Assembly (NCBI GenBank): GCA_028352435.1 | Contig: JAOMMB010000008.1 | Location: 1-34,510, forward strand | From: Candidatus Thioglobus sp. | GTDB taxonomy: Bacteria > Pseudomonadota > Gammaproteobacteria > PS1 > Pseudothioglobaceae | DNA length: 34,510 bases | Direction: 5' to 3' | In this document: positions 1-34,510 of the stretch, one piece after another | How positions within the stretch are numbered: the stretch's first letter is position 1 | Layout of the letters: the number at the start of each line of letters is the position of its first letter | Notes under the pieces: generated by a model | What the model saw: the letters and a program-made list of their open reading frames with translations, nothing else | Told to the model about the DNA's origin: nothing | Databases searched by the model: none | Program-made: the position numbers and the translations under genes

Positions 1-299
1 GCAGCAAATAATGAGGTAGCTAGTTCAGCAACAGACAAAGGTCTATATTGGTCTTGCTTCATTAGCTCTGTCACTCTTTGACCACGATCAATTTGTGCTT
101 TAGTTTCAGCATCAAGATCTGAAGCAAATTGAGCGAAAGCCGCTAATTCTCTATATTGCGCTAAATCTAGTCGAACACCACCACCTAACTTCTTAATAAT
201 TTTAGTTTGTGCTGCACCACCCACACGAGATACTGAGAGTCCTGCGTTAATAGCGGGTCTAATACCAGCATTAAACAAGTCAGTTTCTAGGAAAATCTG
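1..299 (-). pseudogene. atpA: Inverted internal fragment of atpA (ATP synthase F1 alpha subunit)
   Basis: The minus strand reads open for 99 codons from 299 down to 3 with no start or stop. The translation begins [18 protein letters not shown] and includes [12 protein letters not shown] and [14 protein letters not shown], which are signature stretches of the F1 alpha subunit, roughly residues 345-445 of the usual ~513. In a normal atp operon atpA lies directly upstream of atpG on the same strand. Here the fragment is reversed, its last ~70-80 codons are missing, and it runs off the window at base 1. It cannot be functional as it stands. The most likely explanation is a chimeric join; a real inversion is the alternative. 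Confidence 0.93.
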
Positions 300-302
300 G
301 CA
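297..302. other. Inversion breakpoint between atpA and atpG with TGG overlap
   Basis: Reverse-strand atpA reads cleanly up to base 300 (CCAG at 300-297), and atpG reads cleanly from GCA at 300. A normal atpG would begin ATG GCA GCT GGA; here it reads CTG GCA GCT GGA. The bases TGG at 298-300 fit both sides, so the two parents share at least three bases of microhomology at the join. Such inverted joins with a few shared bases and loss of the DNA between are typical of multiple-displacement amplification chimeras. Confidence 0.8.
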
Positions 303-1160
303 GCTGGAAAGGAAATTAGAACGCAGATCGCGAGTATTAAAAATACTCAAAAGATCACATCGGCCATGGAAATGGTGGCTGCGTCTAAAATGAAAAAAGC
401 TCAACAAAGGATGCTTGCATCGCGCCCTTATTCTGAAAAAATTACCAAGGTAATTAGTCATTTAGCAAATGCACACCCAGAATTTACCCATCCTTATATG
501 AAAGAAGTTGGTGAGCTTAAGCGTGTAGGCATTATCATCATTTCAAGTGACAGAGGTTTGTGTGGTGGTTTAAACACCAATCTTTTTAGAAGCCTGTTAA
601 AAGAAGTAGCTGATTATCAAGCTAAAGGTATAGAGGTTGAAATTTGTACCATTGGTAAAAAAGCCACTTCATTTTTCAAGAATTTGGGTTTAAATATTAA
701 GTCTGTATTAACAGATCTTGGAGATGCACCGCATTTTGACGATCTTTTGGGCACAGTTAAAGTTATGTTAGATGCATATGACAATGATGAAATTCAGCAA
801 TTGTCAGTTGCCTATAACAGATTTGAAAATACCATGACACAAGTGCCAACAACTGCACAATTAATCCCAATGGTTGCTTCAGAATCAGAAAGTATGAGTC
901 ATCACTGGGACTATCTTTATGAACCTGATGCACAAACAGCGTTAAGTGCATTATTAGTTAGGTACATTGAGGCAATTGTTTATCAAGGATTGGTGGAAAA
1001 CATTGCTTCTGAGCAATCCTCTAGAATGATTGCCATGAAGAGTGCAACTGATAATGCTGGCGATATGGTAGATGATTTAGAGTTGGTATATAACAAAGCA
1101 AGGCAAGCAGCAATTACTCAGGAAATTTCTGAGATAGTAAGTGGTGCAGCCGCAGTATAA
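300..1160 (+). CDS. atpG: ATP synthase F1 gamma subunit, missing only its start codon
   Basis: Central rotor-stalk subunit of F1Fo ATP synthase, which couples the membrane ring to the catalytic alpha3beta3 head. The gamma signature is clear: [20 protein letters not shown] at the N terminus, [11 protein letters not shown] in the middle, and [13 protein letters not shown] at the C terminus. The first ATG in frame is at 366, but homology runs upstream to GCA GCT GGA AAG at 300. The true protein was therefore about 287 residues, the usual length, and a start at 366 would drop about 22 conserved residues. The ATG was lost at the breakpoint with inverted atpA. It is followed after 35 bases by atpD. 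Identity is secure; the break is likely technical. Confidence 0.95.
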
Positions 1161-1180
1161 AATTCAAAAATAGAGTCTAA

Positions 1181-2575
<1,395 letters not shown>

Positions 2576-2992
2576 ATGTCAATGATCCATGTTGATATTG
2601 TCAGTGCTACTGAGTCCCTTTATTCAGGTGAAGCAAAGTGTGTGTTTGCTCCCGGCAGTAATGGTGAGTTAGGTATTTACCCTCAACATTTAGCTTTATT
2701 ATCAACGTTAAAACCTGGCGAGGTTCGTGTCGAAACTGAAAGTGGTATCGAATCTATTTACGTGTCAGGCGGTATAGTTGAAATACAACCGAACATTGTC
2801 ACCATTTTTTCTGATACTGCTATACGAGCTCATGATTTAGATGAATCTAAAGCATTAGAAGCAAAGAAAAGAGCTGAAGAGGCTATGCTAGATGCTGACA
2901 GTAGTCACGATATTTCCTCGACACAAGCAGCTTTAGCTGAATCAATGGTTCAGTTACAGATGATTTCTAAGATGAGAGGCAAGAAGATCTAA
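2576..2992 (+). CDS. atpC: ATP synthase F1 epsilon subunit
   Basis: Epsilon subunit of the F1 stalk, which contacts gamma and can inhibit ATP hydrolysis. It has 138 residues. The N-terminal beta-sandwich is recognisable (HVDIVSATESLYSGEAK, FAPGSNGELGIYPQHLALLS), followed by a C-terminal helical hairpin rich in Ala, Glu and Lys from about residue 90. The ATG follows the atpD stop without a gap, so the two are probably translationally coupled. It is the last gene of the atp operon. Its stop overlaps the stop of the opposing alkyltransferase-domain gene by four bases, and the operon terminator lies inside that gene. Confidence 0.96.
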   Translation: MSMIHVDIVSATESLYSGEAKCVFAPGSNGELGIYPQHLALLSTLKPGEVRVETESGIESIYVSGGIVEIQPNIVTIFSDTAIRAHDLDESKALEAKKRAEEAMLDADSSHDISSTQAALAESMVQLQMISKMRGKKI

Positions 2993-3288
2993 AGACAAAA
3001 ATTCTTGAAATTAACAACTTTATTGTTAACTATCTTAATGCCTTCTTCTTGAAGGCGTTTTTGTTTTAAAGCAGACCCAAAGGCATATTCACCCAACTCA
3101 CCATTGGACTTAACGACACGATGACAAGGAACCTCAGGTGCATATGGATTTTTATTCATAGCTGAACCAACAGCTCTATAGGCATTAGGATGACCCATTA
3201 ACATTGCTAAATGACCATATGTAATAACCGAACCTGCAGGAACGCTACTTTTAAGCGTTTCATAGCAAAGTATTTGAAACTCGGTCAT
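2989..3288 (-). CDS. MGMT/Ogt-like DNA alkyltransferase domain protein
   Basis: A 99-residue protein consisting only of the C-terminal DNA-binding and active-site domain of O6-alkylguanine-DNA alkyltransferases. The motif PEVPCHRVVKSNGELGEY (from about residue 51) keeps the acceptor cysteine in PCHR, unlike alkyltransferase-like proteins such as E. coli Atl/YbaZ, where it is Trp. The helix containing YRAVGSAMNKNP is also present. There is no N-terminal domain, so it may repair alkylated DNA directly or flag lesions for excision repair; the sequence does not decide. Its ATG overlaps the kdsC stop as ATGA, so it is probably coupled to that gene. It ends head-on against atpC. Confidence 0.85.
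   Translation of the reverse strand: MTEFQILCYETLKSSVPAGSVITYGHLAMLMGHPNAYRAVGSAMNKNPYAPEVPCHRVVKSNGELGEYAFGSALKQKRLQEEGIKIVNNKVVNFKNFCL
3040..3067 (+). terminator. Intrinsic terminator of the atp operon, inside the antisense gene
   Basis: GCCTTC (3040-3045), a loop of TTCTT and GAAGGC (3051-3056) form a six-base-pair stem, followed by GTTTTTGTTTT. It lies 48 bases after the atpC stop on the plus strand. The same bases encode the conserved RLQEEG stretch of the opposing alkyltransferase-domain gene. Confidence 0.75.
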
Positions 3289-3818
3289 ATCAAATAAACA
3301 CTCATAGCTGAGTCATAGCTATTTTGTGCTTTTAGGATAAAGTCACAAGCCTCTCTAACCGCGCCATGACCGCCTTTCTTATCAGTAATCAAGCAGGCAT
3401 TATCTTTAACCAGTTCATGGGCATTGGCAACTGCAATAGCAAGACCAACATTACGCATGACAGGAAGGTCAATGACATCGTCACCTACATAGGCTACTTG
3501 ATCTGAATTTAAAGAAAGCTTCTCTAGTAGCTCATTAAAGGCAATTAATTTATCATTTTGGCCTTGATAGAAATGTTCAATGCCTAAATTCTTCATTCTA
3601 TGGGCTACATTAGGCGTATCTCTAGCGCTAATAACCGCTGGCTCAACACCATTCTGTTTGAGGAGTTTGATGCCTAGTCCATCTAATGAGTTAAAGCGTT
3701 TAAGCTCAATACCCTCGTCTGAAAAATACAATCCACCATCGGTTAGAACACCATCGACATCAAAAACAATAAGTTTGATATTTTTAGCTCTAAGGTAGGC
3801 TTTGTTTAATAACTTCAT
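3285..3818 (-). CDS. kdsC: 3-deoxy-D-manno-octulosonate 8-phosphate phosphatase
   Basis: HAD-superfamily phosphatase that removes phosphate from KDO-8-P, a step towards KDO for the lipopolysaccharide core. It has 177 residues, close to the usual ~180. The nucleophile motif FDVDGVLTDG has the catalytic aspartates at residues 20 and 22, ISARD gives motif II, and VAYVGDDVIDLPVM gives the metal-binding motif III. The C-terminal GGHGAVREACDFIL is typical of KdsC. The protein has no cap domain, as expected for this tetrameric family. It overlaps ampD upstream and the alkyltransferase-domain gene downstream by four bases each. No kdsD, kdsA or lpt gene is next to it, which differs from the common arrangement. 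Confidence 0.93.
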   Translation of the reverse strand: MKLLNKAYLRAKNIKLIVFDVDGVLTDGGLYFSDEGIELKRFNSLDGLGIKLLKQNGVEPAVISARDTPNVAHRMKNLGIEHFYQGQNDKLIAFNELLEKLSLNSDQVAYVGDDVIDLPVMRNVGLAIAVANAHELVKDNACLITDKKGGHGAVREACDFILKAQNSYDSAMSVYLI

Positions 3819-4333
3819 GTTAGTTTACTCCATTCAAATGCAGAGCCAGGGTCTGTCTTACGACCTGGTGAAATTTCATTATGCCCTCTGATATCAGTGA
3901 TAGGGTAGTGAGATTTTAATATTGATAATACTTGATTTAATGATGTATATTGCGGCGTTTCATAGGCAATATCATCAGCGCCTTCTAATTCGATGCCAAT
4001 TGAATAATTGTTGCAGTCCTCAACCTGGTTATAACTCGATTTACCTGCATGCCAGGCGCGCTGATTAAAATCTACAAATTGCACAATACCGCCATCTCGT
4101 TTAATGAGTAAGTGTGCTGAAACTTTAACGCCCTCAAGTGTTTTGAAATAATTATGTTTATTAGTCTGCAGCTTATTAGTAAAGAAATCTTCAATATAAG
4201 TATTTCCAAATTCACCAGGAGGCAGTGAAATATTATGGATAACAACTAGGGTGATTTCAGTTTTGTCTGGCCTCTGATTATAATTCTCAGAGGGCATTTT
4301 TTTTGCTATATCCAATCGATGATTTGTAATCAT
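3815..4333 (-). CDS. ampD: 1,6-anhydro-N-acetylmuramyl-L-alanine amidase AmpD
   Basis: Cytoplasmic zinc amidase of peptidoglycan recycling, which cuts the bond between anhydro-MurNAc and the stem peptide. It has 172 residues. VVIHNISLPPGEFG carries zinc ligand His33, and RGHNEISPGRKTDPG carries His151, Lys159 and Asp161, matching the His/His/Asp zinc site and catalytic lysine of E. coli AmpD. RAWHAGKSSY and SIGIELEG are also conserved. It overlaps the dioxygenase gene upstream and kdsC downstream by four bases each. In enterobacteria AmpD activity sets AmpR-dependent beta-lactamase induction; no ampR or ampC is present in this window. Confidence 0.95.
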   Translation of the reverse strand: MITNHRLDIAKKMPSENYNQRPDKTEITLVVIHNISLPPGEFGNTYIEDFFTNKLQTNKHNYFKTLEGVKVSAHLLIKRDGGIVQFVDFNQRAWHAGKSSYNQVEDCNNYSIGIELEGADDIAYETPQYTSLNQVLSILKSHYPITDIRGHNEISPGRKTDPGSAFEWSKLT

Positions 4334-5202
4334 AACTCTGCTCGAACTCGATTAAAATAACGCCCTCTAAGCATTAGCCTGGGAGAGTCATGCTGGTCTA
4401 TAAAGGCAGAGCGCTTATGTAAGACATTGTTGCATAGGAGCCCCTGATTTGCTGACATGGTGTGAGTAAAATGATATTGTGTATTGCTTGCTAAAAGCTG
4501 GTCAAGAACTTCAACAGCCTGCTTGATTTCATCGGAATCATAAAAGTCAATATTTTTCTTTCTCTGGGTGTAGCGCATGTATAGCTGGCCCGTCATTTCA
4601 TCTATGAAAAAAATAGGCCCAACAGAAATCTTGCGACGGATTTGACCATCTATTTTGTGAGCTGGTATGCTCATGGCCTGAGCATGGGTTAGCGCTGTTG
4701 CAATATCTGGGTTTTCCTCTCTCAAAAGCAAGTAAGCCATTTGTGGGTCAATCCACTGATTCTCTCCACCTTGTTGAGCTGGGTTTACACAAAATAAAGA
4801 AAATGCTCTAATCCTGTCTTCAGGAGTGTTATAGTAGCCATCTGTATGCCAACCAATAGCACGATCTGTATAAGGAATAAATTCAGCCTGATCCTGTTGA
4901 TCACTCTGAGTAATATGAGCCAAGCCTTGACCTTTAACATATAAATGCTGATCGAATGTTTTCAAGCCAAATTGCTGATTAAAGCTAACAACGCTAGATT
5001 CATAGTCCTGTTGAGTAGGGGTGGAAAATAACGCAAAGTTATTAACATGACACAAATGAGCAATTTTATTTTTTTCAGCTTTTGACAGCTGAGTGGGCTT
5101 TTTAACCTCTATTAAACAGTGTTCAATATCAGTCTGAACGCTAGCTAGTTTTTCATCTCGCCAAAATCGGTAGTCGTCAATTGAGGTGACTATATTAGCC
5201 AT
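4330..5202 (-). CDS. TauD/TfdA-family Fe(II)/2-oxoglutarate dioxygenase
   Basis: Non-haem iron oxygenase of the TauD/TfdA fold. The iron-binding HxD is in GWHTDGYYN, the distal His is in CNNVLHKRSAF, and the C-terminal arginine expected to bind 2-oxoglutarate is in RLMLRGRYF. The longest frame starts with a TTG at 5235; the ATG at 5202 (MANIVTSIDDYRFW, 290 residues) is preferred because it overlaps the yidC stop by only eight bases. The substrate is unknown: possible roles include desulfonation, hydroxylation of a small acid or betaine, or modification of a cell component. It is locked between yidC and ampD in an overlapping chain, with no sulfonate or carnitine transport genes nearby. Confidence 0.85.
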   Translation of the reverse strand: MANIVTSIDDYRFWRDEKLASVQTDIEHCLIEVKKPTQLSKAEKNKIAHLCHVNNFALFSTPTQQDYESSVVSFNQQFGLKTFDQHLYVKGQGLAHITQSDQQDQAEFIPYTDRAIGWHTDGYYNTPEDRIRAFSLFCVNPAQQGGENQWIDPQMAYLLLREENPDIATALTHAQAMSIPAHKIDGQIRRKISVGPIFFIDEMTGQLYMRYTQRKKNIDFYDSDEIKQAVEVLDQLLASNTQYHFTHTMSANQGLLCNNVLHKRSAFIDQHDSPRLMLRGRYFNRVRAEL

Positions 5203-6811
5203 TAATGCGCTTATTGATATACCACTGTTGAGCAATAGATAGAATGTTATTAGCTACCCAGTAAAGTACCAGTCCAGACGGGAACCATAAGAAGAAGACA
5301 GTAAATATGAAAGGTAAAGCCATCATGATCTTTGCTTGCATTGGGTCAGGTGGCGGAGGATTAAGCTTTTGCTGGACAAACATAGAGACGCCCATAATTA
5401 GAGGCAAAATGTAAAACGGATCTGGAGCGGCCAAATCTAGTAAATACCAGAAAGGGGTTTGGCGAAGCTCAACCATTTCTAATAGTACCCAGTACAGCGA
5501 GATAAATACTGGAATTTGAACTAATATTGGCAGACAACCAGCTGCTGGATTTATTTTTTCTTTGCGATATAGCTCCATGGTCTTTTTACCCATTTTCTCT
5601 TTATCATCACCATAGGTTTCTTTAAGTTTTGTTAATCTTGGAGAGAGCTTTCGCATACCTGCCATAGAGCGGTATGATTTTTCACTAAGTTTATAGAACA
5701 CAAGTTTGATTAAAAGGGTTAGGATAAGAATGGCATATCCCCATGAACCCACGTACGCATAGATCCAATTTAATACTTCTGATAGTGGTTTGGCAATGAT
5801 AAATAAAATGCCATAATCAACTGTCTTGTCAAGTCCAGGTGCTAAGTTTCCAATATGAGCTTGCTCTTTAGGGCCAATATATAAAGCATTTTTTCCAAGT
5901 TTGGCTGAAGACCCAGAAGCGACATCTTGAGCGGGATTAACTACAGTTAGTAAATACTTTCCGTCGTTAACCTTGGCAGAATAATTGTGTGTTGATTCAG
6001 ATTCTGGGATCATAGCAACAAAGAAATAGTGCTGGATCATGGCCGACCAACCGCCTTTAGAAGTTGTTTCTGGCTGTTCGTTGAATTCGTCAAATTCTAT
6101 TTTTTCATAGACTTCTTGATCATCGTACTTGGCGCCACCTGTATAGGTTGGCATCATCATGTTAGATTCGTCTAAGGCGTTACGAACTAGTTGCGTATAA
6201 CTAGTAATGGCGATATTGTTATTTGAGTTATTGCTAACTTGGTAATCTATATCAACGAGATAGCTGCCCCTAGTAAAGTGATAGTTTTTAGTAACCACAA
6301 CACCATTATCACCCTTCCATACTAATGGCACTACTAGGCTATCTCCCTGCATCTGGTAATTTGTTTGAGTTGAGCTAAACATTGAATGGTGCGTTGGCAT
6401 TTGCTCGCTTGGTAGTAGTCCACTTTGGGCTTGGAACAGCTCATTAGGTTTGTCACTTAAAAGCTGGAAGTTTGATTCAGAGCCCAACTCAACCGGATAA
6501 TCATTTAGCCATGCATTGGTAATCGTGCCACCTTTATTGCTTATGTTTACTGTCAGAAGATCCGTACTTACAGTGATAAATTGACCGCTATTAGTTATCT
6601 TTGTTGCCGGAACATCAAGCATTGGATTTGTAACAATTGCACTGGGTATGTTTGCATCATTTTTAGCAGGTGAGCTTGTTGTGCGCTCAGTTTTCGGCTG
6701 ATAGAGTAAATTGCCATTGATGTCAACAGCATGCTGTCTATCCCATTGCTCACTAAGTAGAAATATGCTAAGAAATATTGCGATAATTAAGAAAAGTTTT
6801 TGGTTATTCAT
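5195..6811 (-). CDS. yidC: Membrane protein insertase YidC
   Basis: Inner-membrane insertase and chaperone that acts alone or with SecYEG; its known clients include the ATP synthase c subunit. It has 538 residues. An N-terminal anchor (about residues 5-20) is followed by a large periplasmic beta domain (about 55-340) and the conserved five-helix insertase core (about 345-535). The core includes YAILILTLLIKLVFYKLSEK, PAAGCLPILVQIPVFISLYW and LYWVANNILSIAQQWYIN. The arginine of the hydrophilic groove lies in the RSMAGMRKLSPR region. It follows yidD after 26 bases, the usual rpmH-rnpA-yidD-yidC order, and its stop overlaps the dioxygenase start. Confidence 0.97.
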   Translation of the reverse strand: MNNQKLFLIIAIFLSIFLLSEQWDRQHAVDINGNLLYQPKTERTTSSPAKNDANIPSAIVTNPMLDVPATKITNSGQFITVSTDLLTVNISNKGGTITNAWLNDYPVELGSESNFQLLSDKPNELFQAQSGLLPSEQMPTHHSMFSSTQTNYQMQGDSLVVPLVWKGDNGVVVTKNYHFTRGSYLVDIDYQVSNNSNNNIAITSYTQLVRNALDESNMMMPTYTGGAKYDDQEVYEKIEFDEFNEQPETTSKGGWSAMIQHYFFVAMIPESESTHNYSAKVNDGKYLLTVVNPAQDVASGSSAKLGKNALYIGPKEQAHIGNLAPGLDKTVDYGILFIIAKPLSEVLNWIYAYVGSWGYAILILTLLIKLVFYKLSEKSYRSMAGMRKLSPRLTKLKETYGDDKEKMGKKTMELYRKEKINPAAGCLPILVQIPVFISLYWVLLEMVELRQTPFWYLLDLAAPDPFYILPLIMGVSMFVQQKLNPPPPDPMQAKIMMALPFIFTVFFLWFPSGLVLYWVANNILSIAQQWYINKRING

Positions 6812-6837
6812 CGAGTTTAGTTTTAGTTAAATTTAAG

Positions 6838-7053
6838 TTATTTTTTTGGCACAGGATCAAAGCCACCATCATGCCAGGGATGACACTTTCCTATGCGTTT
6901 AGCGCTCAGTATAAAGCCTTTGATTAGCCCATGTTCCTTGACAGAATCATAAGCATATTCTGAGCATGTAGGTTGAAAGCGGCAATTAGAGCCAAGCAAG
7001 GGGCTGATAAATAGTTGATAGAATTTAATCGGTATTAATAATAGATAGCGCAT
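6838..7053 (-). CDS. yidD: Membrane protein insertion efficiency factor YidD
   Basis: Small membrane-associated protein that assists YidC-dependent insertion. It has 71 residues and starts with an amphipathic or hydrophobic helix ([18 protein letters not shown]). The family's cysteine-rich signature follows: [15 protein letters not shown], then [15 protein letters not shown]. Its ATG overlaps the last base of the rnpA stop, so the two are coupled. Confidence 0.95.
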
Positions 7054-7394
7054 TACTTAGCCACCACCTTATTAAATAAATTTAATAAATCCTGAACTAT
7101 AAGGTCGTTTTTAGCCGGCTTAGAATGTTTAGCCATAACCACGAATTCCCAATTATCTAGCTGAGCTCGGTTTTTTCTAAAGGTTTCACGCGCTAAACGC
7201 TTAAAGCGATTACGATCAACCGCTAGACGATGTACTTTTTTAGAAATTGCAAGACCGAGTTTAGCTCGAGAATCTTCAGTCTTAATGGACATAACCTGCC
7301 AATATTTTCCCCTAGTCATTTTTCCATCATTAAAAATGGATTTATATTCACTAGGTTTTAATACTTTAGATTGGCGGGTTAATCTAAAAGACAT
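7053..7394 (-). CDS. rnpA: Ribonuclease P protein component
   Basis: Protein cofactor of RNase P, which with M1 RNA removes the 5' leader of pre-tRNAs. It has 113 residues. The substrate- and RNA-binding motif [14 protein letters not shown] is intact, with [18 protein letters not shown] before it. It follows rpmH by 12 bases on the same strand and its stop shares one base with the yidD start. The RNase P RNA gene itself (rnpB) is not in this window. Confidence 0.96.
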
Positions 7395-7406
7395 CTGAAA
7401 TAAGGA

Positions 7407-7547
7407 TTAAGCTGTTAAGCGCTTACGTCCTTTTCTTCTACGTGCATTGACAATCGCACGACCTGCTTTAGTGCTCATTCTTGATCTGAAACCGTGCTTA
7501 CGCTTACGCTTGATAACACTAGGTTGAAAGGTTCTCTTTTGCTTCAT
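7407..7547 (-). CDS. rpmH: 50S ribosomal protein L34
   Basis: A 46-residue, very basic protein. It starts [20 protein letters not shown] and ends GRKRLTA, which is unmistakably bacterial L34; it is usually missed by ORF cut-offs of 60 codons. The ATG is at 7547 and the TAA at 7407-7409. It leads the minus-strand operon rpmH-rnpA-yidD-yidC. In many gammaproteobacteria the divergent neighbour of rpmH is dnaA; here it is dprA. Confidence 0.97.
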
Positions 7548-7681
7548 AATGGAGTTTGTTCAATAAAATCTTGCAATTTTACCATAAATTAATCTGTTTT
7601 GCATTAACTGTGACGAATATAGCTTCTATACTTATAAGGTGCTACAATGAACCCTATTTAAGATTTTAGGTAGGGCTACTA
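7548..7681. promoter_or_regulatory. Divergent promoter region between rpmH and dprA
   Basis: A 134-base gap. For dprA, TTAACT (7604-7609) and TATACT (7627-7632) are separated by 17 bases, a fair sigma-70 match, with the start codon about 43 bases beyond the predicted transcript start. For rpmH on the minus strand, a -10-like TAAAAT lies at 7581-7576 with only a weak -35. No DnaA-box sequence such as TTATCCACA is visible, so there is no support for an origin here. Confidence 0.5.
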
Positions 7682-8767
7682 ATGGATTTGGTTTTCTGGT
7701 TAATGCTTTTAAAAGCACCTCATTTGGGCATTAAAACATTTTATAAAGCATTAAAACACTTTGAATCGCCACAGCAAGTTTTTCTTGCCAGTCATATTGA
7801 CAGGATAAACACAGGCTTATTTAAAAAACAAACACTAGATTATCTTGAGTCTACTGATGCCAGTCTTGTTCAGCCAGATCTTGATTGGATGCAAGCAGAT
7901 GATTGTTACATCCTAACGTTAATTGACGAGCGTTATCCACCTCAGCTAAAAACTATTTCTGACCCGCCGCCTATACTTTATGTCAGAGGTGATGTCGATT
8001 GCCTAAAAGATCCACAATTAGCCATTGTTGGAAGTCGAAACCCAACAACTGGCGGTAAACAAAATGCACAGCAATTTTCAGCCGAGTTAGCTAAGTTGGG
8101 CTTGGTCATCACCTCCGGCATGGCTAGCGGTATTGATGCGCAAGCGCACATTGGTGCGTTAGAGCAGGGCGCGAAAACCATCGCTGTCTGTGGTACTGGG
8201 CTGGATAGAATTTATCCTGCAAAGCATAAGTCCTTGGCACATCAGATTTCGATGCAAGGCGCGCTGATTTCTGAATTTTCTATTGGTACCGCGCCTATAG
8301 CAAGTAATTTCCCTAGGCGTAATCGGATCATCAGCGGTTTGAGCTATGGCACACTAGTAGTTGAGGCGAGCATAAAAAGCGGCACCATGATTACCGCTAA
8401 ACTAGCTGCGGAACAGGGTAAAGAAGTGTTTGCTATTCCAAGCTCAATTCACAACCCTTTAGCCCAGGGCTGTCACTATCTGATAAACCAGGGAGCTAAA
8501 TTGGTTAGTAGTGTTAATGATATTGTTCAAGAGCTTCCCAAGAGCGTATTGAATGATATACTGCAACAGAAAAACACCCATTCTATAAAAGAGATGGACA
8601 AAACAGAGTCTAAGGTATTAAAATGTCTGAGCTATGAACCTATGAGTGTTGATCAGTTGGTTGAAAAAACCAAACTCAGCCCACAGATAGTTTCACAGGA
8701 GTTGCTCTTATTGGAGCTGGATAGCAAGGTGGAAAAGACAAATGCACAAGGCTACGTATTAATTTAA
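7682..8767 (+). CDS. dprA: DNA-processing protein DprA
   Basis: Cytoplasmic single-stranded-DNA-binding protein that loads RecA on incoming DNA during transformation. It has 361 residues. An N-terminal helical SAM-like region (about 1-75) is followed by the Rossmann-like core with AIVGSRNPTTGG, VITSGMASGIDAQAHIGAL, CGTGLDRIYP, FPRRNRIISGLS and EASIKSGTMITA. A C-terminal winged-helix domain (about 300-361) completes the three-domain form. It is followed by smg after 14 bases and then topA, a conserved gammaproteobacterial order. No other competence gene is present in the window. Confidence 0.96.
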   Translation: MDLVFWLMLLKAPHLGIKTFYKALKHFESPQQVFLASHIDRINTGLFKKQTLDYLESTDASLVQPDLDWMQADDCYILTLIDERYPPQLKTISDPPPILYVRGDVDCLKDPQLAIVGSRNPTTGGKQNAQQFSAELAKLGLVITSGMASGIDAQAHIGALEQGAKTIAVCGTGLDRIYPAKHKSLAHQISMQGALISEFSIGTAPIASNFPRRNRIISGLSYGTLVVEASIKSGTMITAKLAAEQGKEVFAIPSSIHNPLAQGCHYLINQGAKLVSSVNDIVQELPKSVLNDILQQKNTHSIKEMDKTESKVLKCLSYEPMSVDQLVEKTKLSPQIVSQELLLLELDSKVEKTNAQGYVLI

Positions 8768-8781
8768 ATAAAATTTATGAT

Positions 8782-9273
8782 ATGACACATAATATTCTCG
8801 ACGTTCTTACTTATATGTTCGACTATCTTTTCGAAGAGGCGGAACAGGACAATGCGCATGAAATTAACGATAGTGAGCTAAAAGCACACTTGTCAGAAGC
8901 TGGTTTTGATGTCGCAGGCATTGATAAAGCACTAAGCTGGTTAGAGAACATCGCCACCTTGAAAGACGGAAAAATCAAACCATTTGATCTGATTAATCAG
9001 ACCAGCATGCGAATTTATACAGAAGCAGAGCAATCAAAGCTGGATTCGAAGGCGCGTGGATTTTTACTATTTATGGAGAACGTTGGTCAGCTTGATGCTA
9101 ATCAGCGTGAAATGATTATTGAACAAGTTATGTCACTTGGCGATACAGGGATTGATCTCGAAGATCTTAAATGGGTGGTCATGATGGTTCTTGGCAATAG
9201 TACAGATGGCGAAATATCCGCACAATGGCTTGAGTCTATTGTTTTTCTTGATGAAAGCCACACCCTACAATAA
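8782..9273 (+). CDS. smg: Smg family protein (DUF494)
   Basis: A 163-residue, acidic, mainly helical protein of the Smg/DUF494 family, named from its place beside dprA (smf) and lacking a settled biochemical role. The family start MTHNILDVLTYMFDYLFEEA and the C-terminal LEDLKWVVMMVLGN are present. Its TAA overlaps the topA ATG by one base (TAATG), suggesting coupled translation. The dprA-smg-topA arrangement is conserved in gammaproteobacteria, which supports the call. Confidence 0.9.
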   Translation: MTHNILDVLTYMFDYLFEEAEQDNAHEINDSELKAHLSEAGFDVAGIDKALSWLENIATLKDGKIKPFDLINQTSMRIYTEAEQSKLDSKARGFLLFMENVGQLDANQREMIIEQVMSLGDTGIDLEDLKWVVMMVLGNSTDGEISAQWLESIVFLDESHTLQ

Positions 9274-11657
9274 TGGCTAAAAATTTAGTTATTGTTGAGT
9301 CCCCCGCCAAAGCAAAGACCATTGAAAAATTCTTGGGTAAAGATTATGTCGTTAAGTCGAGTATTGGTCATATTCGCGATATGCCAAAAAAGAATATGGG
9401 CATCGATATCGAGAATAACTTTGAGCCTACCTATGAAGTAACTGCAGATAAAAAGAAAGTTGTTGCTGAATTGCGTAAAGCGGTTAAGTCCGCAGAAAAA
9501 GTATACCTCGCGACGGATGAGGATCGTGAAGGTGAGGCCATTGCCTGGCACCTATTAGAAACCCTAAAACTTCCAAGAGATACAGCGAGAATCGTATTTC
9601 ATGAAATTACCAAAGGAGCTATTACTAGTGCTATTACCACGCCAAGAACAGTAGATTATCACTTGGTGGATGCTCAACAAGCGCGTCGAATTATTGATCG
9701 ATTAGTAGGTTTTGAAATTTCGCCAGTACTGTGGCGCAAAATCTCTGGGGCGCGTTCAGCTGGGCGTGTGCAATCTCCAGTTATGCGTCTTGTGGTTGAA
9801 AGAGAAAGGGAAATCATTAAGCATACCCCTATATCTACTTATAAAGTGAGAGCTGAATTAGTCAACGATAGTGGTGAAGTGGCAGATGTTAAGCTGAATA
9901 AAGATTTTGACTCTAAAGAGGATGCGTTAGCGTTCACAACCAAACTTTTATCAGCAGATTTAACAGTTGCCTCTATTGAGAAAAAACCTTCAAAGCGTTC
10001 GCCAAAAGCGCCATTTATTACTTCCACATTACAACAGGAGGCTTCTCAAAAACTGGGATTTTCGGTTAAACAAACCATGACTATTGCCCAGAATTTATAT
10101 CGTGAAGGCTCGATTACTTACATGAGAACAGATTCATTTAATTTATCAGAAACTGCAATTGAAGCAGCTGGAAAAGTTATTGAACAAGAATTTGGCGCTG
10201 AATATCACAATGTTAGGCGCTTTAAAACTAAAGACTCTGGCGCACAAGAGGCGCACGAAGCAATCCGCCCAACAGACCTAACCAAGCCAAGTATTTATGG
10301 CGTAGATGAACAAACAGCTAAGCTTTATAGCCTGATCTATAAGCGCACATTAGCGTCGCAAATGAGCGACGCTCAATTGCAAAAAACACAAATTAAAGTA
10401 ACTGTATCAAATGCAGATGAGAAGTTCTTAGCAAATGGTGAGATTTTAACTTTTCCAGGTTTCTTAAAAGTTTACGATTATCTTTCTGCTGATGACAAAT
10501 TACTACCTGATTTAAGCAAAGGCGATTCTCTGACATTGGCTAGTTTCTCTGCAAGAGAAAGCTTCTCTCGTGCTAAGCCTCGTTATACAGAAGCTTCGCT
10601 GGTTAAAAAGGTTGAAGAAATGGGTATCGGTAGGCCATCTACCTTTGCCACCATGGTTTCTACTGTTCAAGATCGTAATTATGTGACTAAGGAGACTCGA
10701 GAGGGTTATGAGCGTGAGTACGACCTAATTGAAATTCAGGACAATGCTGTAGTTGAATCAAGAGCTGGTGAAACAACAGGCGCTGAAAAAAATAAACTAT
10801 TCCCTACTAATGTTGCATATTTGTTAAATGATTTCTTAGTGAAAAATTTCAGCAATATTATCGATTACGAATTTACAGCCAAACTAGAGAGTGACTTTGA
10901 CACAGTGGCAACCCAAAACACCCCTTGGAAACAAGTTGTCAAAAACTTCTATGACCCGTTTCATGCACAAATTGAAGCAGCAGCAGACATCTCCAGAGAA
11001 GAGACACATGGTATGCGCGAACTGGGCGAAGACCCTAAATCAGGCAAACCAGTCAGTGTTCGATTTGGACGATATGGTGCATTTGCACAAATTGGCCATA
11101 AAGATGACGAAGACAAGCCTACTTTTGCGGCATTGAGAGGCACACTTGACATTGAAACCATCACATTGGACGAAGCGTTAGAGCTATTTAACATGCCTAG
11201 AACGGTAGGTGAAACAGAAGAATTTGGCATTATCAAAGCTAACTATGGTCGCTTTGGTCCTTACATCCAATACGGCAAAAAATACGTCTCTCTTAAAGAG
11301 CATATTCCAGAAGATGTTGATTTGGAAACAGCGCTAGAGCTAATCGCAGCCAAAGAAAAATACGATGCAGAGCGCGTTATTAAGAAATTCGATGATTCTG
11401 AAATTCAAGTCTTAAATGGCCGTTTTGGTCCTTATGTTTGGAATGGAAAAAAACGAGGAAAAGGCCAGAAGAACATCACTATCAAGAAAGTATTTGGTGA
11501 TAAAGAGCCGATTGATCTAACGCTGGAAGAATGCAAGAAAGCTATTTCTGGGAAGCTTAAGCCAAAAACAAAAGCTCGTAAAAAAGCAGCGCCCAAGAAA
11601 GCTCCAGTAAAAAAAGCAGCCAGTAAAGCTACCAAAAAACCCGCTAAGAAAAAGTAA
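9273..11657 (+). CDS. topA: DNA topoisomerase I, type without zinc fingers
   Basis: Type IA topoisomerase that relaxes negative supercoils by single-strand passage. It has 794 residues. The Toprim domain (about 1-145) has VIVESPAKAKTIEKFLG and ATDEDREGEAIAWHL. The catalytic tyrosine is Tyr283 in SITYMRTDS, and the MGIGRPSTFATMVSTVQDRNY motif follows. The C-terminal part carries two to three repeats of the RFGPYIQYGKKYVSL / RFGPYVWNGKKRG type and ends in a Lys/Ala-rich tail of about 40 residues. The only cysteine in the protein is in EECKK, so the tetracysteine zinc ribbons of E. coli TopA are absent. The protein looks more like Bacteroidota TopA than gammaproteobacterial TopA, although its neighbours are native; see findings. 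Confidence 0.96.
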   Translation: MAKNLVIVESPAKAKTIEKFLGKDYVVKSSIGHIRDMPKKNMGIDIENNFEPTYEVTADKKKVVAELRKAVKSAEKVYLATDEDREGEAIAWHLLETLKLPRDTARIVFHEITKGAITSAITTPRTVDYHLVDAQQARRIIDRLVGFEISPVLWRKISGARSAGRVQSPVMRLVVEREREIIKHTPISTYKVRAELVNDSGEVADVKLNKDFDSKEDALAFTTKLLSADLTVASIEKKPSKRSPKAPFITSTLQQEASQKLGFSVKQTMTIAQNLYREGSITYMRTDSFNLSETAIEAAGKVIEQEFGAEYHNVRRFKTKDSGAQEAHEAIRPTDLTKPSIYGVDEQTAKLYSLIYKRTLASQMSDAQLQKTQIKVTVSNADEKFLANGEILTFPGFLKVYDYLSADDKLLPDLSKGDSLTLASFSARESFSRAKPRYTEASLVKKVEEMGIGRPSTFATMVSTVQDRNYVTKETREGYEREYDLIEIQDNAVVESRAGETTGAEKNKLFPTNVAYLLNDFLVKNFSNIIDYEFTAKLESDFDTVATQNTPWKQVVKNFYDPFHAQIEAAADISREETHGMRELGEDPKSGKPVSVRFGRYGAFAQIGHKDDEDKPTFAALRGTLDIETITLDEALELFNMPRTVGETEEFGIIKANYGRFGPYIQYGKKYVSLKEHIPEDVDLETALELIAAKEKYDAERVIKKFDDSEIQVLNGRFGPYVWNGKKRGKGQKNITIKKVFGDKEPIDLTLEECKKAISGKLKPKTKARKKAAPKKAPVKKAASKATKKPAKKK

Positions 11658-11744
11658 GAAAGCGCCATAGCCTTATTATCACACAGCCTTTTTCCACTTT
11701 TGCCGTGTAAAATGCAGAGCATTTATTATTAAATATAAGTTGTT

Positions 11745-11927
11745 ATGTTACTAATTAGCGAAATAATGATTGGCAATCCCCAAATTGATGACTTTGAAGA
11801 ATTGGTTGTTGTACTAAAGGCTATTTCTGATGCATCTGATGAGCGTTTTTTTCGAATGGATGTTAAGCCCGACTATCAAGATACACCAGAAAACTGGGAG
11901 GACCGTCTAGAGGCGGCATTTTACTAA
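11745..11927 (+). CDS. Small conserved-looking hypothetical protein upstream of trpF
   Basis: A 60-residue acidic protein with no family I recognise. It is rich in Asp and Glu, with a helical first half (DDFEELVVVLKAISDA) and a second half containing FRMDVKPDYQDTPENWEDRLEAAFY. The ATG at 11745 or the one at 11766 (MIGNPQIDD) could be the start; neither has a clear ribosome binding site. That it is real is supported by its TAA overlapping the next gene's ATG as TAATG, and by the continuing chain of overlaps into trpF and trpB. Confidence 0.6.
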   Translation: MLLISEIMIGNPQIDDFEELVVVLKAISDASDERFFRMDVKPDYQDTPENWEDRLEAAFY

Positions 11928-12634
11928 TGGGAAAATATTTAAACAAAGAGCAAATTTTTGACGCAGAAGATGGCGAAGATTTGTATGCAAATGAAGAGCA
12001 GTTAGTTGCACGCCTAGAGTTTTTTGAAACGCAACGCTCTGAGCAAACCCTTGAAACGCCAGTTGAAGATCGCATTAACACACTACTTGAAATTGCACGT
12101 ATTCAGGTTGAGCGCTATAAAGGTTCAGACGCTTGGGAAGTGGCTATGTTAGCCTTTGATCTGGCTAAAGAAAATGAACTTTGGGAGCTAGCAACAGAGG
12201 CTTGTGATGCGATGTTTTTATCTGAAGGTCCTGATGCTTTAAAAGCACTCGGTCATGCCTTGTGGCTGGGAGTTACTTTCCCGATTGATCCAGAAATCAC
12301 AGTGGCGATGTTGCAACACTTGGTGGAAGAGTCACCTAAAGGTGCTGATACTAAAGCCTATGCAGCAGCAGTAGCACACTACATCGTCTCTATTCGACGC
12401 GGTGCAGATGATGATCTAACCTTTTTTGCTTCTCAAATGATTGCATCAGTTGCAGATGAGCATTCTCATGTGGCTGATCAGTCAACCTTTGACTTGTGGC
12501 GTAGAACTTTGCAACTAGATAAGCCAGAAGTATTTTTGCCAAAACTTTCTAGTGCGGTTGAGCAGCTAGTTGGAGACAATTGGTGGGTTGATCGAGAAGC
12601 TATCATAGCTAAGCTTGACGCTGAAGGTAAGTAG
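11927..12634 (+). CDS. Hypothetical helical-repeat protein coupled to trpF
   Basis: A 235-residue, acidic, almost entirely helical cytoplasmic protein with no signal peptide or membrane segment. I do not recognise the family. The middle (about residues 45-155) has TPR-like pairs of helices: INTLLEIARIQVERYKGSDA, then VAMLAFDLAKENELWELATEA, then ALKALGHALWLGV, then AAAVAHYIVSIRRGADDD. Such helical arrays usually bind protein partners. Its stop TAG shares one base with the GTG start of trpF, and its own ATG overlaps the preceding small gene. It is therefore built into the operon with trpF and trpB, but nothing in the sequence shows a role in tryptophan synthesis. Confidence 0.8.
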   Translation: MGKYLNKEQIFDAEDGEDLYANEEQLVARLEFFETQRSEQTLETPVEDRINTLLEIARIQVERYKGSDAWEVAMLAFDLAKENELWELATEACDAMFLSEGPDALKALGHALWLGVTFPIDPEITVAMLQHLVEESPKGADTKAYAAAVAHYIVSIRRGADDDLTFFASQMIASVADEHSHVADQSTFDLWRRTLQLDKPEVFLPKLSSAVEQLVGDNWWVDREAIIAKLDAEGK

Positions 12635-13242
12635 TGAAAATTAAGATTTGCGGATTTACTCAGGCTCAAAATGCACACGATGCGTCTTTGCTTGGTATTG
12701 ATGCAATAGGATTGGTTTTTTATGACAAATCTCCACGTTATGTAGAGATTCAGCGCGCCTTAGAAATCGTTCAGGCTTTGCCACCTTTTATTAATCGTGT
12801 GGGTTTATTTGTTAACGCAGATTCTTATTTTATTGACGAAGTACTGTGCGAGGTGCCACTCGACACCTTACAATTCCATGGCGATGAAACACCTCAAGAA
12901 TGTCAGCAATATGGCTTACCTTTTATGAAGGCTTTGCGCGTTAACGAGCAAACAAACATCCCTCAACTAGCACAAGACTACTATCAAGCTAATGGCTTAT
13001 TGCTGGACGCTTATAATTCTACAACTTATGGCGGCACTGGAGAGAGTTTTGATTGGTCATTGGCCAAGGTTGAACTTGATCTGCCTATTATTTTGGCCGG
13101 CGGTCTCAATCCTGAAACAGTGGGTAAAGCGATTCAGCAAGTTAACCCCTATGCAGTTGACGTGTCAAGCGGTGTAGAAAGCTCTAAGGGCATTAAAGAC
13201 ATTCAAAAAATTCAACAGTTTATTCAGCAAGCAAACCTATGA
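12634..13242 (+). CDS. trpF: Phosphoribosylanthranilate isomerase
   Basis: Third step of tryptophan synthesis from chorismate: an Amadori rearrangement of phosphoribosylanthranilate to CdRP. It has 202 residues and a single TIM-barrel domain. The start is [16 protein letters not shown] with the catalytic Cys, [20 protein letters not shown] holds the catalytic Asp, and [14 protein letters not shown] plus [14 protein letters not shown] bind phosphate. The start is GTG at 12634, overlapping the previous stop by one base. Its TGA overlaps the trpB ATG as ATGA. trpF stands alone here and is not fused to trpC as in enterobacteria. Confidence 0.96.
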
Positions 13243-14444
13243 GTCACTACAACTTACCAGACGATAGTGGTCATTTCGATCAATTTGGTGGTGCATTTAT
13301 GCCAGAAACCTTAGTGGCCGCTGTTACTGAACTAAAAGAAGCTTACGAAAAATATAAAGACGACCCAGAGTTTTTAGCAGAATTTGAACAAGATCTTAAG
13401 CACTATGTAGGCCGCTCTACGCCGCTTTATCATGCAAAAAATTTAAGCAAAAAACTGGGCGGCGCCCAAATACATTTAAAGCGCGAAGACTTAAACCATA
13501 CTGGTGCACACAAAATAAACAACACCATTGGTCAGGTTTTATTGGCAAAACGCCTTGGAAAAACTCGAATCATTGCTGAAACTGGTGCAGGCCAACACGG
13601 TGTTGCAACCGCAACCGTTGCTGCTCGTTTAGGGCTAGAGTGTGTGGTTTATATGGGTGAGGTCGATGTTGCTCGCCAAGCCTTAAATGTTTTTCGTATG
13701 AAGCTACTCGGGGCATCAGTTGTGCCTGTATCTTCTGGCTCAAAAACTTTAAAAGATGCACTTAATGAAGCGATGCGTGATTGGGTAACCAATATCGATG
13801 ATACTTTTTACATCATCGGAACCGTGGCTGGACCTCATCCTTATCCAATGATGGTGCGTGATTTTCAAAGTGTTATCGGTAAAGAGGCTAAAAAACAGTT
13901 TGCCGATCAAGTGGGCGGTTTGCCAGATGCATTGGTAGCTTGTGTGGGCGGCGGCTCAAATGCTATTGGCCTTTTTCATGAATTTATTGACGATTCATCC
14001 GTTGACATTATCGGAGTTGAGGCAGCTGGACATGGCTTAGAAAAAGGCCCTAGTGCACATGCAGCACCCTTATGTGCTGGCAGTGTTGGTGTGCTTCATG
14101 GCAATCGCACCTATCTTATGGAAGATGAAAATGGCCAAATTATTGAAGGTCATTCAATTTCAGCTGGGTTAGACTATCCAGGAGTTGGCCCAGAACATGC
14201 TTACTTAAAAGATTCAGGTCGAGCAAAATATGTAGCTATTACTGACGAAGAAGCGCTAGACGCTTTTCACACACTTACCAAAGTAGAGGGCATCTTGCCC
14301 GCACTCGAGTCTTCTCACGCAGTAGCTTATGCAATTAAGCTTGCTCAAGAATTAACACAAGATAAGCATATTATCGTCAACCTCTCGGGTCGTGGTGATA
14401 AAGATATTCATACAGTTGCTGAAATCGAAGGTATTCAATTTTAA
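13239..14444 (+). CDS. trpB: Tryptophan synthase beta subunit
   Basis: PLP enzyme that condenses indole with serine to give tryptophan, working with TrpA. It has 401 residues. The PLP lysine is Lys92 in [14 protein letters not shown], the phosphate-binding loop is [15 protein letters not shown], and the C terminus has [13 protein letters not shown]. It is the last gene of the block with trpF. Its partner trpA is not adjacent but starts about 9.9 kb downstream, next to hemE and accD. The 43-base gap to the convergent sdaA gene contains short A/T-rich inverted repeats, none convincing as a terminator. Confidence 0.97.
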
Positions 14445-14487
14445 AGGGTATTTTTTACCAAATTTTTAGGCGGTAAATGCTATTTAA

Positions 14488-15855
14488 TTAGCACTCGGTC
14501 ATGCTTAGAGCAAGCCCACCAAGCGAGGTTTCTTTGTATTTACTAGACATATCAAGCCCAGTTTTTCTCATGGTTTCAATGCAACGATCCAAAGAGATTA
14601 AATGCTCTCCATGTTCTTTGAGTGACAAAGAGGCTGCGAGATAAGCACTAATCGCACCAAACCCATTGCGCTCGATACATGGAACTTGCACCAAGCCTTT
14701 AACTGGATCACATGTTAGACCTAGATGATGCTCTAGTGCGATTTCTGCTGCATTTTCAGTTTGTTCGCTAGTACCGCCTTTCGCAGCACATATTCCTGCC
14801 GCCGCCATAGATGCTGCAGAACCAACCTCACCTTGGCAACCAACTTCAGCGCCAGAAATAGAACTGCGATGTTTGATTAAACCGCCAACGGCTGCTGCCG
14901 TTAATAAAAAATCGTATATTTGTTGTTGGTTAATTTTTTGATGATGCACCAAGTGATATAAAATTGCTGGAATGATTCCAGCAGCGCCATTAGTAGGCGC
15001 TGTAACCACCATATGCCCCGAAGCATTTTCTTCATTAACTGCCATTGCATAAGCGCATAACCAGTCATTCACGTCAGCGTTGTCTGGATCATTCTGTAGT
15101 TGTTGATATAGATTTTTGGCTCGTCTGGGCGTGTCTAAACCGCCGGGTAATATTCCCTCACCTAACAAGCCTTTTTCAATACAAACCTCCATTGATTGCC
15201 AAATTATATCCAAGCCTTTTTCTAAAGATTCTTTAGAAAGGTTTTGAGCTTCATTGGCGTACTTCATTTGTGCAATCGATAGCCCACTTTCTTTAGACAT
15301 TGATAACATGGCGTCAGCAGAGTCAAACGAATAGGGAAATTGTGCTTTAGACTGACTCAGTATAGGAGCCTTTATTTGGTGGATATTCTCTAGAGTTGTA
15401 ATGAATCCTCCACCAATGGAGAAATAAGTCTCTGATAAAATAAGTTGCTCGGATGCATCTAGCCATTCAAAAACCATGCCATTGGGGTGCTGTGATAGCG
15501 AGTGCTTTGTATCAAAGATAATGGCTTTCTCAGTGTCAAACTTAACACTGCAATCTTGCCCTAATGAAATGGCTTTTTTACGTCGTAATTGATCGGCAAG
15601 ACTATCTACATCTGACTGGGCTAAATCCTCTGGCAAGTAGCCATGTAGTCCCAAAATAATAGCCAAATCAGTTGAATGGCCAACGCCTGTATAAGCCAAT
15701 GAATTTTTAAGTATGCAGCGAACATGAGTATTTTTCTGAGCAGATTGTTTACGCATAAGATCAGCGAAACTATGTGCCGCTATCATTGGCCCCATTGTGT
15801 GAGAGCTTGATGGTCCAATGCCTACTTTAAATAATTCTAAAACGCTGATAAACAT
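14488..15855 (-). CDS. sdaA: L-serine ammonia-lyase, iron-sulfur type
   Basis: Single-chain [4Fe-4S] serine dehydratase, converting L-serine to pyruvate and ammonia. It has 455 residues, the usual length for SdaA/SdaB. The N-terminal beta domain starts [20 protein letters not shown]. The catalytic alpha domain has [13 protein letters not shown] and three cluster cysteines at Cys340 (EVGCQGEVG), Cys382 (LTCDPVKG) and Cys393 (VPCIERN). Which of the sdaA/sdaB paralogs it matches best cannot be told here. It is transcribed alone, convergent with trpB and divergent from the EF-hand/amidohydrolase gene. Confidence 0.94.
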
Positions 15856-15987
15856 AAATACGATTTGTTGATATTATTAGTCATCATAGTAAAATGATAC
15901 TACTATATTTATTCCAATAAAGTTTTATTTAAGCGTTCAAAATAAGGAACTTGGGCAGAACTATCCCCATAAAAATAATGTTTTAAT

Positions 15988-16016
15988 TTGACACACATGA
16001 TACAATTAAATATTGA
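15988..16016 (+). promoter_or_regulatory. Candidate sigma-70 promoter for the EF-hand/amidohydrolase gene
   Basis: A perfect -35 TTGACA (15988-15993) is followed after 17 bases by TATTGA (16011-16016), a weak -10. The predicted transcript start is about 17 bases before the GTG start codon at 16040. A ribosome binding site AAAGGG lies just upstream of that GTG. The rest of the 184-base divergent gap shows nothing further that I recognise. Confidence 0.45.
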
Positions 16017-16039
16017 CTATTTCTTTTAAAGGGTAAAAC

Positions 16040-17203
16040 GTGCATAAAAAATTAATGATTAATTTATTAGTGAGTCTAGCAGTTGGTTTAGGAATCGTTT
16101 TTTCTTCTGCGGTTTTCGCTAAAAATCCAGTAAAAGTAGTTAAGAATATGGACCACGATGGAGATAATAAGGTGAGTTTAAATGAGTGGACTAAATCACC
16201 ATTTATTTTTAAAAAAATTGACTTTAATGGTGATGGCTATATAACTGCTGAAGAGTTTGCAAAAAAATGGGGCATTCCTATGCCTGGCGGCCCGTCCAAC
16301 GAAAGAAGTATTGATGAAGCGGGGTCATTAGATATGTCGGCCACTATTATTGCTGATGTGCATATGCACCCTCACCCTGATAACCACCCAATTGACCAAC
16401 TGTCATGGATGAACCGTAATGGCGTTAAGTGGGCCGGACTAGGTGAAATTAAGGGTGGTAGAGATATTCGTGAAAAATATCGTCAAGCTATGGGTAACCG
16501 TTTTATCCCTTTTGGCGGACAAAGCACTATGAATTCAATTTATTTTAAGCATGGTATAGAAGGGCTTGAAGACCTTAATAACTGGATGTTTAAGTCATTA
16601 ATGAATGAGTTAGAAGAGGACTTCGCTTCTGGAAAGCTAAAAGGGATTGGAGAGTTGTTCGGAAACAACAGTAAATCTAACCCCAATCCAAAGGTTAGAA
16701 GAAAAACCCGAATCGATGCACCAACTTACTTAGTAATGCTTGATCTGGTTGAAAAATATGGAGGCGCGTTATCACTCCATGTTCAAATGGATAAAGATTC
16801 AATTGAACAACTTGAAATTTTGGCTGATCACAATCCAAATGGCAATATTATTTGGGCGCACTGTGGTAATAACAGTTATGCTGAAGAAGCGCGTGGCGTA
16901 TTGTTAAGGCATAATAACATCTATTGCGACCTCGCTGCGAGACACACTCCAAAACTAAAAGATCGTGTTATATCAAAGAGGCCACATTCAGAGATTTTTA
17001 CATCGGATAGTTTAGACGACTCTTGGAGAGTTTTAATAGAAGAAATGCCGGATCGATTTATGGTTGGTACAGATACTAAAACTGAAGGACATTACGATAA
17101 GGGCATTTATAATATTAGAAACGGCCTTCTGGCAAACTTAAGTCAAGAAACGGCAGAAAAAGTTGCTTATAAAAATGCTCAAAGATTACTAGATTTGCAT
17201 TAG
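16040..17203 (+). CDS. Exported EF-hand / amidohydrolase fusion protein
   Basis: A 387-residue protein with three parts. Residues 1-27 form a signal peptide (KK, hydrophobic core, AVFA before the cut). Residues about 38-72 hold two EF-hand calcium loops, one with Asp38, Asp40, Asp42 and Glu49, the other with Asp61, Asn63, Asp65 and Glu72 (DFNGDGYITAEE). From about residue 100 follows an amidohydrolase-type barrel with ADVHMHPHP (His108, His110), LSLHVQMDKDS, IIWAHCGNN and a late metal Asp in MVGTDTK. It is probably a periplasmic or secreted metal-dependent hydrolase. The substrate is unknown; the barrel resembles the amidohydro_2 group that includes decarboxylases and lactonases. The GTG start is chosen for its AAAGGG site; an ATG five codons later is possible. 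Its end overlaps the MFS gene by four bases. Confidence 0.8.
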   Translation: MHKKLMINLLVSLAVGLGIVFSSAVFAKNPVKVVKNMDHDGDNKVSLNEWTKSPFIFKKIDFNGDGYITAEEFAKKWGIPMPGGPSNERSIDEAGSLDMSATIIADVHMHPHPDNHPIDQLSWMNRNGVKWAGLGEIKGGRDIREKYRQAMGNRFIPFGGQSTMNSIYFKHGIEGLEDLNNWMFKSLMNELEEDFASGKLKGIGELFGNNSKSNPNPKVRRKTRIDAPTYLVMLDLVEKYGGALSLHVQMDKDSIEQLEILADHNPNGNIIWAHCGNNSYAEEARGVLLRHNNIYCDLAARHTPKLKDRVISKRPHSEIFTSDSLDDSWRVLIEEMPDRFMVGTDTKTEGHYDKGIYNIRNGLLANLSQETAEKVAYKNAQRLLDLH

Positions 17204-18369
17204 GTGTGTTTCTTATTAAGCCACCACAGTAATATCATTAGTTGAGTAATTAATAGTGGCACAACAGACAGTAGTACAACTTCCCAGCCAAAGTTAAATA
17301 CAAACCAGCCTGCTGATAGCGAGGCGATGGCTTGAAGACTAAAGATTAAGAAATCATTAACTGACTGAACTTTAAATTTTTCATGCTCATGATAGGCTTT
17401 AGGCAGTAAGCTTGTGCCGCCGATAAATAAAAAATTCCAACCAAGGCCTAGCAAAATCAGTGAAATCCAATAGTTGTCTAAAGCATGACCTGAAAGGGCG
17501 ATGGCAACACAAGCAACATACAGTAGCACGCCGGTAAACATCATTTTTCCTAGGCCTAAAATTTTAACAATGATCGGGGTAAATAAAGACGGAAAAAACA
17601 TAGCGATCACGTGAGACTGAATCACAAACTTAGTTTGTTCTAGTGAAAATCCATCAATAACGTGCATACTCATTGGCGTGGCTGTCATTAAGTAGCTCAT
17701 CACAATATAGCCAACTGCCGCACTAGACATGGCAACAATAAAAACAGGCTGTTTAATGATAGTATTTAAGTTTCTGGTAGCTTCACCCTGTTTCGGTTTG
17801 AGGGCGCTAGTTTGCTGATAAAACCATAAAAGTACAAAAGCAGTAATAAAGCAGCCACCCAATAAAATAAAAGAGCCGACAAAATCTGTTTCAAGTATAT
17901 CTCTTCCTAAGGTAGCCAACTCAGGGCCTAAAAAAGCAGAAACCAGGCCACCAATGAGTACGGCAGAAGTTGCTGTTGCGCTTAAATTTTCTTCAACACT
18001 CTCAATAGCGGCAAATCTAAACTGATTCATAGTAGCGGTAGTAATGCCAAATAGAAAAGTAGCCATACAAAATAAATAGAAAGATTGAGCTTCAAGTGAG
18101 GTGATGGCAAGTGCAATAATCACTAATGTATAAGTGCAAACACCTAAGAATGTTTTGCGTCTGCCAAAAATTGACATAATTTTATTGATAGGAATGATGC
18201 CACTAGCCGTTCCAACTACTAACAGCGCTACGGGTAATGTGGATAAGCTATCACTTGGTGCTAGAGTTTGGCCGATAATACCGCCTAAAAAAATCACAAA
18301 AACACTAAGCGACATAAACAGCGATAAACTGGCTGTTAGAATCCAGACGTTTCTAGGCAGGGCGAACAT
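17200..18369 (-). CDS. Major facilitator superfamily transporter
   Basis: A 389-residue integral membrane protein with about 12 hydrophobic segments in two halves, separated by a charged loop (QTSALKPKQGEATRNLN, about residue 190). The MFS motif between helices 2 and 3 is recognisable as NKIMSIFGRRKTFLG. The substrate cannot be told from the sequence; similarity is to general drug- or metabolite-efflux type MFS proteins. The ATG is immediately next to the glmU stop, so it belongs to the block 20388 to 17200. It ends head-on with the EF-hand/amidohydrolase gene. Confidence 0.85.
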   Translation of the reverse strand: MFALPRNVWILTASLSLFMSLSVFVIFLGGIIGQTLAPSDSLSTLPVALLVVGTASGIIPINKIMSIFGRRKTFLGVCTYTLVIIALAITSLEAQSFYLFCMATFLFGITTATMNQFRFAAIESVEENLSATATSAVLIGGLVSAFLGPELATLGRDILETDFVGSFILLGGCFITAFVLLWFYQQTSALKPKQGEATRNLNTIIKQPVFIVAMSSAAVGYIVMSYLMTATPMSMHVIDGFSLEQTKFVIQSHVIAMFFPSLFTPIIVKILGLGKMMFTGVLLYVACVAIALSGHALDNYWISLILLGLGWNFLFIGGTSLLPKAYHEHEKFKVQSVNDFLIFSLQAIASLSAGWFVFNFGWEVVLLSVVPLLITQLMILLWWLNKKHT

Positions 18370-19728
18370 TTATTTTTTAACGGGTCTTTTCCAGTTTGAG
18401 AAGAGTCGTTGCTTTGCCCTGCTTAAGCTAAGTTGTTCATCAGGTGCATCTGTTGTGATGGTAGACCCTGCGCCAATAGTAGCATTTTTGCCAACACTAA
18501 CAGGTGCCACCAGCTGTGAATCAGAGCCAATGAATGCGCCATCACCAATAACAGTTTGATGCTTATTAGCGCCATCATAATTACAAGTAATTACACCTGC
18601 ACCAATATTAACATCAGCCCCTAGGATAGCGTCACCAACATAGCTAAGATGTGAAATTTTTGAACCCTTGCCAACAGTAGATTTTTTGACTTCTACAAAA
18701 TTGCCAATTTTGGCATTTTCACCAATATTAGTTTGAGGGCGAACTCTGGCAAATGGACCAATCAAAGCGCCATTACCGACCACAGCATCCTCAATAACAG
18801 AGTTTGCCAAGATAGAAACGTTATCGCCGATTTTTGAGTTTTTTATACAACAATTTGGTGCAATTGTTGTATTGTTTCCTAGTGCTACTACTCCTTCAAT
18901 TAGGGTGTTGAAGTCAATTTCGCAATCTGTTCCAAAGCTTAAGTCACCTCGACAATCAAAGCGTGATGGATCTTTTAAACTTAAACCGAGTTGCATGTAT
19001 TGAGTGGCTTTGCGATGTTGAAAGATACGCTCTAGTTGCGCTAGTTGAGTTTTATCATTAACGCCCGCTACCTCGAATTCATCTGCAGTAACAACAGAGG
19101 CAACGGTTTTTTGATCGCTCGTGGCTGATTCAATAATATCGGTTAGATACAATTCGCCTTGGGCATTGTTGGTATTAAGGCCAGCTAGGTACTTCTTGAG
19201 TAATTTGGTTTGCACAGCCATGATGCCAGTATTGACTTCACAAATTTTAAGCTGTTCATCGCTTGCATCTTTTTGCTCAACAATGGCCTGAATGGCGTTG
19301 TTATTGCGAATAATGCGCCCATAACCCATAGGATCTTTTAAGACAACCGATAAAAGGGCAATGTCTGATACTTTAGAGGCATTGATCAACTGATCTAGTG
19401 TTGCGCGCTGAATAAGAGGCACATCGCCATAAAGAATCAGCGATATTGAATCATCCTCAATATGCGGCGTTGCTTGTTGTACTGCATGGCCAGTGCCTAG
19501 TTGCTCTGTTTGTTCAACCCAATTAATCGTGTCGTCATTAATGACTTGTTTAACTTGATCGCCACCAAAACCATAAACCACATGAACTTGTTGACTGATT
19601 AATTTGGCTTGTTCAAGGACGTGATCTAACAGCGTTTTGTCTGAAAGTGTTTGCAAGACTTTAGGCTTTGATGAGTTCATGCGCGTGCCTTTACCCGCTG
19701 CAAGAATAATAGTGTGAATGTTGTTCAT
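18370..19728 (-). CDS. glmU: Bifunctional GlmU: GlcNAc-1-P uridyltransferase and GlcN-1-P acetyltransferase
   Basis: Makes UDP-N-acetylglucosamine for peptidoglycan and lipid A in two steps. It has 452 residues. The N-terminal nucleotidyltransferase domain (about 1-228) starts IILAAGKGTRMNSSKPKVLQ and has LILYGDVPLI and ELYLTDII. The C-terminal left-handed beta-helix (about 250-452) has hexapeptide repeats such as IGDNVSILANSVIEDAVVG, and the acetyl-transfer region is HLSYVGDAILGADVNIGAG. In many gammaproteobacteria glmU follows atpC; here it lies some 17 kb away and is linked to an exported unknown protein and an MFS transporter. Confidence 0.97.
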   Translation of the reverse strand: MNNIHTIILAAGKGTRMNSSKPKVLQTLSDKTLLDHVLEQAKLISQQVHVVYGFGGDQVKQVINDDTINWVEQTEQLGTGHAVQQATPHIEDDSISLILYGDVPLIQRATLDQLINASKVSDIALLSVVLKDPMGYGRIIRNNNAIQAIVEQKDASDEQLKICEVNTGIMAVQTKLLKKYLAGLNTNNAQGELYLTDIIESATSDQKTVASVVTADEFEVAGVNDKTQLAQLERIFQHRKATQYMQLGLSLKDPSRFDCRGDLSFGTDCEIDFNTLIEGVVALGNNTTIAPNCCIKNSKIGDNVSILANSVIEDAVVGNGALIGPFARVRPQTNIGENAKIGNFVEVKKSTVGKGSKISHLSYVGDAILGADVNIGAGVITCNYDGANKHQTVIGDGAFIGSDSQLVAPVSVGKNATIGAGSTITTDAPDEQLSLSRAKQRLFSNWKRPVKK

Positions 19729-20388
19729 TTAAAAGTCTTCAACAATAGGGTTTTGGTCGAGGTAGCTTTCGGTAATACCCGGAACAATAAAACTGATGAT
19801 AGCAACTACCTGCCCATCTTTACGTCCGACACTATAAGTGGCGGCACGCATCTGGATAGGGGCATTTTTAAAAATATCAGAAAAATTATGAGATTTTCTA
19901 GATTGAGCTGAAAACTCTTCTTTGCTAATGAAGGTATATTTAATATTATAGTTTTGATACGCTTCATTCTCAAAATCTGCAATCATTTTGGTAAATTCAT
20001 CTTTATTAAAAGTATTGGCACTCACCTCTAATATGTCGAATTTTTCCTTACCATCTTGAATTAAAACTAGGTCAAACTGTGTCTTTAGCACATGAAACAT
20101 TTTTTTAACTTTACTAACATCGCTCAGAGGCAGCATTAATACCGTAGAAACTAAGCGATCATTAAGAAAACGAAATGCCAGCTCAGCCTCTTCTCCTGCT
20201 AAAGAATGATTTTTTAAGCATAAGGTACCTTGTTCATATCTGGCAGAGCAGTCTTCTAAGGTATGAGCCTTTTGTAAAAAAACCTTGGGCATACCAACGA
20301 CATATTGCTTATATAGTTGAATTTGTTCGCCGGCAAAACTAGGTGTACTGAGCAGAGGTAACAAAATTAATAGTAGAATGCGCTTCAT
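19729..20388 (-). CDS. Exported hypothetical protein upstream of glmU
   Basis: A 219-residue protein with a clear signal peptide (MKRILLLILLPLLSTPSFA, cut before Gly20), so it is probably periplasmic. The mature part is about 200 residues with mixed strand and helix and two cysteines close together (EDCSARYEQGTLCLKN, about residues 48-57) that could form a disulfide. No lipobox and no further membrane segment is seen. I do not recognise a family. Its stop is immediately followed by the glmU ATG, so the two are co-transcribed. It diverges from ccoI across a 71-base gap. Confidence 0.75.
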   Translation of the reverse strand: MKRILLLILLPLLSTPSFAGEQIQLYKQYVVGMPKVFLQKAHTLEDCSARYEQGTLCLKNHSLAGEEAELAFRFLNDRLVSTVLMLPLSDVSKVKKMFHVLKTQFDLVLIQDGKEKFDILEVSANTFNKDEFTKMIADFENEAYQNYNIKYTFISKEEFSAQSRKSHNFSDIFKNAPIQMRAATYSVGRKDGQVVAIISFIVPGITESYLDQNPIVEDF

Positions 20389-20417
20389 AAGGAAAAATCG
20401 TTTTAATTTGGCTCATA

Positions 20418-20446
20418 TTGTAAACGCATAAGTCTTTAAATACAAT
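20418..20446 (+). promoter_or_regulatory. Candidate sigma-70 promoter of ccoI
   Basis: TTGTAA (20418-20423) and TACAAT (20441-20446) are separated by exactly 17 bases. The predicted start of transcription is about 7 bases before the ATG at 20460, which leaves no room for a ribosome binding site; none is visible. No FNR-type palindrome (TTGAT-N4-ATCAA) is seen in the 71-base gap. Confidence 0.5.
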
Positions 20447-20459
20447 AAAATTAGTCTGT

Positions 20460-22874
20460 ATGAGCAACTCTTGTTTTCACTGCGGATTAGAAGTTACCAG
20501 TCGTAATCGCATTCAGTCAAATATTGATAAGATACCCCAGGATTTTTGCTGTGTTGGGTGTGCAAGTGTTTGCCAAACGATTCATCAAAGTGGGCTTGGT
20601 GCTTTTTATGAGCAACAAACTAGCTCGGTGCTTCCAGCGGTGGTACTCGAGTATCCACTTGAGTTTTATGATGCACAGGCATTCCAACAGCCTTTTTTAG
20701 AGTCAGCACCATCTGGTGGGAAAATTATTACCTTAATTAGCGACACGATTCATTGCGCTGCTTGCGTATGGCTAATAGAAAGAGCAATTGGATCATTAGA
20801 GGGGGTGAATTGGGTTCGTGCAAATTTAACCAATAAACGCATTCGCCTAAGCTGGAATGAAAGCGAAATACAGCTGTCTAAAATCATGCAACGTTTGGCA
20901 GGCTTGGGTTATAGCGCCATGCCGTATGAGCAAAATATAGCCGAGAAAATTGCTAATAAGGCTAATAAGGCCATGCTTTACAAGATGGGGTTTGCTGCTT
21001 TTACAATGATGAACTTATTGTGGATTTCAATCGCTATGTATACCGGTGCTAGTGATGGTAAGTATTATCAATATTTCCAGTGGCTAGGATTTGCTTTGGC
21101 AACACCTACCTTATTTTATTCTGGATTTGGATTTCTAAAAAGTGCTTATAGTGGCCTTAGAAATGGCTTGATAAACATGGATGTGCCGATTAGTATTGGC
21201 GCCCTCACCACCTATTTTTATTCTGTTTATGTTCTGCTCGGCTACTCTGTTAAAGGTGAGGTGTACTTTGATACGGTGGTGAATTTTATTTTTGTTATTT
21301 TAATCGGACGCTATTTAGAAGGCTCGGCCAAAAAAGCTTCTATTTCAGCCTCTAGCTCTTTACAGCAGTTGCAACCCAAAGTAGCTTTAGTGATTAAAGG
21401 TAAGGATGAAATCATCACCCCAGTAGGCGCGATTAATATTAATGATCAAGTGTTGATTAGACCGGGCGAGCGTATTCCAGTCGATGGATACGTACTTTCG
21501 GGCGAGAGTGATGCAGATGAATCCTTACTAAGTGGCGAGTCTAGGTTGGTGATAAAAACACCAGGTGATGAGGTTTTTGCTGGCTCAGTTAATGGCCAGG
21601 GAGCGCTGGATATTTCAGTTACTAAAACGCTCAAGCAATCAGTTTTGGGCAAAATCGTCAGTCTGGTTGAAAACACCCAGCATAGCAAAAACTCTGTGGT
21701 TTGTAGTATTGATAGAATCATCCCATATTTTGTTGGTGTGACAATATTTCTCGCTCTCGCTACTTTTGTTTATTGGTATCCGCAAGATTTTGATTTAGCC
21801 TTGTTAAGTGCCACTAGTGTACTTATTATTACCTGTCCTTGTGCATTTGGACTGGCTACACCAATGAGTATCGCGGTAGCAAGCAGCGTCGCTATTAAAG
21901 AAAAAATGCTCATTAAAAATAGTGACACGCTGGAAGTGTTAAATAAAGTTGATTGGGTGGTATTTGATAAAACCGGCACACTAACTTCGGGCGAGTTTAG
22001 GGTTGAGAAGATCGTAAGCACTTCTTCTCAAGATCAGCATGAAAAAATAGCTTTGATACAGCTAATGGCGAGTATTGAAAAGTATTCAGAGCATCCGCTG
22101 GCACAAGCTATTGTGAATGAAAATCATGATGAACTGCTCAGCGTTACAGGCTTTAAAGCTACACCAGGCCAAGGTGTTAGTGCAACCATTGATCAAAAAA
22201 TAATTAAAGTGGGCAGGTTGTCATTTATAGACATTGATCATCGAGTGGATGCTGATATGCTTAAAGAATCTCAACAAATAGAGTTAGAGGGGTCAAGCTG
22301 TATTTGGTGTTCAAGCCAAGATAAGGTTCTAGGGTTTGTTGCCTTATCTGACCAAATAAAAAAAGATGCAAAGGCCACAATCGCTCAATTGCTTAATCTA
22401 GGTAAAAAAGTTAGTATTTTGAGTGGTGATAGCCAAGTAGTGACTCAAAAAGTTGCCAATTATTTAGGCATTGAGCATGTAGTCGCCCAAGCATTGCCAG
22501 AGGATAAGGCGAATTATATTAAGCAATTGCAACGCCATCATTGTGTACTTATGATTGGTGATGGAGTAAATGACGCACCGGCATTGGTACAGGCTGACAC
22601 TAGCATGGCGATTGGCTCTGGTAGCGATGTGTCCGTTAATCATGCCGATGTCGTATTGTTAAAATCGACATTATCACCAATTTTAGCCATGATTAATTTG
22701 TCTAAACGCACCAGTCAAACCATCAAACAAAATATTACTTTTGCATTGTTATACAATACGCTGATGGTGCCATTAGCAATGATGGCAAAGGTTACACCGC
22801 TGTTTGCCGCCATTGTAATGCCGATTAGTTCACTCATCGTCATTGGCAATGCAGCCCGACTTCGAAATAAATAA
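20460..22874 (+). CDS. ccoI: Copper-transporting P1B-type ATPase, CcoI/FixI type
   Basis: Inner-membrane copper pump; the CcoI/FixI branch is needed for copper supply to cbb3-type cytochrome oxidase. It has 804 residues. The N-terminal cysteine-rich domain of this branch is present (CFHCGLEV at residues 5-12, FCCVGCASVC at 29-38), which also fixes the start. A heavy-metal domain has Cys99-Ala-Ala-Cys102 (HCAACVWLIERA). The transmembrane metal site is Cys459-Pro-Cys461, the phosphorylated Asp is Asp503 in DKTGTLTSGE, and the ATP hinge is MIGDGVNDAPALVQAD. The gene is solitary: ccoNOPQ, ccoG, ccoH and ccoS are not beside it. A general CopA exporter is the alternative, but the N terminus favours CcoI. 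Confidence 0.88.
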   Translation: MSNSCFHCGLEVTSRNRIQSNIDKIPQDFCCVGCASVCQTIHQSGLGAFYEQQTSSVLPAVVLEYPLEFYDAQAFQQPFLESAPSGGKIITLISDTIHCAACVWLIERAIGSLEGVNWVRANLTNKRIRLSWNESEIQLSKIMQRLAGLGYSAMPYEQNIAEKIANKANKAMLYKMGFAAFTMMNLLWISIAMYTGASDGKYYQYFQWLGFALATPTLFYSGFGFLKSAYSGLRNGLINMDVPISIGALTTYFYSVYVLLGYSVKGEVYFDTVVNFIFVILIGRYLEGSAKKASISASSSLQQLQPKVALVIKGKDEIITPVGAININDQVLIRPGERIPVDGYVLSGESDADESLLSGESRLVIKTPGDEVFAGSVNGQGALDISVTKTLKQSVLGKIVSLVENTQHSKNSVVCSIDRIIPYFVGVTIFLALATFVYWYPQDFDLALLSATSVLIITCPCAFGLATPMSIAVASSVAIKEKMLIKNSDTLEVLNKVDWVVFDKTGTLTSGEFRVEKIVSTSSQDQHEKIALIQLMASIEKYSEHPLAQAIVNENHDELLSVTGFKATPGQGVSATIDQKIIKVGRLSFIDIDHRVDADMLKESQQIELEGSSCIWCSSQDKVLGFVALSDQIKKDAKATIAQLLNLGKKVSILSGDSQVVTQKVANYLGIEHVVAQALPEDKANYIKQLQRHHCVLMIGDGVNDAPALVQADTSMAIGSGSDVSVNHADVVLLKSTLSPILAMINLSKRTSQTIKQNITFALLYNTLMVPLAMMAKVTPLFAAIVMPISSLIVIGNAARLRNK

Positions 22875-22916
22875 AACAAACTGATAAAAAATAAAGCGAC
22901 GTAGGTGCAAATAGTA

Positions 22917-22922
22917 TATAAT
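22917..22922 (+). promoter_or_regulatory. -10 box for rpmE
   Basis: TATAAT stands 35 bases before the rpmE ATG, in the 83-base gap after ccoI. The -35 region at the proper distance (AAGCGA) is weak. Confidence 0.45.
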
Positions 22923-22957
22923 TTGCTCTCTTTTAAGATTTAAACCTTATTACAAAC

Positions 22958-23170
22958 ATGAAAACAGATATTCATCCTAATTACGACACCGTTAAAGTAG
23001 TTTGCTCGTGCGGTAACACATTCGATACTCGTTCAACGATAGGCAAAGAAGAGCTACATTTAGATGTGTGTTCAAGCTGTCATCCTTTTTACACAGGTAA
23101 GCAAAAAATTACAGATAGTGCTGGCCGTGTTGAGAAATTCAAATCACGTTTTGGTGCATTCAAAAGATAA
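22958..23170 (+). CDS. rpmE: 50S ribosomal protein L31, zinc-binding form
   Basis: Large-subunit ribosomal protein L31. It has 70 residues, the usual length. The zinc ligands are complete: Cys16 and Cys18 (VVCSCGNTF) with Cys38 and Cys41 ([14 protein letters not shown]). This is the C+ form used when zinc is available; the C- paralog rpmE2 is not in the window. It has its own -10 box upstream and a strong terminator 20 bases after its stop, so it is probably a single-gene unit. Confidence 0.97.
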
Positions 23171-23190
23171 ACCGAATCGATTTAAAGAAA

Positions 23191-23215
23191 AAGCCACATT
23201 TATGTGGCTTTTTTT
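23191..23215 (+). terminator. Intrinsic terminator after rpmE
   Basis: AAGCCACA (23191-23198), loop TTTA and TGTGGCTT (23203-23210) form an eight-base-pair stem, followed by an unbroken run of T to 23215 and preceded by an A-rich stretch. Confidence 0.9.
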
Positions 23216-23251
23216 ATGCCCGATTGGATAGGAAATATAACCAAATATCGT

Positions 23252-23257
23252 TATAAT
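23252..23257 (+). promoter_or_regulatory. -10 box for the hemE-trpA-accD transcript
   Basis: A perfect TATAAT between the rpmE terminator and hemE, 29 bases before the hemE ATG at 23287. A matching -35 is not clear; TTGGAT lies 22 bases upstream, which is too far for normal spacing. Confidence 0.45.
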
Positions 23258-23286
23258 TGTGGGATTCTTTTTTTATCCATGATTCT

Positions 23287-24321
23287 ATGTCATTTGATTA
23301 TCTTAACGCACTAGCAAAGAAGCCAACAACACGCACCCCAGTCTGGGTAATGCGTCAAGCGGGGCGCTACTTACCTGAATACCGTGCAACGCGAAAGCAA
23401 GCGGGCGACTTTATGAGTTTGTGTCGTAATCCAGAGCTTGCTTGTGAAGTAACCATGCAGCCTATGGATCGTTTCGATTTAGATGCGGCTATTTTATTCT
23501 CAGATATTCTTACTATTCCTGATGCTATGGGATTAGGGCTGTATTTTAGTGATGGAGAGGGGCCAAAATTCGAACGCCCTATCCAAACTTTGGCAGATAT
23601 TGAAGCCATCCCTTCAAACGTTAACAACGATTTAACTTATGTTTTTGATGCGGTTTCTACTATTAAATCTGCTTTAGGTGCGCGCGCACCACTCATCGGA
23701 TTTACCGGAAGTCCATGGACTTTAGCGACTTACATGATTGAAGGCGGTAGTAGTAAAACATTTGCTAAAACCAAAGCCATGCTTTTTAACGAGCCGAAAA
23801 TGCTACACTTACTATTAGATAAATTAGCCGACAGCGTGATTGCCTATTTAGACCAGCAAGTCCAAAGTGGCGCAGATAGTTTGATGGTGTTTGACACTTG
23901 GGGCGGCGTTTTATCGAGACAAAATTACTTAGATTTTTCGCTAAGCTATATGCAAAAAATTGTGAACGGCGTCAAGGCGAAACACCCAAATACACCGATT
24001 ACTTTATTTAGTAAAAATGGCGGCAAACACTTAAATGAAATTGCTGCAACAGGTTGTGATGGTGTAGGCATTGACTGGACAGTAGAGCTAGGCGAAGTAC
24101 AAAGCAAAATTGGCGATAAGGTAGCCATCCAGGGTAATTTAGACCCCGCTGTGATGTACGCAACCCCCGAGATTATTAGAGCAGAAGTTAAGAAAGTGTT
24201 AAGCCAGTTTAAGGGCGATACTGGACATATCTTTAATCTTGGTCATGGCATAACGCCTGATGTTAACCCTGAAAATATGGCTGTGCTGGTTGATAGTGTT
24301 CACGAGTTCAGCGCAAAATAA
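23287..24321 (+). CDS. hemE: Uroporphyrinogen decarboxylase
   Basis: Cytoplasmic haem-pathway enzyme that removes four carboxyl groups from uroporphyrinogen III to give coproporphyrinogen III. It has 344 residues from the ATG at 23287. A longer frame begins with GTG at 23257, but that codon lies in the predicted -10 box and the extra residues do not fit the family. The signature [16 protein letters not shown] is at the N terminus, with [12 protein letters not shown] and the [17 protein letters not shown] loop following. It is two bases from trpA and appears to lead the run hemE-trpA-accD-fkpB-ispH. Confidence 0.96.
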
Positions 24322-24323
24322 TT

Positions 24324-25121
24324 ATGTCTAGACTATCTCAAGTATTTGCAAGCCTACCTAAAGAGCATAAAGCTTTTATTCCATTCATTACCGCAGGCGA
24401 TAGCGGCCTGGATAACACCTATGAGTTAATGTTAACTTTGGTTGATAATGGTGCAGATGTTATTGAGTTAGGTGTGCCGTTTTCTGATCCAATGGCAGAC
24501 GGTCCTATGATCGCAAAATCTCATCAGCGTTCCGTTGAAGCGGGTATTGGTTTAAAGGATGTTTTAACTTTAGTACAAAGATTTAGAGCAGTTAATAACA
24601 CTACAGCTATTGTACTAATGGGCTATCTTAATCCGATTGAAGTTTATGGTTACCAAGCTTTTGCCGCTGATGCAAGTCAAAGCGGTGTAGATGGTTTATT
24701 GGTAGTAGATATGCCGCCAGAAGAGGCGCATGATCTGAAACAAAGCCTTGATGCTAAAGAGGTTGATTTGATCTTCTTAGTAGCACCAACGACAACCGAT
24801 GAGCGTATTAAGTTTTTAGCAACCTTAGCCTCTGGCTTTATTTACTTTGTTTCGCTTAAAGGTGTCACCGGAGCAGGCCATCTTGATATCGATACTGTTA
24901 AGCAAAACCTCTCTAGAATTAGACGCTACATTGATTTACCTGTCGGCGTGGGTTTTGGTATTAAAGACGCACAAACTGCCAAAGCCATTTCTGATAATGC
25001 TGATGCTGTTATTGTTGGATCAGCATTGGTTGCATTTGTTGATCAATATGCTGACGATAAGACTAAAATGTTAGAAAGCGTTGGAAAGTTAGCAAACGAA
25101 ATTTCTTCCGCAATTAAATAA
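24324..25121 (+). CDS. trpA: Tryptophan synthase alpha subunit
   Basis: Cleaves indole-3-glycerol phosphate and channels indole to TrpB. It has 265 residues, one TIM barrel. The catalytic residues are Glu48 (DVIELGVPFSDP) and Asp59 (PMADGP), with the phosphate-binding region VGFGIKDAQTAKAI and VGSALV near the end. It starts two bases after hemE and is followed by accD after 19 bases. The trpA-accD pair is a common gammaproteobacterial neighbour set, but trpF and trpB, normally directly upstream, are about 9.9 kb away. Confidence 0.97.
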   Translation: MSRLSQVFASLPKEHKAFIPFITAGDSGLDNTYELMLTLVDNGADVIELGVPFSDPMADGPMIAKSHQRSVEAGIGLKDVLTLVQRFRAVNNTTAIVLMGYLNPIEVYGYQAFAADASQSGVDGLLVVDMPPEEAHDLKQSLDAKEVDLIFLVAPTTTDERIKFLATLASGFIYFVSLKGVTGAGHLDIDTVKQNLSRIRRYIDLPVGVGFGIKDAQTAKAISDNADAVIVGSALVAFVDQYADDKTKMLESVGKLANEISSAIK

Positions 25122-25140
25122 TTAAAACAAGGACTTAGAC

Positions 25141-25989
25141 ATGAGCTGGCTAGAAAAAATCTTACCCTCAATCACTAATGTTGTTAAAAAGAATATTCCT
25201 GAAGGGTTGTGGAGCAAATGCCCAAAATGTGACTCAACTATTTACACTGAGGAGTTACAAGAGGCGACGTATGTTTGTCCAAAGTGTGATTATCATATGC
25301 GTATTTCAGCCAGAGTTCGCATTGACAGCTTTTTGGACAAAGAAGGCCAAGAAGAAATTGCACCAAACTTAGTCGCTGTAGATCCGCTAAAGTTTAAAGA
25401 CCAAAAAAAATATAAAGATCGTTATTTGCAAGCACAAAAAGACACTAACGAGAAAGATGCATTGGTAGTAAAAAAAGGTACTTTAAATGGTCTGCCTGTT
25501 ATCGTAGCCGCATTCGAATTTAAGTTTATGGGCGGCTCAATGGGTTCAGTTGTGGGCGAGAAATTTGTCCGAGCTGCCCAAGAAAGCATTAAAACCAAAG
25601 CACCTTTGATTTGTTTTTCTGCATCGGGCGGTGCACGAATGCAAGAGGGTTTGTTTTCACTTATGCAAATGAGCAAAACCTCTTTAATGGTTAAATTGCT
25701 AAGCAATCAAAAAATTCCTTTTATTTCTGTCCTGACTGACCCAACCATGGGCGGTGTTTCTGCTAGTTTCGCTATGTTAGGGGATGTTCATATCGCTGAG
25801 CCAAATGCTTTGATCGGTTTTGCCGGCCCTAGAGTGGTAGAGCAAACTGTGCGTGAAGAATTGCCTGAAGGTTTCCAACGTAGTGAGTTTTTACTGGAAA
25901 AAGGCGCCATTGATTTAATTGTTCACCGTCACGAATTACGCCAACAGGTGCACACATTATTAAGTGCTATGACATTTAATAATGGCTAA
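25141..25989 (+). CDS. accD: Acetyl-CoA carboxylase carboxyltransferase beta subunit
   Basis: With AccA it transfers the carboxyl group from biotin to acetyl-CoA, giving malonyl-CoA for fatty acid synthesis. It has 282 residues. The N-terminal zinc ribbon has Cys27, Cys30, Cys46 and Cys49 ([15 protein letters not shown]). The crotonase-fold core includes [52 protein letters not shown] and [15 protein letters not shown] ribosome binding site AAGGA lies upstream of the ATG. Its end overlaps the fkpB start by eight bases. folC, often next to accD, is absent. Confidence 0.97.
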
Positions 25990-26392
25990 TTACACGATTC
26001 ACTTCAAACTCAGCCATGCAAATGGTGCCTTAGTAGACGAGGCCTGGGACGAACCTTTAGTATTTGAAATGGGTGACGGCCAACTAGATCCTTGCTTAGA
26101 AAAATGCGTACTTGACTCCGAATTAGGCGAATTAAGAACCTTTCTGTTGGGCGCTTCTGAAGCCTTTGGTGATTCTTATGACGAAGCTTTTCAACTGATG
26201 TCTCGTGATGATTTTCCGCCAGATTTTAAATTTGAAATAGATGCAGCGGTTGAGTTTCAAACGCCTACAGGTGATGCCTATGTTGGCTGCATTGATCAAA
26301 TTGAAGATGAACAGGTTCGAGTCAATTTTAACCACCCATTAGCGGGTGCGGATGTGTCGTTCCAAGTCAAAATTCTTGATATAACCTCGTGA
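25982..26392 (+). CDS. fkpB: FKBP-type peptidyl-prolyl isomerase (FkpB/SlpA)
   Basis: A 136-residue FKBP-fold protein of the SlyD/SlpA group, with an inserted chaperone flap. It starts [19 protein letters not shown], with [22 protein letters not shown] and the C-terminal [19 protein letters not shown], all typical of the SlpA/SlyD family. Isomerase and chaperone activity is known for the family; the clients here are unknown. Its start lies within the end of accD and its stop overlaps the ispH GTG by four bases. The fkpB-ispH pair is conserved in gammaproteobacteria; lspA and ileS, usually upstream, are replaced here by trpA-accD. Confidence 0.9.
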
Positions 26393-27315
26393 AAATTTTA
26401 TTAGCAAATCCTCGTGGATTCTGCGCGGGTGTAGATCGAGCTATTGAAATCGTAGAGCGAGCCCTTAGCCTACACGGCAAGCCAGTTTATGTTCGTAACG
26501 AAGTTGTTCATAACAAATTTGTGGTGAATAATCTTAAAGCTAAGGGCGCTATTTTTGTTAAAGAAATTAACGAAGTGCCTGAGCAACAAGTGGTTATTTT
26601 CAGTGCACACGGTGTATCCCAACTAGTGCGCATGCAAGCTGATGATATTGGCGCCACTATTTATGATGCTACTTGTCCCTTAGTTACTAAAGTGCACAAG
26701 GAAGTGGCGCGTAAGCAAAGACAAAATCATCAGGTTATTTTAATTGGCCATAAAGGCCATCCAGAAGTTGAAGGTACTTTAGGCCAATCAAACGATGGAC
26801 AACAGGTGGTTTTAGTTGAAAATTCAGCAGATGTTGAACAGCTAACCATTGACAAAAATAGCGACATTTCCTACACCACGCAAACAACCTTGTCTGTTGA
26901 TGACACTCAGCACATTGTTAATCACTTAAAAGATAAATTTCCACACATTAGGTCACCCAAGAAAGATGATATTTGTTATGCCACACAAAACAGACAAGAC
27001 GCAGTTAAGACGCTTATGCAATCTGCTGATGTGCTTTTGGTGCTCGGGTCTAGAAATTCTTCTAATTCAAATCGCTTACGTGAGATCGCAGAAAAAATGA
27101 ATCTGCCTGCTTATTTAATTGATGGCGCCGATGAAATAAAAAGTGACTGGATAAAGGATGCCAATATTGTGGGTGTAACAGCCGGAGCCTCAGCGCCAGA
27201 AATTTTAGTACAAGAGGTGGTTAACTATTTGTATGATCATGGTGCGGATGAATTGCAAGAAGTCAGTGGCACTAAGGAAGATGTACATTTTTCAGTACCA
27301 GAAGAATTAAGATAA
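26389..27315 (+). CDS. ispH: 4-hydroxy-3-methylbut-2-enyl diphosphate reductase
   Basis: Last step of the MEP isoprenoid pathway: an iron-sulfur enzyme reducing HMBPP to IPP and DMAPP. It has 308 residues. The three cluster cysteines are Cys12 (PRGFCAGVDRAIE), Cys96 (DATCPLVTK) and Cys196 (DDICYATQNRQ). The catalytic Glu region EVVHNKFVV and the SRNSSNSNRL and TAGASAPEILVQEV motifs are present. The start is GTG at 26389 within the fkpB stop (GTGA). It ends the chain of overlapping genes. Confidence 0.97.
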   Translation: MKILLANPRGFCAGVDRAIEIVERALSLHGKPVYVRNEVVHNKFVVNNLKAKGAIFVKEINEVPEQQVVIFSAHGVSQLVRMQADDIGATIYDATCPLVTKVHKEVARKQRQNHQVILIGHKGHPEVEGTLGQSNDGQQVVLVENSADVEQLTIDKNSDISYTTQTTLSVDDTQHIVNHLKDKFPHIRSPKKDDICYATQNRQDAVKTLMQSADVLLVLGSRNSSNSNRLREIAEKMNLPAYLIDGADEIKSDWIKDANIVGVTAGASAPEILVQEVVNYLYDHGADELQEVSGTKEDVHFSVPEELR

Positions 27316-27358
27316 TTAAACAGGGCCACGGCTCATATTAAAAATTCAGGAGAAAGAA

Positions 27359-28303
27359 ATGGAAAAAACAGCATTAATTTGTGGCTCATACGCCTTTGAC
27401 TCAATCATGGTTTTTCAGGATCAATTTAAAAACCACATTTTGCCAGACAAGGTGCACATGTTAAACGTATCGTTTTTAGTGCCTACTATGCGTAAAGAGT
27501 TTGGAGGTTGTGGCGGCAATATTGCTTATAACCTTCATTTACTAGGTGCCAATTCCATTCCAATGGCAACGGTGGGCGAGGATTTCACCCCGTATATGCA
27601 GTGGATGGAAAGACACCACATGAACACCACACACATGAAAGTCATCAAAGACAGCTACACGGGTCAAGCGTTTATCACCACAGATATGGATGATAATCAA
27701 ATTACAGCTTTTCATCCAGGTGCTATGAGCAATTCTCATGAAAACAAAGTCAGCGACGTGAGTGTTGCAGATATTGGTATCGTTTCTCCAGATGGCCGTG
27801 ATGGCATGATTGAACACGCCAAACAATTTGCAGATGCTAATATCGCTTTTATTTTTGATCCAGGCCAAGGCATGCCAATGTTCTCTGGTGATGAGTTAAT
27901 TACTTTTATTGAGCAAGCAACCTATGTAGCGGTTAATGATTATGAATCGCAAATGCTGCAAGATAAAACTGGCCTTGATTTATCAGCTATTGCCGCAAAG
28001 CTAACCGCACTAATTATTACCAAAGGCGGTGAAGGTTCTGAAATTCACACACAAGGTGAGGTGATAAAAATATTACCGGCTAAAGCAGCCTCAATTCAAG
28101 ATCCAACCGGTTGTGGTGATGCCTATCGAGCAGGTTTGTTGTTCGGCATCATGAATGATTTGAGCTGGAAAGCCACAGGCCAATTAGCTGGGTTATTAGG
28201 CGCTATCAAAATTGCACACCCGGGCACACAAAACCATACCTTTACGTTGGCAGATATTGAGAAACTTTACCAAGATAATTATGACGAAGTTCTTTTGGCA
28301 TAA
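27359..28303 (+). CDS. PfkB-family sugar or nucleoside kinase
   Basis: A 314-residue ribokinase-superfamily kinase. The N-terminal signature GGCGGNIAYNLHLLGA (about residue 49 on) and the C-terminal anion-hole signature DPTGCGDAYRAGLLFG, with the catalytic Asp in CGD, are both clear. The overall pattern (GSYAFDSIMVFQDQF start, ITAFHPGAM) fits the adenosine-kinase-like group of PfkB proteins seen in beta- and gammaproteobacteria. Whether the substrate is adenosine or a sugar cannot be settled from sequence alone. A strong ribosome binding site (AGGAGA) precedes the ATG, 43 bases after ispH. Confidence 0.85.
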   Translation: MEKTALICGSYAFDSIMVFQDQFKNHILPDKVHMLNVSFLVPTMRKEFGGCGGNIAYNLHLLGANSIPMATVGEDFTPYMQWMERHHMNTTHMKVIKDSYTGQAFITTDMDDNQITAFHPGAMSNSHENKVSDVSVADIGIVSPDGRDGMIEHAKQFADANIAFIFDPGQGMPMFSGDELITFIEQATYVAVNDYESQMLQDKTGLDLSAIAAKLTALIITKGGEGSEIHTQGEVIKILPAKAASIQDPTGCGDAYRAGLLFGIMNDLSWKATGQLAGLLGAIKIAHPGTQNHTFTLADIEKLYQDNYDEVLLA

Positions 28304-28359
28304 GGATTATTAAGGTAATAAATATTTTTTAATTACATACTAAAATGATCGGTTATTAT

Positions 28360-28377
28360 TAGGCTATAATTTAACCT
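28360..28377 (+). repeat. Copy 1 of a promoter-like repeat (TAGGCTATAATTTAACCT)
   Basis: The sequence recurs 1 kb downstream at 29338-29356 with a single extra G (TAGGCTATAATTTGAACCT). It contains a perfect -10 TATAAT (28365-28370), placed about 44 bases before the ATG of the winged-helix gene. No good -35 lies 16-18 bases upstream, so an activator or other upstream contacts may be needed. Confidence 0.6.
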
Positions 28378-28394
28378 GGTTTAAAAATAAAAAC

Positions 28395-28408
28395 CCTCTG
28401 GGGAGAGG
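28395..28408 (+). promoter_or_regulatory. Small hairpin covering the ribosome binding site of the winged-helix gene
   Basis: CCTCT (28395-28399), loop GGGG and AGAGG (28404-28408) can pair and would hide the strong Shine-Dalgarno sequence GGGGAGAGG, five bases before the ATG at 28414. The stem is only five pairs, so it could be a mild control on translation or chance. Confidence 0.3.
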
Positions 28409-28413
28409 ACAAT

Positions 28414-28701
28414 ATGAAAGCACTAGAAAAATTATTTGAATTAAGACGCTCACTAGCGACATACGAACGTGAAATGGGTTTCGATAAGTTATCAGAAGTA
28501 GAAAAATCAGTTCTTGAATTTGTCATGCATTCTAAAGATGCCAACATTACAAGAATTACTAAAGATGAATATTTCTATAAATATTCACTGTCTACGATCA
28601 AAAGAGCAGTAGGTGTCTTGTTAAATAAAGAGATCATCGTTGCAACACAATCTAGCCTTGATAAGCGCTCAATGATTCTAACGTACAATCAGCAGCATTA
28701 G
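28414..28701 (+). CDS. Small winged-helix DNA-binding protein, MarR-like
   Basis: A 95-residue protein consisting of one winged-helix fold. A first helical stretch (KALEKLFELRRSLATYEREM) leads to a helix before the recognition unit (SEVEKSVLEFVMHSKD). The helix-turn-helix is about residues 45-72 (FYKYSLSTIKRAVGVLLNKE), and the wing has SLDKRSMILTYN, similar to the D-K-R wing of MarR proteins. No ligand or dimerisation domain is obvious. It has one of the best ribosome binding sites in the window and precedes three paralogous membrane genes, of which it is the likely regulator. A plasmid- or phage-type small regulator is the alternative. Confidence 0.7.
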   Translation: MKALEKLFELRRSLATYEREMGFDKLSEVEKSVLEFVMHSKDANITRITKDEYFYKYSLSTIKRAVGVLLNKEIIVATQSSLDKRSMILTYNQQH

Positions 28702-28764
28702 ATAATGATGATTAACCAACAATTTGAAATAACTTTGTCCTCAGTGTAGTAGTCACATACTATT

Positions 28765-29340
28765 ATGACTGTAAAATTTCAAAATTACCTACTGGAAAAC
28801 GCCATAGCCTTTGTGAGTGTCTTTTCCATGGCGTACATTATGATCTGGTTCGGCTCGTTTGAGCTTGAAGTGGGTTCATATGTGTATTTGCCATTAGGTG
28901 CAAAAATATTAATGTATTTGATTTTTGGTTATCGAGTATTTCCAGGTGTTATCGCCGCTTGTTTAGCTGGCGGTATTGTCTTAATGGGTTCTCGGGGCGG
29001 CAACCTCTTCATTGGCATGCTATCTGCTTGTGCGGGTGCAGTCGCTCCGATTTTGGCCATGGGCTTTATGAACCTAACTCATGTTAGTGATTTCTCTAAT
29101 CTGAGCAAGATTGATTTTAGACATGTTTTATTCTTGGTAGTTTTTACATCAGTCATAAGCGCACTGCTTAAGTTCTTTGTTTACATGCAAGATGTCACCC
29201 TTAATATTAATGCAGTAACTTTCATTACTCATTACATTAGGGGCGATGTCATTGGAGGCCTGGTGGTGGTTTACTTAGCTTTGGGTTTTGTTGCCCCAAT
29301 TATAGAGCGGTCTTACACGAAAAAAACAGCTCACTTTTAG
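28765..29340 (+). CDS. MASE1-like integral membrane protein, paralog A
   Basis: A 191-residue protein with about six transmembrane segments and no soluble domain. It shares with the next two genes the motifs YLPLGAKI (residues 41-48), IFGYRVFPG, GAVAPILA, FRHVLFLVV with His120, ALLKFF, and a final GDVIGGLVV. This order resembles the MASE1 membrane sensor domain normally found in front of GGDEF, EAL or histidine-kinase domains, but no such output domain is present. No clear ribosome binding site precedes the ATG. A substrate-binding S component of an ECF transporter is a less likely alternative on size and topology. Function unknown. Confidence 0.7.
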   Translation: MTVKFQNYLLENAIAFVSVFSMAYIMIWFGSFELEVGSYVYLPLGAKILMYLIFGYRVFPGVIAACLAGGIVLMGSRGGNLFIGMLSACAGAVAPILAMGFMNLTHVSDFSNLSKIDFRHVLFLVVFTSVISALLKFFVYMQDVTLNINAVTFITHYIRGDVIGGLVVVYLALGFVAPIIERSYTKKTAHF

Positions 29341-29356
29341 GCTATAATTTGAACCT
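29338..29356 (+). repeat. Copy 2 of the promoter-like repeat (TAGGCTATAATTTGAACCT)
   Basis: Matches 28360-28377 except for one inserted G. It begins at the stop codon of paralog A and places a perfect TATAAT (29343-29348) 30 bases before the GTG of paralog B, suggesting that B and C have their own promoter of the same type as the regulator gene. Confidence 0.6.
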
Positions 29357-29377
29357 TAATAACCAAAGGTTACTTTC

Positions 29378-29914
29378 GTGTTAATTGTTAAATATAATAT
29401 AGTCGCCTTTGTCTTAGTCATAATCTCTTCATTGCTAATAGAGTACAAGACACCTATGGACATTTCCATTGGAAGCTTACTATACCTTCCAATGGGTGCA
29501 GCTATCTTTTCTTATCTTCTATTTGGTTTTGGCGTTCTACCGGGTTTGGCTATTGCCAATACTCTAATAGGCTATTTTATCTGGGACAATTGGTTTGGCA
29601 TGGGATTGACTGGAGTTTTTGGCCATGTAGTTGTAGGATCTTTAGCGCCAATTGCTGCAATTCTAACGATGAGATATTTCAAACTATCAAAGTTTTATGA
29701 TGATGGAGATCTTAATTTTAGGCATGTAATATTTCTTGTTATTTTGACAGCATTGATTAATGCCTTATTAAAGTTTTTTATCTTTATGAACGCCCTTCCT
29801 GAGTTTCATGCCCCGGTCCAATTTATCTTAACCCATTTTGTAAGCAATACTCTAGGGGGGCTGGTCTTTATCTATGGAGTCAGTCGGCTATCAAATTTCT
29901 TAGTTAAGCGATAA
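29378..29914 (+). CDS. MASE1-like integral membrane protein, paralog B
   Basis: A 178-residue membrane protein with about six transmembrane segments. It aligns over its whole length with A and C: SIGSLLYLPMGAAI (residues 30-43), LFGFGVLPGL, GSLAPIAAILTMRYFKLSKF, FRHVIFLVI with His116, INALLKFF and VSNTLGGLVFIYG. The GTG start is chosen because AAAGG lies nine bases upstream and no ATG is near. In the last motif the Asp found in A and C (GDxxGG) is Asn (SNTLGG). It is nine bases from C and looks more like C than A. No output domain; function unknown. Confidence 0.7.
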   Translation: MLIVKYNIVAFVLVIISSLLIEYKTPMDISIGSLLYLPMGAAIFSYLLFGFGVLPGLAIANTLIGYFIWDNWFGMGLTGVFGHVVVGSLAPIAAILTMRYFKLSKFYDDGDLNFRHVIFLVILTALINALLKFFIFMNALPEFHAPVQFILTHFVSNTLGGLVFIYGVSRLSNFLVKR

Positions 29915-29923
29915 AATTTATCT

Positions 29924-30478
29924 ATGTTTACAATTAATATCATTATCGCTCTGGTTATTTTTTTAACGTCAGCCTTGATGTCATGGACAAATGGTATTGA
30001 CATCACACTTGGAAATTATTTATGGCTACCAATGGGTGCAAAGATATTAGCATTCTTACTATTTGGGCTTTGGGCATTACCGGGTGTTTTACTAGGGTCA
30101 CTGATGAGTGGGTACATTCTGTATAATTTTTTGAATGTTGATCCTATCTATGGGCCTCTAGGCTCTTTGATCGGAACTTTTGCACCAATGAGTGCGATAC
30201 TAATAATGCGGTATTTCAACTTATCCACGTTCTTTGATGGCGATAAAAAATTGGAATTTAGTCACGTTATCTTTTTAATTGTATTGTCATCAATAATTAA
30301 TACATTACTTAAGCTGTTTCTTTATTTTGGTAGAGTAAGTGGAGTTGATCAGCAGCAGATAGATAGTTCTGAATTTATACTCAGTTACTTAACAGGTGAC
30401 ATATTAGGCGGTATTGTATTTATCCTGCTTACAATTAAGATTTTTATGCCACTTTTAATACGATTTAAGCTAATTTAG
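29924..30478 (+). CDS. MASE1-like integral membrane protein, paralog C
   Basis: A 184-residue membrane protein with about six transmembrane segments, the third tandem paralog. Shared motifs are LGNYLWLPMGAKI (residues 29-41), LFGLWALPGV, GTFAPMSAILIMRYFNLSTF, FSHVIFLIV with His114, INTLLKLF and LTGDILGGIVFI. It begins nine bases after B and ends with its last nine bases overlapping the end of mfd on the other strand. As with A and B, it has no signalling domain and its role is unknown. Confidence 0.7.
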   Translation: MFTINIIIALVIFLTSALMSWTNGIDITLGNYLWLPMGAKILAFLLFGLWALPGVLLGSLMSGYILYNFLNVDPIYGPLGSLIGTFAPMSAILIMRYFNLSTFFDGDKKLEFSHVIFLIVLSSIINTLLKLFLYFGRVSGVDQQQIDSSEFILSYLTGDILGGIVFILLTIKIFMPLLIRFKLI

Positions 30479-33400
30479 CTTTTTTAGCAAATTTTCTACT
30501 AACTCAATGCGTCTGATGTCTTCAGGCATCGATTCTTTAACAATTAACTGGTTTTGACCCTTTAATTGATAGTTTTTAGGCTGTTTTTGGATTAATTGAA
30601 TGATTTTTATCGGTTCAATGGTGTTTTTACTGCCAAAAGTGATGATAGCTTTGTCTTCATAGAGGTTAATTTCATCAATTCCTATTTTTTCGCAAAAAAG
30701 TTTAAGGCGTGTATTGGCAAATAAGTGCTTAGTAGAATCTGGCAACAAACCAAAACGATCAATCATCTCAATTTGCAATTCTTTAAGCTCGTTGTTACTC
30801 TTACAACTGGCAATGCGCTTGTACAAAACTAAGCGCTCGTGCACATCCTCTAAATAACTCTGAGGAATAATTGATGGCAGGCCGCAGTCTATTTGAATCT
30901 CATGATTAATCGGATCGTCTAGATTAAGTTTTCGTCCAGCACGCATGGCGTCAATCGTGCGCTTAAGTAAATCATGGTATAGGTTAAAACCAATTTCACT
31001 AATTTTTCCTGACTGATTATCACCCAGTAAATCACCTGCACCACGAATTTCAAGATCATGATTAGCCAGCATAAATCCAGCGCCCAGCTCTTCTAAAGAT
31101 TCGATGGCATCTAGGCGTTTTTTGGCATCCCTAGATAAAGACTGATGTGATTTAATCACTAAATAGGCATAAGCTCGGTGATGAGACCTGCCAACACGAC
31201 CACGCAATTGATGTAGCTGAGCGAGGCCAAAATTTTGAGCATTATTAATAATAATGGTATTGGCATTTGGAATATCAATACCCGTTTCAATAATGGTAGT
31301 ACACACCAAAATTTGAAAGCGTGCATGGTAGAAATCACCCATGATGTGCTCAAGCTCTCGCGTTGGCATCTGGCCATGGGCAACGCGAACATGAACATTA
31401 GGCATAAGCTCTGTTAAGCTTTGCGCCATATTGTCAATTGAGTCAATGTCATTATGTAAGACAAAAATCTGGCCACCACGATGCAGTTCTCGCGTGATCG
31501 CTTCTGTGATATTATCATCACTCCATTCTTGTACAAAAGTTTGAATCGCACTTCGCTTTGCAGGCGGCGTGGCGATAATTGACAACTCTCTGAGTGAGCC
31601 CAGCGCCATATTTAAAGTACGTGGTATTGGCGTGGCAGTCATGGTGAGGATGTCACTTTGCCCACGTAATTTTTTTAAGGCTTCTTTTTGTTTCACGCCA
31701 AAACGATGCTCTTCATCGATAATGACTAACCCAAGGTTTTTATATTGAACACTGCCTTGGATAATTTTATGAGTACCAATAACGATATCAATTTGACCAA
31801 TGCTGAGCTTTTCAACAATAATTTTTTGTTCTTTAGCTGTTTGGAAGCGAGATAATGCAGCAATTTCTACAGGATGATGAATAAACCGATCGACAAAAGA
31901 CTGATGATGCTGCTTAGCTAGTAGTGTGGTTGGCACTAAAATAGCGACTTGTTTACCTGCTTCAACCGCCAAAAATGCAGCGCGCATAGCGATTTCAGTT
32001 TTTCCAAAACCAACATCACCACAAACTAGACGATCCATTGGCTTATTAGAGCGCATATCGGCCAAGACTTCGCCCATGGTCTTTAGCTGATCAGGTGTTT
32101 CTTCAAAAGCAAAGTGAGATACAAATGCTGAATAGGCATCGTTAGGCTCTGGAAAAGCAAAGCCAGTTTGGGATTCACGTTTGGCATAAATCTCTAATAA
32201 TTCAGCGGCTACGTCATGCAAAGCTTCACCCGCTTTTTGTTTGGCCTTACTCCATTGTGGCGTGCCTAATTTGTGCAAAGGTGCATTTTCAGCTAAGGCA
32301 CCAGAATAACGCGAAATAAGATTAAGCGACGTCATTGGCACCATCAGTTTGGCGCCACCTGCATATTCTAATTGTAAAAAATCCTGAGATAATCCGTCGT
32401 AAGTTTGAGTCTTTAAGCCTAAGTATCGTCCGACGCCATAATTTTCATGAACAATAGGATCGCCTTTTTTAATCTCTACTAAGCTTTTAATAGCCTCATC
32501 AAAATCTTTATGCTTAGCTCTTCGTCTACGCTGCTGTTGAACGACTTCTTGGCCAAATAAATTGTCTTCAGTGATTACCGCAATATCAAGACCCAATAAG
32601 CCCTGAGATAATTCCTGATTGGTGATATGTAACAGATGATCACTTGATAAGAAGTGTTGCCAATCTTTTATATTTTGCGCCTCAAGATCGTGGTTTTTTA
32701 GCAATTCATCTAGGACACTTTGCCTACCTTGAGATTCACAGACGATGAGTATTTTTTTCTGAAAACGCTTTGCAAAACTTGATAGCTTCGATAATGGATT
32801 TTTTGCCTGTGGATCAATACGCAATGGCGGCAATAATTTTGACGAGAAATTCAAATGTCCAGGCTTCTGTTCTAGTTTTGAAGGACCGATAACAAGTTGT
32901 GGCTGTTGCTTAATCGCAGAAAACAACACTTCTTTACTTAAAAATACACGATTAACTGCTAATGGTGGTCGATCCAAGTCTTGTTTGGCGTGGTCAAATC
33001 GAGATTGGATATTAACAAAAGTCTTGTCTACTAAAGTTGAAAATCCGGCAAAAGTTGCAATGGTTAATGTCTTGGGTAGGTAATCAAACAGCGTGTTGGT
33101 CGAATTAAAAAACAGCGGCAAGTAAAATTCAATACCACCAGGTAGTCGACCTTCGCTTATTTCATGATAAATAAAACTCTGATCACCAAATACTTGTGTG
33201 TAATTATCTTTAAATAAATTAATACTTGGCTGATCAGTGGCAAATTCTCGCGCCGGTAGCAGTGCGATCTCATCTACTTGAATCTCACTTCGTTGAGTCG
33301 AAGTGTCAAAGCTGCGAATGGTTTCTATTTCCTGGTCAAATAAATCGATTCGATACGGCTTGTTGGCACCCATTGGATATAGGTCAATTAAGGAGCCGCG

Positions 33401-33898
33401 AATATTAAACTCACCATGTTCCATAACGGTAGTCACACGGTTGTATCCAATTTTTAAAAGTTTTTCACTTAATAAGGCAGGATTTATATCGTTGCCGATT
33501 TTAAGATCAAAGCTGAATTTTTCGCTAAATTCAATAGGACACAAGTAGGAAAACAAGGTTTCCAATGTGGTGACAACAATCCCTTTTTTGAGCTGTTTAA
33601 GTTTAGACAACGTACTAAGACGATTTGAAGTAATATCTGGATGCGGTGAAAACTGATCATATGGCAGCACTTCCCAGTTATCAAACTTTAGAATATCTAG
33701 TGTGTCGTTGTAAAAATTTAGAGATTTATAAAGTATATCTAGATGGGCAATATCATTTGCAATAAGCAGGATTACTTGAGATTGCTGCTGAGCATATTCG
33801 ACTAGAGCAAGTGCATCTGCACTTCCATACAAAGAGCCCCAATAGGTTTTTTGACCCGGATTTGAAAGGGGCGTCTTCTCAGGATATAAGTAGGGCAT
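30470..33898 (-). CDS. mfd: Transcription-repair coupling factor Mfd
   Basis: ATP-driven DNA translocase that removes stalled RNA polymerase at lesions and recruits UvrA. It has 1142 residues from the ATG at 33898; a TTG-led frame from 33928 would overlap maf and is rejected. The UvrB-like N-terminal part begins MPYLYPEKTPL. The RNA polymerase-binding domain (about 460-540) has GDPIVHENYGVGRYLGL. The RecG-like motor has Walker A GDVGFGKTEIAMRAAF, the DEEH box in IIDEEHRFGVKQKE, TATPIPRTLNMAL and QLRGRVGRSHHRAYAYL. The C-terminal UvrA-masking domain follows. It lies four bases after maf and is co-transcribed with it. Confidence 0.97.
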   Translation of the reverse strand: MPYLYPEKTPLSNPGQKTYWGSLYGSADALALVEYAQQQSQVILLIANDIAHLDILYKSLNFYNDTLDILKFDNWEVLPYDQFSPHPDITSNRLSTLSKLKQLKKGIVVTTLETLFSYLCPIEFSEKFSFDLKIGNDINPALLSEKLLKIGYNRVTTVMEHGEFNIRGSLIDLYPMGANKPYRIDLFDQEIETIRSFDTSTQRSEIQVDEIALLPAREFATDQPSINLFKDNYTQVFGDQSFIYHEISEGRLPGGIEFYLPLFFNSTNTLFDYLPKTLTIATFAGFSTLVDKTFVNIQSRFDHAKQDLDRPPLAVNRVFLSKEVLFSAIKQQPQLVIGPSKLEQKPGHLNFSSKLLPPLRIDPQAKNPLSKLSSFAKRFQKKILIVCESQGRQSVLDELLKNHDLEAQNIKDWQHFLSSDHLLHITNQELSQGLLGLDIAVITEDNLFGQEVVQQQRRRRAKHKDFDEAIKSLVEIKKGDPIVHENYGVGRYLGLKTQTYDGLSQDFLQLEYAGGAKLMVPMTSLNLISRYSGALAENAPLHKLGTPQWSKAKQKAGEALHDVAAELLEIYAKRESQTGFAFPEPNDAYSAFVSHFAFEETPDQLKTMGEVLADMRSNKPMDRLVCGDVGFGKTEIAMRAAFLAVEAGKQVAILVPTTLLAKQHHQSFVDRFIHHPVEIAALSRFQTAKEQKIIVEKLSIGQIDIVIGTHKIIQGSVQYKNLGLVIIDEEHRFGVKQKEALKKLRGQSDILTMTATPIPRTLNMALGSLRELSIIATPPAKRSAIQTFVQEWSDDNITEAITRELHRGGQIFVLHNDIDSIDNMAQSLTELMPNVHVRVAHGQMPTRELEHIMGDFYHARFQILVCTTIIETGIDIPNANTIIINNAQNFGLAQLHQLRGRVGRSHHRAYAYLVIKSHQSLSRDAKKRLDAIESLEELGAGFMLANHDLEIRGAGDLLGDNQSGKISEIGFNLYHDLLKRTIDAMRAGRKLNLDDPINHEIQIDCGLPSIIPQSYLEDVHERLVLYKRIASCKSNNELKELQIEMIDRFGLLPDSTKHLFANTRLKLFCEKIGIDEINLYEDKAIITFGSKNTIEPIKIIQLIQKQPKNYQLKGQNQLIVKESMPEDIRRIELVENLLKKLN

Positions 33899-33902
33899 GG
33901 TT

Positions 33903-34505
33903 TTAGAGTTGTGCGCTAAGGATATCAATTCCTTCGTTTTCTAGTAATTTGATTAGCTGAATTAAAGGCAGACCAATTAATGTATTAGGATCCCTACCTT
34001 CTAGGCTAGTGAATAAGCTGATTCCCAATCCTTCTGATTTGAAACTGCCAGCACAATTGTAAGGTTGTTCTTTTTTCAGGTAATTATCAATTTGTTCAGG
34101 CTTAAGAGCTCTAAATACTACTTTATAATTTTCGACAATTGTTTGAATATTGCCGCTATTTGTATTTAAAAGACATAAACTTGTAACAAAAGTGACTACA
34201 TTTCCAGAACAAGCACTAAGCTGTTTGATAGCATTTTCGTGAGTGTGAGGCTTACCTAATACAACGTCTTGCGCGCCTAAACCATCTTGTAATGTAGCCA
34301 CTTGGTCTGAGGCGATAATTAATCCATGTTTAGATTTAGCGACTTCTCGAGCTTTATCTTGGGCCAATCTATAAACGAGTTGCTCTGGTGATTCACCTGG
34401 TTTTCTTGATTCATCAATATCAGGAGACTGCACTGAAAACTCAAGCCCAAGTTTGTTTAATAAGGTCTGACGAAAGGGAGAAGATGAAGCGAGAATTAAT
34501 GCCAC
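33903..34505 (-). CDS. Maf-family nucleotide pyrophosphatase, YceF type
   Basis: House-cleaning enzyme that hydrolyses modified nucleoside triphosphates; the E. coli YceF branch acts on 7-methyl-GTP. It has 200 residues from a GTG at 34505. The family motifs are ILASSSPFRQTLLNKLGL, SDQVATL, a long YceF-like run around NCAGSFKSEGLGISLF, and EGRDPNTLIGLPL. Only five bases lie upstream of the GTG before the window ends, so an earlier start cannot be excluded, but the homology begins at this point. It leads mfd. The usual YceF neighbours (yceD-rpmF-plsX) would lie beyond the window, if they are kept. Confidence 0.9.
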   Translation of the reverse strand: MALILASSSPFRQTLLNKLGLEFSVQSPDIDESRKPGESPEQLVYRLAQDKAREVAKSKHGLIIASDQVATLQDGLGAQDVVLGKPHTHENAIKQLSACSGNVVTFVTSLCLLNTNSGNIQTIVENYKVVFRALKPEQIDNYLKKEQPYNCAGSFKSEGLGISLFTSLEGRDPNTLIGLPLIQLIKLLENEGIDILSAQL

Positions 34506-34510
34506 GAGTG

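Follow-up and report, generated by a model that had tools for sequence, protein, structure and literature searches.

An EF-hand front end joined to an exported-type amidohydrolase at a variable locus of Candidatus Thioglobus

The Locus and the Encoded Protein

We analyzed a stretch of 34,510 nucleotides (the window) from contig JAOMMB010000008.1 of Candidatus Thioglobus sp. (assembly GCA_028352435.1), in which the order around the gene of interest is trpB, sdaA, fusion gene, MFS and glmU (Table 1). The fusion gene has a GTG start, with aaaggg directly 5′ of it; it has no second match in this genome, whose 928-kb assembly has a rated completeness of 67%. Its 387-residue product joins a signal peptide, a pair of EF hands, a linker and an amidohydrolase barrel, in this order. 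Most likely, the product is a metal-dependent member of the amidohydrolase superfamily that works as a soluble enzyme in the periplasm (or is secreted). An earlier note on this DNA had read signal peptide, EF pair and amidohydrolase as one chain, which is borne out by Pfam scores above the cut-offs and by four other genomes with the same architecture, their proteins being 65–69% identical to that of the window. The parts are known; among the matches listed in our search of the open-access literature (titles and abstract openings), none described this architecture.

Table 1. Positions of genes, protein segments and the divergent block in the window.
Feature	Position	Strand	Remarks
trpB	13239..14444	+	In relatives, bounds the variable interval on the left
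sdaA-type gene	14488..15855	-	Relatives: located to the left or right of the EF fusion gene, or not found here
Block differing from sister genome G009	15955..18600	.	Right edge not exact; it falls within the 3′ part of glmU
Fusion gene, 387 aa	16040..17203	+	GTG start
Sec-type signal peptide, aa 1–27	16040..16120	+	Read by eye; no lipobox seen by eye
EF-hand module (EF-hand pair), aa 28–82	16121..16285	+	Pfam EF-hand families; lowest mean dN of the chain
EF loop 1, DHDGDNKVSLNE, aa 38–49	16151..16186	+	Pfam, leader alignment
EF loop 2, DFNGDGYITAEE, aa 61–72	16220..16255	+	Pfam, leader alignment
Variable linker, aa 83–101	16286..16342	+	Mean dN 0.36; G004 swap point near its start, where identity drops
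Amidohydrolase (PF04909) barrel, aa 102–387 and stop	16343..17203	+	Pfam, alignment, model
MFS transporter gene	17200..18369	-	Convergent with the fusion gene; resident neighbor within the block read as exchanged

Three Pfam families match the window protein: EF-hand_5 (PF13202; E 7.6e-9, two stretches, 35.1 bits against a curated cut-off of 25.9), EF-hand_1 (PF00036; E 2.8e-8, 33.2 against 25.4) and Amidohydro_2 (PF04909; E 6e-10, 39.8 against 26.4, aa 233–386). Since both halves of the chain score above curated cut-offs, the architecture is more than chance. The front end, or leader, was aligned in six proteins, leaving out the leader of G016, which runs 50 aa to a contig end, and the 38-aa remnant in G011. 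In G026, the N-terminus is uncertain because no common start codon stands at the aligned position. Cleavage of the signal peptide would be expected after A27; A27, K28 and P30 are invariant in 6/6 leaders. Oxygen ligands occupy loop positions 1, 3, 5, 9 and 12, and nine of these ten positions are invariant in the six leaders, position 3 of loop 1 being D or N; as a minor correction, loop 1 has N at position 6, where G is usual. Also invariant in the six leaders are W50 and FAKKWG (aa 73–78). A lanmodulin-like type of metal binding was considered and rejected (NF053806, 21 bits against a cut-off of 135).

The barrel carries the motifs HMH (H108, H110), WAHCGN (H274) and GTD (D345), as the earlier note had it, and these four residues, together with E205 and H247, are invariant in 5/5 aligned sequences, the window's included (alignment A1, from which G026 was omitted). 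All six are probable metal ligands. Comparable motifs also appear in more distant relatives whose starts are of the export type. An AlphaFold model of the whole protein, built from five sequences (mean pLDDT 70.6), is confident over most of the barrel; among solved structures, the barrel matches 3cjp_A best by fold (Z 21.6, rmsd 2.5, 223 aligned residues), and the best Foldseek E-value is 4e-8. The model also aligned with many other members of the amidohydrolase superfamily. In the front of the model, residues 2–88 have pLDDT < 50; modeled alone from four sequences, the EF part reached a mean pLDDT of 56.2 and a pTM of 0.36, so that its helix-loop-helix fold is a low-confidence prediction. At the sequence level, a barrel profile found nothing among solved chains at E 0.01, and a phmmer search of solved chains with the whole window protein gave 21 sequences at E 1, all matching the EF part of the query only.

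The window protein shares with Amidohydro_2 proteins the barrel fold (fold relatives 3cjp, 4dlf and 3irs), the profile match and the HxH with further H and D residues; dihydroxybenzoate decarboxylases, ACMSD and 2-pyrone-4,6-dicarboxylate hydrolase may be named from this group for comparison. Unlike the proteins compared, the window chain has a signal peptide and an EF pair in front of the barrel.

Distribution of the Fusion

The EF/amidohydrolase fusion is rare and local, in agreement with the rarity that the earlier note proposed to examine by a domain search. The front end was matched in 7/83 genomes of the family (Thioglobaceae), five of them with amidohydrolase fusions (G000, G006, G010, G020, G026), one (G004) with another enzyme and one (G016) cut by a contig end. 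The barrel was matched in nine of the 83: the same five fusions, a remnant in G011, a fragment in G036, and G017 and G052, whose barrels are 33% and 29% identical and whose ORFs are PF04909-positive and without an EF-hand match. Beyond the family, 15 genomes besides the window matched in a class sample (369 genomes, E 1e-10), all from model position 189 onwards, and two besides the window in a phylum sample (398 genomes, E 1e-12), from position 218 onwards. These are partial barrel matches only, and no complete fusion was found in the other 368 or the other 397 genomes; both samples were drawn from larger groups at these strict thresholds, and rare relatives can be missed.

A scan of one genome per species (84,980 species), which is based on short peptide patterns that diverged fusions can escape, gave six loci. 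Three are Candidatus Thioglobus fusions, probably the same records as G006, G010 and G020. Another (L022) is a contig-end fragment of 54 residues, and a protein from Nitrospinaceae (L023) is distant and has no EF-hand match. The last, L021, comes from a Rhodospirillaceae MAG and resembles the window enzyme, with 59% identity over aa 103–386 and all six probable ligands; unlike it, the protein has 322 aa, starts with an export-type N-terminus and has no Pfam EF-hand match.

Two mobile origins were considered and rejected. For a virus, one viral contig stretch fit a pattern and none encoded a relative, with no phage match; for a plasmid, three Variovorax plasmids gave barrel-only matches of 26–28% identity.

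The Front End on Another Enzyme

In G004, which belongs to the genus of the window, a 280-residue ORF (L006, 1495–2337) carries the same signal peptide and EF pair followed in frame by an alpha/beta hydrolase, and it sits at the same locus as the amidohydrolase fusions. Its EF module shares 53 of 55 residues with that of G010, 51/55 with that of G026 and 39/55 with that of the window. The swap point lies near the start of the linker: compared ungapped with G010, 25 of 30 bases are identical in codons 71–80, 18 in codons 81–90 and 12 in codons 91–100. The DNA 5′ of the start also aligns among G004, G010, G006 and G026.

PF12146 and PF00561 give weak matches to the hydrolase domain of G004, with scores under their cut-offs. 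The domain has a GISTG elbow, at residue 148 when numbering begins with the second possible start, and a stand-alone alpha/beta hydrolase resembles it at E 1e-7; against solved sequences, the one match is at chance level (E 0.95). Compared by BLASTP, the amidohydrolase and alpha/beta hydrolase parts align over stretches of 9 and 13 residues only (E 0.43 and 1.5). Searched for in the 83 family genomes, the alpha/beta hydrolase domain turned up in G004 alone, and among the 398 phylum genomes it gave three matches at E 1e-5 with 26–30% identity (L100–L102), whose ORFs look like exported stand-alone enzymes. With L021 on the amidohydrolase side, both enzymes thus exist alone elsewhere and are here joined to one front end. 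Because signal peptide and EF pair together also precede an unrelated enzyme in a closely related genome, they look like a reusable, portable front end, on the evidence of a swap known from one assembly (1/83 family genomes).

A leader profile run on the class sample (E 1e-4) matched 29/369 genomes, window included. There were 31 leader-like matches besides the window; 19 had loci, which were read on both strands. By eye, 18 of the 19 look like small EF-hand proteins, the majority of them bearing an export signal; as far as these loci were read, none is an amidohydrolase or alpha/beta hydrolase fusion. Small exported EF-hand proteins of this kind are a plausible source of the module. The one other locus (L090 445–1656, in G337, another gammaproteobacterium) is a transaldolase-like ORF with an EF pair at its C-terminus. 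Like the window protein, such transaldolases (NF008965, PRK12309) combine a soluble enzyme with a compact EF pair; unlike it, the enzyme is another one, the pair is C-terminal and no export signal was seen. On the NF008965 model, which has a cut-off of 550 bits, the EF part of the window protein reaches 20.8 bits.

Such a source raises the question of whether the EF pair does anything at all in the fusion. A small exported EF-hand gene may have donated its promoter and signal peptide, the EF pair being now a functionless leftover; the abundance of small EF-hand proteins among the leader-like loci fits this, and a single capture event would give expression and export together. The substitution pattern speaks against it. 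Mean dN, taken over the five fusions with an amidohydrolase, is 0.41 in the signal peptide, 0.15 in the EF module, 0.36 in the linker and 0.23 in the barrel, pairwise dS running from 0.78 upward and often being saturated, so that only the ranking of the modules is safe. The EF module and the barrel both look constrained, the former more than the latter, and a functionless pair would also sit poorly with nine of ten ligand positions kept invariant. We therefore regard the leftover explanation as distinctly improbable. The conservation of the ligands themselves is only modestly significant against the fairer of two controls: the 9/10 invariant positions compare with 29/85 at other leader positions (p 0.001) and, as the fairer control, with 22/45 at other EF-module positions (p 0.03), p-values that are guides only since the six leaders are few and related.

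A Probable Exchange at the trpB–MFS Interval

The fusion gene occupies an interval that differs among relatives. In G006, G010 and G020, the order is trpB, fusion, MFS and glmU; in G026, the fusion is followed by glmU and the contig ends upstream; in G004, it is trpB, EF/alpha-beta hydrolase, sdaA, MFS and glmU. The fusion gene was not found between trpB and MFS in G002 and G009 (trpB, sdaA, MFS) or in G007 and G014 (trpB, MFS). The sdaA-type gene (L035, L064) lies on the trpB side of the fusion in the window but on the MFS side in G004, and was not found at the locus in G006, G010, G020 and G007; the interval therefore varies beyond the fusion gene.

Two further genomes show traces at this site. 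In G011 (L041, G011:C210, about 698–970), the amidohydrolase is reduced to roughly its final 38 codons, next to MFS; upstream of this remnant lies an unrelated stretch bounded by inverted sequence, ctaacggcgtggcaata / tattgccacgccgttag, which by eye resembles a gene-cassette recombination site. In G016, one contig ends on the right with trpB and then the EF leader (L040, G016:C3), and a second carries the end of trpB and then MFS, without an EF leader (L068, G016:C46); this assembly perhaps represents two strains, with and without the fusion gene.

The comparison with the close sister G009 narrows the event down. In 200-base bins, the two genomes are 96–99% identical left of position 15955 and 92–99% identical from 18600 to 23800. 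Between 15955 and 18600, the fusion gene is absent in G009, and the shared MFS stretch is 69–76% identical. Outside this block, 1-kb pieces are 87–99% identical across the whole window. In the MFS tree, G009 groups with G002 and G004, apart from the window. The simplest reading is that one of the two lineages exchanged, through homologous recombination, a block of about 2.6 kb holding the fusion gene and an MFS allele. It is possible that the edges of the block reflect a joined assembly of two strains, but a fusion gene beside MFS recurs in three other genomes. No donor of the window block was found; past the nearest MFS allele (G027:C40, 85%), the 482 bases available contain no fusion. Elsewhere in the window (28765–30478), three tandem membrane-protein-like ORFs of 191, 178 and 184 aa have similar sequences, and the two 1-kb pieces least like G009 outside the exchanged block (87–88%) lie there.

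As a dedicated partner of the fusion, the MFS transporter was rejected, since it is present in 52/83 family genomes against 7/83 for the EF leader. The genes neighboring the fusion in the window point to no pathway.

As for the swap itself, a FastTree phylogeny of topA, orf235 and trpB places G004 between carriers of the amidohydrolase fusion, a position that fits a replaced amidohydrolase in this genome. The leader and amidohydrolase trees, on the other hand, conflict with this tree (e.g., G000 joins G026 in the leader tree, support 0.86), and horizontal exchange is therefore just as likely as replacement.

Possible Roles of the EF-Hand Pair

We lean, with modest confidence, toward a periplasmic metallohydrolase whose calcium-loaded EF pair serves folding or placement rather than switching. 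An amidohydrolase barrel of the exported kind would have been joined to a ready-made signal peptide and compact EF pair. After export, the pair would bind two Ca2+ ions and, in sea water, would always be saturated; thus loaded, it would fold and then stabilize or position the chain, a job that would be independent of the substrate. The barrel would bind one or two metal ions through its six probable ligands and act on a small substrate. The low dN of the EF module, its kept ligands, the variable linker and the reuse on an unrelated enzyme together make the module best read as serving the whole exported chain.

An alternative, along the lines of the earlier note, is that binding of Ca2+ to the EF pair switches the amidohydrolase on or off. 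In its favor, the ligand positions are conserved in both loops and the EF part is less variable than the enzyme. A finely fitted allosteric contact is hard to reconcile, though, with a variable linker and with nearly the same EF pair preceding an unrelated enzyme in G004. The calcium concentration met after the apparent export is a further objection: sea water contains about 10 mM Ca. A bacterial protein for comparison is EfhP (PA4107) of Pseudomonas aeruginosa, which resembles the window protein in its two canonical EF loops and predicted signal peptide, changes structure upon Ca2+ binding and binds Ca2+ with a Kd of 13.7 µM (PMC9132961). Compared by description, EfhP differs from the window protein in that it is described as a Ca2+ sensor, with no mention of an enzyme domain in the passages concerned (PMC9132961). 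If the affinity of the window's loops is alike, the level in sea water would far exceed this Kd and the loops would always be loaded, so that a role in structure or placement is more likely than switching. Switching is, for these reasons, improbable to us.

The pair might also work by docking: loaded with Ca2+, it would bind a fixed partner at the cell surface or in the periplasm and bring any enzyme joined to it to the same place. Two unrelated enzymes share the front end, and residues of the EF module besides the ligands stay conserved, W50 and FAKKWG among them. The dockerin type I profile (PF00404), however, left the window protein unmatched at E 10 and gave the G004 protein 13.5 bits, below the cut-off of 22.9. 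Docking in this strict sense seems to us unlikely, if still worth keeping in mind, and a loaded pair that helps the chain to fold or be placed is the account that we retain.

Significance

The relatives add two things to the earlier reading of this gene: the front end stands on another enzyme in G004, and the gene is absent in the sister G009. The function of EF-hand pairs in exported bacterial proteins is often unclear. Here, nearly the same EF front end precedes two unrelated enzymes within one genus, and a related enzyme without an EF front exists in another class. This natural swap makes a direct test possible between an EF job that is independent of the enzyme (folding, stability or location) and the regulation of one active site.

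We also put forward, as a doubtful conjecture, that Thioglobaceae keep a portable calcium front end, consisting of the upstream region together with the signal peptide and the EF pair. It would dock or place enzymes in a generic, Ca2+-dependent way, and the enzymes behind it would be exchanged at one variable chromosomal site. If so, populations would display different enzymes at the same extracytoplasmic address. The comparison also points to the trpB–MFS interval of these small Thioglobaceae genomes as a variable site where such exported enzymes come and go.

Follow-up and report, generated by a model that had tools for sequence, protein, structure and literature searches.

MASE1 (PF05231) is a sensory family of membrane domains, and in Bacillus the membrane protein SdpI sequesters a winged-helix repressor, SdpR. 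As described in the literature, MASE1 is a domain of about 300 residues with 8-10 transmembrane segments, and in E. coli the soluble partner protein RdcA docks at DgcE (PMC6510439). In Bacillus subtilis, sdpRI encodes a small repressor together with an integral membrane protein (PMC6818787). S-components of ECF transporters, 5TMR receptors and MreD have a common fold; the publication connecting S-components to receptors makes no mention of MASE1 (PMC11109136).

The block studied here lies in a window of 34,510 nucleotides, i.e. the whole stretch of DNA that was analysed, from Candidatus Thioglobus sp. (contig JAOMMB010000008.1). It comprises a gene for a small winged-helix protein and three genes, M1, M2 and M3, for membrane proteins that we term half-MASE1. 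Gene content and gene order in a wide range of relatives provide good support for the view that we are dealing with a single copy of a conserved, previously undescribed two-part module consisting of a winged-helix and a half-MASE1 component. Novelty was judged against the open-access literature, Pfam and NCBIfam; open-access literature searches for stand-alone MASE1, for MASE1 with MarR, for SUP05 with MASE1 and for MASE1 with S-component yielded nothing relevant.

Gene arrangement at the locus

The winged-helix gene (28414-28701) encodes 95 amino acids and is followed on the same plus strand by M1 (28765-29340, 191 aa), M2 (29378-29914, 178 aa, GTG start) and M3 (29924-30478, 184 aa). All four open reading frames are exactly those listed in the first-pass annotation of this DNA, including the lengths of 191, 178 and 184 residues for the membrane proteins. 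The 3' end of M3 overlaps by 9 bp with the convergently transcribed mfd gene on the minus strand (30470-33928). A Shine-Dalgarno-like GGGGAGAGG can be read directly from the sequence in front of the winged-helix gene (28400-28408, plus strand), and further upstream resides a -10-like TATAAT (28365-28370, plus strand) that does not vary among seven upstream regions aligned from relatives. The 14-mer TTAGGCTATAATTT around this element (28359-28372, plus strand) recurs as an exact copy upstream of M2 (29337-29350, plus strand), a recurrence that is not significant taken alone; relatives also have a TATAAT-like element before the M2 paralog. Both elements, that before the winged-helix gene and that before M2, may be seen as putative promoters. 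A convincing shared operator palindrome was found neither in divergent intergenic regions nor upstream of the winged-helix gene, and TATAAT was the only conserved element.

The module is preceded by a gene for a PfkB-type kinase (27359-28303). The kinases fall into differing sequence clusters across genera (that of the window as opposed to cluster c12 in loci L053-L065) while the remaining locus is unchanged, and the kinase gene has likely been replaced in place between genera.

Relationship of M1, M2 and M3 to MASE1

The three membrane proteins are pairwise 34-35% identical end to end (35% for M2 and M1) and share 38 invariant columns. These include LP-x-GA, FG...PG, AP, F-x-HV-x-FL with its conserved histidine at position 120, 116 and 114 of M1, M2 and M3, respectively, LLK-x-F and GG-x-V, and thus all motifs on which the initial proposal of three paralogs aligning over their entire length had been built. 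In the Pfam search, M1 matched PF05231 with 33.3 bits (cut-off 29.8, E 3.7e-8) and M3 with 22.2 bits, i.e. below the gathering cut-off (E 8.7e-5), while M2 alone gave no MASE1 match; nothing above cut-off was returned by NCBIfam. The alignments of M1 and M3 are confined to the first 175-178 of 299 model positions (4-178 for M1). PF05231 is also matched by 31 of 52 stand-alone relatives at E <= 0.01, and a profile-profile comparison of these 52 with 24 MASE1 domains taken from multi-domain proteins of other genomes gave E 9.5e-10 over the N-terminal half, an agreement that is best explained by homology. The C-terminal half of MASE1 gave no match to the half-MASE1 proteins in hhalign. Judged from these alignments, M1, M2 and M3 represent the N-terminal half of MASE1 only, and the homology is real. 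The earlier suggestion of a MASE1-like pattern is therefore borne out as far as relatedness is concerned, but it has to be narrowed from the whole domain to one half, about 165 residues as compared to 280-300 for the MASE1 domain.

The half-MASE1 proteins have the W/L-P-x-G...G...PG and final G-D-x-x-G signatures in common with the N-terminal half of MASE1 from DgcE/YegE and UhpB-type kinases and differ by the lack of the C-terminal half, the lack of an output domain and their position in a separate clade. In a sample of 143 genomes of the class, all 36 MASE1 matches outside the host reside in open frames of 481-1416 aa, those of the host in frames of 187-195 aa. An output domain is present neither in the window nor in the relatives of M1, M2 and M3, in agreement with their first description as stand-alone proteins. 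In a maximum-likelihood tree with long branches and midpoint rooting, stand-alone (86 rows) and multi-domain sequences (24 rows) are split at a branch with 100/99 support. We also considered that paralogs might act as two half-proteins replacing both MASE1 halves. This idea was rejected because the paralogs match the N-terminal half only and the C-terminal half of MASE1 gave no sign of relatedness to the paralogs or to its own N-terminal half.

Predicted fold and topology

The AlphaFold model of M3 (pLDDT 90.6) features five helices, two of which are 33-34 residues long. Its nearest folds in the PDB are ECF S-components with TM values of 0.54-0.59, RibU (3p5n) being the first (E 0.036, probability 1.00, TM 0.54/0.57). 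There was no structural match in the PDB at E <= 0.001, and no solved structure related by sequence to the membrane proteins was found. The predicted half-MASE1 fold is thus suggestive of an S-component-like architecture. In two families, the outer loops are net negative and of variable length and the inner loops are net positive, pointing at a topology with both termini inside; six membrane segments would be in place. The conserved His114 of M3 begins a helix directly after a positive inner loop.

The first-pass annotation had also proposed comparison with ECF S-components. The predicted fold is in line with this idea, but participation in an ECF transporter is not: EcfT (CbiQ family) was found in none of 60 Thioglobaceae genomes (search controls were detected in 10 of 14), and AXXXA, the EcfT docking motif of helix 1, occurs at chance frequency in the half-MASE1 proteins (7/52 with 6.6 expected by shuffling, 0/34, and 8/23 with 6.1 expected). 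We have therefore rejected an ECF transporter. The same situation with respect to AXXXA has been reported for S-fold receptors (PMC11109136). Set beside S-components and S-fold receptors such as the 5TMR-LYT kinases and MreD, the half-MASE1 proteins have a predicted fold that comes closest to RibU among solved structures, whereas a sequence match to solved structures, EcfT in Thioglobaceae and an enrichment of AXXXA are all lacking.

The winged-helix protein

The 95-aa protein was modelled by AlphaFold (pLDDT 91.9) as five helices followed by a two-strand wing, and the model ends with a wing strand at residues 87-91. Foldseek returned MexR, MarR and SlyA as the best structural matches, with less than half of the approximately 140-aa targets covered. 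While the protein itself stays below the Pfam cut-off, its relatives match MarR and TrmB models, and S58, S60, R64, D83 and R85 are invariant in a profile of 29 relatives. The winged-helix core of MarR, SlyA and SarA with recognition helix and D-[KR]-R wing is thus present, whereas the C-terminal helices that form the dimer interface and ligand pocket in MarR proteins are missing in the model. We predict a small winged-helix DNA-binding protein with a MarR/SarA-type fold devoid of C-terminal helices. As these helices complete the dimer and the ligand pocket in MarR, the signal for the regulator should come from elsewhere.

Occurrence of the gene pair in Thioglobaceae

The membrane family is present in 44 of 145 sampled relatives, all but one of which are Thioglobaceae, and as a rule the locus has the PfkB-type kinase gene on one side and mfd on the other. 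A search with the winged-helix profile led to 40 named loci, all SUP05/Thioglobus-like where named, 36 of which extend for at least 500 bp downstream. A half-MASE1 match follows the winged-helix gene in 35 of these 36 (degenerate in one of the 35), L110 being the sole exception. The cluster is therefore conserved in relatives, so that the first interpretation withstands the refutation by lacking conservation that it had itself named, and the winged-helix linkage, originally no more than suggested, proved to be near-invariant in Thioglobaceae and to extend to further families.

Some Thioglobaceae feature deviating arrangements. An intact winged-helix gene precedes a degenerate half-MASE1 gene in the symbiont of Bathymodiolus heckerae (L079:85-1100; also L070), and copies are entirely absent from several other genera of the family. 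Two genomes (L041 and L049) contain, in an unrelated place, a second block of a winged-helix gene and two half-MASE1 genes, and this block belongs to a divergent branch of the family. In three genomes (G002, G004 and G010; loci L034, L036 and L047), a lone half-MASE1 gene that is not accompanied by a winged-helix gene adjoins a TtrSR-like two-component system, made up of a Phosphonate-bd/HATPase sensor kinase, whose periplasmic binding domain is of the phosphonate type, and a response regulator of the LuxR type. On the basis of gene neighbourhood, half-MASE1, kinase and response regulator are candidates for a three-part sensing unit, and the three lone copies imply that half-MASE1 may serve other partners too. 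A separate partner protein of the GGDEF type was likewise considered. GGDEF domains were found in none of 60 Thioglobaceae genomes, and such a partner, one form that the separate signalling protein of the initial interpretation could have taken, was rejected for this family.

Occurrence beyond Thioglobaceae

Searches with the membrane profile in two other families with small genomes (0.7-1.5 Mb), perhaps SAR86-like, revealed half-MASE1 in 10 of 21 and 43 of 81 genomes. A MarR-like winged-helix gene adjoins it in 35 of 36 loci read, mostly directly upstream at a distance of 0-33 bp. The phylum-wide search added another proteobacterial class and a Burkholderiales-like family, where half-MASE1 overlaps by 4 bp with an upstream winged-helix gene; in the former, all five winged-helix/half-MASE1 pairs have this 4-bp overlap, while in the latter a winged-helix neighbour exists at seven of 15 half-MASE1 places and is lacking at eight. 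In the six regions read from Burkholderiales plasmids, a winged-helix gene always resides beside half-MASE1, transcribed divergently in five cases and following on the same strand in one. The carriers are Polaromonas, Comamonas, Caballeronia, Paraburkholderia and Cupriavidus, including Cupriavidus metallidurans. These plasmid copies are located near insertion sequences, and where their genes carry an annotation, it reads hypothetical protein and winged-helix protein. The Burkholderiales regulators are longer (115-140 aa). By profile comparison, the membrane proteins are homologous across the lineages (E 1.3e-29 and 3.9e-17) and so are the winged-helix proteins (E 7.4e-15 and, in the set furthest removed, 1.1e-5).

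Taken together, no fewer than five bacterial families have the two genes side by side, in both orientations and, in the four families beyond Thioglobaceae, in unrelated contexts. As the two genes stay paired even when their orientation changes, the pairing appears to be functional rather than a matter of inherited order. A Burkholderiales-like genome (G955; L204, L210 and L212-L214) contains five scattered stand-alone half-MASE1 genes, one of them convergent with a response-regulator gene; a winged-helix neighbour was detected at none of the five.

Possible function and alternative explanations

Which role could a half-MASE1 protein play next to a DNA-binding protein? The reading we favour, and to which we assign about an even chance, is that half-MASE1 senses a signal and controls DNA binding of the separate winged-helix regulator, the two forming a split transmembrane switch. 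We place the sensor in the membrane and the output in the winged-helix protein because MASE1 is sensory and the MASE1 domain of DgcE binds a soluble partner, because the regulator is too short for a MarR ligand pocket, and because the pairing survives changes of orientation and Thioglobaceae are devoid of GGDEF output. The variable outer face of half-MASE1 would bind a small extracellular or membrane-soluble signal, and its positively charged, conserved cytoplasmic face, made up of the FGxxxxPG turn together with the loop L-S-x-F...F-x-H that precedes predicted helix four, would dock or release the winged-helix protein. Docking and release would then control binding of the regulator at the promoter of its own operon and perhaps elsewhere, and it is conceivable that a single constant regulator receives differing signals or affinities from the diverged paralogs M1, M2 and M3. 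Physical contact, ligand sensing and autoregulation of the pair are what we infer from this arrangement. The module would be a one-component system split into two polypeptides that works like SdpI-SdpR of Bacillus. The proposed logic is the same as in B. subtilis, a small repressor encoded together with an integral membrane protein (PMC6818787), whereas the membrane family is a different one, a linked toxin is absent and no relation between the proteins is claimed. Several observations count against the switch: half-MASE1 occurs apart from a winged-helix gene in the three Thioglobaceae copies and at the eight places in the Burkholderiales-like family, no convincing shared operator palindrome emerged, the S-component match is under the strict threshold, and the longer Burkholderiales regulators might sense a ligand themselves.

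The main rival holds that half-MASE1 is a solitary S-component-like transporter for a vitamin, cofactor or other small molecule under the control of an adjacent MarR-type repressor, with paralogs differing in substrate. MarR-family regulators often adjoin transporter genes, so that a local repressor of this kind would give identical linkage; the divergent plasmid pairs indeed look like repressor-target pairs and the predicted fold resembles RibU and other S-components. On the other hand, the sequence family is that of the sensory MASE1, the 95-aa regulator shows no visible ligand domain, and this explanation loses further weight because EcfT is missing and AXXXA is at chance level. We consider it unlikely, yet it remains a serious competitor because solitary transport by S-components is known, BioY and BtuM functioning without an ECF module (PMC11109136).

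Quite improbable in our view is a role of half-MASE1 as a detachable input subunit of separate signalling proteins, e.g. TtrSR-like ones, with the winged-helix gene only setting dosage. Multi-domain MASE1 proteins do feed kinases and cyclases, and the three lone copies next to a TtrSR-like kinase and response regulator would fit, but the winged-helix protein is the only partner of most copies, the window contains no linked kinase of this type and the 60 Thioglobaceae genomes searched are free of GGDEF. A pair serving defence, immunity or a toxin-antitoxin-like function, with an SdpI-like immunity membrane protein and an autorepressor, would share the two-gene layout with sdpRI (PMC6818787), and tandem diverging paralogs as well as plasmid copies near insertion sequences could be accommodated; we nevertheless regard it as very unlikely, given that no toxin gene is linked, that MASE1 is not an immunity family and that in Thioglobaceae the same housekeeping genes usually flank the locus. 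With neighbours that are mostly identical, linkage in Thioglobaceae, taken alone, could reflect descent. Ordinary inherited gene order in the absence of functional coupling is, however, largely refuted by the recurrence of the same pair, in either orientation and within unrelated contexts, in four further families, and by the second place it occupies within the two Thioglobaceae genomes L041 and L049.

Extending the split transmembrane switch beyond the present locus, we tentatively propose, at somewhat less than an even chance, that split transmembrane modules for gene control form a class extending across the phylum: a stand-alone receptor with S-component fold, half-MASE1, would act directly on a minimal winged-helix protein and paralog arrays would provide several inputs to one regulator. 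Half-MASE1 may also be the ancestral core that later expanded into the MASE1 input domains found in cyclases and kinases. With a detached membrane half of MASE1 of fewer than 200 residues and a 95-residue DNA-binding partner, two small genes plus a reporter suffice to put sensing and relay by MASE1 to the test. The module sits in small-genome relatives of the abundant marine SUP05/Thioglobus bacteria, and plasmids of Burkholderiales that can be cultured, among them Cupriavidus metallidurans and Caballeronia, carry it as well.

Paralog age, copy number and selection

In a maximum-likelihood tree, M1, M2 and M3 each belong to a clade of their own that also comprises orthologs from other genomes, and the array is thus composed of old paralogs with gain and loss rather than the product of a recent triplication. 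Three copies are indeed present here, as noted at the outset, but the term triplication understates the case: the paralog classes are ancient, and copy numbers range from one to five per genome with a single copy in many relatives. The host assembly is 67% complete and further half-MASE1 copies may be missing from it. The winged-helix gene has dN/dS values of 0.044-0.047, as compared to 0.14-0.20 in M1, 0.17-0.27 in M2 and 0.08-0.37 in M3, the upper value for M3 stemming from a very close pair; by this measure, all four genes are under purifying selection. The regulator also duplicates in some genomes, as evident from loci L043, L050 and L066, where two different winged-helix paralogs are arranged in tandem before the half-MASE1 genes.
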